Source: Spirosoma fluviale (lineage in GTDB: Bacteria > Bacteroidota > Bacteroidia > Cytophagales > Cyclobacteriaceae). Taken from it: a stretch of 44,225 nucleotides of DNA. Position 1 is the stretch's first letter. Each line of letters starts with the position of its first letter. This document shows, piece by piece, positions 1-44,225 of the stretch. The notes under the pieces are model-generated. The model searched no databases. It was not told where the DNA came from and saw only the letters and a program-made list of their open reading frames with translations. Location of the stretch: the NCBI GenBank assembly GCA_945868725.1, contig CAMBMU010000014.1, positions 1 through 44,225 on the forward strand, written 5' to 3'. The position numbers and the translations under genes are program-made.

Positions 1-776
1 CCCCAGGCGGTTTCGTTCTTATCAGGATTCAGGCTAATGCCTGGATTGAGCAGGTCATTGAATGCTAGGCTCGGAATAGGGCCTAGCCATTTTTCCCAGT
101 TGAGGCCTGCAGGAATGGGCTGGGCAGCAAGGTCGTAGGGCTTGGGATGTGGATTGTCTCCTACGTGAACGAGTACCTGGGAGATTTTACCAAGTTGACC
201 GCGTTGCACGTGCATTGCTGCAGTTTGGAAGTTGACCGCGGCACGCTGCATTGAGCCCACGGCTAGAACTACGCCGTTTTCACGCACAGCTTGTACGAGG
301 AGTTGACCCTCTTTGATGGTAAAGGTGAGTGGCTTTTCGAGGTAAATATCTTTCTTGGCCTTGCAGGCCTCGATGGCCATGAGCGCATGCCAATGGTCAG
401 GAGAGGCGATGACTACCGCATCCACGTTGGGATCTTGGAGTAGCTCTCGGTAGTCCTCGTAGAGTTTGGGTGCAGTGACGGTCTTGCCTGCGTCAGTTAG
501 ACCTTTTTGAACGCGAAGCGCAAATCGCTCTCGCTTGATGGCATATACATCGGCTCCGGCAACTACTTCCACACCAGGGATGCGCATAAAGTTGCTTAAC
601 AAGCCCATGGCTTGGCGTCCTACCCCAATGAAGCCTAGTCGCACACGCTCGTGGGCAACTTGAAAAAGAGGTGTTGGAGCAGTCGAGGCAAAGGAAAGGC
701 CAGGAAGGATGCTTATTCCTGCGGAGGTCAAGAGGCTGGTGCCGAGGAATTTTCGACGTGAAAAAGAAGCAGACAT
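1..776 (-). CDS. Gfo/Idh/MocA family oxidoreductase, Tat-exported (partial)
   Basis: The gene runs off the left edge, so only the first 258 codons or so are present. The N-terminus MSASFSRRKFLGTSLL is a twin-arginine (SRRKFLG) signal followed by a hydrophobic stretch, so the protein is probably exported folded. After it comes a Rossmann start (VRLGFIGVGRQAMGLL), then DAVVIASPDHWHALMAIEAC and KDIYLEKPLT. The EKP lysine motif is typical of the NAD(P)-binding half of Gfo/Idh/MocA dehydrogenases, which act on sugars, inositols or their derivatives. The substrate cannot be told from this half. It is transcribed divergently from oxyR across about 195 bases. Exported members of this family are common in Bacteroidota, often in carbohydrate-use clusters. 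Confidence 0.9.
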   Translation of the reverse strand, partial: MSASFSRRKFLGTSLLTSAGISILPGLSFASTAPTPLFQVAHERVRLGFIGVGRQAMGLLSNFMRIPGVEVVAGADVYAIKRERFALRVQKGLTDAGKTVTAPKLYEDYRELLQDPNVDAVVIASPDHWHALMAIEACKAKKDIYLEKPLTFTIKEGQLLVQAVRENGVVLAVGSMQRAAVNFQTAAMHVQRGQLGKISQVLVHVGDNPHPKPYDLAAQPIPAGLNWEKWLGPIPSLAFNDLLNPGISLNPDKNETAW

Positions 777-805
777 AGGAAATTTTGGGTTAGGGTATCA
801 TCGAA

Positions 806-826
806 CTAAAACTACTTTAAGGTAGT
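806..826. promoter_or_regulatory. Near-perfect palindrome upstream of the oxidoreductase
   Basis: ACTACTTTAAGGTAGT (809-824) is a 16-base palindrome with two mismatched positions that could form G-T pairs in RNA. It lies about 35 bases upstream of the oxidoreductase start, in the gap shared with oxyR. It could be an operator or part of a 5' hairpin. A function is only inferred. Confidence 0.25.
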
Positions 827-971
827 AGAAAATCTTTTTCTTTTCCCAATTTCTACGGTGATTGTGATAAAAGGAGTCATTCCCCTCTTGAGTGGCGATG
901 GTTTTTTTCCACATCAGATACGCGAGTTGTCCCTAGTTTTTGCGAGATTTCCATAGATAAAATCAATCGAA

Positions 972-1904
972 ATGACTATTCAACAGTTGGAATACCTGAT
1001 AGCAGTCGACAAGCACCGGCACTTTGGGCAGGCTGCCGCCGCTTGCTTTGTCACCCAACCTACACTAAGTGCACAACTGAGCAAATTGGAAAAGGAGCTT
1101 GGGGTCATTCTTTTTGACCGAAGCAAAATGCCCGTCATCCCTACCGAGTCGGGGGTACAGGTGATTGCCCAAGCCAAGAAAGTGGTGACAGATAGTAGGG
1201 GGATTTTTGAGTTGGTTGCCCAACTGAAGGGAGATATTTCTGGGACGATTAAGCTGGGGATTCTTCCTACCCTTGCGCCCTATCTGCTGCACTTATTTAT
1301 CCGCAAGTTTCTGGAGCGCTATCCCGGGGTCAAGTTGGTGGTACAGGAGATGGTAACTGAGGAAATTCTCAAAAAATTAAAAAACGATGAGCTCGATGTG
1401 GGGATTGTGGTGACCCCCTTGGAGCTTCCGGGGATTCTGGAGAAGCCCATGTTTTACGAGAAATTCTACGCTTATTTTTCCACGGGTCACGAGCTACTTT
1501 CCCAGCAGGAGATTGGTCCAGATCAGATCAAGAAGGAGGAGCTTTGGGTTTTGCAGCAGGGGCATTGTTTCCGGGACCAGGTGCTCAACTTCTGCGATCA
1601 AAGCCTGTCGGGCCATCAAAACTTTCACTACGAGAGTGGTTCCTTAGAAGGCCTTCGCAACATGGTCAACCGTTACAAGGGGCTGACGCTTCTGCCCGAA
1701 CTCGCTACTTGGGAACTATCAAAAGAGGAAAAATCCAGACTTCGCCCCTTTGTCGGTGCTTCGCCTACCCGGGAAGTGAGCCTCATCTTGAACCGGAGTT
1801 TTCTAAAGCAAAAGTTGGTGGAGCTGCTATTCAAAGCGATCAGCGAGGCCATTCCTTACGAGATGACTTCCAAAGCCAAAGGGAAGGTGGTTCGCTTCAC
1901 TTGA
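972..1904 (+). CDS. oxyR: LysR-family hydrogen peroxide sensor OxyR
   Basis: This is a 310-residue LysR-type regulator. The winged helix-turn-helix is in residues 1-60 (MTIQQLEYLIAVDKHRHFGQ, then TQPTLSAQLSKLEKELG), and the LysR substrate-binding fold follows. The decisive feature is HCFRDQVLNFC, which puts cysteines at residues 199 and 208, the same numbers as the peroxide-sensing pair of E. coli OxyR. In that family peroxide oxidises C199 to a disulfide with C208 and switches on catalase, peroxiredoxin and iron-storage genes. No obvious target gene is adjacent. The 3' end overlaps the convergent NlpE-like gene by 8 bases. Confidence 0.95.
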   Translation: MTIQQLEYLIAVDKHRHFGQAAAACFVTQPTLSAQLSKLEKELGVILFDRSKMPVIPTESGVQVIAQAKKVVTDSRGIFELVAQLKGDISGTIKLGILPTLAPYLLHLFIRKFLERYPGVKLVVQEMVTEEILKKLKNDELDVGIVVTPLELPGILEKPMFYEKFYAYFSTGHELLSQQEIGPDQIKKEELWVLQQGHCFRDQVLNFCDQSLSGHQNFHYESGSLEGLRNMVNRYKGLTLLPELATWELSKEEKSRLRPFVGASPTREVSLILNRSFLKQKLVELLFKAISEAIPYEMTSKAKGKVVRFT

Positions 1905-2388
1905 TGCGTTTCAGGAGGTAGCGCGCTGCTTGGGGCCCTGTTATTTTTTGGCCATCGGCATCCAGGTGGAGGAGCCCATTTTCTTGGAGAAGATAGCGTC
2001 CTGGCATATCACCGATCATGCCTAGCAGCTGGACTTGGGTGCTGTCTGTCTGCCCCCAGGATATCTTCCCGGTAAACTGTTCCTCGCGTGCGTCATTCAG
2101 CCCGAGGTAGTTGGTTTTTAGTTCAAAGGTACCTCCTTCGCCTAGGGTCAGCCAGATTTCTATGCCTTCGCAGTGCCCGCAAGGCAAGACGCCTTCGTAG
2201 GCACCTATCCAGGAAGAATTGGCGCTGGCTTTGGCAGGAGGTGTTTTTTGGGCAAGGGAACTTTCTCCGAGCGGAGGGGATTCGTGGGAAGATTTTGGAT
2301 TACAACACGAAAGTAGGCAGCTGGCGAATCCAATAGAAAATCCGATTCTCCAGCTACCTAGTCCTTCAATGCGCATTCTTTTGGCCAT
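1897..2388 (-). CDS. NlpE-like lipoprotein (copper-resistance NlpE N-terminal domain)
   Basis: The protein has about 163 residues, with a signal peptide ending in a lipobox-like LLSCC, so it is a likely outer-membrane lipoprotein. The mature part contains WIGAYEGVLPCGHCEGIEIW and later LKTNYLGLNDAREEQFTGKISW. This matches the NlpE N-terminal domain, whose CxxC lies in a 'G-x-LPCxxCxGI' strand. E. coli NlpE senses envelope stress and copper; that role is inferred here from the family. I chose ATG 2388 (or 2376). The longer frame from 2445 only reads into a decayed DUF1569 fragment and would add 19 unrelated residues in front of the signal peptide. Confidence 0.8.
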   Translation of the reverse strand: MAKRMRIEGLGSWRIGFSIGFASCLLSCCNPKSSHESPPLGESSLAQKTPPAKASANSSWIGAYEGVLPCGHCEGIEIWLTLGEGGTFELKTNYLGLNDAREEQFTGKISWGQTDSTQVQLLGMIGDMPGRYLLQENGLLHLDADGQKITGPQAARYLLKRIK

Positions 2389-2399
2389 GTATTGCTGAC

Positions 2400-2470
2400 T
2401 TAGACCCCAAACTGGTTGAGGTGTTTGTAAAGTAGGTTGTGCCATTACTTGGCGGTCATGGGGCCAAAGG
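2400..2470 (-). pseudogene. Decayed C-terminal piece of a DUF1569 gene
   Basis: The reverse strand translates as FGPMTAK, stop, WHNLLYKHLNQFGV, stop. The intact DUF1569 gene at 3815-4267 ends FGPMIAKEWNNLLYKHLDHHLNQFGV, stop. The copy has one nonsense codon and a clean 12-base deletion (LDHH region). At the DNA level it is still very close to the intact gene. It is a relic that now lies just in front of the NlpE-like gene. Confidence 0.8.
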
Positions 2471-2575
2471 ATTTCAATGTTAATTCATCAAAATAGCCCA
2501 TCTTTTTTCAAACCAAAAACAAGAAATAGTGCCAATATTACTGTAATAGTTAAAGTATACTACTACTAGTAAGGT

Positions 2576-2719
2576 CTACTTAATTACAATTCCATTGGGT
2601 TTTTTTCCAACTATAATCGTTTTTGTTGCTTTATGTAGCATCACATCCACAACCGATACGCTGCCAGCTTCTTGATTAGTCACATAAGCCGTCATGTCTT
2701 TAAAAGCAATGGCATGACT
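2576..2719 (-). pseudogene. Severed C-terminal tail of the YncE-type lipoprotein
   Basis: These 48 in-frame codons continue the upstream YncE gene directly after its TGA. They read SHAIAFKDMTAYVTNQ, then EAGSVSVVDV, then TKTIIVGKKPNGIVIK, then TAG. 'AYVTNQ..GSVSVVD' and 'IIVGKKPNGI' are the standard YncE/beta-propeller repeat phrases, so this is the lost last blade of the protein. No frameshift is needed to join it to the gene. Confidence 0.85.
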
Positions 2720-3634
2720 TCATGATGCCGTAGCAAATGCACCTGAACGAATCATTTTTCCAGAAGCATCTTTTGTCCACCAATGAACTTTGCCTGCCTT
2801 TGGGTCTGTTACCCACATCTCTTTCATTTCAGCTTGGTATGCTACAAAGCCTGGCATAAAGCCTAATGCAACCGTTTCAACCACCTGTAATGTTTTTACG
2901 TCAATAATTGAGACGGTTTGTCCATCTTCATTATCCACATACATTCGGTCATCCGCTCCCGTCCATGCTCCCACGGGATTTTTTCCTACGGGAATTGTTG
3001 CTAAAATTGCTTTGGACGTTGGATTAATGGCAGTAATCGAATTACTCATTCCATTTGCCACGAAAGCCACTGTCCCATCAGTTGAGAAAGTTACCTCTGC
3101 TGGTTCTTTTCCAACTACAATTGTATTTTTCAAGGCAAAAGTTATAGCATCGTAAACCAATACTTTTCCAGATTCGCCCATTTGAGAAGTCCAAATTTCT
3201 GTACCATCGCTTGAATAAACAGCATTGTGATTCATAATGGGGGTCTCGATTATTTTTACATTCAAACCCGTTGTAGCATTTAAAACTGCCAACTTGCCCG
3301 TCATTCCTGCCATAGCCCCTGTGTGACCCGCACTTAAATCCATGCCTGGCGCTGCAATAGCTATTTGCGTTTTTGAAGCATTCAAATAAATGTGATGTGG
3401 GAATGCCAATGCATATCCCATATTCATTCCTTGCATTTTAGTTCCCGAACCATCTCTTAATTTTATTACATCAGTAACCGTATTGGTAGTCAAATTGATA
3501 ACTGATACCGTACTACTTCCCCCATTGACCACATAAGCGGCTGGATAAGTGATATTCAGTTGTGGTTCGTCTGAACTCATATCCGTGCAACTGCCGAAGA
3601 TTAGGGCACAAAGTAAAATCACAGTCTTTTTCAT
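2720..3634 (-). CDS. YncE-type beta-propeller lipoprotein, truncated by in-frame TGA
   Basis: The 304-residue product begins MKKTVILLCALIFGSC, a lipoprotein signal with lipobox FGSC. It then carries repeated blade phrases of about 40 residues: YVVNGGSSTVSVINL, VLVYDAITFALKNTIVVGKEP, AFVANGMSNSITAIN, ATIPVGKNP, TVSIIDVKTLQVVETVALG. The family is the YncE/YVTN beta-propellers, often of unknown substrate. A stretch after the first blade is rich in Met and His (MQGMNMGYALAFPHH; GHTGAMAGMTG), which could bind metal; that is inference. The gene is AT-rich compared with its neighbours. The reading frame continues for 47 more good codons past TGA 2720-2722, so the annotated end is a nonsense mutation, a recoded stop or a sequencing error. 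It sits between two halves of a broken DUF1569 gene. Confidence 0.75.
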   Translation of the reverse strand: MKKTVILLCALIFGSCTDMSSDEPQLNITYPAAYVVNGGSSTVSVINLTTNTVTDVIKLRDGSGTKMQGMNMGYALAFPHHIYLNASKTQIAIAAPGMDLSAGHTGAMAGMTGKLAVLNATTGLNVKIIETPIMNHNAVYSSDGTEIWTSQMGESGKVLVYDAITFALKNTIVVGKEPAEVTFSTDGTVAFVANGMSNSITAINPTSKAILATIPVGKNPVGAWTGADDRMYVDNEDGQTVSIIDVKTLQVVETVALGFMPGFVAYQAEMKEMWVTDPKAGKVHWWTKDASGKMIRSGAFATAS

Positions 3635-3707
3635 GGTATTGTTGGTAATGATCGTTTGGAATATATATACTCTTTAATACTGCGCATTGTTTGGACCAGA
3701 GGTGGGG

Positions 3708-3814
3708 TTGACCCACAAAGGAAATGAGACTGGCCTTTTCTTCAGCAAAATTTCTTCCCGTTTTTATGAGTAAGGTAGGGGCAGTGGGAATGTTTCTTTT
3801 GTAGGTCTCTTCAC
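3708..3814 (-). pseudogene. Decayed middle piece of a DUF1569 gene
   Basis: Reading on the reverse strand, immediately after the stop of the intact DUF1569 gene, the DNA encodes YKRNIPTAPTLLIKTGRNF, then AEEKASLISFVGQ. The intact copy has YKKNLPTAPAFRIKSEKNF, then GEEKARLISFVEQ, with 21 of 32 positions identical. There is no start and no N-terminal half. Similarity ends near 3708, where AT-rich DNA carrying the YncE gene begins. The matching C-terminal piece reappears at 2400-2470. Confidence 0.8.
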
Positions 3815-4267
3815 CTAGACCCCAAACTGGTTGAGGTGATGATCGAGGTGTTTGTAGAGGAGATTGTTCCATTCCTTGGCAATCATGGGGCCAAAGGAAG
3901 GGGATGCCTTTCCTTCGAATCCAGATTCTCCAGCTGCAAGTGTCTGCTCTACAAAAGAGATGAGTCGCGCCTTCTCTTCACCAAAGTTCTTTTCACTTTT
4001 AATCCGAAAGGCAGGAGCTGTGGGCAGGTTTTTTTTGTAAGGAACTTCATTCACCACCCCTGGCTTGACGAAGGCCTTCAATAGAAAGCGCATCAGTGGA
4101 TTTGCATTGGGATGCCTGTCAGTAAAGGCCATTTCGTAGGCCACATTGCAATGTGCCAGCATCTGGTCTACGGACATTTTGCCCCAGAGTGCATGGCTTT
4201 GCGGAGAAAGGTTTTCGATTCGATGGATCAATTCAGCGGTTACTGCTGGGTCAAATACATTTTTCAT
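3815..4267 (-). CDS. DUF1569 family protein (DinB-like fold)
   Basis: This 150-residue protein looks complete. It begins MKNVFDPAVTAELIHRIENL and contains WGKMSVDQMLAHCNVAYEMAF and, at the C-terminus, YKHLDHHLNQFGV. The spaced histidines fit the DUF1569/DinB helical-bundle family, where they usually form a metal site. DinB-fold enzymes include thiol-dependent S-transferases and stress-induced proteins; the reaction here is unknown. Two decayed pieces of a paralogue lie downstream, so the locus once held a tandem pair. It is transcribed divergently from uppP. Confidence 0.8.
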   Translation of the reverse strand: MKNVFDPAVTAELIHRIENLSPQSHALWGKMSVDQMLAHCNVAYEMAFTDRHPNANPLMRFLLKAFVKPGVVNEVPYKKNLPTAPAFRIKSEKNFGEEKARLISFVEQTLAAGESGFEGKASPSFGPMIAKEWNNLLYKHLDHHLNQFGV

Positions 4268-4491
4268 TGTGATTCTTATTAATCTAAAATTACTCGTTCT
4301 GACTTCGGGTATTTTATTTCCTAGCGAAAGCTTTTGTTGTCCTATTGGCGTGGGTAATTGGTTTCATAAAACTTTGGTTGGTGCGGAAGAAGAAAATCTT
4401 CTCATGGCGTATCATTGAAAGATGAATCAAACAAATTATTCGTAGAAACCCAAATGAAAAGGCTTCTTGGGATGAAGACGCAGAAAATCCG

Positions 4492-4521
4492 CTTGGGGTT
4501 CGCCCGTGATTGTTAGTTTTG
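4492..4521 (+). promoter_or_regulatory. Candidate promoter of uppP
   Basis: TAGTTTTG at 4514-4521 is a full match to the Bacteroidota -7 motif TAnnTTTG. A near -33 box, CTTG (4492-4495), lies 18 bases upstream. The uppP ATG follows about 21 bases after the -7 box. This is pattern matching only. Confidence 0.45.
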
Positions 4522-4542
4522 TAGGGTCAAACCCCAGCCTGC

Positions 4543-5322
4543 ATGACTCTTTTTCAAAGCATCCTGATTGCCATAGTCGAAGGACTTACTGAATTTCTCC
4601 CCATTTCTTCCACGGGCCACATGATTTTGGCCTCCACAGCTATGGGCATTCACGAGGATGAATTTGTAAAGACCTTCGAAGTATTCATTCAATTGGGGGC
4701 TATCTTGGCCATTGCCTTGATGTACATCAAGCGGTTCTTCCGAAACTTGACCATTTATTTCAAGTTGATTACCGCATTTCTTCCCACAGCGGTAGTGGGT
4801 TTTTTGGCTTACGACTACATCAAAGCCTACCTATTTAATCCCATCGTGGTGTCGGTTTCTCTTATTTTGGGAGGGATAATTCTAATCTTTATCGATAAAA
4901 AAGTAGCCGCTCAAGGCAGCACCGTGGTGGAGGTAGAAGATATTTCTTACAAAAATGCCTTCTTCATCGGGCTTTGCCAATGTCTCTCCATGGTGCCAGG
5001 CACTTCTCGCGCCGCAGCCACGATTATTGGCGGGGTATTTAATGGCTTGGACAAAAGACAGGCTACCGAATTTTCCTTCTTGCTTGCCGTGCCCACCATG
5101 CTCGCAGCGGGGGGTTATGACCTTCTCAAAACCGATCTCGCTTTTAGCAGCGAGCAGCTGATGCTATTGGGGATTGGCTTTGTAGTGGCCTTTGCCTCTG
5201 CTTGGGGGGCAGTTAAATTGTTTTTGACTTACGTATCCACCCATGGCTTCAAGGCCTTTGGTTGGTACCGAATTGCCCTCGGGATATTGTTCTTAATCTT
5301 TATGTGGGGAGCTGATTTGTAA
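4543..5322 (+). CDS. uppP: Undecaprenyl-diphosphatase UppP (BacA family)
   Basis: This 259-residue integral membrane enzyme dephosphorylates undecaprenyl pyrophosphate to recycle the lipid carrier for peptidoglycan and other surface polymers. Both family signatures are present: EGLTEFLPISSTGHMIL from residue 13, and VPGTSRAAATIIGG from residue 151, whose Arg and Ser line the active site. Multiple hydrophobic helices cover the rest. Length is normal. The start is an ATG shortly after a good TAnnTTTG promoter motif. It is a single-gene unit, convergent with the S9 peptidase across a repeat-filled gap. Confidence 0.96.
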   Translation: MTLFQSILIAIVEGLTEFLPISSTGHMILASTAMGIHEDEFVKTFEVFIQLGAILAIALMYIKRFFRNLTIYFKLITAFLPTAVVGFLAYDYIKAYLFNPIVVSVSLILGGIILIFIDKKVAAQGSTVVEVEDISYKNAFFIGLCQCLSMVPGTSRAAATIIGGVFNGLDKRQATEFSFLLAVPTMLAAGGYDLLKTDLAFSSEQLMLLGIGFVVAFASAWGAVKLFLTYVSTHGFKAFGWYRIALGILFLIFMWGADL

Positions 5323-5334
5323 TTTATTTGAAAT

Positions 5335-5525
5335 TGTCAACGGACGACAGTCCACGGTCCACGGCCCACTCATTTGAACCTCAAACGTTATCCTTTTCCC
5401 TTTAAAGGTAAATACGGCTTATTATTTAACCCAGGCCGTATTTCCGTGAAGTAGTTTGCTCTAATGGGAACAAAGCCTGAAGTTCGTTTCAATTTGCTGT
5501 CGACCGTCGACTGTGAACTGTCGAC
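5335..5525. repeat. Heptad-bounded intergenic element, copy A
   Basis: The left end is five back-to-back heptads at 5335-5369 (tgtcaac ggacgac, then agtccac ggtccac ggcccac). The right end is four at 5498-5525 (tgtcgac cgtcgac tgtgaac tgtcgac). Nearly all fit N-GTNNAC. The two ends are roughly inverted copies of each other and are followed inward by related TTGAACNTCAA and AATTTG-type sequence. Inside is a 9-base stem, AAATACGGC/GCCGTATTT (5410-5443). Copy A shares its right boundary with copy B. No protein is encoded. Confidence 0.75.
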
Positions 5526-5748
5526 AACTTGACAACAGTCCACGGCTCACTCAATTGAACTTCAAGCATTATTCTTTCCTTAAAGGTAGATGCGGCTAAT
5601 CACCTAATCTAGGTGGTTTATTAACTAAAAGAGGCTATCCCGTATGGAAACAGCCTCTTTTTTACCTGTATTTTCTATGTGAATTTGTCCCTAGTAGGAA
5701 CTAGGATTGAGGTTCATTACAATTTGCTGTCGACCGTCGACTGTTGAC
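5498..5748. repeat. Heptad-bounded intergenic element, copy B
   Basis: The left heptads lie at 5498-5550 (ending agtccac ggctcac) and the right ones at 5728-5748 (tgtcgac cgtcgac tgttgac). The interior starts CAATTGAACTTCAAGC and runs through TTAAAGGTAGATGCGGCT, closely matching copy A's TTAAAGGTAAATACGGCT. Bases 5490-5514 and 5720-5744 are identical over 25 positions, 230 apart. Read from outside, the two ends share CAACAGTCSACGG, CAA(A)TTG and GAACYTCAA in order, so they are gapped terminal inverted repeats. Confidence 0.75.
5627..5663 (+). terminator. Intrinsic terminator-like hairpin inside element B
   Basis: AAAAGAGGCT (5627-5636) pairs perfectly with AGCCTCTTTT (5652-5661), and more T follows. 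The A-run on the other side means it could act on both strands, serving uppP (300 bases upstream) or the convergent S9 peptidase. It is carried within repeat copy B. Confidence 0.6.
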
Positions 5749-5787
5749 CAAATTGATTGCAACTCCATCTCAAAACCAGGGGTCCTC

Positions 5788-8202
5788 TTACTTTTTGTTT
5801 TTCACGTACTTTTCTAGCCAGCTGTCCATTTCCCAAAGGGTATGAAGCACGGATTCCTTGCCCGCATAGCCATGGCTTTCGTGAGGGAGGAGTACCAGTC
5901 TCGTCGTAGCACCATGTCCCTTGAGGGCGTTGTAGTAGCGCTCGGATTGGATAGGGAAAGTCCCTGAATTGTTATCTGCCTCCCCATGGATTAGGAGTAT
6001 TGGAGTCTTGACCTGATCTGCAAAAGAGAAGGGAGACATGTTGAAATATACTTCTGGGGCCTCCCAATAGCTTCGCTGCTCGTACTGGAATCCAAAGGGA
6101 GTCAGGGTGCGGTTGTAAGCGCCACTTCTAGCAATGCCTGCGGCAAAGAGCTGGGTGTGGGAAAGCAAGTTGGCGGTCATAAAGGCGCCATAGGAATGTC
6201 CTCCTACTGCAATGCGGCTTCTATCTCCAACACCCATTTCTACTACCTTGTTGATGGCTGCTTCTGCATTGGCCACCAGCTGCTCAATAAAGAAATCGTT
6301 GGGTTCCAGTTCCCCTTCCCCTACGATAGGCATTTCGGTTTGGTCCATGATCGCATAGCCACGGGTTACCCAATAAAGTGGAGAGCCCCAGCTGAGGCGT
6401 GTAAAGGTGTACTTGGAGCCTCTCACCTGTGCTGCATCGGCTGCGGACTTGTACTCTCTTGGATAGGCCCACATGAGCACAGGAAGTCGCCCATCACGGC
6501 TAGGATCGTATCCTTCGGGGGTGTATAAGACGGCGGAGAGGTTGAGGCCATCTTTCCGAGGGTAGGTGATCAACTGCTTTTTTATTCCTTTGAGCGTAGG
6601 ATAAGGATCTGCAAAAGCCGTGATCTGCTTGGGAGCAACTCGTTTTTTGGTGTTGACCAACCAATAGTTGGGACTCATGTCGGTGCTCTCTTTCAGGGTG
6701 ATCAAAAGTGAACCCTCCTTATCGAGTACTTTTGTTACTCGTTCGTAGTAAGGTGCTTGGGAGCGCCACAAGATTTTCTGCTCCTTGGTGCTGGTATTAA
6801 AGGTAGATAGAAAAGGCATGCTTCCTTCTGGGCTGCCCCCTTCGGAGGTCATAACTACCAGATCTCCATTTCTTAGGAGCACTTTTTTCCCGTAGGCATT
6901 GTCTGTAAGTACTGGACTGCCTGGATCTTGATACAAGTCGTCTGTGGACCGTTCGAAAAGCAGAACTGGGGACACCTGCGGTTGCGCGGGACGGATGAGG
7001 GATAACTTCTCTGTGCGGCTTGCTGACCAACGCTCGCTAAGCAAGGCAAAATTATCGTCTGACCAGCTGATGCCACCAAATCGCATGGTGGTACCTACTA
7101 ATTTTTGCTTTTCGCCTGTAAAGGGGGCCATCAAGGTGAACATGATGTCCCTTTCGGCCACTTTAATTTTGGGATCGCCTTTGTCTTGTGCTTCTGCCCA
7201 ATACAGGGTAGCAGGGGTATCTGCTCGCCAGTTGACATTTCGAATTCCACTGACGGTAGCATCAAAGCCAGTTGGCCTCACCTCATCTAGCGGAAGTTGT
7301 GCCAGGGTTTTCAAGACTGCACCTTGACTGCTCCAAATTTCTACGGTGTATGGAAATCGGTCCGCAGGTACGAGGTAGGAGAATGGCTTTTGAATGGACT
7401 CGACCAAGAGGTAATTTTTATCGGGGCTGAGGAGCATGGATTTGATCATGGCGGGTTTTCCCACTGCCGTACTGCTGCCATCAAGCTTGATGTGTAGGAG
7501 TTGAGCGTCCATAAAATAGGCAAACAAGGCCTCATCGTGGGGATTGGCAAGCAAATCCTGGTAGGTGCGGCTAGGAGCAGCTTTACCTGAGGTTTCTTGG
7601 ATGGTTGGTCCGGCAGGAGCGACTGGTGCCGAAGGAACTTTTCCTCGAGCGGGATTGACCGCTTTGATGAGTAGGCTATTGTCTGCTAGCCAGGCCATGG
7701 AGTTTCCAAGAACTTGGTTAAGGATAGGACCAGTGACTGCTTTGGCAGTATAGGTACTAAGGTCGACTACCCAGAGGCTGATGCCTTTGGCTTCGGTTTG
7801 GGTAAAAGCCAAGTAGCGCTCGTCCATGGAGAAGGTAAAGCCAGACATTTTCGCTGGGGAAGGAAGTCCAGTTACCAGTATTTCTTCTCCCGTCGCTGTT
7901 TTTTTGATTTTCAAGTTGATATATCCTCCTGCTCGACTAGGGCCAGAGGTACTCGGATTTATTCGTAGCCCGGCAATACGAAGCTCCGGCTGAGCCAAGT
8001 CTTCGATGGAAGGAGATTCTGTTCGTTCCAGGAGTAGCATGAAGGAACCGTCCTTGGAAAATGTGACTGCCGGGGTGGAAGGCGCATTGACTAGGTCAGC
8101 AATGGCTGCCGGGGGAGTTTGATAGGAACTTTGTGCAGATACAGCCGAACTGATCAGTAGCACGAAGCCCAGAAAGAGGGAAGGAAGAGAGGCTATTTTC
8201 AT
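5788..8202 (-). CDS. Secreted S9-family serine peptidase (glutamyl endopeptidase-like, S9D)
   Basis: This 804-residue protein has a cleavable signal peptide (MKIASLPSLFLGFVLLISSA, then VSAQ). A beta-propeller-like N-terminal half is followed by an alpha/beta-hydrolase domain. Catalytic residues can be placed: Ser670 in GGHSYGAFMTANLL, Asp743 in HGEADNNSGTFPIQSERYY, and His777 in PHESHGYAGKES. The NNSGTFP segment resembles the S9D glutamyl endopeptidases known from chloroplasts and Bacteroidota rather than classical DPP-IV. It probably trims peptides in the periplasm or outside the cell. It stands alone, between the repeat-filled gap and the gliding lipoprotein gene, from which it is separated by a terminator. 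Confidence 0.92.
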   Translation of the reverse strand: MKIASLPSLFLGFVLLISSAVSAQSSYQTPPAAIADLVNAPSTPAVTFSKDGSFMLLLERTESPSIEDLAQPELRIAGLRINPSTSGPSRAGGYINLKIKKTATGEEILVTGLPSPAKMSGFTFSMDERYLAFTQTEAKGISLWVVDLSTYTAKAVTGPILNQVLGNSMAWLADNSLLIKAVNPARGKVPSAPVAPAGPTIQETSGKAAPSRTYQDLLANPHDEALFAYFMDAQLLHIKLDGSSTAVGKPAMIKSMLLSPDKNYLLVESIQKPFSYLVPADRFPYTVEIWSSQGAVLKTLAQLPLDEVRPTGFDATVSGIRNVNWRADTPATLYWAEAQDKGDPKIKVAERDIMFTLMAPFTGEKQKLVGTTMRFGGISWSDDNFALLSERWSASRTEKLSLIRPAQPQVSPVLLFERSTDDLYQDPGSPVLTDNAYGKKVLLRNGDLVVMTSEGGSPEGSMPFLSTFNTSTKEQKILWRSQAPYYERVTKVLDKEGSLLITLKESTDMSPNYWLVNTKKRVAPKQITAFADPYPTLKGIKKQLITYPRKDGLNLSAVLYTPEGYDPSRDGRLPVLMWAYPREYKSAADAAQVRGSKYTFTRLSWGSPLYWVTRGYAIMDQTEMPIVGEGELEPNDFFIEQLVANAEAAINKVVEMGVGDRSRIAVGGHSYGAFMTANLLSHTQLFAAGIARSGAYNRTLTPFGFQYEQRSYWEAPEVYFNMSPFSFADQVKTPILLIHGEADNNSGTFPIQSERYYNALKGHGATTRLVLLPHESHGYAGKESVLHTLWEMDSWLEKYVKNKK

Positions 8203-8277
8203 GGATAAAGCGAGTGAGTAACAAAAGCAATGTACTAGAATAAAGCTTTTCTAAAAACAGGGAAATTAGGAATGGCA

Positions 8278-8308
8278 AAAAAAAGGCCCAACATCAAGTT
8301 GGGCCTTT
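8278..8308 (-). terminator. Rho-independent terminator of the gliding lipoprotein gene
   Basis: AAAGGCCCAAC (8282-8292) and GTTGGGCCTTT (8298-8308) form an 11-base perfect stem with a five-base loop. On the reverse strand it ends in a run of T, directly after the stop of the 8330-9556 gene. Confidence 0.9.
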
Positions 8309-8329
8309 GAAGAATTGTGTTGGATAGGA

Positions 8330-9556
8330 TTATTTTCCTTTCGCTCCTAGAGATACCATCGCACATCGGAATCCAATGTGGTTGGTGGAGGAATCTTGGT
8401 GCATGAATCGGCGTGCTCCTGGGGCTAGCCAGTAGGTGACATCTTTCCATGAACCACCTTTGTACACACGGATGGAGTCATTGAATAAGGAAGTCCCATA
8501 GGCTTCTTTATCGTCATACACGCCATCTTTACGAAGTGGATTGAGGTCATCCGCATCCTGGAAGGAAAGTGGACGGTAGACATCATACACCCATTCGTTC
8601 ATATTTCCTGCCATATTGTATAAGCCAAAATCATTAGGAGCCATGTCATACACATTGGAAGGGATGATTTCACCGTCGTTGGTTTGGTCACCTGCGATAC
8701 CGGCATAGTCACCTCTACCACGCTTGAAGTTGGCTAAGAAATCACCTTGCTTGGCGCCATTTTTACCTTTACTGTCGTAAGGATTTCTTACTCCTCTACC
8801 ATCCCAAGGATAAATGCGTCCATATTCTTGGTTTTCGTCTAGGTATTGAGTTCCAATCATGGCCTTGGCAGCATATTCCCATTCCGCCTCGTTGGGAAGT
8901 CTAAATTCAGCAATCACTACACCAAGCTCGATCAATTGGGATCGGGTAAGTGTCGTGTCCATTTTTCGTTCCTCAATGACTACCTTTTGTGCATAAGCTG
9001 TTCTCCACTTTGCGTAAGCATCTGCTTGGCTCCAGGATACGCCTGCTACTGGGTAAAAATTGAAGCCAGGGAACCTGAAGTAGTAGGACTCGTAAACGTC
9101 ATTAAAGGACATTGCACCACGCCATACTTTTTCAGAAGGCTCTAGCTTATCCATGGAATCTAAGAGGACTTGCTTTTTCATGTCGAATAAAAATTCCTTG
9201 TAATCGTTGTTGGTCATCTCTGTTTCATCCATCCAAAAGGTAGAAATGGAGACAGTTCTTTCGAGATTGTCACGGAAAGCCATCACATCTTCTTCTTGTG
9301 AGCCAAGGATGGCTCTTCCGCCTTGAATCAATTTTAAGTTGGGGCCAGGGAGCTGTTCTGCATCCCTAGACACAAAAAATTGGGTGGAGTCTTCCAGGTC
9401 GAAGGAAAAGTCTGCACCAGTGGTCGGGCTTTTTTTGCCAGGATCTCCGGCAGTTCTTCTGCCGAAAGAATTGTTTTTCTGGCAAGAGGATAAAATGGCA
9501 CTTGATAGGATTAGTAGGGCGATGGCCCAGCTCCTACAGTTGTTTGGTAGACGCAT
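8330..9556 (-). CDS. Gliding motility-associated lipoprotein, GldJ/GldK type (SUMF1 fold)
   Basis: This 408-residue lipoprotein begins MRLPNNCRSWAIALLILSSA and has lipobox LSSC. The mature protein has the formylglycine-generating-enzyme (SUMF1) fold: LIQGGRAILGSQEED, FWMDETEMTNNDYKEFL, YPVAGVSWSQADAYAKWR, RLPNEAEWEYAAKA, YNMAGNMNEWVYDVY, and the end YKGGSW...YWLAPGARRFM...GFRCAM. In Bacteroidota this fold with a lipoprotein signal and the GFRCAM ending is typical of GldJ and GldK, parts of the gliding and type IX secretion machinery in the outer membrane. I favour GldJ but cannot separate the two by eye, so no symbol is given. Catalytic FGE cysteines are not evident, as is usual for Gld proteins. 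Confidence 0.82.
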   Translation of the reverse strand: MRLPNNCRSWAIALLILSSAILSSCQKNNSFGRRTAGDPGKKSPTTGADFSFDLEDSTQFFVSRDAEQLPGPNLKLIQGGRAILGSQEEDVMAFRDNLERTVSISTFWMDETEMTNNDYKEFLFDMKKQVLLDSMDKLEPSEKVWRGAMSFNDVYESYYFRFPGFNFYPVAGVSWSQADAYAKWRTAYAQKVVIEERKMDTTLTRSQLIELGVVIAEFRLPNEAEWEYAAKAMIGTQYLDENQEYGRIYPWDGRGVRNPYDSKGKNGAKQGDFLANFKRGRGDYAGIAGDQTNDGEIIPSNVYDMAPNDFGLYNMAGNMNEWVYDVYRPLSFQDADDLNPLRKDGVYDDKEAYGTSLFNDSIRVYKGGSWKDVTYWLAPGARRFMHQDSSTNHIGFRCAMVSLGAKGK

Positions 9557-9808
9557 AGGTGGTAAGTGTTTGGTCTATTTCTGTTGCTAATATACAAGGA
9601 CTTAGGTAATAGCACCAAAGCCGTTTTAAATTTGTTGTTTAAAGGAGTCTTGTTTACGTGAAGAAAATCAATTCAACTAGTAGTAAACGCATATAAAAGT
9701 ACGATTTTTAATTAAGGTAGTTCTTCAATGTAATTTACTTAATTCATTTTCCACATGTAGATTAGACTGTATTTGTCTTCTCCTTTTTAAAGTATACAAG
9801 GAATAGGC

Positions 9809-12800
9809 TTAGGAAATTTTCATTTCTCTTAGCAAATGCTGTGCCTTTTGTATACTTAACACCTGATCAACGCTGAGAATCAAACGATTTTTATGTTCTT
9901 TTATTTTACAAGACTTGGGATGTAATTGTGCAAATTTCATAATATTCCCAAAAATGGGAGAATTATAGAAAGACTCTTTGCTCGACGGAAGCAGATAGCA
10001 TTTCATCTGAGAAGCCTTGAGTACCAACTTTTCTATTCCCAATTCTTCAGCCTGCCAACGTAAGCGGACAGTTTCCATCAGATCTTGAACTGCCTGAGGA
10101 GCTGGACCAAATCGATCCTGTACCATCTGCCCAAATTTATCCAGCTCCTCTTCATTTTCGAGCGCATCTAACTTTGAATAGAGCCCTAGGCGCTCACTTA
10201 TATTGCTGACATACCGTTCTGGAATGAGAAGTTCTAGGTCGGTTTCAATGGTGCAATCTTGAACCAGCACGCTTACTTTTTCCTTGAGGTCCTCCTCAAA
10301 CAAGGCAGCAAACTCGTTTTCCTTTAGTTCTTGTACGGCCTCATCTAGAATTTTATGGTACATCTCAAAGCCCAGGTCGGTGATAAACCCGCTTTGCTCG
10401 GCACCCAAGAGGTTGCCTGCACCGCGGATATCCAAATCTTTCATGGCCACTTTGAAGCCATCGCCCAGGTCAGAAAATTCCTCTAGCGTTTGCAATCTTT
10501 TTCTCGCTTCTGCTGTCAGCCCAGAAAGAGGACTGGTGAGCAAATAGCAAAAGGCTTTTTTATTGCTTCTCCCAACGCGACCACGCATCTGGTGAAGGTC
10601 TGAGAGCCCAAACATGTGTGCTCGGTTGATTAAAATCGTATTCGCATTCGGAATATCTAGACCTGACTCGATGATGTTGGTGGATACCAAGACATCGTAC
10701 TGGTGGTTGATGAAGTCCACCATGATCTTTTCCAACTTATCTCCATCCATCTGACCATGGGCGCCGATTACGCGTGCATCTGGCACCAATTTCAAAATTA
10801 GGTTGGCAATACTGTCGATCTCTCCTACTCGGTTGTGTACAAAAAACACCTGTCCTCCTCGTCGTAGTTCGTAGGAGACCGCATCACGGATGACTTCCTC
10901 CTCAAAGGTTTGTACCTCCGTAGTCACTGGCTGCCTATTGGGCGGAGGAGTGGCGATGATGGAGAGGTCACGGGCGCCCATCAAAGAAAAATGGAGGGTA
11001 CGCGGAATTGGGGTGGCAGTCAGCGTGAGCACATCTACATTGACCCGTAGGTTTTTGAGTTGGTCTTTTACTTTGACCCCAAATTTTTGTTCCTCATCGA
11101 TGATGAGTAATCCCAGATCCCTGAACTCGATGTCCTTGCTCACAATTTTGTGCGTGCCGATCAGGATATCAATCTCTCCAGAGGTTACTTGCTCCTTAAT
11201 GGACTTGATGTCTTTGGCAGATCGAAATCGGTTGAGGTAGTCCACCTTGACGGGAAAATTTTCAAGACGTTCAGACAAGGTTTGGAAATGCTGCATGGCC
11301 AAGATTGTGGTGGGTACCAAGATGGCTACTTGCTTTCTGTCGTTGACGGCTTTGAATGCTGCACGGATGGCTACCTCTGTTTTGCCAAAACCTACATCCC
11401 CGCAAACGAGACGATCCATGGGATAGGATTTTTCCATATCTGCCTTTACGTCTGCCGTTGAAGCAGCTTGATCAGGTGTGTCCTCGTACAAGAAGGAGGA
11501 TTCGAGCTCCACCTGTAATACAGAATCTCTAGAAAAGGCAAAGCCTGGGGCAGACCTGCGTTTGGCATAGAGCGCTATCAGGTCTTTGGCAATGTCCTTG
11601 ACCTGTTTTTTGACCCTTGCTTTTTTATTATCCCAGTCGGGAGAGCCCAACTTAGACATGGAGGGCGCTTGTCCTTCCTGGCCTGAATATTTCGAAATCT
11701 TGTGTAGCGAGTGGATGTTGACATAGAGCAGGTCATCGTCTCTGAAAATCAATCGAACCGCTTCCTGCATGTTGCCACTGACATCGACTTTTTCAAGGCC
11801 TGCAAATCTTCCCACCCCATAATCCACATGCACCACATAGTCACCGGGATGTAATGCCTTAATTTCTTTGAGCGTGAGGGCCTTTGAGGCGGTGGGTTTA
11901 CTCTTGGATTTGTAGCGGTGAAAGCGCTCAAATAACTGGTGGTCGGTGTAGCATACTAATTTGGCCTGCTTATCCACAAAGCCCTCGCGGAGGCTGAGTA
12001 ACATACTTTGCACCTGTAGTGTAGGGTCCAATTCCTGAAAAATTCCATGAAGTCGGTCGATTTGCTTCTCGTTCTCTGCCACGATTAGGTTGAGATAGCC
12101 TGTCTTTTCATTGTCACCCAAGTTGGCAACGAGTAGGTCAAAATTTTTGTTGAAGGAGGGTTGTGGCTGGCTCTCCCAACTGACCTTGGTGGCATTTTTC
12201 AAGTAAAATTGCCTGCCAAATTCTACTACGGAAAACTTTTTTGCTGCCTCAACAAAATCTGTGCCTTGCTCAAACAACTGTTCGGGCTGGAGCACAAGGG
12301 CTCCCTTCTTAGTTGAACCAGCCATCTGACCAAAAGCTTGTGCAGCTTTTTGGTAGCACTCGTCCATCACATCAAGGGTAAGCTGGTAGTCCTTGATCCA
12401 GAGTAGGGCATTCTCTGGCAAAAAACTGAGGAAAGACTGCCTCACCTCTTGAAGAAGGCGGGTTTGAACATTTGGAATTAGCGAAATAAAAGGAACTGCC
12501 TGTAGCGAAAGCTGTGTTTCTGGATCGAAGGTGCGGATGCTTTCGATTTCTTTCCCCACTAATTCCAGTCGGTAGGGGAATTCATTGCTAAAGGAAAATA
12601 CATCCAAGATTCCACCGCGGATAGCAAATTGCCCGGGTTCATAGACGAAGTCCGTTCGCTCAAAGTCGTAGGTGGAAAGAATCTCAGTGACAAACTCCAT
12701 GTCAACAGCTTCTCCAACACGTGCTGTAAAGGTGTTTTCTACTAGAGAGCGTTTGTTGATGACCTTTTCATAGAGCGCCTCGGGATAGGTGATCACGATG

Positions 12801-13243
12801 CGAGAACTACCCTTGGATTCTAGTAGCTGATTGAGGAGTTCTGCCCGTTGCAGTACGTTTGCATTGTCTACCTCTTCGTATTGGTAGGGACGCTTGTAGC
12901 TACTTGGGAAAATCCGTTGATCTAGGGTGCCCAATAAATTTTGGAGATCCGAATTTAAATAGGCGGCTTCTTCTTTGTCTTGAGCAATGACCAAATGAAA
13001 GCCACCCTGCTGCGCAAAGTAGGCCGCCAATAAAACCATGTCTAAGCTCCCCGAAAGACCTTTTACCTGCAGTTGGAAAGGAGCCCCGGCACTTAATTGG
13101 TGGGCTAAAGTTTGAAAAATGGGGTCCGACTGGTAAATGGAGAGAAAAGAAGGTCTATCCACAAAGGGCTGGTTTAGGAGATTGAAGGCTGTAAATCTAG
13201 GTTTTTTTGAGGGATTCCTTTGGAATTCAATTGAAATTGACAT
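9809..13243 (-). CDS. mfd: Transcription-repair coupling factor Mfd
   Basis: Mfd is an ATP-dependent translocase of about 1144 residues. It removes RNA polymerase stalled at lesions and recruits UvrA. A UvrB-like N-terminal half is followed by the RNA-polymerase-interacting domain near residue 465 (LHPGDYVVHVDYGVGRFAG). The RecG-like motor has Walker A GDVGFGKTEVA near 615 and a DEEQ box (LLIIDEEQKFGV) near 714. Motif V/VI is NIIESGLDIPNANTILINRA then QMRGRVGRS, and a TRCF C-terminal domain closes the protein. I start at ATG 13243 (MSISIEFQR); the longer frame from 13264 adds seven residues. It is divergent from the oxidase-III gene with only about 38 bases between starts, and partners uvrA at 27.0 kb. 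Confidence 0.96.
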   Translation of the reverse strand: MSISIEFQRNPSKKPRFTAFNLLNQPFVDRPSFLSIYQSDPIFQTLAHQLSAGAPFQLQVKGLSGSLDMVLLAAYFAQQGGFHLVIAQDKEEAAYLNSDLQNLLGTLDQRIFPSSYKRPYQYEEVDNANVLQRAELLNQLLESKGSSRIVITYPEALYEKVINKRSLVENTFTARVGEAVDMEFVTEILSTYDFERTDFVYEPGQFAIRGGILDVFSFSNEFPYRLELVGKEIESIRTFDPETQLSLQAVPFISLIPNVQTRLLQEVRQSFLSFLPENALLWIKDYQLTLDVMDECYQKAAQAFGQMAGSTKKGALVLQPEQLFEQGTDFVEAAKKFSVVEFGRQFYLKNATKVSWESQPQPSFNKNFDLLVANLGDNEKTGYLNLIVAENEKQIDRLHGIFQELDPTLQVQSMLLSLREGFVDKQAKLVCYTDHQLFERFHRYKSKSKPTASKALTLKEIKALHPGDYVVHVDYGVGRFAGLEKVDVSGNMQEAVRLIFRDDDLLYVNIHSLHKISKYSGQEGQAPSMSKLGSPDWDNKKARVKKQVKDIAKDLIALYAKRRSAPGFAFSRDSVLQVELESSFLYEDTPDQAASTADVKADMEKSYPMDRLVCGDVGFGKTEVAIRAAFKAVNDRKQVAILVPTTILAMQHFQTLSERLENFPVKVDYLNRFRSAKDIKSIKEQVTSGEIDILIGTHKIVSKDIEFRDLGLLIIDEEQKFGVKVKDQLKNLRVNVDVLTLTATPIPRTLHFSLMGARDLSIIATPPPNRQPVTTEVQTFEEEVIRDAVSYELRRGGQVFFVHNRVGEIDSIANLILKLVPDARVIGAHGQMDGDKLEKIMVDFINHQYDVLVSTNIIESGLDIPNANTILINRAHMFGLSDLHQMRGRVGRSNKKAFCYLLTSPLSGLTAEARKRLQTLEEFSDLGDGFKVAMKDLDIRGAGNLLGAEQSGFITDLGFEMYHKILDEAVQELKENEFAALFEEDLKEKVSVLVQDCTIETDLELLIPERYVSNISERLGLYSKLDALENEEELDKFGQMVQDRFGPAPQAVQDLMETVRLRWQAEELGIEKLVLKASQMKCYLLPSSKESFYNSPIFGNIMKFAQLHPKSCKIKEHKNRLILSVDQVLSIQKAQHLLREMKIS

Positions 13244-13281
13244 TTTTTGAACTAAGCCGCGCACAAAATGTTTTTCACTCG

Positions 13282-13896
13282 ATGAGACAAACCCCTCCTT
13301 CGAAAACTTGGTTCCAAAAGATAGAGAAGCAACATCCCTACGAGACCTTGCTGTACCTGGCGATGCTTGGAAGCGGCATTATTTTCTTGTTTTTGGCCCT
13401 GTCCTTCTTTTTTTCAGGGCGGGAAAACCTCCAAGGATTAAATGAGCAGGTGCCATTTGCCTTTATGGTATCCACTTTTCTTCTCGTGCTTTCTGGGTAT
13501 ACGGCGGTGAAAATGCGTCTTCATTACCAGGAAGAAAACATTGATAAACTGTATCGTTCGTTGAAATCCACCTTTATTTTGGGGCTTTTATTTATAGCCT
13601 TTCAAGTTTTGGGCTGGAAGGAGCTCACGGATAGAGGAATCAATTTTACGGGGATTCCCAGTGGCTCTTTTCTGTATATACTTTCCGGGATTCATGTGCT
13701 CCACCTCATTGGGGCGATGACTTTTGCAGTTATCTTATTGGTTGAATTTCGAAAAGCACAACAGGATGTCGTGCGAAGGCTTGTGTGGGCAACCAACCCC
13801 TATGAAAAATTAAGAATCCGGTTATTTACTGTTTATTGGCAGTTTATGGATGCGGTTTGGCTTATTTTATTTCTCCTATTTGTACTTAGCTTCTGA
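13282..13896 (+). CDS. Cytochrome c oxidase subunit III-like membrane protein
   Basis: About 204 residues form five hydrophobic helices. The end is characteristic of heme-copper oxidase subunit III: FTVYWQFMDAVWLILFLLFV, where the family has 'YWHFxDxVW'. A further helix carries LYILSGIHVLHLIGAMTFA, with the usual His pair. The start is ATG 13282 (MRQTPPSKTWFQ); the longer frame from 13207 would overlap mfd. No subunit I or II gene is nearby, so this is an orphan subunit. It shares a stop/start ATGA with the SRPBCC gene behind it, which suggests translational coupling. Confidence 0.85.
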   Translation: MRQTPPSKTWFQKIEKQHPYETLLYLAMLGSGIIFLFLALSFFFSGRENLQGLNEQVPFAFMVSTFLLVLSGYTAVKMRLHYQEENIDKLYRSLKSTFILGLLFIAFQVLGWKELTDRGINFTGIPSGSFLYILSGIHVLHLIGAMTFAVILLVEFRKAQQDVVRRLVWATNPYEKLRIRLFTVYWQFMDAVWLILFLLFVLSF

Positions 13897-14336
13897 TGCA
13901 AATCAACCTTCAAACGGCAGTTGGCAAGTCTCACCTTCAAGTAAAGGAAGGCTTTACAGAATCCTTATTTGCAAAGCTGGCTCCTCCCTTTCCACCCGTG
14001 AAGGTCCTCCGCTTTGATGGCTGTAAGACGGGGGATATCGTGGACTTGGAGCTTAATTTTATTTTTTTCAAGCAAAAATGGACCAGTAAAATCACAGAAG
14101 ATCACTGCGATGCGAAGGAATTTCTATTTGTGGATGAGGGAATCGTCTTGCCTTTTTTCCTGGGGAAGTGGAGGCATTGCCATCGGATCTTGGCGCAGCC
14201 TTCGGGAAGCATAATTAGTGATGAAATTGAGTTTGAAGGAGCCTATACCTGGATGACTCCATTGCTCTATCCCATTTTATGGCTTCAATTTTGGTACCGA
14301 AAGCCCATTTATCGCAAGATTTTTAGAGCGGGTTAG
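13896..14336 (+). CDS. SRPBCC-fold ligand-binding-like protein
   Basis: This 146-residue protein begins inside the TGA of the oxidase-III gene (ATGA). Features include VLRFDGCKTGDIVDLELNF, FFKQKWTSKITE, FVDEGIVLPFFLGKWRHCHR and a hydrophobic C-terminal segment LYPILWLQFWYRKPIYRKIF. The pattern fits the START/SRPBCC superfamily, whose helix-grip fold binds hydrophobic ligands; no enzyme activity can be assigned. The C-terminal 'W/Y..RKPIY' tail may touch the membrane. Its 3' end overlaps the convergent fur-family gene by 14 bases. Confidence 0.7.
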   Translation: MQINLQTAVGKSHLQVKEGFTESLFAKLAPPFPPVKVLRFDGCKTGDIVDLELNFIFFKQKWTSKITEDHCDAKEFLFVDEGIVLPFFLGKWRHCHRILAQPSGSIISDEIEFEGAYTWMTPLLYPILWLQFWYRKPIYRKIFRAG

Positions 14337-14802
14337 CGGTTGCAAGATGCTCACAGTTCTTGATTTGGCAGTCCCCATATAGCACCAAGGAGTGACTGGT
14401 AATGGTGGAATCAAACTCCTTACTCATGCTTTCCTTAATTTCGGTTAACCTAGGGTCCGAAAACTCACGAATCTTTCGACACTGGTTGCAGACGTGGTGA
14501 TCGTGATGGGTGTAAGTTAGGGCTTGTTCGTAAAGGGCTACTTTATCTTTAAACTGGTGTTTTACGGCGAGTCCGCTTTCAACTAGTAAATCCAAGGTAT
14601 TGTAAATGGTGGCACGGCTGATGGTATAGCCCTTGTTTCTCATTTTTAAAAACAGCCCTTCCACATCGATATGCTCGTCTTCGGGGAGGAGGTACAACTC
14701 ATCTAAAACGGAATACCGCTCTGGCGTCTTTCTGCTGCCTTGCCGAAGGAGGAAGTGTTCAAAAATCTTTTTTGCTTTTTCAATTAGTGCGGTATCGGCC
14801 AT
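14323..14802 (-). CDS. Fur-family metalloregulator (Fur/PerR type)
   Basis: About 159 residues, starting MADTALIEKAKKIFEHFL (ATG 14802; an in-frame ATG two codons upstream is also possible). The winged helix carries RQGSRKTPERYSVLDELYL and ISRATIYNTLDLLVESGLA. The metal and dimer domain has THHDHHVCNQCRKIREF, a His-rich sensing site plus CxxC, and a second pair near the end, GDCQIKNC; together the four cysteines form the structural zinc site. Whether it responds to iron (Fur) or to peroxide (PerR) cannot be decided by eye. With oxyR in the same window a redox or iron role is plausible. Confidence 0.9.
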   Translation of the reverse strand: MADTALIEKAKKIFEHFLLRQGSRKTPERYSVLDELYLLPEDEHIDVEGLFLKMRNKGYTISRATIYNTLDLLVESGLAVKHQFKDKVALYEQALTYTHHDHHVCNQCRKIREFSDPRLTEIKESMSKEFDSTITSHSLVLYGDCQIKNCEHLATANPL

Positions 14803-14957
14803 CTCCAAAGGGTTGAGGGATAAATATCTACTTTTCTTGAGGTTTTGACAAGGAAAGAAGAGAGTTCTTCCCTGCCTAGCGTAGTGGCAGTAGGGATAGG
14901 CACGCTCAGTATTCTCGGATTTTGTTTGAATTGAGGGGTAAAAATTCCGTACTTTAA

Positions 14958-16229
14958 ATGAATAGACTTGTGAAGGAGATGAAGCTGAGATCCCTGTTTT
15001 TGTTTGTGCTTTTACTGGTTGGGCAGACTCTGCAAGCGCAGGTGCCTGGATTTTTTATTGCGGGGGACCAAAAAAAGGTGAAAGTACCTTTTTTAGCTTC
15101 CAATAGTTTGATACTCCTACCCGTATCGATTAATGGCAGCCCTCCGCTTTACTTTTTGTTGGACACGGGGGTAAAGGCCAACCTCCTTTTCAGTAAATCC
15201 ATGGGGGATTCCTTGGGATTGACCTATTCGCGACGAGTGGGCATGGTGGGAGCGGATGGCTTTACGACGGTATGGGCTCGTGTCTCCCCTACCAATACCC
15301 TAGATTTGGGAGGAGTAGAAGGCAGGTTACAGAGTTTGTTGGTGTTGGAAGAAGATTTTTTGGAGCTTGAAGCAGTGCTAGGCCTACCGGTCTACGGGAT
15401 TTTGGGCTACGAATTTTTCAAGTACAATGCGGTAAAGATCGATTACGATCAAGCCATCGTCACCTTTTATCAGCCGCAGGGCCTGGCTTGGAAGCCCCCA
15501 TTTTACCGAAGACTACCGCTGCAAGTGGAAGAAGGTAAGGCCTACATCAACGTGAAGGTCCAACAGATGAAAGGAGCTACACTGAAGGCGAAGGTGCTGG
15601 TGGATACTGGAGCAAATCATGGGCTTTTGCTCAACCAAGAAACGTCCGCTGAGATTAAACTTCCCGAGCAACGAATTGAAACGCAGCTCGGGCAATCTCT
15701 TGGTGGGGTGCTTTACGGTCAATTGGGTAGAGTAGAACGCCTCTCGATGCGGGGCTTATTCTTCCAGCAGGTAATTACCTCCTATCCCGAGCCCAGCACA
15801 TTCAGCGCACTCATTCAAGCTAGTGGAAGGCAAGGGAGCCTGGGAGCTGAGGTGTTGGGAAAAACCAAACTCATCCTAGACTACCCTAGGAATGGGTTTT
15901 ATGTGCGACCTGGCACGACTTTTTACAATCCGTTTGAGTTTGATATGAGTGGATTGGTGGTCAAAAAAAGGCGAACCAAAGAGAAGCGCTGGTATATAGG
16001 TGATGTGCGTGAAGGCTCCCCAGCTCATCTGGCAGGGGTACTCCCCTTTGACGAAATCCTACGCATCGATTCGGTGCCTGTCCTGATTTGGGAGATGGAA
16101 CAGCTGGTGAAATTACTCCGTTCCGAGCCGGGCAGAGTTGTGGTGCTTGATTTGAGGCGCTACTCCTCCCTAGATGCTACCCAATACATCGACTTTCAGG
16201 TCCGGCTGCAATTGAAAAAGCAGATTTGA
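14958..16229 (+). CDS. Secreted retropepsin-like aspartic protease, tandem domains plus PDZ
   Basis: This 423-residue protein has a signal peptide (LFLFVLLLVGQTLQAQ). Two retropepsin-like units follow in one chain: the first with Asp69 in YFLLDTGVKANLLF, the second with Asp216 in KVLVDTGANHGLLL. A PDZ domain near residues 345-420 has GDVREGSPAHLAGVLPFDEIL. Having both DTG motifs in one chain suggests an internal dimer, as in pepsin. ATG 14979 (MKLRSLFLF) is an alternative start that sits better behind GGAG and directly at the signal peptide. Proteins of this build are common in Bacteroidota; substrates are unknown. Confidence 0.85.
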   Translation: MNRLVKEMKLRSLFLFVLLLVGQTLQAQVPGFFIAGDQKKVKVPFLASNSLILLPVSINGSPPLYFLLDTGVKANLLFSKSMGDSLGLTYSRRVGMVGADGFTTVWARVSPTNTLDLGGVEGRLQSLLVLEEDFLELEAVLGLPVYGILGYEFFKYNAVKIDYDQAIVTFYQPQGLAWKPPFYRRLPLQVEEGKAYINVKVQQMKGATLKAKVLVDTGANHGLLLNQETSAEIKLPEQRIETQLGQSLGGVLYGQLGRVERLSMRGLFFQQVITSYPEPSTFSALIQASGRQGSLGAEVLGKTKLILDYPRNGFYVRPGTTFYNPFEFDMSGLVVKKRRTKEKRWYIGDVREGSPAHLAGVLPFDEILRIDSVPVLIWEMEQLVKLLRSEPGRVVVLDLRRYSSLDATQYIDFQVRLQLKKQI

Positions 16230-16264
16230 TTTTTATGTAGGCAAAGAAAATTTGGATAACTTTG
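16230..16264 (+). promoter_or_regulatory. Candidate promoter of the lemA-TPM cluster
   Basis: TAACTTTG at 16257-16264 matches the Bacteroidota -7 motif TAnnTTTG. A T-rich stretch lies at the -33 distance, without a clean TTTG. The lemA ATG is 63 bases downstream. Confidence 0.4.
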
Positions 16265-16326
16265 TTCATTAACACAACGAACTAGTAAAAATTCCGTGTA
16301 ACTCCTCGATTTAACCAATAAACAAC

Positions 16327-16917
16327 ATGAAAAAAATCTTAATTCCCGTAGGCATCCTTATCGTGCTAGGCATTTTAATCTATTCCAAGGCAGTAGAAAC
16401 TTACAACCAATTTGTACAATTAGAAGAAGGTATCAATGGCGAATGGGCTGAGGTTCAAACGCAATACCAAAGAAGAATCGATCTGATCCCCAACTTGGTC
16501 AGCACGGTGAAAGGGTATGCGGAATTTGAGCAGGAAACCCTTACTGGTGTAGTAGAAGCTCGTTCTAAGGCTACTTCTGTACAGATCGACCCAACTAACT
16601 TGACTCCAGAAAAACTTGCCGAATTTCAGCAGGCCCAGGATCAACTTTCAGGAGCTTTGAGCCGCTTGTTAGTGACTGTTGAAAAATATCCTGACCTGAA
16701 GGCCAACCAAAACTTCTTGGAGCTACAGGCCCAATTGGAAGGAACAGAAAATAGAATCGCTGTAGCGCGAAGAAATTTTAACGAATCCGTGAAGGGCTAC
16801 AATTCTACTTTGAGAGTGTTCCCTAACAATCTCTTTGCGGGTTGGTATGGCTTCGTAGCGAAAGGATATTTTGAAGCAGTTGCTGGAGCTGACAAAGCTC
16901 CAACAGTTCAATTCTAA
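16327..16917 (+). CDS. lemA: LemA family protein
   Basis: At 196 residues it has the usual LemA length. An N-terminal membrane anchor (ILIPVGILIVLGILIYSKAV) leads into the signature coiled-coil region: YNQFVQLEEGINGEWAEVQ, QYQRRIDLIPNLVSTVKGYA, then LSRLLVTVEKYPDLKANQNF and NRIAVARRNFNESVKGYNS. LemA proteins are predicted N-out, C-in helical bundles of poorly known function, almost always found with TPM-domain proteins. That holds here: two TPM genes follow within a few bases, so the three probably form one operon and act together at the membrane. Confidence 0.95.
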   Translation: MKKILIPVGILIVLGILIYSKAVETYNQFVQLEEGINGEWAEVQTQYQRRIDLIPNLVSTVKGYAEFEQETLTGVVEARSKATSVQIDPTNLTPEKLAEFQQAQDQLSGALSRLLVTVEKYPDLKANQNFLELQAQLEGTENRIAVARRNFNESVKGYNSTLRVFPNNLFAGWYGFVAKGYFEAVAGADKAPTVQF

Positions 16918-16921
16918 TCTT

Positions 16922-17359
16922 ATGGCATCCAAACTATTTTCTCCAGAGCAGAAGGCAGAAATCGTTGCCGCAATTAAAGCTGCAGAAACTCAAACCTCTG
17001 GAGAGATTCAAGTGCACATTGAAAGCACCTGCAAGGGTTCTGTACTGGATCGTGCCGCTAAAGTTTTTGAGACGCTCAAAATGTACCAAACCAAAGACAG
17101 AAATGGTGTTTTGGTATACTTAGCCGTAGAAGATCACAAATTTGCAATTCTAGGAGATGCAGGCATCAATTCAGTGGTGCCTGCAAACTTCTGGGAAAGT
17201 ACCAAAGACCTGATGGAAAATCTTTTTCGACAGGGAAAGTTTACAGAAGGACTTATTGAAGGCATTCACCATGCTGGGGATCAGTTGAAAACCCATTTTC
17301 CATACGATCACCAAGATGACCAAAACGAACTATCCAATGAGGTATCTTTCGGCAACTAA
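16922..17359 (+). CDS. TPM domain protein, soluble
   Basis: About 145 residues, starting ATG 16922 (MASKLFSPEQKAEIVAAI), four bases after the lemA stop. The TPM signature is visible in AAETQTSGEIQVHIEST, GVLVYLAVEDHKFAILGDAG and the C-terminal FRQGKFTEGLIEGI. There is no signal peptide or membrane helix, so it is probably cytosolic, facing the C-terminal part of LemA. TPM domains are linked to phosphatase activity or photosystem repair in plants; the bacterial role is unclear. It overlaps the next gene by 23 bases. Confidence 0.85.
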   Translation: MASKLFSPEQKAEIVAAIKAAETQTSGEIQVHIESTCKGSVLDRAAKVFETLKMYQTKDRNGVLVYLAVEDHKFAILGDAGINSVVPANFWESTKDLMENLFRQGKFTEGLIEGIHHAGDQLKTHFPYDHQDDQNELSNEVSFGN

Positions 17360-18137
17360 GCTAGTAGTAGTTCTCGCTTTATTTCTTCTTCAAGGCCTTG
17401 CATTTGCACAGGACTTTCCTACAGCCCCTAATCCCCCTCGTCTAGTCAATGATTTTACGGGCACCTTGAGTGCCGAGGAGCTTGGTAAGCTGGAGCAGAA
17501 GTTACTTGCCTATTCAGACAGCACCTCTACACAGGTGTCTATCGTCCTTCTAGGATCAGTAGGTGTCTACGAGATTTCTGATTATGCCTTCCAATTGGGA
17601 GAGCAATGGGGTATTGGAGGCAAAGGCAAGGACAATGGCATCCTCATTTTGGCAGCGATGAATGACCGTAAGGTCTTTATTGCTACAGGAAGAGGGATGG
17701 AAGGGGCTATACCCGATGCCTTGGCCAAGCGTATCGTCAACAACTTGATTCTTCCCAATTTTAAGACGGAGGCCTACTACCTAGGTTTGGATGAGGCTAC
17801 TACCATGATCTTTAAGCTGGCCTCTGGCGAGTACAAAGCTGATGAGGTGATGTCGGATGGGGAAGACAATCCTATTCTGGGTATTTTATTCCTCCTCTTC
17901 TTTATTTTTATTTTTGTGGTTCTGCCGATCATCAAAAACCGGAAGGACAACAACAACCACATGGGTGGTAAAGGTGGAGGAATTAATTTTTGGACGACCC
18001 TCCTTTTGGCAAATGCGCTAGGCGGTGGTGGTAGAGGAAGCGGCGGCTCTTTTGGAGGTTCTTCTTCAGGGGGTGGTTCCTTTGGTGGCTTCGGCGGCGG
18101 CTCCTTTGGTGGGGGCGGTGCTGGAGGAAGCTGGTAA
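17337..18137 (+). CDS. TPM domain membrane protein with Gly/Ser-rich tail (YgcG type)
   Basis: About 266 residues from ATG 17337, with a cleavable signal (VVVLALFLLQGLAFAQ). The TPM domain has NDFTGTLSAEELGKLEQKL, STQVSIVLLGSVG, YAFQLGEQWGIGGKGKDNGI and IATGRGMEGAIPDALAKRI. A membrane helix follows (ILFLLFFIFIFVVLPII), and then a C-terminal tail of about 50 residues made almost only of Gly, Ser and Phe. This is the YgcG layout: a periplasmic TPM domain, one helix and a low-complexity tail. It forms a pair with the cytosolic TPM gene and lemA. It ends only 2 bases from the convergent recX. Confidence 0.9.
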   Translation: MRYLSATKLVVVLALFLLQGLAFAQDFPTAPNPPRLVNDFTGTLSAEELGKLEQKLLAYSDSTSTQVSIVLLGSVGVYEISDYAFQLGEQWGIGGKGKDNGILILAAMNDRKVFIATGRGMEGAIPDALAKRIVNNLILPNFKTEAYYLGLDEATTMIFKLASGEYKADEVMSDGEDNPILGILFLLFFIFIFVVLPIIKNRKDNNNHMGGKGGGINFWTTLLLANALGGGGRGSGGSFGGSSSGGGSFGGFGGGSFGGGGAGGSW

Positions 18138-18139
18138 GC

Positions 18140-18655
18140 TTACTCCATACCTTGAGAAATTAAGGCGGACAAGGCCTCTTGAATGAGGTCTTGTTCAAAG
18201 CCTTTACTCATGAGGTACTGCGTGACCAGGTATTTTTTTTTGTAAGCGTCTTTTTCTTTGGTTTTTTCCCACTTTTTTTCTGCCTCCCGCTCGATGGTAG
18301 CGAAATACTCCTCCCCATCAATTTCTGATAAGCCCAGTTGAATGAGAGTAGAACTGATTTCCCGAAGTTTTAACTCCCGACTAATTCTCCCTTTCCCCCA
18401 TCTTTTAATCCGAAATTTCCCTCGGGCATAGGATCTCGCAAAGCGCTCCTCATCTACAAATCCACTTGCAGCCAATTCAGCAAGAATGGTTTCTGTAGCG
18501 GGACCTTGAATCCCTTTTTCGAAAAGTTTTCGCCGCAATTCCCAGGCACAGCGTTCCTGGTAGGAGCAATAGGTTTCCAATTTGCCCCTTGCTTCTTCCA
18601 GACTCCAATTCTTTTTTGGTGACTGCTCTCCGTTATTTCTTCCCCAACTGGACAT
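18140..18655 (-). CDS. recX: Regulatory protein RecX
   Basis: This 171-residue helical protein has the RecX three-helix repeats: YCSYQERCAWELRRKLFEKG, ILAELAASGFVDEERFARSY, RGKFRIKRWGKGRISRELKL, and KYLVTQYLMSKGFEQDLIQ. RecX caps RecA filaments and limits recombination. recA is not in the window. It is divergent from tpiA across 69 bases and tail-to-tail with the TPM gene. Confidence 0.93.
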   Translation of the reverse strand: MSSWGRNNGEQSPKKNWSLEEARGKLETYCSYQERCAWELRRKLFEKGIQGPATETILAELAASGFVDEERFARSYARGKFRIKRWGKGRISRELKLREISSTLIQLGLSEIDGEEYFATIEREAEKKWEKTKEKDAYKKKYLVTQYLMSKGFEQDLIQEALSALISQGME

Positions 18656-18724
18656 TTTTGGTAATTTTGAAGCAAATTACCTTTAGCTCAAGTTTTTTCA
18701 AACCTAAATAAATAGATTCTACAC
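18656..18724. promoter_or_regulatory. Divergent promoter region between recX and tpiA
   Basis: Forward: TTTG (18657-18660), a 17-base gap, then TACCTTTA (18678-18685), seven of eight to TAnnTTTG, leading to tpiA. Reverse: TAGGTTTG is a full -7 match, and a TTTG 19 bases before a TAATTTGC box is an alternative for recX. These are motif matches without experimental support. Confidence 0.35.
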
Positions 18725-19486
18725 ATGAGAAAGAAAATAGTAGCCGGCAACTGGAAGATGAACCTCAGCTTTGAGGAGGGGCAGCAGCTCACAAGTGAGC
18801 TTGTCAATATGTACATAGACGAGGCCATCAAGGATGTAGTGGTAGTCCTGAATCCTCCCTTCCCACACTTGTATCCGGTCCAGAGATTGGTAGGCGACAC
18901 GGCTGGAATTTTTGTGGGAGCACAAAACTGTTCTGACAAAGAGGGGGGAGCCTTCACTGGGGAGGTGTCCGCCAAGATCCTGGCTTCTTTTGGGGTATCT
19001 TATGTTATTTTGGGCCATTCTGAGCGCAGAGAGTATTTCAAGGAAGATCAAACCCTCTTGGCTACCAAGGTCAACCAAGCTTTGGCTCATGGCCTGACCC
19101 CTATTTTCTGCTGTGGGGAGTCTTTGGAGATTCGTGAGTCTGGGACACATGAAGAAAAAGTAATGGCGCAGCTGACTGCAAGTTTGTTTCACCTGACTCC
19201 AGAAGAATTTTCCAAAGTGGTCATTGCTTACGAGCCCATCTGGGCGATAGGCACGGGCAAGACGGCATCTGCTGAGCAGGCCCAAGAAATGCATGCAGCA
19301 CTAAGAGGCCATCTGGCCAGCAAGTATGGGCAGGCTATTGCTGCGCAAACTTCTATTTTGTACGGAGGATCCGCCAATCCAGGAAATGCAAAAGAACTCT
19401 TTGGCAAGCCTGATGTGGATGGCGGATTGATTGGAGGGGCTTCCCTCAAATCCCGTGACTTTATTGAAATTGTAAAATCCTTCTAA
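18725..19486 (+). CDS. tpiA: Triose-phosphate isomerase
   Basis: TpiA interconverts glyceraldehyde-3-phosphate and dihydroxyacetone phosphate in glycolysis. The 253 residues form a complete TIM barrel. The catalytic residues are present: Lys11 in NWKMN, His98 in ILGHSERR, and Glu170 in [15 protein letters not shown]. The phosphate-binding end is [15 protein letters not shown], then GGLIGGASL. Length is normal. It is followed by a strong hairpin terminator, so it is probably a single-gene transcript. Confidence 0.98.
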
Positions 19487-19489
19487 ATC

Positions 19490-19516
19490 TAGCCCCGCAG
19501 CTGCGGAGGCTTTTTT
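19490..19516 (+). terminator. Rho-independent terminator of tpiA
   Basis: An AGCC/CCGCAG stem pairs with CTGCGG and GGCT, and TTTTTT follows. It lies immediately after the tpiA stop. Confidence 0.85.
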
Positions 19517-19563
19517 AACAGCCTTTCCCAGGTACTGGGAATCTGAGCCAATTCATTGTATTC

Positions 19564-20391
19564 ATGGACTACGTACAAGTGAGCATTACCTGCCTGGAGG
19601 ATTACCGGGAAATCCTGATGGCTGAACTAGCTGCGGTTGGCTTTGAATCCTTTTTGGAAACAGAAACTGGGTTTGAAGCCTATGTGCAGCAAGATCTGTT
19701 TGCCAGAGATTCCTTTGACGAGGTCATCGCCACCTATCGCGAAGCTGCAGGACTCACCCTGGTGGAAGGAATCATGCCTAAGGTCAATTGGAACGAGGAA
19801 TGGGAAAAAAACTACGATCCAATTGAAGTAGATCAGTTGGTGTATGTGCGGGCCTCTTTCCATGCCCCTCAACTAGGCTTCCAGTATGAAATTGTGATCA
19901 ACCCAAAAATGTCATTTGGGACGGGACACCATGCCACCACCTTTCAGCTGCTTTCCATGCAAGGCAAAATTGATCACCAAGGCAAGCGGGTGTTGGATGT
20001 AGGGTCGGGAACTGGCATCTTAGCGATTATGGCCCATTTGCTCGGCGCCAAGCAGGTGGAAGCTTTTGATATCGATTCCTGGTGTGTGGACAATGGCAAC
20101 GAGAATTTTGAGTTGAATCGGGTAGCCACCCGCATGGGTTTGGGTACCATCCGTGAGGTGAAGCCGCAAGGTTCCTATGCACTTATTTTGGCCAACATCA
20201 ATAAGAATGTATTGCTCGATGAGCTAGAAATCTACGCAAGTTTGCTCACGGATCAAGGGCTGCTGCTCTTGAGCGGGTTTTATTCTGAAGACATAGCAGA
20301 CCTGGTGCAGGCAGCTTCGATGCAAGGACTTAGTTTAACGATGCAAACCACCAAGGACAACTGGGCTGCTTTGTGCCTTCAAAAAAATTAA
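19564..20391 (+). CDS. prmA: Ribosomal protein L11 methyltransferase PrmA
   Basis: This 275-residue enzyme trimethylates ribosomal protein L11 using S-adenosylmethionine. The N-terminal substrate-binding domain is followed by the class I methyltransferase fold: MSFGTGHHATTFQLLSMQ, motif I VLDVGSGTGILAIMA, AFDIDSWCVDNGNENFELN, and the catalytic-loop region LILANINKNVLLDEL. The GTGHHATT segment is characteristic of PrmA. Length is slightly short against about 290 in Proteobacteria, as is usual in Bacteroidota. A small membrane protein gene starts one base after its stop. Confidence 0.95.
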   Translation: MDYVQVSITCLEDYREILMAELAAVGFESFLETETGFEAYVQQDLFARDSFDEVIATYREAAGLTLVEGIMPKVNWNEEWEKNYDPIEVDQLVYVRASFHAPQLGFQYEIVINPKMSFGTGHHATTFQLLSMQGKIDHQGKRVLDVGSGTGILAIMAHLLGAKQVEAFDIDSWCVDNGNENFELNRVATRMGLGTIREVKPQGSYALILANINKNVLLDELEIYASLLTDQGLLLLSGFYSEDIADLVQAASMQGLSLTMQTTKDNWAALCLQKN

Positions 20392-20392
20392 G

Positions 20393-20584
20393 ATGGTAGA
20401 ACTAATTGTCTATACCCTATTGCTGTTGGCTGTCCTGGGGCATGGATGGGCTGCGGCGCGATGGTACAAAAAAATACACCAGAATACCCAGCTTAACTTC
20501 AGTCAAAAGAATGCGTTGAAGTTAAGGGCTTTGGTTTTTCCTGTAATCCTTTGGTGGGCGGCTCGAGCAACACGGAAGGATTAA
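20393..20584 (+). CDS. Small hypothetical membrane protein
   Basis: This 63-residue frame starts ATG 20393, one base after the prmA stop. It has two hydrophobic segments (LIVYTLLLLAVLGHGWAAA and LRALVFPVILWWAARA) around a polar middle. The tight spacing and membrane-like composition favour a real gene translated with prmA. I do not recognise a family. Confidence 0.5.
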   Translation: MVELIVYTLLLLAVLGHGWAAARWYKKIHQNTQLNFSQKNALKLRALVFPVILWWAARATRKD

Positions 20585-20678
20585 TTTTTTTGAACCTTTT
20601 TGTGCGAATCACGCTACTAAGAAAGGTCTAGGCCCAAGAATTTGGGTTTTGCTTCTTAAATACTTGTAATATTACCCT

Positions 20679-22403
20679 ATGGAGTACGTCTGGAAACAAA
20701 AGCCAAAAATAGGAAAAGCCGCGGTTGACAAGTTAAGCAAGGACATCAATGTGAATGCTACCCTTGCTACCATGTTGATCAATAGAGGTGTGGAAAATTT
20801 TGATCAGGCCAAAGACTACTTTCGGCCTAGCTTGAACCTGTTGCATGATCCTTTCTTGATGAAAGACATGGACGCTGCAGTGCTTCGAATAGCTAAGGCG
20901 GTAAAAAACGAGGAGCACATTTTGGTATATGGGGATTACGATGTAGATGGAACTACAGCGGTAGCCTTGATGTATGAATTTTTAAAAGGTTTTTACCCCC
21001 ATGTAGATTTTTACATTCCTGACCGCTACAAGGAAGGCTACGGGATTTCCGAACGGGGGGTTCGCTATGCTGCCGAAGCTGGTTTCTCACTGATCATCGC
21101 TTTAGACTGTGGCATCAAGTCCATGGATAAAGTGGAATTGGCTACTGTGCTTGGTGTGGATTTCATCATTTGTGACCACCATACTCCAGGGGATGAAATC
21201 CCAAAGGCGGTGGCAGTGCTGGATCCAAAAAGGAAGGATTGTAATTATCCGTACAAGGAACTAAGTGGATGTGGATTGGGCTTCAAGTTAATTCAAGCGT
21301 ATGCCAAAGCCCAGAATTTCGAAGAGGCTAGCCTCTACACCTATTTGGACTTGGTGGTGGTGAGCATCGCGGCAGACATTGTTCCCATCACTGGAGAAAA
21401 TCGAATTTTGGCTTACTATGGTCTAGACCGAATTAATAATTCCCCGAGGCCAGGGCTGAAAGCCTTGATGCTACTTTCCAAAATTGAAAAGGAGATGCAA
21501 ATCTCTGAAATCGTTTTCAAAATTGGTCCACGAATCAATGCCTCTGGACGTCTAGAACATGCCAAGGCATCGGTAGAGCTGCTGATTGCGCCGAATTTGG
21601 ATGAGGCCATCGAGCGAGCCAAGCTCGTAGATGAGGTGAATGCTACGCGGCGCAATTTTGATGAACACATTACGAAAGAGGCCTTTGAAATGCTGGCTCT
21701 CCAAGAAGAAGGAGGGCCGTGGAACGCTACGGTACTTTTTAAGCAGGATTGGCACAAAGGGGTCATTGGCATAGTTGCTAGCCGATGTATCGAAAAATAT
21801 TACCGCCCAACCATTATTTTGACGGAGTCCAACAACAAGGCTACGGGGAGCGCACGTTCTGTAGTTGATTTTGATATTTACGAAGCAATAGCCGAATGTG
21901 CAGATCTTTTGGATCAGTTTGGTGGACATAAGTATGCCGCAGGCCTCACCTTGGATGTAAAAAACGTACCCGCCTTTCAAAAAAAGTTTGAGGAGGTGGT
22001 TCGCAGTCGCATAAAAGCCACACATCTTAGGCCTGTCATCGAGATTGATGATGTCTTGCTTTTGGATCAGATCAATTACAAGTTTTACAATATTATCAAG
22101 CAGATGGCTCCTTTTGGACCGGGCAACTCGGAACCCATTTTTCAAATTCAAAATGTGTATGCCGAGGAAGTGACGGTACTAAAAGACAAGCACCTGCGGA
22201 TTAAAATTATGCAGGACGGGCAGTTGACCACGCCTGTATGTTTGGGCTTTGGAATGGCTGACCGAACCAAAGACCCGGACCTCACCACCGTGAATATGCT
22301 GCGTGGCAAAATGCGCTTTGATCTTGTGGTGGAAATGCGCGAAAATTTCTTTCGTGACAAAAGTAGTTTGCAACTCTACGTGAAAGACATCAAATTTGAC
22401 TGA
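20679..22403 (+). CDS. recJ: Single-stranded-DNA-specific exonuclease RecJ
   Basis: RecJ is a 5'-3' ssDNA exonuclease in recombination and mismatch repair. The 574 residues show the DHH phosphoesterase motifs: [19 protein letters not shown] near residue 84, [12 protein letters not shown], and the eponymous [11 protein letters not shown] near 165. The DHHA1 domain follows ([20 protein letters not shown], then [12 protein letters not shown], near 390-425), and then the OB-fold C-terminus. Length is normal. Its stop overlaps the start region of lptB, so the two are probably cotranscribed. Confidence 0.97.
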
Positions 22404-22404
22404 T

Positions 22405-23142
22405 ATGATTCTTCGAGCTGAGCACCTCCTAAAAATATACAAAGGCCGATCAGTGGTCAATGACATTTCTGTACAGGTTTCCCAAGGGGAGATTGTTGGG
22501 CTATTGGGCCCAAATGGAGCGGGAAAGACCACCTCATTTTACATGATTGTTGGGTTGATTCAGCCCAATTCGGGGAAGATATTTTTGGAAGATCAAGACA
22601 TCACAGGTCTCCCCATGTACAAAAGAGCTAAGTTGGGCATCGGCTATTTGGCGCAAGAAGCCTCTGTTTTTCGTAAGCTTTCGGTAGAAGAAAATATTTT
22701 GGCTGTATTGGAGATGACGACACTTCCCAAGGCGCAGCAGAAAGAAAAAATGGAAAGTTTGCTTGAAGAGTTCAGCTTGACCCATGTACGAAAAAACCTA
22801 GGCATAGTCCTTTCTGGAGGGGAGCGTCGACGTACCGAAATTGCTAGGGCCTTGGCCGTAGACCCTAAATTTGTGCTTTTGGATGAGCCATTTGCAGGCG
22901 TTGATCCCATTGCTGTGGAGGAAATCCAAACCATTGTAGCCAAGCTAAAGACTAAAAATATTGGCATTCTAATCACCGACCACAACGTGAACGAAACACT
23001 TTCGATTACGGACCGAGCCTACTTAATGTTTGAAGGCCGACTATTGAAGGCGGGAACTGCCGAAGAGTTAGCTGCCGATGAGCAGGTGCGTCGGGTGTAT
23101 CTGGGAACCCAATTTGAACTGAAACGAAAAACCTTTTCCTAA
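22405..23142 (+). CDS. lptB: LPS export ABC transporter ATP-binding protein LptB
   Basis: This 245-residue ATPase powers extraction of lipopolysaccharide from the inner membrane together with LptF, LptG and LptC. Walker A is GPNGAGKTT near residue 34. The LptB-type Q-loop region reads [22 protein letters not shown], the signature is [15 protein letters not shown] near 136, and Walker B is [13 protein letters not shown] near 155, followed by [17 protein letters not shown]. The phrase '[12 protein letters not shown]' separates LptB from amino-acid ABC ATPases. I chose ATG 22405; a TTG nine bases upstream would overlap recJ. The GH3 gene begins directly after its stop. Confidence 0.95.
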
Positions 23143-24675
23143 ATGGAAGTGCTCAACAGTTTCCTAACCTGGATCTTCAAAAATCGTCTAGGACAGATTG
23201 AAAAGTTTAAGCAGGAGCCCCATTTGGTGCAAAAAACCACCCTTTTTGACCTGGTGGAAGCAGCAAAGGATACTGAGATAGGCAAGTCCTATCATTTTGA
23301 TAAAATCAAATCTTACGAGGACTTTGCCAAGCGCGTACCCCTTTTTGATTACGAATCCTTCACTCCCTATTTTGAGAAGAACATCAAAGGGAGGCAGCAG
23401 GTGTTTTGGCCTTCGGCCATCCAGTGGTTTGCCAAATCCTCTGGAACCACCGCAGGACGTAGCAAATACATTCCTGTATCAGATGAAAGTTTGGAAGAGT
23501 GCCATTTTAAGGGGGGGAAAGACATGGTGTCACTTTATGTGAATAATTTTCCCGACACTAAAGTATTTACTGGAAAAAGCTTGTCTGTTGGGGGAGCGCT
23601 TGAGAAAAAGCCCCTCCATTCCAAAGGAATTGCGCGTGCTGGGGATGTGTCAGCATTGATCATGCACAATCTCCCGATATGGGCACAGTTTATACGCACC
23701 CCTTCCCTAGAGGTAGCTTTGATGTCGGACTGGGAGGCGAAGATTGAGCGCATGGCTCGGGAGACCATGGATGAAAATGTGACTTCCATCGCGGGGGTAC
23801 CTACCTGGACGATTGTCTTGCTCCAGCGTATTTTGGAATTGAAAAAGGCCTCCAATATCCTAGAAGTATGGCCCAACTTGGAAGTATTTTTTCATGGAGC
23901 GGTGGCTTTTGGGCCGTATCGAAATTTGTTCAAGGAGTTGATCCCTTCCGATAAAATGCGGTACATGGAAACCTACAATGCTTCGGAGGGATTTTTTGGG
24001 ATGCAGGATCAGCCAGATTCGGATGAACTTTTGCTCTTGCTGGACTATGGGATTTTTTACGAGTTTATTCCTACCGAGGACTTGGAAAAGGAAACCCCTC
24101 GCGTGATTTCTCTGGAAGGGGTAGAAGTAGGGAAAAATTATGCCTTGTTGATTTCCACCAATGGAGGGCTATGGCGTTATAAAATCGGTGATACCGTCAA
24201 ATTTACCAGTATCCTTCCCTACCGGTTTCGGATCTCTGGCAGAACGAAGCATTTTATCAATGCCTTCGGAGAAGAAGTAATTGTGGAAAATGCAGATGCA
24301 GCCATTTCCTATGCCTGTGTACATACGGGAGCCACGCTGACCAATTTTACCGCAGCGCCCATCTACTTTGAGGACAGTCAATCCAAAGGAGCGCATGAGT
24401 GGGTGGTGGAATTTAAAAGTCCGCCCTCAGATTTAGAAGACTTTGCAGATAAATTAGACCAGCATTTGCGTGAGATTAACTCCGATTACGATGCAAAAAG
24501 GTACAAAAATCTAGCCTTGCAGCGCCTTCAGCTCCATGCTGCTCCAACAGGACTTTTTGAGTCTTGGCTGGCCAAAAAAGGGAAGCTTGGGGGGCAGCAC
24601 AAAGTGCCTCGCCTCTCCAATTCTAGAGAATTCATGGAGGAAATTTTGGCAATGCTTCCGCAATCAACAAAATAG
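23143..24675 (+). CDS. GH3-family acyl-adenylating protein
   Basis: This 510-residue protein starts in the base after the lptB stop. It shows the GH3 layout: PLFDYESFTPYFEKNIKGRQ, WFAKSSGTTAGRSKYIPVSD (the P-loop-like SSGTT phosphate motif), YMETYNASEGFFGMQDQP, and IGDTVKFTSILPYRFRISGR. Plant GH3 enzymes adenylate an acyl acid and couple it to an amino acid. Bacterial homologues are widespread in Bacteroidota, with unknown substrates. The tight junction with lptB suggests an envelope or lipid role, which is inference. Confidence 0.9.
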   Translation: MEVLNSFLTWIFKNRLGQIEKFKQEPHLVQKTTLFDLVEAAKDTEIGKSYHFDKIKSYEDFAKRVPLFDYESFTPYFEKNIKGRQQVFWPSAIQWFAKSSGTTAGRSKYIPVSDESLEECHFKGGKDMVSLYVNNFPDTKVFTGKSLSVGGALEKKPLHSKGIARAGDVSALIMHNLPIWAQFIRTPSLEVALMSDWEAKIERMARETMDENVTSIAGVPTWTIVLLQRILELKKASNILEVWPNLEVFFHGAVAFGPYRNLFKELIPSDKMRYMETYNASEGFFGMQDQPDSDELLLLLDYGIFYEFIPTEDLEKETPRVISLEGVEVGKNYALLISTNGGLWRYKIGDTVKFTSILPYRFRISGRTKHFINAFGEEVIVENADAAISYACVHTGATLTNFTAAPIYFEDSQSKGAHEWVVEFKSPPSDLEDFADKLDQHLREINSDYDAKRYKNLALQRLQLHAAPTGLFESWLAKKGKLGGQHKVPRLSNSREFMEEILAMLPQSTK

Positions 24676-24714
24676 AAAATTTATGTTTTTCAACCTTCAG
24701 CAGTTAACTCAATC

Positions 24715-25656
24715 GTGACTAAAGTTCATCTCATCCTCATCTACGTCTTATTGGTCCTTTGCTTAGGTTTGGCACTTTTTGCTGTTTTTAATGAGAACCA
24801 GCTGGGGGGAAAGCTAGGGCTTACTTCTTTTCCACGAGAGCAAAAAGATTCGGTAGCTCTATTTGAACTTCCTGCTGAACTATCTTTTGCGGGGGAAAAG
24901 GTGCCCCTAGAGCAAGCAGATGTTGTAGAGCGACTCGAGCGGGAGCTCTATGTGAATGCCTATTGGGAGTCCAACCTCATTTTGCTTTTTAAGCGAAGTA
25001 AAAAATATCTCCCAGAAATCGAGCGCTTGCTTCAAGAGCAGGGCGTGCCCGATGACTTTAAGTACTTGGCCATTGCTGAAAGTGGCCTATTGAATGCGAG
25101 CTCATCCGCTGGGGCAAAAGGGTACTGGCAAATTTTGGAAGAAACGGGCAAGGAATATGGGTTAGAAATCACCGAATCGGTAGACGAGCGCTACCATTTG
25201 GAGCAGTCTACTCTAGCTGCCGCGGCCTATTTAAAAAAGGCACATCAAAAATTTGGAGACTGGACTGCAGTGGCCGCTAGCTACAATATGGGACAGTCCG
25301 GCTTTTCAAAAAGACAAGAAGAGCAGTCTCATCGCAATTACTACGACCTGTACCTCAATGAGGAAACGAGCCGGTACCTGTTTCGGATTTTGGCCTTCAA
25401 ACTTCTATTCGAAAATCCAAAAGCCTTTGGATACCACCTACAGGAGAAAGACTACTATTACTTTCCGGAGTTTCGAGAACTTGAAGTGACCACAGATCTT
25501 CCCGACCTAGCGATTTGGGCGAAGGAACAAGGCAGTAGTTACAAATACCTCAAACGCTACAACCCTTGGTTGAGGGCACAGGAGCTACAGGTGAAAAAAG
25601 GAAAGCGCTATACCATTCGGCTTCCAAAACTCGAAGCGGCTGCTGAAAAAAATTAA
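24715..25656 (+). CDS. Membrane-anchored lytic transglycosylase
   Basis: This 313-residue protein has a GTG start and an N-terminal membrane segment (VHLILIYVLLVLCLGLALF). The SLT (goose-lysozyme-like) domain has the catalytic Glu in YLAIAESGLLNASSSAGAKG, followed by YWQILEETGKEYGL and AAASYNMGQSGFSKR. It cleaves peptidoglycan glycan strands to give anhydro ends. The C-terminal part, with YLKRYNPWLRAQELQVKKG, resembles a degenerate LysM-type end. MltD-like proteins in Bacteroidota share this build. It is the last gene of the recJ-lptB-GH3 run, separated by about 39 bases. Confidence 0.87.
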   Translation: MTKVHLILIYVLLVLCLGLALFAVFNENQLGGKLGLTSFPREQKDSVALFELPAELSFAGEKVPLEQADVVERLERELYVNAYWESNLILLFKRSKKYLPEIERLLQEQGVPDDFKYLAIAESGLLNASSSAGAKGYWQILEETGKEYGLEITESVDERYHLEQSTLAAAAYLKKAHQKFGDWTAVAASYNMGQSGFSKRQEEQSHRNYYDLYLNEETSRYLFRILAFKLLFENPKAFGYHLQEKDYYYFPEFRELEVTTDLPDLAIWAKEQGSSYKYLKRYNPWLRAQELQVKKGKRYTIRLPKLEAAAEKN

Positions 25657-25819
25657 ATTTTTTGAGTGAATTGTAAACTACTTGTTTCAATTATGGGTTT
25701 CGGTAGTTGTGCATCCCAATACCGGGAAGGAAGTGCTTCCAAGTAGATCACCCAAAATCAACTTGAACTAGACTTCTGAGGCTTTCCAGGTTTTACCCAT
25801 TAGACTCTTGCGATCAAGA

Positions 25820-26965
25820 ATGCGTACTTCTTCCCTTTTCGAACAAGCCCAAGAATTTCTTCAGTTGTACTATTCCGAATCCAACTTGGCCGGATTAGAA
25901 AAACGGCTGGACCAGGTTCAAGTTGAAATCTTTCAGACAGGGACCTATCGCCTGACCGAAAAAGAGCTGAGCTATGGATCGAAGCTGGCCTGGCGAAATA
26001 GCAACCGCTGCATGGGGAGACTTTTTTGGAAAACGCTAAAAGTTAGAGATCGGAGGACCCTAATAAGTGCAGAGGAGGTATTTGCCGATGCGATGGCCCA
26101 CCTTAAATCAGCCACTCAGGGAGGGAAAATTCGTTCCACTATATCCGTCTATGCTACTGCCGATGCCGGAGATTCTGGATTTCGTATTTTAAATAAGCAG
26201 CTAGTCCGATTTGCAGGTTATACGCTTCCCAATGGAGAGATTTTGGGAGACCCCGATGCGGTTCCTTTTACGAGTTACTGCAGGTCCTTGGGTTGGGAGG
26301 GAAAAAACACCGCGTTTGATGTACTCCCTTTGGTCATTCAGCGTGATGGAGAGCCTGCCCGCTGGTTTGCCATTCCAGAAGAGCAGGTACTTCGAGTGAA
26401 TTTAGTCCATCCGGACTATTCTTGGTTTCAAGAACTAGGACTGCAGTGGTATGCCGTACCCGTGATTTCCGACATGCGGCTGGAGATCGGGGGCATATCC
26501 TTTCCCTGTGCGCCCTTCAATGGCTGGTACATGCTCACGGAGATTGCTGCTAGGAATCTTGGAGATGAACAGCGCTACAATATGCTGCCAGTAATTGCCA
26601 AAAAATTGAATTTGGACCAACGTCAGCTGAAGACACTTTGGAAAGACAAAGCGATGCTGGTTCTACAGGAGGCCGTGCTATTTTCCTATCAAGCCCAAGG
26701 CGTGACCTTGGTAGATCACCACACTGCCTCCGAGCAGTTTTTAGAATTTTGCAAGCAAGAGGAGGCAAAGGGCCGAACGGTACAGGCGGACTGGGCATGG
26801 ATTGTACCTCCAGCTGCAGGTTCGACGCTTGGGGTGTTCCATCAGGAATGGGAGAATCAAATCTTGTCTCCTAATTTTCATTACCAGCCTGCTGCTTGGA
26901 AGCAAGAGGAAGCTTCAAAAACACCCAATTTTGCTGCGGGGAAGTGCCCTTTTTCTGGCAACTAA
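25820..26965 (+). CDS. nos: Bacterial nitric oxide synthase, oxygenase domain only
   Basis: About 381 residues from ATG 25820 (a TTG four codons earlier is possible). NOS oxygenase turns L-arginine into citrulline and NO. The heme-thiolate Cys64 lies in AWRNSNRCMGRLFW. The pterin and substrate region is intact: LGLQWYAVPVISDMRLEIGG, then FPCAPFNGWYMLTEIAARNL with the arginine-binding Glu241, then DEQRYNMLPVIA. There is no FMN/FAD/NADPH reductase part, as in Bacillus and Deinococcus bNOS, so it must borrow electrons from a general flavodoxin or ferredoxin reductase. The C-terminus carries an extra FAAGKCPFSGN. It stands alone between the transglycosylase and uvrA. Confidence 0.95.
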   Translation: MRTSSLFEQAQEFLQLYYSESNLAGLEKRLDQVQVEIFQTGTYRLTEKELSYGSKLAWRNSNRCMGRLFWKTLKVRDRRTLISAEEVFADAMAHLKSATQGGKIRSTISVYATADAGDSGFRILNKQLVRFAGYTLPNGEILGDPDAVPFTSYCRSLGWEGKNTAFDVLPLVIQRDGEPARWFAIPEEQVLRVNLVHPDYSWFQELGLQWYAVPVISDMRLEIGGISFPCAPFNGWYMLTEIAARNLGDEQRYNMLPVIAKKLNLDQRQLKTLWKDKAMLVLQEAVLFSYQAQGVTLVDHHTASEQFLEFCKQEEAKGRTVQADWAWIVPPAAGSTLGVFHQEWENQILSPNFHYQPAAWKQEEASKTPNFAAGKCPFSGN

Positions 26966-27047
26966 CTTCAGGGTAAAGTCTTCTGGATGACCTTTTTCGT
27001 TCGGCAAAAATAGCGTACTTTCACCGATTCCTAATTTTCGCAAAAAC

Positions 27048-29879
27048 ATGACCCAATCCCCTGCGGTACAGGAAGAATTCCTAGAAATTTTTGGAGCCCG
27101 AGAGCACAACTTAAAGAACATCGACCTGAAGATTCCACGCAATAAAGTAGTGGTGATCACTGGTCTAAGTGGGAGCGGAAAAAGCTCCTTGGCTTTTGAT
27201 ACCATTTATGCAGAGGGGCAGCGCAGGTACATGGAGAGTTTTTCGGCCTATGCCCGTTCTTTCTTGGGCGGGATGGAGCGTCCCGATGTGGACAAGATCA
27301 ATGGACTCTCCCCTGTCATTGCGATCGAGCAAAAGACCACTTCCAAAAACCCACGATCCACGGTAGGCACAGTCACAGAAATTTATGACTTCATGCGTCT
27401 TCTATTTGCCAGGGCTGCAGATGCATATTCTTACCACAGCGGCAAGCCGATGATCCGACAGACGGAGGATCAAATTTTGGAGCAGCTTTTCACCAAGTTT
27501 GTAGGCAAGAAATTATACCTCCTAGCTCCGGTTGTGAAAGGGCGAAAAGGACACTACCGTGAGCTTTTTGAACAGGTGCGTAAGTTGGGATTCTCCAAGG
27601 TTCGGGTAGATGGTGTCGTGCTCGAGGTGGCTCCCAAAATGCAGTTGGACCGCTACAAAATCCACGACATTGAGATCGTCATCGACCGCATTGTAGCAGA
27701 GGAAGACGATCGTTTTCGAATTACCCAGTCTCTCAAATCCGCCTTGCAACACGGCAAAGGAGTGCTGATGTTACGGGAAGAAAGCGGAGAAATTCACTAT
27801 TTCTCCAAGTACCTGATGGATCCCGAAACGGGCCTTTCCTACGAGGAGCCAGCACCCAATAGTTTTTCGTTCAACTCTCCCTATGGAGCTTGCCCCAGCT
27901 GCAATGGTTTGGGCGTAATCGAAGAAATTACTCGGGAAAGTATTTTCCCCGATCCGAATTTGAGCATTACCCGTGGAGGGATTGCTCCTCTTGGGGAGTA
28001 TCGGGACATTTGGATATTCAAAAAGATTGAAGCACTCCTCAAGCATTACAAATGCAGTTTGAGTACACCGATAAAAGACCTTCCCGAAGCCGTAGTGGAG
28101 GTGCTTTTGTATGGGGACAAGATTGAGGTGGCCGTAGATTCGGTAAAGTATCCGGGTACGCAGTGGAACACGACTTTTGAGGGGATTATCAATTTTCTCC
28201 AGAAATACCAGGAGGGGAGCTCCGACAAAATCCAGGAATGGGTAGCGGAGTTTACCGTTTCCAAAACCTGTCCAGAATGCCAAGGCTATCGGCTCAAAAA
28301 GGAAGCCCTCCATTTTAAGTTGGACGGCACCCATATTGGGGAGTTGGCGATGCTAGATATCCAAGGCCTTGCAGGCTGGTTTGAAGGACTAGAATCGCGC
28401 CTTTCTGAGAAGCAGCAGCGCATCGGTGCTGAGGTGCTCAAAGAAATCAGAAAGCGCATTGGCTTTCTTCTAGATATTGGACTGGACTATCTTTCTTTAA
28501 ACAGACCCTTGCGAACCCTTTCAGGAGGAGAGGCCCAGCGGATTCGTTTGGCTACGCAGATAGGGACCCAGCTGGTAGGAGTGCTTTACATTTTGGATGA
28601 ACCCAGTATTGGGCTCCATCAACGAGACAATGTGAAGTTAATTCAGGCCTTGAAGCGACTCCGAGACTTGGGCAATTCGGTACTGGTAGTGGAGCATGAC
28701 AAGGACATGATGCTGGAGTCAGACTACATCATCGATATGGGACCTGGAGCAGGAAGACATGGTGGGCATGTGGTGGCTTCGGGCACACCGGAGCAGCTCT
28801 TACAATCTGATTCGGTGACTGCACGCTACCTGCAAGGAAAAATTGGCTTGGACATTCCGAGTATCCGAAGAGCAGGGACTGGAGAGCAGTTGGTCTTGAA
28901 AGGCGCTCATGGCAATAACCTGAAAAATGTAACGGTAGCCTTTCCTTTGGGCACCTTAATCGTGGTCACCGGGGTATCGGGAAGTGGTAAGAGTACCTTA
29001 ATTCACGAGACGTTATTTCCTTTGCTCAATCGGGAGTTTTACAACTCCAAGAAGGAACCGATGCCATTTGACCGAATCGACGGGTTGAAGCTCTTGGACA
29101 AGGTGATTGAAGTGGATCAAAGCCCCATTGGCCGAACCCCTAGATCGAATCCAGCAACCTACACGGGCATGTTTTCGGACATTCGAACGCTGTTTACGGA
29201 GCTTCCTGAGTCCAAGATTCGGGGCTACAAGCCGGGAAGATTTTCATTTAATGTGAAAGGCGGGCGTTGTGAGGATTGTGAAGGAGCAGGGATGAAGCTG
29301 GTGGAGATGGACTTCCTTCCAGATGTGCATATTCCATGTGAGACTTGCAAGGGGAAGCGATACAACCGAGAAACCCTTGAGGTGCGGTTTAAAGGAAAGT
29401 CGATCTCCGATGTGCTCGACATGACGGTAGAGCAAGCAGTAGAATTCTTTGAATTTCTACCTAAAATCCTTCGAAAGGTCACCACGTTAAGTGAGGTTGG
29501 CTTGGGTTACATTACCCTTGGACAGCATGCCACCACCCTTTCTGGAGGAGAGGCACAGCGTGTAAAGTTGGCCACCGAGTTGTCCAAAAAGGACACCGGC
29601 AAAACCTTCTATATTTTAGATGAGCCAACAACGGGCTTGCATTTTCAAGACATTGATTTGTTGATGAATGTGCTTCAAAAATTGGTGGATAAGGGCAATA
29701 CCGTCTTGGTCATCGAGCACAACTTAGATGTGATCAAGGTGGCAGATTACCTGATCGATATGGGGCCTGAGGGAGGGAATAAAGGAGGGACAGTTGTGGT
29801 GCAAGGAAGTCCAGAAAAAGTGGCTGCACATCTAGAAAGTCACACCGGAAAATTCTTGAAGCAAGAATTACATCGCTGA
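27048..29879 (+). CDS. uvrA: Excinuclease ABC subunit UvrA
   Basis: This 943-residue damage sensor of nucleotide excision repair contains two ABC ATPase modules. Module 1 has Walker A GLSGSGKSSLAFDT near residue 38, the phrase EGQRRYMESFSAYARSFLG, and signature LSGGEAQRIRLATQI near 491. Module 2 has GVSGSGKSTLIHET near 642 and signature LSGGEAQRVKLATEL. Zinc-finger cysteines occur in ACPSCNGLGV, CPECQGYRLK and CEDCEGAGMK/CETCKGKRYN. Length is normal. It acts with mfd at 9.8 kb. The start is ATG 27048, right after the A-rich leader. Confidence 0.98.
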   Translation: MTQSPAVQEEFLEIFGAREHNLKNIDLKIPRNKVVVITGLSGSGKSSLAFDTIYAEGQRRYMESFSAYARSFLGGMERPDVDKINGLSPVIAIEQKTTSKNPRSTVGTVTEIYDFMRLLFARAADAYSYHSGKPMIRQTEDQILEQLFTKFVGKKLYLLAPVVKGRKGHYRELFEQVRKLGFSKVRVDGVVLEVAPKMQLDRYKIHDIEIVIDRIVAEEDDRFRITQSLKSALQHGKGVLMLREESGEIHYFSKYLMDPETGLSYEEPAPNSFSFNSPYGACPSCNGLGVIEEITRESIFPDPNLSITRGGIAPLGEYRDIWIFKKIEALLKHYKCSLSTPIKDLPEAVVEVLLYGDKIEVAVDSVKYPGTQWNTTFEGIINFLQKYQEGSSDKIQEWVAEFTVSKTCPECQGYRLKKEALHFKLDGTHIGELAMLDIQGLAGWFEGLESRLSEKQQRIGAEVLKEIRKRIGFLLDIGLDYLSLNRPLRTLSGGEAQRIRLATQIGTQLVGVLYILDEPSIGLHQRDNVKLIQALKRLRDLGNSVLVVEHDKDMMLESDYIIDMGPGAGRHGGHVVASGTPEQLLQSDSVTARYLQGKIGLDIPSIRRAGTGEQLVLKGAHGNNLKNVTVAFPLGTLIVVTGVSGSGKSTLIHETLFPLLNREFYNSKKEPMPFDRIDGLKLLDKVIEVDQSPIGRTPRSNPATYTGMFSDIRTLFTELPESKIRGYKPGRFSFNVKGGRCEDCEGAGMKLVEMDFLPDVHIPCETCKGKRYNRETLEVRFKGKSISDVLDMTVEQAVEFFEFLPKILRKVTTLSEVGLGYITLGQHATTLSGGEAQRVKLATELSKKDTGKTFYILDEPTTGLHFQDIDLLMNVLQKLVDKGNTVLVIEHNLDVIKVADYLIDMGPEGGNKGGTVVVQGSPEKVAAHLESHTGKFLKQELHR

Positions 29880-29960
29880 ATATAGGCTTAAAATCAAGCC
29901 GTTCGCCCTCTTATCAAATTGGGAGGCCCACCTAGGTTTACTTGGTTAACTTTGTCAAGC

Positions 29961-31013
29961 ATGAACAGGAGCACACTCTATTGGTTATTGCAGGTACTAG
30001 GCTGGGGAAGCTTTGCTTTTGTCAATGTTTTTTTTGCTTCCTTATCTGAGGGGATTTCTCCCCTGCAAACCTGGGCCTTTGTGGCCTTGGCTTCATTTTA
30101 CTTGCTTTCTACCCATGCTTTCCGGTTACTTATCAAATCATACGGCTGGTTTCGCTTAGGAATCTTCCGTTTGATCGCTCAAGTTCTTGTAGCGGTAGGC
30201 GTAATGGCGGTCAGTAATGTCTTGGCCCAGGTGCTGATTAATTTGGCTTTTGGCACGCTTAACCCTGGATTTGATTTTCGGGCTTTGGTGATCTCAGTCA
30301 ACCTGTTTGTGAGCTTTCTCTACTATGGTTTTTGGGTCCTACTCTATTTTGTTTTTCATTTTTTGGATAATTACAATACTACTCTTCGCTACGAGGCAAA
30401 GATTAATGAAATACGGCTCAATCATTTAAAGAGTCAGCTCAACCCCCATTTTATTTTCAATGCCTTGAATTCGGTGCGTGCCTTGGTAGATGAGGACCCT
30501 GTCAAAGCGAAATCTGCCATTACCCGAATTTCGAATATGCTTCGTTTTTCCCTGATGATGGATAAAAAGCAGGTGATTGACCTAGCCGATGAGCTGGCGA
30601 CGGTGAAGGATTATTTAGCCTTGGAATCCATTCGTTTTGAAGAGCGGCTGCAGGTGGAATACCAGATTGAGGACGGATCTTATGCCTATAAAATTCCTCC
30701 CATGATGTTACAGACCATTGTGGAAAATGCGATCAAACATGGGATTTCCAATTTGGTCAAAGGAGGCCTGATAGAAATTAAATGCCGAGAAGGCCTGCAA
30801 GAGGAACTGTATATTCAGGTAAAAAATAGTGGTCAATACGCGCCCCTGCCGGCAAGCAAACGAAGGGAAGAAGAAGGGAATGGGATAGAAAATACCCAAC
30901 AGCGCTTGGCACTCTTGTATGGCGATCAGGCAAGCTTCCGAATCTTCAACTCTGGGGACCAATTTGTGATTACAGAAATAAAAATTCCAAAACAAAGACT
31001 TACTTTAGACTAA
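29961..31013 (+). CDS. LytS/YehU-type sensor histidine kinase
   Basis: About 350 residues. Four hydrophobic helices (residues 1-130; LYWLLQVLGWGSFAFVNVFF first) form a membrane sensor without a large outside domain. The His_kinase module has RLNHLKSQLNPHFIFNALNS with phospho-accepting His163, and a HATPase part with MLQTIVENAIKHGISN and NGIENTQQRLALLYG. I chose ATG 29961. The frame from TTG 29919 adds 14 unrelated residues. A TAnnTTTG match (29947-29954) ends only six bases before this ATG, so the transcript may be leaderless. The LytTR regulator follows by 17 bases, making a clear two-component pair. Confidence 0.93.
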   Translation: MNRSTLYWLLQVLGWGSFAFVNVFFASLSEGISPLQTWAFVALASFYLLSTHAFRLLIKSYGWFRLGIFRLIAQVLVAVGVMAVSNVLAQVLINLAFGTLNPGFDFRALVISVNLFVSFLYYGFWVLLYFVFHFLDNYNTTLRYEAKINEIRLNHLKSQLNPHFIFNALNSVRALVDEDPVKAKSAITRISNMLRFSLMMDKKQVIDLADELATVKDYLALESIRFEERLQVEYQIEDGSYAYKIPPMMLQTIVENAIKHGISNLVKGGLIEIKCREGLQEELYIQVKNSGQYAPLPASKRREEEGNGIENTQQRLALLYGDQASFRIFNSGDQFVITEIKIPKQRLTLD

Positions 31014-31030
31014 TTAACTCGATTCATAAT

Positions 31031-31765
31031 ATGAGAGCCCTAGTAATTGACGACGAACGCTTAGCCCGTAAGGAGCTAATCAATTTATTGAATCAACTGG
31101 AGACTGTTGAAGTGGTAGGTGAAGCAGTGAATGTAGAGGATGCCAAAGAAAAAATTGATCAGCTCCAGCCAGATGTGATTTTTTTAGATATTCAGATGCC
31201 CGAAAAAACAGGCTTTGATCTCTTGGAGGAGCTAGACCAAGTCCCGCATGTCATCTTTACTACTGCTTACGACGAGTATGCACTCAAAGCCTTCCAAGTG
31301 AATGCACTTGACTACTTGCTCAAGCCCATTGATCCCAAGCGATTGGAGGATGCAGTGCTAAAGCTTCAAGGAAAAATGGAGGGTATTGCCAAACGAGATG
31401 GACTGGAAGGCCTTGGTAGCCAAAAGAAATTGACCTTAGAGGATCAGGTTTTTGTAAAGGATGGAGACCGTTGCTGGTTTGTGCGGCTTTCCAATGTGCG
31501 TCTCTTTGAATCGGATGGCAATTACATCAAGGTTTATTTTGACAACTTCAAGCCGATGATTCACAAGTCCTTGAATGCCTTGGATGAGCGCTTGGACGAG
31601 AAATCTTTTTTCCGAGCCAGCCGAAAGCACATCATCAATCTGGGTTGGGTAGAGGCCATTGAGCCATGGTTTAATGGTGGACTTGTAGTCACCCTCAAGG
31701 GCGGAGATCGTATCGAAGTCAGCCGTAGACAGGCGGCACGCTTTAAAGAAATGATGAGTTTGTAA
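31031..31765 (+). CDS. LytTR-family response regulator
   Basis: The 244-residue protein has a receiver domain with acidic pocket VIDDER and phospho-acceptor Asp53 in VIFLDIQMPEKTGFDLL, then TTAYDEYALKAF and the KP switch LDYLLKPIDP. The C-terminal LytTR DNA-binding domain (about 130-244) reads VRLFESDGNYIKVYF, FFRASRKHIINLGWVEAI, GDRIEVSRRQAARFKEMM. It partners the kinase just upstream. LytTR regulators in Bacteroidota commonly control surface or exported functions; no target is evident here. Confidence 0.95.
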   Translation: MRALVIDDERLARKELINLLNQLETVEVVGEAVNVEDAKEKIDQLQPDVIFLDIQMPEKTGFDLLEELDQVPHVIFTTAYDEYALKAFQVNALDYLLKPIDPKRLEDAVLKLQGKMEGIAKRDGLEGLGSQKKLTLEDQVFVKDGDRCWFVRLSNVRLFESDGNYIKVYFDNFKPMIHKSLNALDERLDEKSFFRASRKHIINLGWVEAIEPWFNGGLVVTLKGGDRIEVSRRQAARFKEMMSL

Positions 31766-31791
31766 CAAATCAAAACCCTGAAATTCTCCCC

Positions 31792-32208
31792 ATGACCTTC
31801 CGTAAAATTACCATTAAAGCGATTATTCTTACAGACAAGAAAAAAGCCTGGGACTATTATACCCTGCCTGAGCACATAGTAAATTGGAATTTTGCCTCTG
31901 ACGAATGGCATTGCCCGCGAGCAAGCAATGAGTTGATTGTAGGAGGGAAATACTACACTCGGATGGAGGCCAAATTCGGAGAAATTGGTTTTGACTTTGA
32001 AGGCACCTACACCGAGGTGTTGCCTGATGAGGGATTTACCTTCAAGTTGTCCGACGAGAGAGAAGTCAGTGTCAGCTTTACTGAGGAAGAAGGGCAGACC
32101 CAAGTACAGGTGATTTTCGATGCCGAAACTGAAAACCCGATCAAACTACAGACTCAAGGATGGCAAACCATTCTCAATCAGTACAAAAAGTATACGGAGG
32201 CAAACTGA
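31792..32208 (+). CDS. AHSA1-type SRPBCC protein
   Basis: This 138-residue protein begins MTFRKITIKAIILTDKKKAW. It shows the AHSA1/SRPBCC pattern: KAWDYYTLPEHIVNWNFASD, YTRMEAKFGEIGFDFEGTYT, SVSFTEEEGQTQVQVIFD, and the closing QTQGWQTILNQYKKY. The family folds around a hydrophobic pocket and often has stress or lipid-linked roles; no reaction can be named. It lies 26 bases after the response regulator and may be cotranscribed with it. Confidence 0.85.
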   Translation: MTFRKITIKAIILTDKKKAWDYYTLPEHIVNWNFASDEWHCPRASNELIVGGKYYTRMEAKFGEIGFDFEGTYTEVLPDEGFTFKLSDEREVSVSFTEEEGQTQVQVIFDAETENPIKLQTQGWQTILNQYKKYTEAN

Positions 32209-32259
32209 GCCTTCTTTAAGCCAGGGGAACTAATCTTTTAACATTTTAAGGCTGCTCCC

Positions 32260-33606
32260 TTAGAGTAAATCGTTTGCCAAATTGGCAAGTTCCGAACGCT
32301 CCCCTTTTTCCAGTTTCACGTGTGCATAGAGCGGGTGGTCTTTTACTCGATCGATCAGGTAAGAGAGGCCGTTGGATTGGGCGTCCAAGTATGGGGTGTC
32401 GATCTGAAATACATCCCCTGTAAAAACGATCTTCGTATTTTCTCCAGCCCTCGAAATAATGGTTTTGATTTCGTGTGGGGTGAGGTTTTGAGCCTCATCC
32501 ACGATAAAAAAAATATTGGATAGGGATCTTCCACGTATGTAAGCGAGAGGTTGGATGACCAATTTTTCCTGGTTGACCAGCTCGGTGATTTTTTGATATT
32601 CCTTATCGGTTTCCTTGTATTGATTTTGGATAAACTTCAAGTTGTCCCATAGTGGCTCCATGTAGGGATTGAGTTTGGACTTGATATCTCCCGGCAAATA
32701 GCCAATGTCCTTATTGGATAGCGGTACGATGGGTCTAGCCAAGAAGATTTGTTTGTATTCTCGCCGCTGTTCCAAGGCACCTGCCAAGGCAAGAAGGGTT
32801 TTTCCTGTTCCCGCTACCCCTTGGATGGAAACCAGCTTGATTCGTGGGTTCAGGATGGCATGGAGCGCAAAAGTCTGTTCTGCATTTCGAGGCTTGATGT
32901 TGTAAGCCAGCTGCTTATCTACTCGGCTGAGGATATTTTCATCTGTATTGTAGTAGGCGAGTACGGATTGTTTTTGACTCTTTAAAATGTAAAATGCATT
33001 CGCTTTTCGCTTTCTATTTCCTAAAATTACTTTGGCCTCAATGGATCCTCGCTCATACAGTGTATTGATGGCTTGTGGGTCCATGTCTTCCAAGAGGTAC
33101 TTACCAGTATTCTCCAGTTCAACAATGTTTTTGATTTTCCCTGTTTCATAATCCTCAGCGAGGATGTCTAAGGATTTTGCCTTTAGGCGGAGGTTGATGT
33201 CCTTGGAAACTAAAATGACCTTTCTATCTTTTTCATGCTGCTTGAGGTAGAGCGCAGCATTCAGGATCTTGTGGTCGTTCTTTTCCTCTCCAAAAATGAT
33301 ATTGGCATTCAGGTTATTGTCAGGATTCATCAAGACCTTGAAGTTCCCCTTTGTTTTCCCATTTAGGGGGGTCCACTCGTGGATCATGTGATCCTGAGAT
33401 AGTTTATCTAGAAGTCGGATAAACTCTCGGGCTTCAAAATTTTTGGTATCGTTCCCTTTTTTAAATTGATCCAACTCCTCAAGTACGGTGATTGGGATGA
33501 CCACGTCATGCTCGGCAAAGTTCATGATGGAGTTGTGGGTGTATAGGATCACGGAAGTGTCCAGAACAAAGATTTTCCGATCTTTATCGGATTTGGCTTT
33601 AGGCAT
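32260..33606 (-). CDS. PIN-PhoH fusion ATPase/ribonuclease (YlaK type)
   Basis: The 448 residues comprise two domains. The N-terminal PIN nuclease domain (about 8-135) begins KIFVLDTSVILYTHNSIMNF and has further acidic residues (ITVLEELDQFK, then VSKDINLRLKAKSLDI). The C-terminal PhoH ATPase has Walker A IQGVAGTGKTLLALAGALEQ near residue 264 and Walker B NIFFIVDEAQNLTPHEIKTI, then GDVFQIDTPYLD. PhoH2-type fusions have been described as RNA helicase/RNase enzymes. The length fits that class. It is followed upstream by a heptad-repeat gap. Confidence 0.92.
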   Translation of the reverse strand: MPKAKSDKDRKIFVLDTSVILYTHNSIMNFAEHDVVIPITVLEELDQFKKGNDTKNFEAREFIRLLDKLSQDHMIHEWTPLNGKTKGNFKVLMNPDNNLNANIIFGEEKNDHKILNAALYLKQHEKDRKVILVSKDINLRLKAKSLDILAEDYETGKIKNIVELENTGKYLLEDMDPQAINTLYERGSIEAKVILGNRKRKANAFYILKSQKQSVLAYYNTDENILSRVDKQLAYNIKPRNAEQTFALHAILNPRIKLVSIQGVAGTGKTLLALAGALEQRREYKQIFLARPIVPLSNKDIGYLPGDIKSKLNPYMEPLWDNLKFIQNQYKETDKEYQKITELVNQEKLVIQPLAYIRGRSLSNIFFIVDEAQNLTPHEIKTIISRAGENTKIVFTGDVFQIDTPYLDAQSNGLSYLIDRVKDHPLYAHVKLEKGERSELANLANDLL

Positions 33607-33743
33607 CTGCAGGAAAAGAATAGGGGTGATTGCTGATAAAATTTAGAAAAATATCCCCAGCTCTCCGCCAAATTGTATAATAAATTATAGTTAAGAAATT
33701 CGCAGCTTAGGTTACCTTATTGACTATCAATTGAATAATCAAT

Positions 33744-33932
33744 CGTTGGCAGACCACGGTCAACTGTCCACAGCTCACCTAATTGAACTTCAAACCCTAT
33801 TTTCTTTGGTTAGTGGTGATAAAGCGGAAAATCAATCGTTGACAGACCACGGTCCACTGCTGATTTCAGTTGTAGTACGATTTGACTCATTAATTACAAT
33901 TGGCTGTCATCTGTGGACTGTCAACCGTTGAC
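33744..33932. repeat. Heptad-bounded intergenic element, copy C
   Basis: The left array at 33744-33778 is cgttggc agaccac, then ggtcaac tgtccac agctcac. The right array at 33905-33932 is tgtcatc tgtggac, then tgtcaac cgttgac. An extra internal block lies at 33837-33857 (cgttgac agaccac ggtccac). The interior begins TAATTGAACTTCAAACCC, as in copies A and B. The left 28 or so bases, from AATCAATCGTTG, recur 93 bases on with few changes. The gap 33607-33978 holds no gene that I can support. Confidence 0.72.
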
Positions 33933-33978
33933 TAGTTGACCATGCCCTTTTTATCTTGCAAAAACCAGGGTTTAGTGA

Positions 33979-36918
33979 TTAGTCGAGTAATGCACGGATA
34001 TCCTCATTGTCTAGGCTCTTCATAAAGCTTTCTTCATTGTTGATTAGCTCCCCTGCAAGGGCAAGTTTGCGACTTTGAAGCGCCATAATTTTTTCTTCTA
34101 CTGATCCACGGCTGATAAACTTGTAGATGATGACCTTGTTTTCTTGGCCAATTCGGTGTGCCCGGTCGATGGCCTGGGCTTCGACAGCAGGATTCCACCA
34201 GGGATCCAGAAGAAATACATATTCAGCCTTGGTCAAGTTGAGGCCGACTCCACCCGCTTTAAGAGAGATCAAAAACACCTTGCAGCTGTCGTCCGTTTGG
34301 AATTTTTCTACTTGTTTTTGTCGGTCTTTGGTGGCGCCATCTAGGTAGGCATAGGGGATATTTTCCCGATCAAGAAATTCTCGAACGATCGATAGGTGGC
34401 GGACAAACTGGCTAAAAACGAGAACCTTATGGTTTTCTGAAATGGTTTCCTGAAGCATGTAGGTAATGTCCTCCAGCTTTCCTGATTCACCCGTGTAATC
34501 CTCTCGGACAAGCTTTGGGTGGTTGGCAATTTGCCGCAGTTGTGTAAGGCCTCGAAGGAGTGTAAACTGCTGGCTACCTTTTCCTGTGCCGGCAAGTTCT
34601 CCAATGATTTTTTCTCGGTAATAGCTTTTAACTTCCTCGTACACTTTTTCCTGTGCGGAGGTCATGTCCGAATATTTGATGTTGGTAATTTTTTCGGGCA
34701 GATCTTTGGCCACCTGAGATTTTAGTCGGCGGAGGATAAAGGGCTTGATCATCGCATGCAAGCGGGAGGCTTTCTCCTTGTCATGCTGCTTTTCGATGGG
34801 ATGGAGAAACTGCTTTTTGAATACCAGTTGGTTGCCCAAAAGCCCTGGGTTCACAAAGTTCATCTGGGACCAAAGGTCCATGGTGCCGTTTTCTACGGGG
34901 GTACCCGTAAGAATCAGTCGGCGCTTACTTTTCAGTTTATTGACAGCTGTTGCAATATTGGAGCTTGGGTTTTTGATCGCCTGCGATTCATCCAATATGA
35001 CATAGTTGAAGTAAAACTCGCTCAGTTGGTCTACGTCCATTCGCACGATACCGTAGGAAGTGAGCACTACATCGTAGCCTCGGAATTTCCATGGATCCTT
35101 GTTGCGCTGGGTTCCTGAGTACACCAATATATTTAAATCAGGAGCAAATTTTTTCGCTTCCAACTCCCAGTTGTAAATCAAGGAGGTGGGCATCACTAGC
35201 AGGGATGCAAAACCTGGGTTTTCCTCTTTTTCATAGGCCAGGAGAGCGAGGGTCTGAACGGTTTTACCTAGACCCATGTCGTCGGCAAGGCATCCTCCAA
35301 ACTGGTATTCGTTCAGGAATCTGAGCCAATTGTAGCCTGCGTTCTGGTAAGGTCGTAGGGAACCTTTAAAGGTATCGGGGAGTGCATAATCATCAATGGA
35401 GTCAAAGTTACGGAGGCGCTCCAGCTTTAAACTCAGGTTGAGACGAATTAGCTCTCCATTTTGTAGCTCCCGAGCAAAGGCTAGGTGATGCTTCCGCAGG
35501 ACCAACTCCTCTGCGCTGCGCTCTTCGATAAAGTTAAAAAGCTCTGAATAGTTGATAAACCAGGAGGCTGGGATAACTGCGATTTCTCCGTTTGGAAGCT
35601 CGAATTCATGCTTTCCTTGGATGAGGAGCTTTCGAAGTTTGGCAAAAGGAACGAGGTAAATTCCGAACTTGATGAGTGCCTTGACATCAAACCAATCAAT
35701 ATTTTCATTGACTTCAATCGTAATTTGGGCTTTGCCAATGTGGTAAGTCTTCCCGTTTAGGCCTCCTTTTTGGACGATTTTGATTTTATTTTCACGAAGG
35801 TAGTCCTCCTGATTTCCTAGCCATTCAAAAGCTTGTGTTTTGGGCAGCGCAGTCTTGCCATGCATAAACTCCAGCCCTTTTTTCTTTAGTATTGTCAGGT
35901 AGCGCTCCTCCAATTTGGTGGTACGGACCGTTTTAAAAAAGGTAAAGTTCCCATCTTTTTCCTCATAGCGACAGGAGTTTCCGCTGCCTTCTCCAGGATG
36001 GAGGAGGGTTCCAAAATCAAACTCTCCATATTTAAACCGAGGCTCCAAGACAATTATATCTTCTGAGGAAGTGGAAATCTCCTCTCCAAATAAGGTTTCC
36101 ACCGATACGCCCCCCGGTAAGCCGCTGACCGTTAAAAGGGCTTCTGGAGTACCCTGTTCGGTGTGTATTTCAAAGCCTTTTGCGACTACCTCAAATTGAG
36201 TAATCAAGGAGTTGACAAATTTTCGGTAATATTCTGGCTCGAATTTCCGCTCAATTAGGATCGCATTTTTAGTTAAAAAGGGCTGTAATTTTTTACCGTC
36301 AATTCCCTTTTCAAAGTGAAAAAGCTGTTGATTGACAATTAACCATGCTGGTTCCTTACAAATTAAGTAGCCCCCTTTGTGCTGCCATGCGAGTTTTTGT
36401 CCCTGAAATTTTATGATCGGGTAATACTGGGTGTTGAACTCTCCCTTGTCGAAGTGAAACTGAATGGTAGCAGGATCTGCTTGAATGCTTATTTCTCTTC
36501 CCGTTGGATTTCCATCCGAAGCAGTTTCAAAAAAACGCTTAGTTAGCAAAAGAGGTAGAATTTTGGCCCGTTTGATCTCTAGGGTTTTGAAGAGTAGTTC
36601 TTGAATAGTTGGGTCAGCCGTCTTAGGGTCAAAGATTTTTTGGAGAAAATCCTTTGGTTTTAGATTCCCTTTTTTCATGTAAGGCTTGACCACTACATCT
36701 TGATGCATACTATCCATCAGCAGGATCAATTCATAGTCTTGTGCATCAAGGCCCGTATCAAATTCTTTGGCATTGGCAGAACTTATATTTTGATACGCAT
36801 ACGTAAGCCTTCCTTTATCATCAAGAGGAACTACATAGGATTCAAAAAGAAAGCCCAAATATTCGTGACTGTAAATGGAATATATAAGCTGAAAAGGCTG
36901 ATCTGGATCAACAATCAT
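33979..36918 (-). CDS. SNF2-family DNA-dependent ATPase (RapA/HepA-like)
   Basis: This 979-residue protein has a long N-terminal region without a motif I recognise and then a full SNF2 motor: motif I DDMGLGKTVQTLALL near residue 547, motif Ia SLLVMPTSLIYNWE, motif II ILDESQAIKNPSS near 644, LTGTPVENGTMDLWSQ, then SLKAGGVGLNLTKAEYVFL and AIDRAHRIGQENKVIIYKF. DESQ replaces the more common DExH; DESQ also occurs in known bacterial SNF2 proteins. There is no SWIM zinc cluster in the N-terminus. The role is probably remodelling of protein-DNA complexes or stalled polymerase. Confidence 0.93.
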   Translation of the reverse strand: MIVDPDQPFQLIYSIYSHEYLGFLFESYVVPLDDKGRLTYAYQNISSANAKEFDTGLDAQDYELILLMDSMHQDVVVKPYMKKGNLKPKDFLQKIFDPKTADPTIQELLFKTLEIKRAKILPLLLTKRFFETASDGNPTGREISIQADPATIQFHFDKGEFNTQYYPIIKFQGQKLAWQHKGGYLICKEPAWLIVNQQLFHFEKGIDGKKLQPFLTKNAILIERKFEPEYYRKFVNSLITQFEVVAKGFEIHTEQGTPEALLTVSGLPGGVSVETLFGEEISTSSEDIIVLEPRFKYGEFDFGTLLHPGEGSGNSCRYEEKDGNFTFFKTVRTTKLEERYLTILKKKGLEFMHGKTALPKTQAFEWLGNQEDYLRENKIKIVQKGGLNGKTYHIGKAQITIEVNENIDWFDVKALIKFGIYLVPFAKLRKLLIQGKHEFELPNGEIAVIPASWFINYSELFNFIEERSAEELVLRKHHLAFARELQNGELIRLNLSLKLERLRNFDSIDDYALPDTFKGSLRPYQNAGYNWLRFLNEYQFGGCLADDMGLGKTVQTLALLAYEKEENPGFASLLVMPTSLIYNWELEAKKFAPDLNILVYSGTQRNKDPWKFRGYDVVLTSYGIVRMDVDQLSEFYFNYVILDESQAIKNPSSNIATAVNKLKSKRRLILTGTPVENGTMDLWSQMNFVNPGLLGNQLVFKKQFLHPIEKQHDKEKASRLHAMIKPFILRRLKSQVAKDLPEKITNIKYSDMTSAQEKVYEEVKSYYREKIIGELAGTGKGSQQFTLLRGLTQLRQIANHPKLVREDYTGESGKLEDITYMLQETISENHKVLVFSQFVRHLSIVREFLDRENIPYAYLDGATKDRQKQVEKFQTDDSCKVFLISLKAGGVGLNLTKAEYVFLLDPWWNPAVEAQAIDRAHRIGQENKVIIYKFISRGSVEEKIMALQSRKLALAGELINNEESFMKSLDNEDIRALLD

Positions 36919-36933
36919 CTGAAGTAAAAAATC

Positions 36934-36947
36934 TAGTATATATACTA
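36934..36947. promoter_or_regulatory. 14-base palindrome upstream of the SNF2 gene
   Basis: TAGTATATATACTA is a perfect palindrome, 16 bases upstream of the SNF2 start. It could be an operator or simply an AT-rich promoter. Confidence 0.25.
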
Positions 36948-37060
36948 TTAACTAACTGAGGTTTTTTTTTCATTTACTCAGGAATACTTTTTAGATCCAC
37001 GAAAACGAAAATTACGGATAAAAAGAGAATAATTGGTCATTTTCATCTATTTTTTTGCAG

Positions 37061-37090
37061 AAAAAAAGAGAGACCAAATCGGTCTCTCTT
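37061..37090 (-). terminator. Rho-independent terminator of the ileS-lspA unit
   Basis: AAGAGAGACC (37066-37075) pairs perfectly with GGTCTCTCTT (37081-37090) around a five-base loop. On the reverse strand it ends in a run of T. It sits 27 bases after the lspA stop. Confidence 0.9.
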
Positions 37091-37116
37091 CTAAATATTT
37101 AAAATCAGCGGTTGAT

Positions 37117-37743
37117 TTACTGTGCTTCTTCCGTCTCTTGTGGAGGGCTTACTTTTTCAGGTTTGGTTTCCGGAAAAAAACGATTTTGAAAAATTAAGAT
37201 AATGCCGACCCCAATAAAAATAGAGGCATCTGCCACATTAAAGATTGGCCAAAGCGCGGTATATCCTCCTCCCCATAGCGGTACCCAATCTGGGATATAG
37301 CCTTCCCATATATCAAAATAAAACATGTCCACTACCTGCCCATGAAGCCAGGGTGTTGGTGCATTGTAGGGGGCGTTGTCAAGCCATACTCCATAAAACA
37401 CGGAATCCACCAAATTACCAATCGCACCACCCAAAATTAGTGCGATACAATAGGTGTAGCCTACTGGGCTTCTTTTTTGAATAAGATAGTATAGGTAATA
37501 ACCTATGCCAAACATCGCCACCAAACGAAAGGAGGTGAGGATCATTTTTCCATACTCCGTTCCAAGCTCCATACCAAAAGCCATCCCTGGGTTTGTAGTA
37601 TAGTGCAACTTAAACCAGTCGCCGAAAATTTGAATTTGCCCAGGGCTCCCAAAGTCCATTTCGAAGTGTACCCACATTTTAGTGGCCTGATCGAGGGCAA
37701 TAACCAAGAGGGCAATTCCGAAATACTTGAGGTAGTTGTTCAT
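37117..37743 (-). CDS. lspA: Lipoprotein signal peptidase LspA
   Basis: The 208-residue integral membrane aspartyl protease removes lipoprotein signal peptides after lipid attachment. The N-terminus NYLKYFGIALLVIALDQATK is the family's first helix. The conserved TTNPGMAFGMEL follows, and the two catalytic aspartates are in GGAIGNLVDSVFYG and FNVADASIFIGVG. A charged tail (ETKPEKVSPPQETEEAQ) is added. The insert LDNAPYNAPTPWLHGQVVDM lengthens it against about 160 residues in E. coli, as is usual in Bacteroidota. It follows ileS by 10 bases and would process the lipoproteins in this window. Confidence 0.96.
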   Translation of the reverse strand: MNNYLKYFGIALLVIALDQATKMWVHFEMDFGSPGQIQIFGDWFKLHYTTNPGMAFGMELGTEYGKMILTSFRLVAMFGIGYYLYYLIQKRSPVGYTYCIALILGGAIGNLVDSVFYGVWLDNAPYNAPTPWLHGQVVDMFYFDIWEGYIPDWVPLWGGGYTALWPIFNVADASIFIGVGIILIFQNRFFPETKPEKVSPPQETEEAQ

Positions 37744-37753
37744 ATTTTAAAGG

Positions 37754-40700
37754 TTATGCCTTAACTAGTCGTACAGCCAATTCAAAATCATCCATGTCCA
37801 AAATGGTTACTTCCCCTTCCAAGATACCTACGGAAAGTGAGATGGCCTGAGTTTCTTCTTGAATATAGCCACCAAATAAACTGATGGACGCATTCACCAC
37901 TGAGTTGCTATCAGCCACCTGCAACTTGATTTTATCTTGTACTTCAAGACCCATTTCTTTGCGTAGGTTTTGGATGCGGTTGACTAGATCTCGCGCTATG
38001 CCCTCCTGCTTCAACTCTTCCGTTACGGTTACATCTAGGGCTACCGTCACTCCCTGATCAGATGCTACAGACCAGCCCGGAATATCCTGGGAACTGATCA
38101 ATACTTCTTCCAGCAGCAGCTCGATTTCTTCTCCTTCTACAGTGAGTTTGAAGTGACCCTCACGCTCGATATGCCCAATTTCTGATGGCCCCCAATTTTG
38201 TAGGGCAGCTACGACGAAGCGCATTTTTGGACCTAATTTCTTGCCTAAGAGGGGTAAATTGGGTTTGATTTGCTTCACCAAAATCCCGGACGCATCATCC
38301 AGGTATTCGATCTCTTTGATGTTGACTTCCGTTTGGATCAGCTCTGCCACATGGGCTACCTGTGCTTTAAATTTTTCGGAAAGAACAGGTATAAGGATGC
38401 GCTGCAGTGGCTGACGAACCTTAATTTTTTCCTTCTTTCGCAAGGAGTGAACCAGGGAAGAAATGGTCTGTGCTAGGTCCATGCTTGTCTCTAAATCTGG
38501 ATTGATCAGCGAAAGATTAGCAGTTTTCCAATCTGTCAAATGCACAGATTCCAAGTTATGCTCTCCCGCTTCGGTCAAGTTTTTGTACAACCAGTCCGCA
38601 TAGAATGGGGCAAACGAGGACATCAGTTGGCTGAGTGTAAAGAGGCACTCGTATAAGGTCTCGTAAGCCGCCTGCTTGTCTGCTTGCATGTCTCCTCTCC
38701 AGAATCGCTTTCTCGCGAGTCGCACATACCAGTTGGAAAGCTGGTCTACAGTGAAGTTCTGAATGGCGCGAGTTGCTTTGGTGGCATCGTAGCCATCCAT
38801 CGCTCCTTCCACTTCCAGAATCAGGGATTGCAACTTGGATAGGATCCATTGATCTAGCTCGGCGCGCTCCTGTACTGGAATGGCCTTTTCTGCTCGGTAG
38901 ACAAAGGCATCTAGGTTGGCATATAAGGCAAAGAAGTTGTACGTATTCTGAAGGGTGCCAAAAAAGCGTCGCTGCACTTCGGTGACGCCGTCGACATTGA
39001 ATTTCAGGTTGTCCCAAGGGTTGGCATTGCTGAGTAGGTACCAACGCAAGGCATCTGGACCATATTCCTTTAGGGCCTTGAAAGGGTCAACGGCATTGCC
39101 CAAGCGCTTGGACATCTTGTTGCCATTTTTGTCCAGCACCAGACCATTTGCAATGACGTTTTTGAACGCTACGCTATCAAATAGCATCACGGACAAGGCG
39201 TGAAGGGTAAAAAACCATCCACGTGTTTGGTCCACTCCCTCAGCGATGTAGTCCGCAGGAAAGTTGGCGGCAAAGACATCCTTGTTTTCAAAAGGATAGT
39301 GCCACTGGGCATAAGGCATGGCGCCGGAGTCAAACCAAACGTCGATGAGGTCTGCCTCTCTAACCATTTTTTGACCCGTATTGGAGATCAAAATCACCTC
39401 GTCTACAGAAGGGCGATGCAAGTCTAGTTCCTTGCCAGCGTATGGGGAGGCAGTCATGAAGCCAGCGGCCACGGACTTGTCGATTTCTGCTTGCAGCTCT
39501 GCGATAGAGCCGATGCATTTCTCTTCTGTGCCATCGGCAGTTCTCCAGATCGGTAGGGGGGTGCCCCAAAACCGAGAGCGGCTCAAGTTCCAGTCTACTA
39601 GGTTTTCCAACCAGTTTCCAAATCTACCGGTGCCTGTGGCCTCCGGTTTCCATTGGATGGTTTTGTTGAGCTCCACCATGCGGTCCTTGTAGGCGGTGGT
39701 TTTGATAAACCAGCTTTCCAGCGGGTAATACAAAATTGGCTTGTCCGTTCTCCAGCAGTGTGGGTAGCTGTGCTCGTATTTTTCGACCTTGAAGGCCTTA
39801 TTTTCATTCTTGAGGAGGATGGATAGAATCACATCCGTGTTTTTGTAATCCGGTGCCGCCTCGTCATCCTGCGTGTAGTTTTTAACGTAGAAATCATTCG
39901 CTCCAAAGGTCTTGTGTGCGCTGATTCCATGTTCCTGCATCTTGGCGACGAGGTATTCTCCGACGATGGGTAAGAATTTTCCTTGGCGATCCACGACAGG
40001 GACCTCATTGCCTAATTCGTCTTGCACGAAGATGCCCGGCACCTTTTGCTGTACTAGGGTTCTAAAGTCATCCGCGCCAAAGGCTTTGGCCAAGTGGACA
40101 ATACCCGTACCATCTTCGGTGGTCACGTAATCTCCTGCCACCACCGTAAAGGCAGGGTGAGAGAGGGACAAGCCGGGGATAGGGAGCAGCTGCTCGTATT
40201 CCCATCCGATCATGGTTTTTCCTTTAAACTCTTCTAGTACCTGGTAAGGAATCAGTTTGTCACCGGGATGATAGGCTTCGAGCGAGAGTTCGGCCGCTTT
40301 GGGGGAAAAGTAAGCCGATAGTCGTGCTTTGGCCAAAATCACATCCACGGGAAGGTGGGTGTAGGGATTGAAGCTGCGTACCTTGATATAGTCCAACTTC
40401 TCTCCTATAGCTAAGGCCGAGTTGGAAGGCAAGGTCCAGGGCGTGGTCGTCCAAGCTAGGATGTAGGTATTGGGCTGGTTTTTTAGTTTAAATTGACCCG
40501 TGATGGAGGTGTCTTTTACCTCACGGTAGCAGCCAGGCTGATTGAGTTCGTGGGAACTGAGTCCTGTACCTGCGGCCGGAGAGAAGGGCTGTATGGTGTA
40601 GCCTTTGTACAGCAAGCCTTTGTCATAGAGCTGCTTGAGGAGGTGCCAAAGCGACTCGATGTAGTTGGATTCGAAGGTGATGTAAGGATCTTCGAGGTCT

Positions 40701-41128
40701 ACCCAATAGCCGATTTTTTCGGTGAGCTCGTCCCATTCGTCCTTGAAGCGCATCACCGTTTCCCGGCACTTTTTATTATACTCCGCTACGGAGATACTTT
40801 TTCCGATATCTTCTTTGGTGATGCCCAGCTCCTTTTCTACTTGCAGCTCTACAGGAAGTCCGTGTGTGTCCCATCCCCCTTTTCGTTTGACTTGGAAGCC
40901 ACGCAGGGTCTTGTATCGACAAAAGATGTCTTTCAGAGTACGGGCCATCACGTGGTGAATCCCCGGAGTACCATTGGCAGAAGGAGGTCCTTCAAAAAAA
41001 GTAAAGGTCTTTGCTCCTTCTCGGTTGGAGATGGATTTTTCGAAAATCTGATTTTCTTTCCAATACTGAAGGACCGACTCACCGATATGTGGGTAGTCGA
41101 CCTGCTTAAATTCCTGGTACGTTTTCAC
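37754..41128 (-). CDS. ileS: Isoleucyl-tRNA synthetase, IleRS2 type with GIHH signature
   Basis: About 1124 residues from GTG 41128 (VKTYQEFKQVDYPHIGESVL); the open frame continues upstream to a TTG at 41182 but without family resemblance. It charges tRNA-Ile. The KMSKS loop is NGNKMSKRLGNAVDPF, and the editing domain includes TTPWTLPSNSALAI. The normal HIGH motif is replaced by GIHH in EGPPSANGTPGIHHVMARTL (codons at 40952-40963). The length and the sequence around it fit the eukaryote-like IleRS2 branch, which is generally mupirocin-resistant. It is the first gene of an operon with lspA. Confidence 0.95.
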   Translation of the reverse strand: MKTYQEFKQVDYPHIGESVLQYWKENQIFEKSISNREGAKTFTFFEGPPSANGTPGIHHVMARTLKDIFCRYKTLRGFQVKRKGGWDTHGLPVELQVEKELGITKEDIGKSISVAEYNKKCRETVMRFKDEWDELTEKIGYWVDLEDPYITFESNYIESLWHLLKQLYDKGLLYKGYTIQPFSPAAGTGLSSHELNQPGCYREVKDTSITGQFKLKNQPNTYILAWTTTPWTLPSNSALAIGEKLDYIKVRSFNPYTHLPVDVILAKARLSAYFSPKAAELSLEAYHPGDKLIPYQVLEEFKGKTMIGWEYEQLLPIPGLSLSHPAFTVVAGDYVTTEDGTGIVHLAKAFGADDFRTLVQQKVPGIFVQDELGNEVPVVDRQGKFLPIVGEYLVAKMQEHGISAHKTFGANDFYVKNYTQDDEAAPDYKNTDVILSILLKNENKAFKVEKYEHSYPHCWRTDKPILYYPLESWFIKTTAYKDRMVELNKTIQWKPEATGTGRFGNWLENLVDWNLSRSRFWGTPLPIWRTADGTEEKCIGSIAELQAEIDKSVAAGFMTASPYAGKELDLHRPSVDEVILISNTGQKMVREADLIDVWFDSGAMPYAQWHYPFENKDVFAANFPADYIAEGVDQTRGWFFTLHALSVMLFDSVAFKNVIANGLVLDKNGNKMSKRLGNAVDPFKALKEYGPDALRWYLLSNANPWDNLKFNVDGVTEVQRRFFGTLQNTYNFFALYANLDAFVYRAEKAIPVQERAELDQWILSKLQSLILEVEGAMDGYDATKATRAIQNFTVDQLSNWYVRLARKRFWRGDMQADKQAAYETLYECLFTLSQLMSSFAPFYADWLYKNLTEAGEHNLESVHLTDWKTANLSLINPDLETSMDLAQTISSLVHSLRKKEKIKVRQPLQRILIPVLSEKFKAQVAHVAELIQTEVNIKEIEYLDDASGILVKQIKPNLPLLGKKLGPKMRFVVAALQNWGPSEIGHIEREGHFKLTVEGEEIELLLEEVLISSQDIPGWSVASDQGVTVALDVTVTEELKQEGIARDLVNRIQNLRKEMGLEVQDKIKLQVADSNSVVNASISLFGGYIQEETQAISLSVGILEGEVTILDMDDFELAVRLVKA

Positions 41129-41493
41129 TGCGTCTATTCTGGTGTACTTGAAGAAAAGAATGTGTTGAACGTGTCCCAACAACTACTAGTTGGGGCGAAC
41201 ATAGCCCTAAAGGCTAGGCATCTTGCTCAAAACAAGGCACAAAGATAGAAGAATTGGGCGTTCTCGGAAAGAAAATGACGGTAGGATTCTAGTGGCAAAA
41301 TCTAGGAAGCGCCTTTTTTTAGTTGAAGATCAAATTGGCTTTGGATGGATCCTTACAAGAATTTTGGAAGGAGCACAAATTTTATTCTACTTGTTCTCTT
41401 CAAATGTGGAGCAATTGGCCTCATTTTTGATTTGAAATTACAGCAGAATGATCTTTTGCTCTGAGCCTTTTTTCAACCCAAAAAACCACTGCG
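41129..41493. other. Gene-free gap upstream of ileS, with leader hairpin
   Basis: This 365-base gap separates ileS from the divergent small CVGCGS gene. I see a promoter candidate for ileS (41240-41270) and a short stem CCCAAC/GTTGGG (41175-41194) in its probable leader. No T-box or other riboswitch is recognisable. Frames through this region are uninterrupted only as extensions of ileS or its antisense. Confidence 0.5.
41240..41270 (-). promoter_or_regulatory. Candidate promoter of ileS-lspA
   Basis: On the reverse strand TATCTTTG (41247-41240) is a full match to TAnnTTTG. TTTC lies at the -33 place with exactly 19 bases between. The implied leader is about 105 bases long. Confidence 0.5.
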
Positions 41494-41670
41494 ATGACCG
41501 AACAACAATTACTTGCCCTCGAAGAAGCCATCACGGCACTGAAAGCCAAACTTACCGGAGACATGTTTGCCGATATGGAAATCCGAGACGAGATCCACAA
41601 TCTTGAAATGCAGTTTAAAGGAGTAAAGCCACTTGACTCTCATTTTGATTGCGTTGGCTGCGGTAGCTAA
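41494..41670 (+). CDS. Small protein with C-terminal CVGCGS motif
   Basis: The 58-residue product begins MTEQQLLALEEAITALKAKL. It has a charged helical middle (AKLTGDMFADMEIRDEIHNL, then EMQFKGVKP) and ends HFDCVGCGS. The CxxCG end could hold metal or take part in thiol chemistry. The helix looks amphipathic and could pair as a coiled coil. It lies 14 bases ahead of the pseudouridine synthase gene, probably in one transcript. I recall similar short proteins in Bacteroidota but cannot name a family. Confidence 0.7.
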   Translation: MTEQQLLALEEAITALKAKLTGDMFADMEIRDEIHNLEMQFKGVKPLDSHFDCVGCGS

Positions 41671-41684
41671 GTAGCATTCCTAGC

Positions 41685-42305
41685 GTGTATCAGTATTTTA
41701 TTACCTACAAACCCTTCGGGATTCTCACGCAGTTTAGCGGGGAAGAGTTTACGCTTTCCTCTCTGGGTGATTTTCCAAAGGAGGTATATCCTGTGGGTCG
41801 ACTAGACAAGGATAGCGAGGGATTGCTACTCCTCACAGACGATAAAGGGCTGAATCACCAACTGCTGAATCCTAGATTTGGCCACCAGCGTACCTACTAT
41901 GTGCAAGTGGAGGGGATTCCCACCGCCGAAGCCTTGGCGCAACTTCAAGCAGGTGTCACCATTCAGGTGGGTGGAAAGCCGTATCGCACCAAGCCTGCCT
42001 TAGTTAAGCTACTGGAAGTTGCCCCTACGCTTCCCGAGCGGAACCCCCCAATTCGTTACCGTGTCTCTATCCCAGATCGCTGGTTGGCGCTTACCTTGAC
42101 CGAAGGCAAAAATCGCCAAGTGCGTAAAATGACCGCTGCGGTAGGCTTTCCTACACTCAGGCTGGTTCGCTTTTCCATGGAAAAAATCACCCTAGATGGG
42201 ATGGAGGCGGCTGAAGTTCGGGAACTCAGCCAAGAGCTGGTGTACCGCTCCTTGGGGTTGACGGGATTTGCACAGCCTAGGCCAGGCGTAAAAAAATACA
42301 AGTAG
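41685..42305 (+). CDS. 23S rRNA pseudouridine synthase, RluE-like (RsuA/RluB/E family)
   Basis: The 206-residue protein begins with GTG (MYQYFITYKPFGILTQFSG). The catalytic Asp41 is in YPVGRLDKDSEGLLLLTDD, followed by LNPRFGHQRTYYVQVEG and TLTEGKNRQVRKMTAAVGF, all standard RsuA/RluB/RluE phrases. There is no N-terminal S4 domain, which points to the RluE subgroup, acting on 23S rRNA; the exact uridine is not certain. The C-terminus ends in a basic tail. Confidence 0.9.
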   Translation: MYQYFITYKPFGILTQFSGEEFTLSSLGDFPKEVYPVGRLDKDSEGLLLLTDDKGLNHQLLNPRFGHQRTYYVQVEGIPTAEALAQLQAGVTIQVGGKPYRTKPALVKLLEVAPTLPERNPPIRYRVSIPDRWLALTLTEGKNRQVRKMTAAVGFPTLRLVRFSMEKITLDGMEAAEVRELSQELVYRSLGLTGFAQPRPGVKKYK

Positions 42306-42430
42306 CTCTTAAAAATTCCTAAAAATCAGACGGACGCTCGGGATTGCGCTCGGGAAACTGTAAGATTGGGGATTGGAACAATTTCTCCTAATTTAGTCCC
42401 TCCAAATCAGTATACTTAAAGACGAGTCGC

Positions 42431-43402
42431 ATGCATCAGGAAAAAATTGCTGAAGTTATTCAGGAAGTAAAAAAAGTAGTGGTAGGCCAGGACAAGATGA
42501 TCAATCGCTTGTTGATCGGCTTGTTTACCAATGGGCATATTTTATTGGAGGGTGTGCCTGGACTTGCCAAGACCTTGACGGTGAATACCCTTGCCAAGGT
42601 GCTGCACTTGGATTTTAAACGCATTCAGTTTACTCCCGATTTGTTGCCTTCGGATCTGATTGGTACCATGATCTACAACCAGCAGACCTCCAATTTTGAG
42701 GTGAAGAAGGGGCCTATTTTTTCCAACGTAGTCTTGGCAGATGAGGTCAACCGCTCTCCAGCCAAGGTACAATCCGCACTTTTGGAAGCGATGCAGGAGA
42801 AGCAGGTGACGATTGGAGAGACCACCTATACCTTGGATCGGCCCTTTTTAGTTTTGGCTACGCAAAACCCTGTGGACCAAGAAGGGACCTATCCCTTGCC
42901 AGAAGCGCAGGTGGATCGATTCATGATGAAGGTTCACATCGACTACCCGAGTAAAACCGACGAAATGGAAGTCATGCGCCGAATGTCCAACATGCAGTAT
43001 TCCGCCGAAGTAAAGCCCATACTTTCCAAAGAAGACATTTTTGCGATTCGTGATCAGATCAATGCCGTAAAGATGGCGGAGCCACTGGAGCATTACATCA
43101 TCGAATTGGTCTTTGCTACCCGCTTCCCAAAAGACTATGGGCTGAAAGACGAAGCCAAATACATCCTCTATGGAGTTTCTCCTCGAGCAAGCATCAATTT
43201 GAACTTGGCGGCGAAGGCCGTTGCCTTTATGGATGGCAGAGATTATGTCCTCCCTGAGGATATCAAAGAAATAGCCGAGGACGTACTCAATCACCGAATA
43301 TTGCTCAATTACGAGGCAGAGGCGGATCGCATCAGCACACGCGACTTGGTCAAAACGCTACTCGAAAAAGTGCCCATCAACAAGTCGGTAACATTGAAGT
43401 AA
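42431..43402 (+). CDS. MoxR-family AAA+ ATPase
   Basis: The 323 residues show the AAA_3 fold: VVVGQDKMINRLLIGLFTNG, Walker A LEGVPGLAKTL near residue 40, Walker B SNVVLADEVNRSPAKVQSAL, sensor LVLATQNPVDQEGTYPLPEA and YGVSPRASINLNLAAKAVAF. MoxR ATPases act as chaperones for metal or cofactor loading and protein complexes, usually followed by DUF58 and VWA genes. None follows here: a strong terminator comes 16 bases after the stop, so it appears to be a single-gene unit. Confidence 0.94.
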   Translation: MHQEKIAEVIQEVKKVVVGQDKMINRLLIGLFTNGHILLEGVPGLAKTLTVNTLAKVLHLDFKRIQFTPDLLPSDLIGTMIYNQQTSNFEVKKGPIFSNVVLADEVNRSPAKVQSALLEAMQEKQVTIGETTYTLDRPFLVLATQNPVDQEGTYPLPEAQVDRFMMKVHIDYPSKTDEMEVMRRMSNMQYSAEVKPILSKEDIFAIRDQINAVKMAEPLEHYIIELVFATRFPKDYGLKDEAKYILYGVSPRASINLNLAAKAVAFMDGRDYVLPEDIKEIAEDVLNHRILLNYEAEADRISTRDLVKTLLEKVPINKSVTLK

Positions 43403-43418
43403 CATGAAACCCCCATTT

Positions 43419-43449
43419 AAAAGGCTTTTCGAAAGAAAAGCCTTTTTTT
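43419..43449 (+). terminator. Rho-independent terminator of the MoxR gene
   Basis: AAAAGGCTTTTC (43419-43430) pairs with GAAAAGCCTTTT (43435-43446) around GAAA, followed by further T. Confidence 0.92.
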
Positions 43450-43587
43450 ATGCCCCGCTCGTTAAATAGAAGTTAATTGTGGCCTAATTTTTTAAACTAA
43501 GCATAATTCTATTTTTTCTTTTAGGCAATAATTAGGGTTCACATTTGTAGCGTAATCATCTCGCAAAACTTTAATTACAGACAACAA

Positions 43588-44225
43588 ATGAAAAATTTTT
43601 CTTACATCCTCACTTTATTAACTGCCTTTACGCTGGTATTCACTAGCTGTACAGAAGAGGAGCCAGACAATGGCGTAACTATTGGCGGTATTCCTGCAAC
43701 TGCAAAAATTGATGCAGGTGGAAAATTAGGTCCTGTAACCGGTACTGCCGATGGCATGGATGGCTTGGTTTCTTTGTCCATCACAAAGGACGGAGCTGCT
43801 TTATCTACGCTTCCATTGACTGGAACATCTGCTTCATTTCCTTTCGAGTATACAGCTGTAGCAGCTGATGCTGGAAAGAATTTAGTTTTTGAATTTACTG
43901 TGACTGATGCTGACGGTGACGTAGCGAAGGCTACACACGTATTGACTGTAGGCGCTGAGCCAACTACTATTCGTATAACAAGCAATATCACTGCAAACAC
44001 TACTTGGGCAACTGGTAAAACCTACATCCTTGGAGCAAGAATTTTTGTGGTTTCTCCAGCTAAATTGACTATCCAAAAAGGAGTAATCATCAAAGGTGAA
44101 GCTGGTTCTGGAGCTAACGCTACTGCACTAGTTGTTGCTAGAGGCGCACAAATCGATGCACAGGGTACTGCCACTGAGCCAATCATCTTCACATCTGTAG
44201 CGGACGAAATTGCTCCAGGCATGAT
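43588..44225 (+). CDS. Secreted lipoprotein, right edge (partial)
   Basis: The first 212 codons or so are present; the rest is beyond the window. MKNFSYILTLLTAFTLVFTSC is a lipoprotein signal with lipobox FTSC, followed by an acidic EEEPDN. A beta-rich domain follows (TGTADGMDGLVSLSITKDG; LVFEFTVTDADGDVAKA), and then ANTTWATGKTYILGARIFVV, LTIQKGVIIKGEAGSGANAT, ALVVARGAQIDAQGTAT, EPIIFTS. The last part has the repeat-like strands of secreted right-handed beta-helix or T9SS-type surface proteins in Bacteroidota. Function is unknown. Confidence 0.8.
   Translation, partial: MKNFSYILTLLTAFTLVFTSCTEEEPDNGVTIGGIPATAKIDAGGKLGPVTGTADGMDGLVSLSITKDGAALSTLPLTGTSASFPFEYTAVAADAGKNLVFEFTVTDADGDVAKATHVLTVGAEPTTIRITSNITANTTWATGKTYILGARIFVVSPAKLTIQKGVIIKGEAGSGANATALVVARGAQIDAQGTATEPIIFTSVADEIAPGM

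Follow-up and report, generated by a model that had tools for sequence, protein, structure and literature searches.

Among the described systems, those closest to the elements reported here are the intervening sequences (IVS) of 23S rRNA. In these, for example in Coxiella, an S23p gene likewise lies within an inverted-repeat unit that is suspected of being mobile, with tandem heptameric repeats located directly upstream of the S23p ORF (PMC4990558). The same source gives the origin of IVS as a long-standing open question, to which mobility is an old guess, and describes S23p as a homopentamer in a solved homologue and as a protein of unknown function (PMC4990558). The S23p fold is shared by the bAvd proteins of diversity-generating retroelements (PF22296; 4dwl, 8ub7), with which weak Foldseek matches were obtained; bAvd profile hits, also weak and below the cut-off, were found in three of the four S23p proteins tested. 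A likeness of PF05635 to Avd has been noted before (PMC10053308), yet the S23p proteins considered here belong to PF05635 rather than to bAvd.

Two further groups of short intergenic repeats invite comparison. REP/REPIN sequences, which go together with RAYT (PF01797), are likewise present in many copies and arranged as inverted pairs; by contrast, the elements analyzed here have a 7-nt pitch and ends that are matched to S23p genes, and no arrays were present at 30 RAYT loci. Intergenic direct repeats of 7 nt are also represented by the TAACTGA-type heptamers, reported for Beggiatoaceae, Cyanobacteria and some Bacteroidetes, with larger heptamer assemblages in Elizabethkingia and other heptamers in Gramella (PMC4679880). 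According to that report, these consist of one heptamer in direct orientation, mostly just upstream of start codons in the main species (PMC4679880), whereas the units described here vary around a word, form inverted pairs and are linked to S23p. Hence, S23p proteins, rRNA intervening sequences, heptamer repeats elsewhere and the Coxiella heptamers are already known; within the open-licence papers searched (most subscription papers and all preprints fell outside this scope), we found no description of a general link between S23p and heptamers.

Heptad elements between uppP and an S9 peptidase gene

The window, that is, the whole stretch of 44,225 nucleotides under analysis, contains two adjoining heptad elements, copies A and B, which occupy the gap between the convergent uppP and S9 peptidase ORFs (Table 1). 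Copy A starts 13 bases after the uppP stop, and the stop of the S9 peptidase ORF is situated 39 bases past the last copy B unit. On re-reading, the coordinates and sequences of the heptad units given in the initial annotation were correct, and both the 25-base block described as identical in the two copies (5490-5514 and 5720-5744) and the terminal inverted repeats were present, the latter as the inverted ends I1 (43 nt, 72%) and I7 (13 nt, 92%). With regard to frequency, GTNNACNGTNNAC occurred 10 times in the window compared to 0.18 expected, and three-unit runs with one mismatch allowed were found 11 times compared to 0.00 expected. The window ORF listing contained no ORF in either copy. In contrast to IVS, the copies thus lie between protein genes and outside 23S rRNA, lack an ORF and are bounded by an array at either end, with numerous relatives across the genome; in line with this, no Rfam match was obtained in the window.

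Table 1. Coordinates of the heptad elements and their host genes in the window
Feature	Position	Strand	Details
uppP, host gene	4543..5322	+	Name from the initial annotation; ORF confirmed
Copy A, left array	5336..5369	+	Five heptads: GTCAACG GACGACA GTCCACG GTCCACG GCCCACT
Copy A, interior hairpin	5410..5443	+	AAATACGGC .. GCCGTATTT
Copy A, right array, inverted	5499..5525	-	Four units
Copy B, left array	5531..5550	+	Three units: GACAACA GTCCACG GCTCAC
Copy B, terminator-like interior hairpin	5627..5661	+	AAAAGAGGCT .. AGCCTCTTTT
Copy B, right array, inverted	5729..5748	-	Three units
S9 peptidase ORF, host gene, convergent	5788..8202	-	Name from the initial annotation
Second heptad element of the window	33745..33932	.	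Arrays at 33745-33778 and 33838-33857, inverted array at 33906-33932

The uppP-S9 slot was readable in 12 genomes, the source genome included, and in six of them an element was found at the same place with its array pattern kept. Inspected by eye, the interior of all six contained one of two unlike terminator hairpins, with four relatives carrying the other hairpin in place of the AAAAGAGGCTGTCCC..GACAGCCTCTTTT type. This retention of the heptads while the interiors differ supports in part the earlier proposals of a mobile element and of an array of sites for a DNA-binding protein. In the six other readable genomes, namely G062, G063, G058, G055, G056 and G042 (L047, L049, L051, L053, L056 and L058), no S9 end was found within 700 bp past uppP, and uppP was followed by a plain terminator; two further genomes, unreadable by the script, are not counted in this survey. 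The element in this slot would carry a two-way transcription terminator between the convergent genes, a role that may be the reason for its being kept there. The AAAAGAGGCTGTCCC..GACAGCCTCTTTT-type hairpin, located at 5627-5661 in the window, recurs inside several elements (L004, L005 and L007).

Distribution and turnover of heptad arrays

In the source assembly (2.81 Mb, 82% complete), 88 runs of three perfect GTNNAC units were counted, far above the single run obtained with the reversed-pattern control, and a BLAST search with the window element returned 82 matches. Within 42 segments of this genome, comprising 221,337 bases, 128 arrays were found and none with the reversed control, although these segments were mostly picked for containing hits and the array density in them is therefore not genome-wide. 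Regarding their ORF context, 22 of 51 array clusters were located between co-directional ORFs, 17 between convergent and 8 between divergent ones, with 4 at contig edges, as compared to 61 co-directional, 23 convergent and 22 divergent ORF pairs in the same segments. A single cluster overlapped an ORF, which was an S23p gene, and 13 of the 51 started no more than 13 bases past the stop of the upstream ORF.

The unit had been read initially as a free base plus a palindrome. Instead, alignment of 35 hand-bounded elements (one row of which, C56:4790, is one base out of register) revealed an oriented word, GTCNACR, in which positions 1, 3, 5 and 6 are nearly fixed, position 4 is free and position 7 is mostly a purine; unit 2 of the arrays often did not begin with GT.

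The search for such runs in related genomes yielded heptad matches in 54 of 72 genomes of the genus and in 45 of 148 of the family, with GTNNAC triplet counts spanning from 0 to 88 per genome within the genus. The reversed control pattern, consisting of CANNTG units with a 7-nt pitch, was itself frequent in G052 of the genus (33) and in G182 of the family (72), where it may represent an additional word of this type. One family of heptad elements has GATTATCCGC / GCGGATAATC at its borders, which in turn forms a terminal inverted repeat; the members of this family are C18:7985-8332 in G000 (L109) as well as L011, L018, L020-L022, L024 and L030. The C18 member was missing in G062 and G066, with flank matches that overlap there by about 11 bases, and the GATTATCCGC / GCGGATAATC element may be a separate MITE that merged with the arrays.

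Turnover was observed at one orthologous slot. At this slot, one of those on contig C18, the sister genomes G062 and G066 were 97% and 99% alike in their flanks, yet their slots were alike over 51 bp only; conversely, the elements of G066 and G065 were 99% alike over 208 bp, with flanks that were 88% and 96% alike. Element replacement can therefore outpace the divergence of its neighbours. This replacement, together with the many inverted arrays in the genome, lends partial support to the mobile element and the protein-site array suggested at the outset. The RAYT/Y1 transposase that had been suggested as a partner is not supported: PF01797 hits were obtained in 64 of 71 genus genomes, and none of the 30 RAYT loci examined, a subset of these hits, had arrays, which also speaks against a REP/REPIN identity.

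Association of array word and pitch with S23p proteins

On contig C18 of the source genome (C18:14485-15463), arrays flank a gene of 116 amino acids (C18:14798-15145), the product of which is an S23p protein (PF05635, E 2.6e-28; TIGR02436, E 8.4e-26). Its AlphaFold model (pLDDT 93) matched 2gsc and 2rld, of five chains each, and gave weaker Foldseek matches to Avd chains of diversity-generating retroelements. In six relatives in which both flanks were in reach, the orthologous site measured 59-74 bp compared to about 990 bp in the source genome, but array remnants were found in the five of these that were read, so the comparison of filled and empty sites yielded short sites that were not cleanly empty. 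G062 also has a contig, C127, that starts inside the last element of the C18 site, with both states thus present in one assembly.

S23p was found in 68 of 71 genus genomes. When 30 of these loci were scanned under a strict threshold over 1.5 kb on either side, lag-7 periodicity was detected in 19, whereas lags 4-6 and 8-11 gave none in the same 30 loci, and lag 7 gave none at the control loci (0/30 RAYT, 0/16 uppP). A laxer threshold, with lag 7 alone scored and no other-lag control, showed a lag-7 run in 30 of 30. The runs were located close to the gene, and their words included GTACNAA, AAGTATC, AAGACNT and AAGANCC, among others.

We also analyzed named genomes, using the best 80 of 498 S23p stretches. 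Within 300 bp of the gene in these best 80, the strict threshold gave lag 7 in 26 loci, lag 8 in 9 and lag 9 in 1, with no other lag except the lag-14 harmonic (13); the lax threshold gave lag 7 in 47 and lag 8 in 16, and lag-7 arrays were also present farther off in 17. A pitch of 7 was called in 46 of the best 80 and a pitch of 8 in 13, with neither in 21. These calls covered 11 phyla, several of them represented by a single pitch-called locus: Bacteroidota, Verrucomicrobiota, Omnitrophota, Chloroflexota, Elusimicrobiota, Fibrobacterota, Acidobacteriota, Cyanobacteriota, Pseudomonadota, Bacillota and, with pitch 8, Thermodesulfobacteriota. When the cut was relaxed to 18 of 28, lag 7 was found in 83 of 110 loci and lag 5 in 9 of 110. 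S23p genes were thus associated with 7- or 8-nt arrays at most of the loci tested, usually on both sides, as seen at 58 of the 88 loci to which pitch 7 or 8 was assigned. Across the 71 arrays that passed a score cut-off, which works against short arrays, the median length was 4.6 units (quartiles 4.3-4.9).

Both word and pitch agreed with the S23p protein clade. On a tree of 110 S23p proteins, pitch 7/8 changed 3 times, compared to 12.4 in shuffled data, and 0 of 500 shuffles were as low; the 22 loci without a call of 7 or 8 were excluded from this count, and some rows are identical proteins, probably from the same genomes in two collections. Eleven of the 13 pitch-8 loci fell into one clade of 18 rows, which included no pitch-7 row and took in one locus from another phylum; its support of 94 is below the starred level, in a quick tree of 121 columns.

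With regard to the word, protein similarity and word similarity within the genus were correlated with r = 0.81 (48 loci, 28 genomes), while word shuffles within genomes gave a mean r of 0.43 and reached 0.81 in 0 of 2000 cases. The correlation was 0.63 for 39 same-genome pairs and 0.65 for pairs below 0.7 protein similarity (0/1000 shuffles). The input to this test consisted of 61 loci, namely 40 new ones and 21 of the 30 loci L156-L185, from which seven doubles of newly fetched loci as well as L166 and L173 had been excluded; 6 of the 61 were without an ORF, 6 were without an array at 16 of 24, and L177, the same as L266, was counted once, which left the 48 used. Within the genus, the array word therefore tracks the protein rather than the genome, and words differed between S23p units of one genome. 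Since the gene and its arrays are linked in one unit, descent alone would give agreement between word and protein, and shared descent could explain part of this match. The two ends of an S23p unit carried the same word, one of them inverted, with a match of 22.5 of 28 within units (49 loci) and 14.9 between clades.

Relatives of the C18 protein at 70% identity or more were present in 15 of 71 genus genomes, the source genome included; of 18 such places, one per genome was analyzed, and three further ones in G035, G043 and G002 were left out. The flanks of these 15 loci contained 2-8 GT..AC units (median 5, with about 1.25 expected by chance), on both sides in 13 of them, whereas 14 other S23p loci had 0-1. 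The array of L312 in G035, GTCAACAGACGACAGTCCACGGTCCACGGC, agreed with window positions 5336-5365 at 29 of 30 letters. The GTCNACR pattern is hence common to the window copies and to the S23p units of the C18 clade.

GTNNAC triplets were also more numerous in genomes with the C18 clade, with a median of 10 (15 genomes) compared to 2 in those without it (56 genomes; p = 0.009, or p = 0.021 minus the source genome), and of 10 (11) compared to 1 (38) among near-complete genomes (p = 0.0014). Array-rich close relatives in which no C18-clade gene was found do occur, e.g., G064 with 43 and G034 with 29, most of these assemblies being 74-89% complete; G043 has a C18-clade gene and zero triplets. For a second word, AGAC.., arrays occurred in 6 of 10 genomes with its own protein and in 11 of 61 without (p = 0.0096), falling to 4 of 10 (p = 0.13) when hits in the gene's own flanks were removed, which lends weak support to the notion that these arrays follow their protein.

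Copies A and B share with S23p elements the inverted arrays of a 7-nt word at both ends. As they contain no S23p gene and the matching gene is found elsewhere, on C18, they were classed as gene-less relatives rather than full members, and the reading that suits them best is that of S23p elements lacking the gene.

Proposed relationship and alternative explanations

Based on these results, copies A and B probably belong, as members without a gene, to a family of selfish elements centred on S23p (PF05635 / TIGR02436). In the full unit, the S23p gene would be enclosed by a pair of inverted arrays, each of about 4-5 words, with a 7-nt pitch that is replaced by 8 nt in one S23p protein clade, while copies A and B would retain two arrays of the C18-clade word GTCNACR and enclose a short hairpin where the gene would otherwise lie. 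We infer that an S23p pentamer may recognise the words at each end, whether in DNA or in RNA, with each subunit reading one of them, and that its ring may hold both element ends together. S23p would support the spread of its own unit, and gene-less copies would be maintained and moved in trans by host enzymes. TRAP, a ring protein that reads (G/U)AG repeats, one per subunit, offers a possible analogy for this mechanism, the two proteins being unrelated.

More tentatively, and with a likelihood that we place slightly short of even, the S23p family as a whole might consist of pentameric readers of clade-specific 7- or 8-nt words, one per subunit and at both gene ends. It would then define a group of mobile elements, spread over many phyla, that had so far escaped recognition; rRNA intervening sequences would be a special case of this group and gene-less arrays its non-autonomous copies, and word specificity would shift with the protein like a natural repeat-recognition code.

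Three other explanations were weighed against the S23p-based reading. S23p units and arrays might merely be co-inherited, with the arrays acting as RNA stems, in RNase III processing or as terminators, and not being read by S23p. RNase III is reported to excise IVS RNA (PMC4990558), and both window copies folded far better than shuffled sequences (z -4.4 and -5.5 for A and B, respectively), so that the RNA fold suggested initially is possible. Moreover, the upstream and downstream arrays matched in reverse complement, as described above for 49 S23p loci, and a terminator hairpin was seen in all six readable element-bearing uppP-S9 slots. However, the two ends showed no covariation at their variable positions: over 35 elements, own pairs matched at 5.74 of 12 positions and cross pairs at 6.47, and a stem preserved by covariation was rejected on these grounds. 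That own pairs match less is probably due to the ends of family-c elements, which differ and occur in both orientations. In S23p units (40 loci), the match between own ends, 22.6 of 28, was close to the 21.7 of same-clade cross pairs, indicating that most of it corresponds to the shared word. As pairing requires neither a fixed 7-nt pitch nor one that depends on the clade, we regard this explanation as unlikely.

An ordinary DDE or Y1 transposase that binds the heptads of a MITE, with the S23p gene as a passenger, appears more doubtful still. The heptad elements do resemble MITEs in their terminal inverted repeats and many copies, and tandem copies are arranged head to tail. Nevertheless, RAYT loci, which represent Y1, the family searched, were devoid of arrays in all 30 cases, and the varied words at S23p genes across many phyla do not fit one transposase family. 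Nor was target duplication significant (p = 0.34 over 19 clusters, tandem junctions removed); an early strong signal was an artefact of tandem copies sharing a spacer and disappeared after their removal. Finally, the arrays might be sites for a chromosome-organising or regulatory protein of the host, independent of S23p, in keeping with the scarcity of ORF overlap among the 51 clusters and with the 13 that start right after an upstream ORF. This seems very improbable, given the range of counts, from none to 88, inside one genus, the different words of S23p units in a single genome and the change in slot content between sister genomes.

Solved structures (2gsc, 2rld) are available for S23p, which is widely spread, and the clade-specific word and pitch next to most of the S23p genes tested make its function directly testable, since they predict what the protein binds, where it does so and how its specificity should switch. 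S23p elements could also account for one class of degenerate 7-nt intergenic repeats in the genus and the family. Much longer arrays, of about 9 units or more, were present at the S23p loci L156 (G041), L171 (G058), L203 and L208, and could serve as material for studying changes in unit number.
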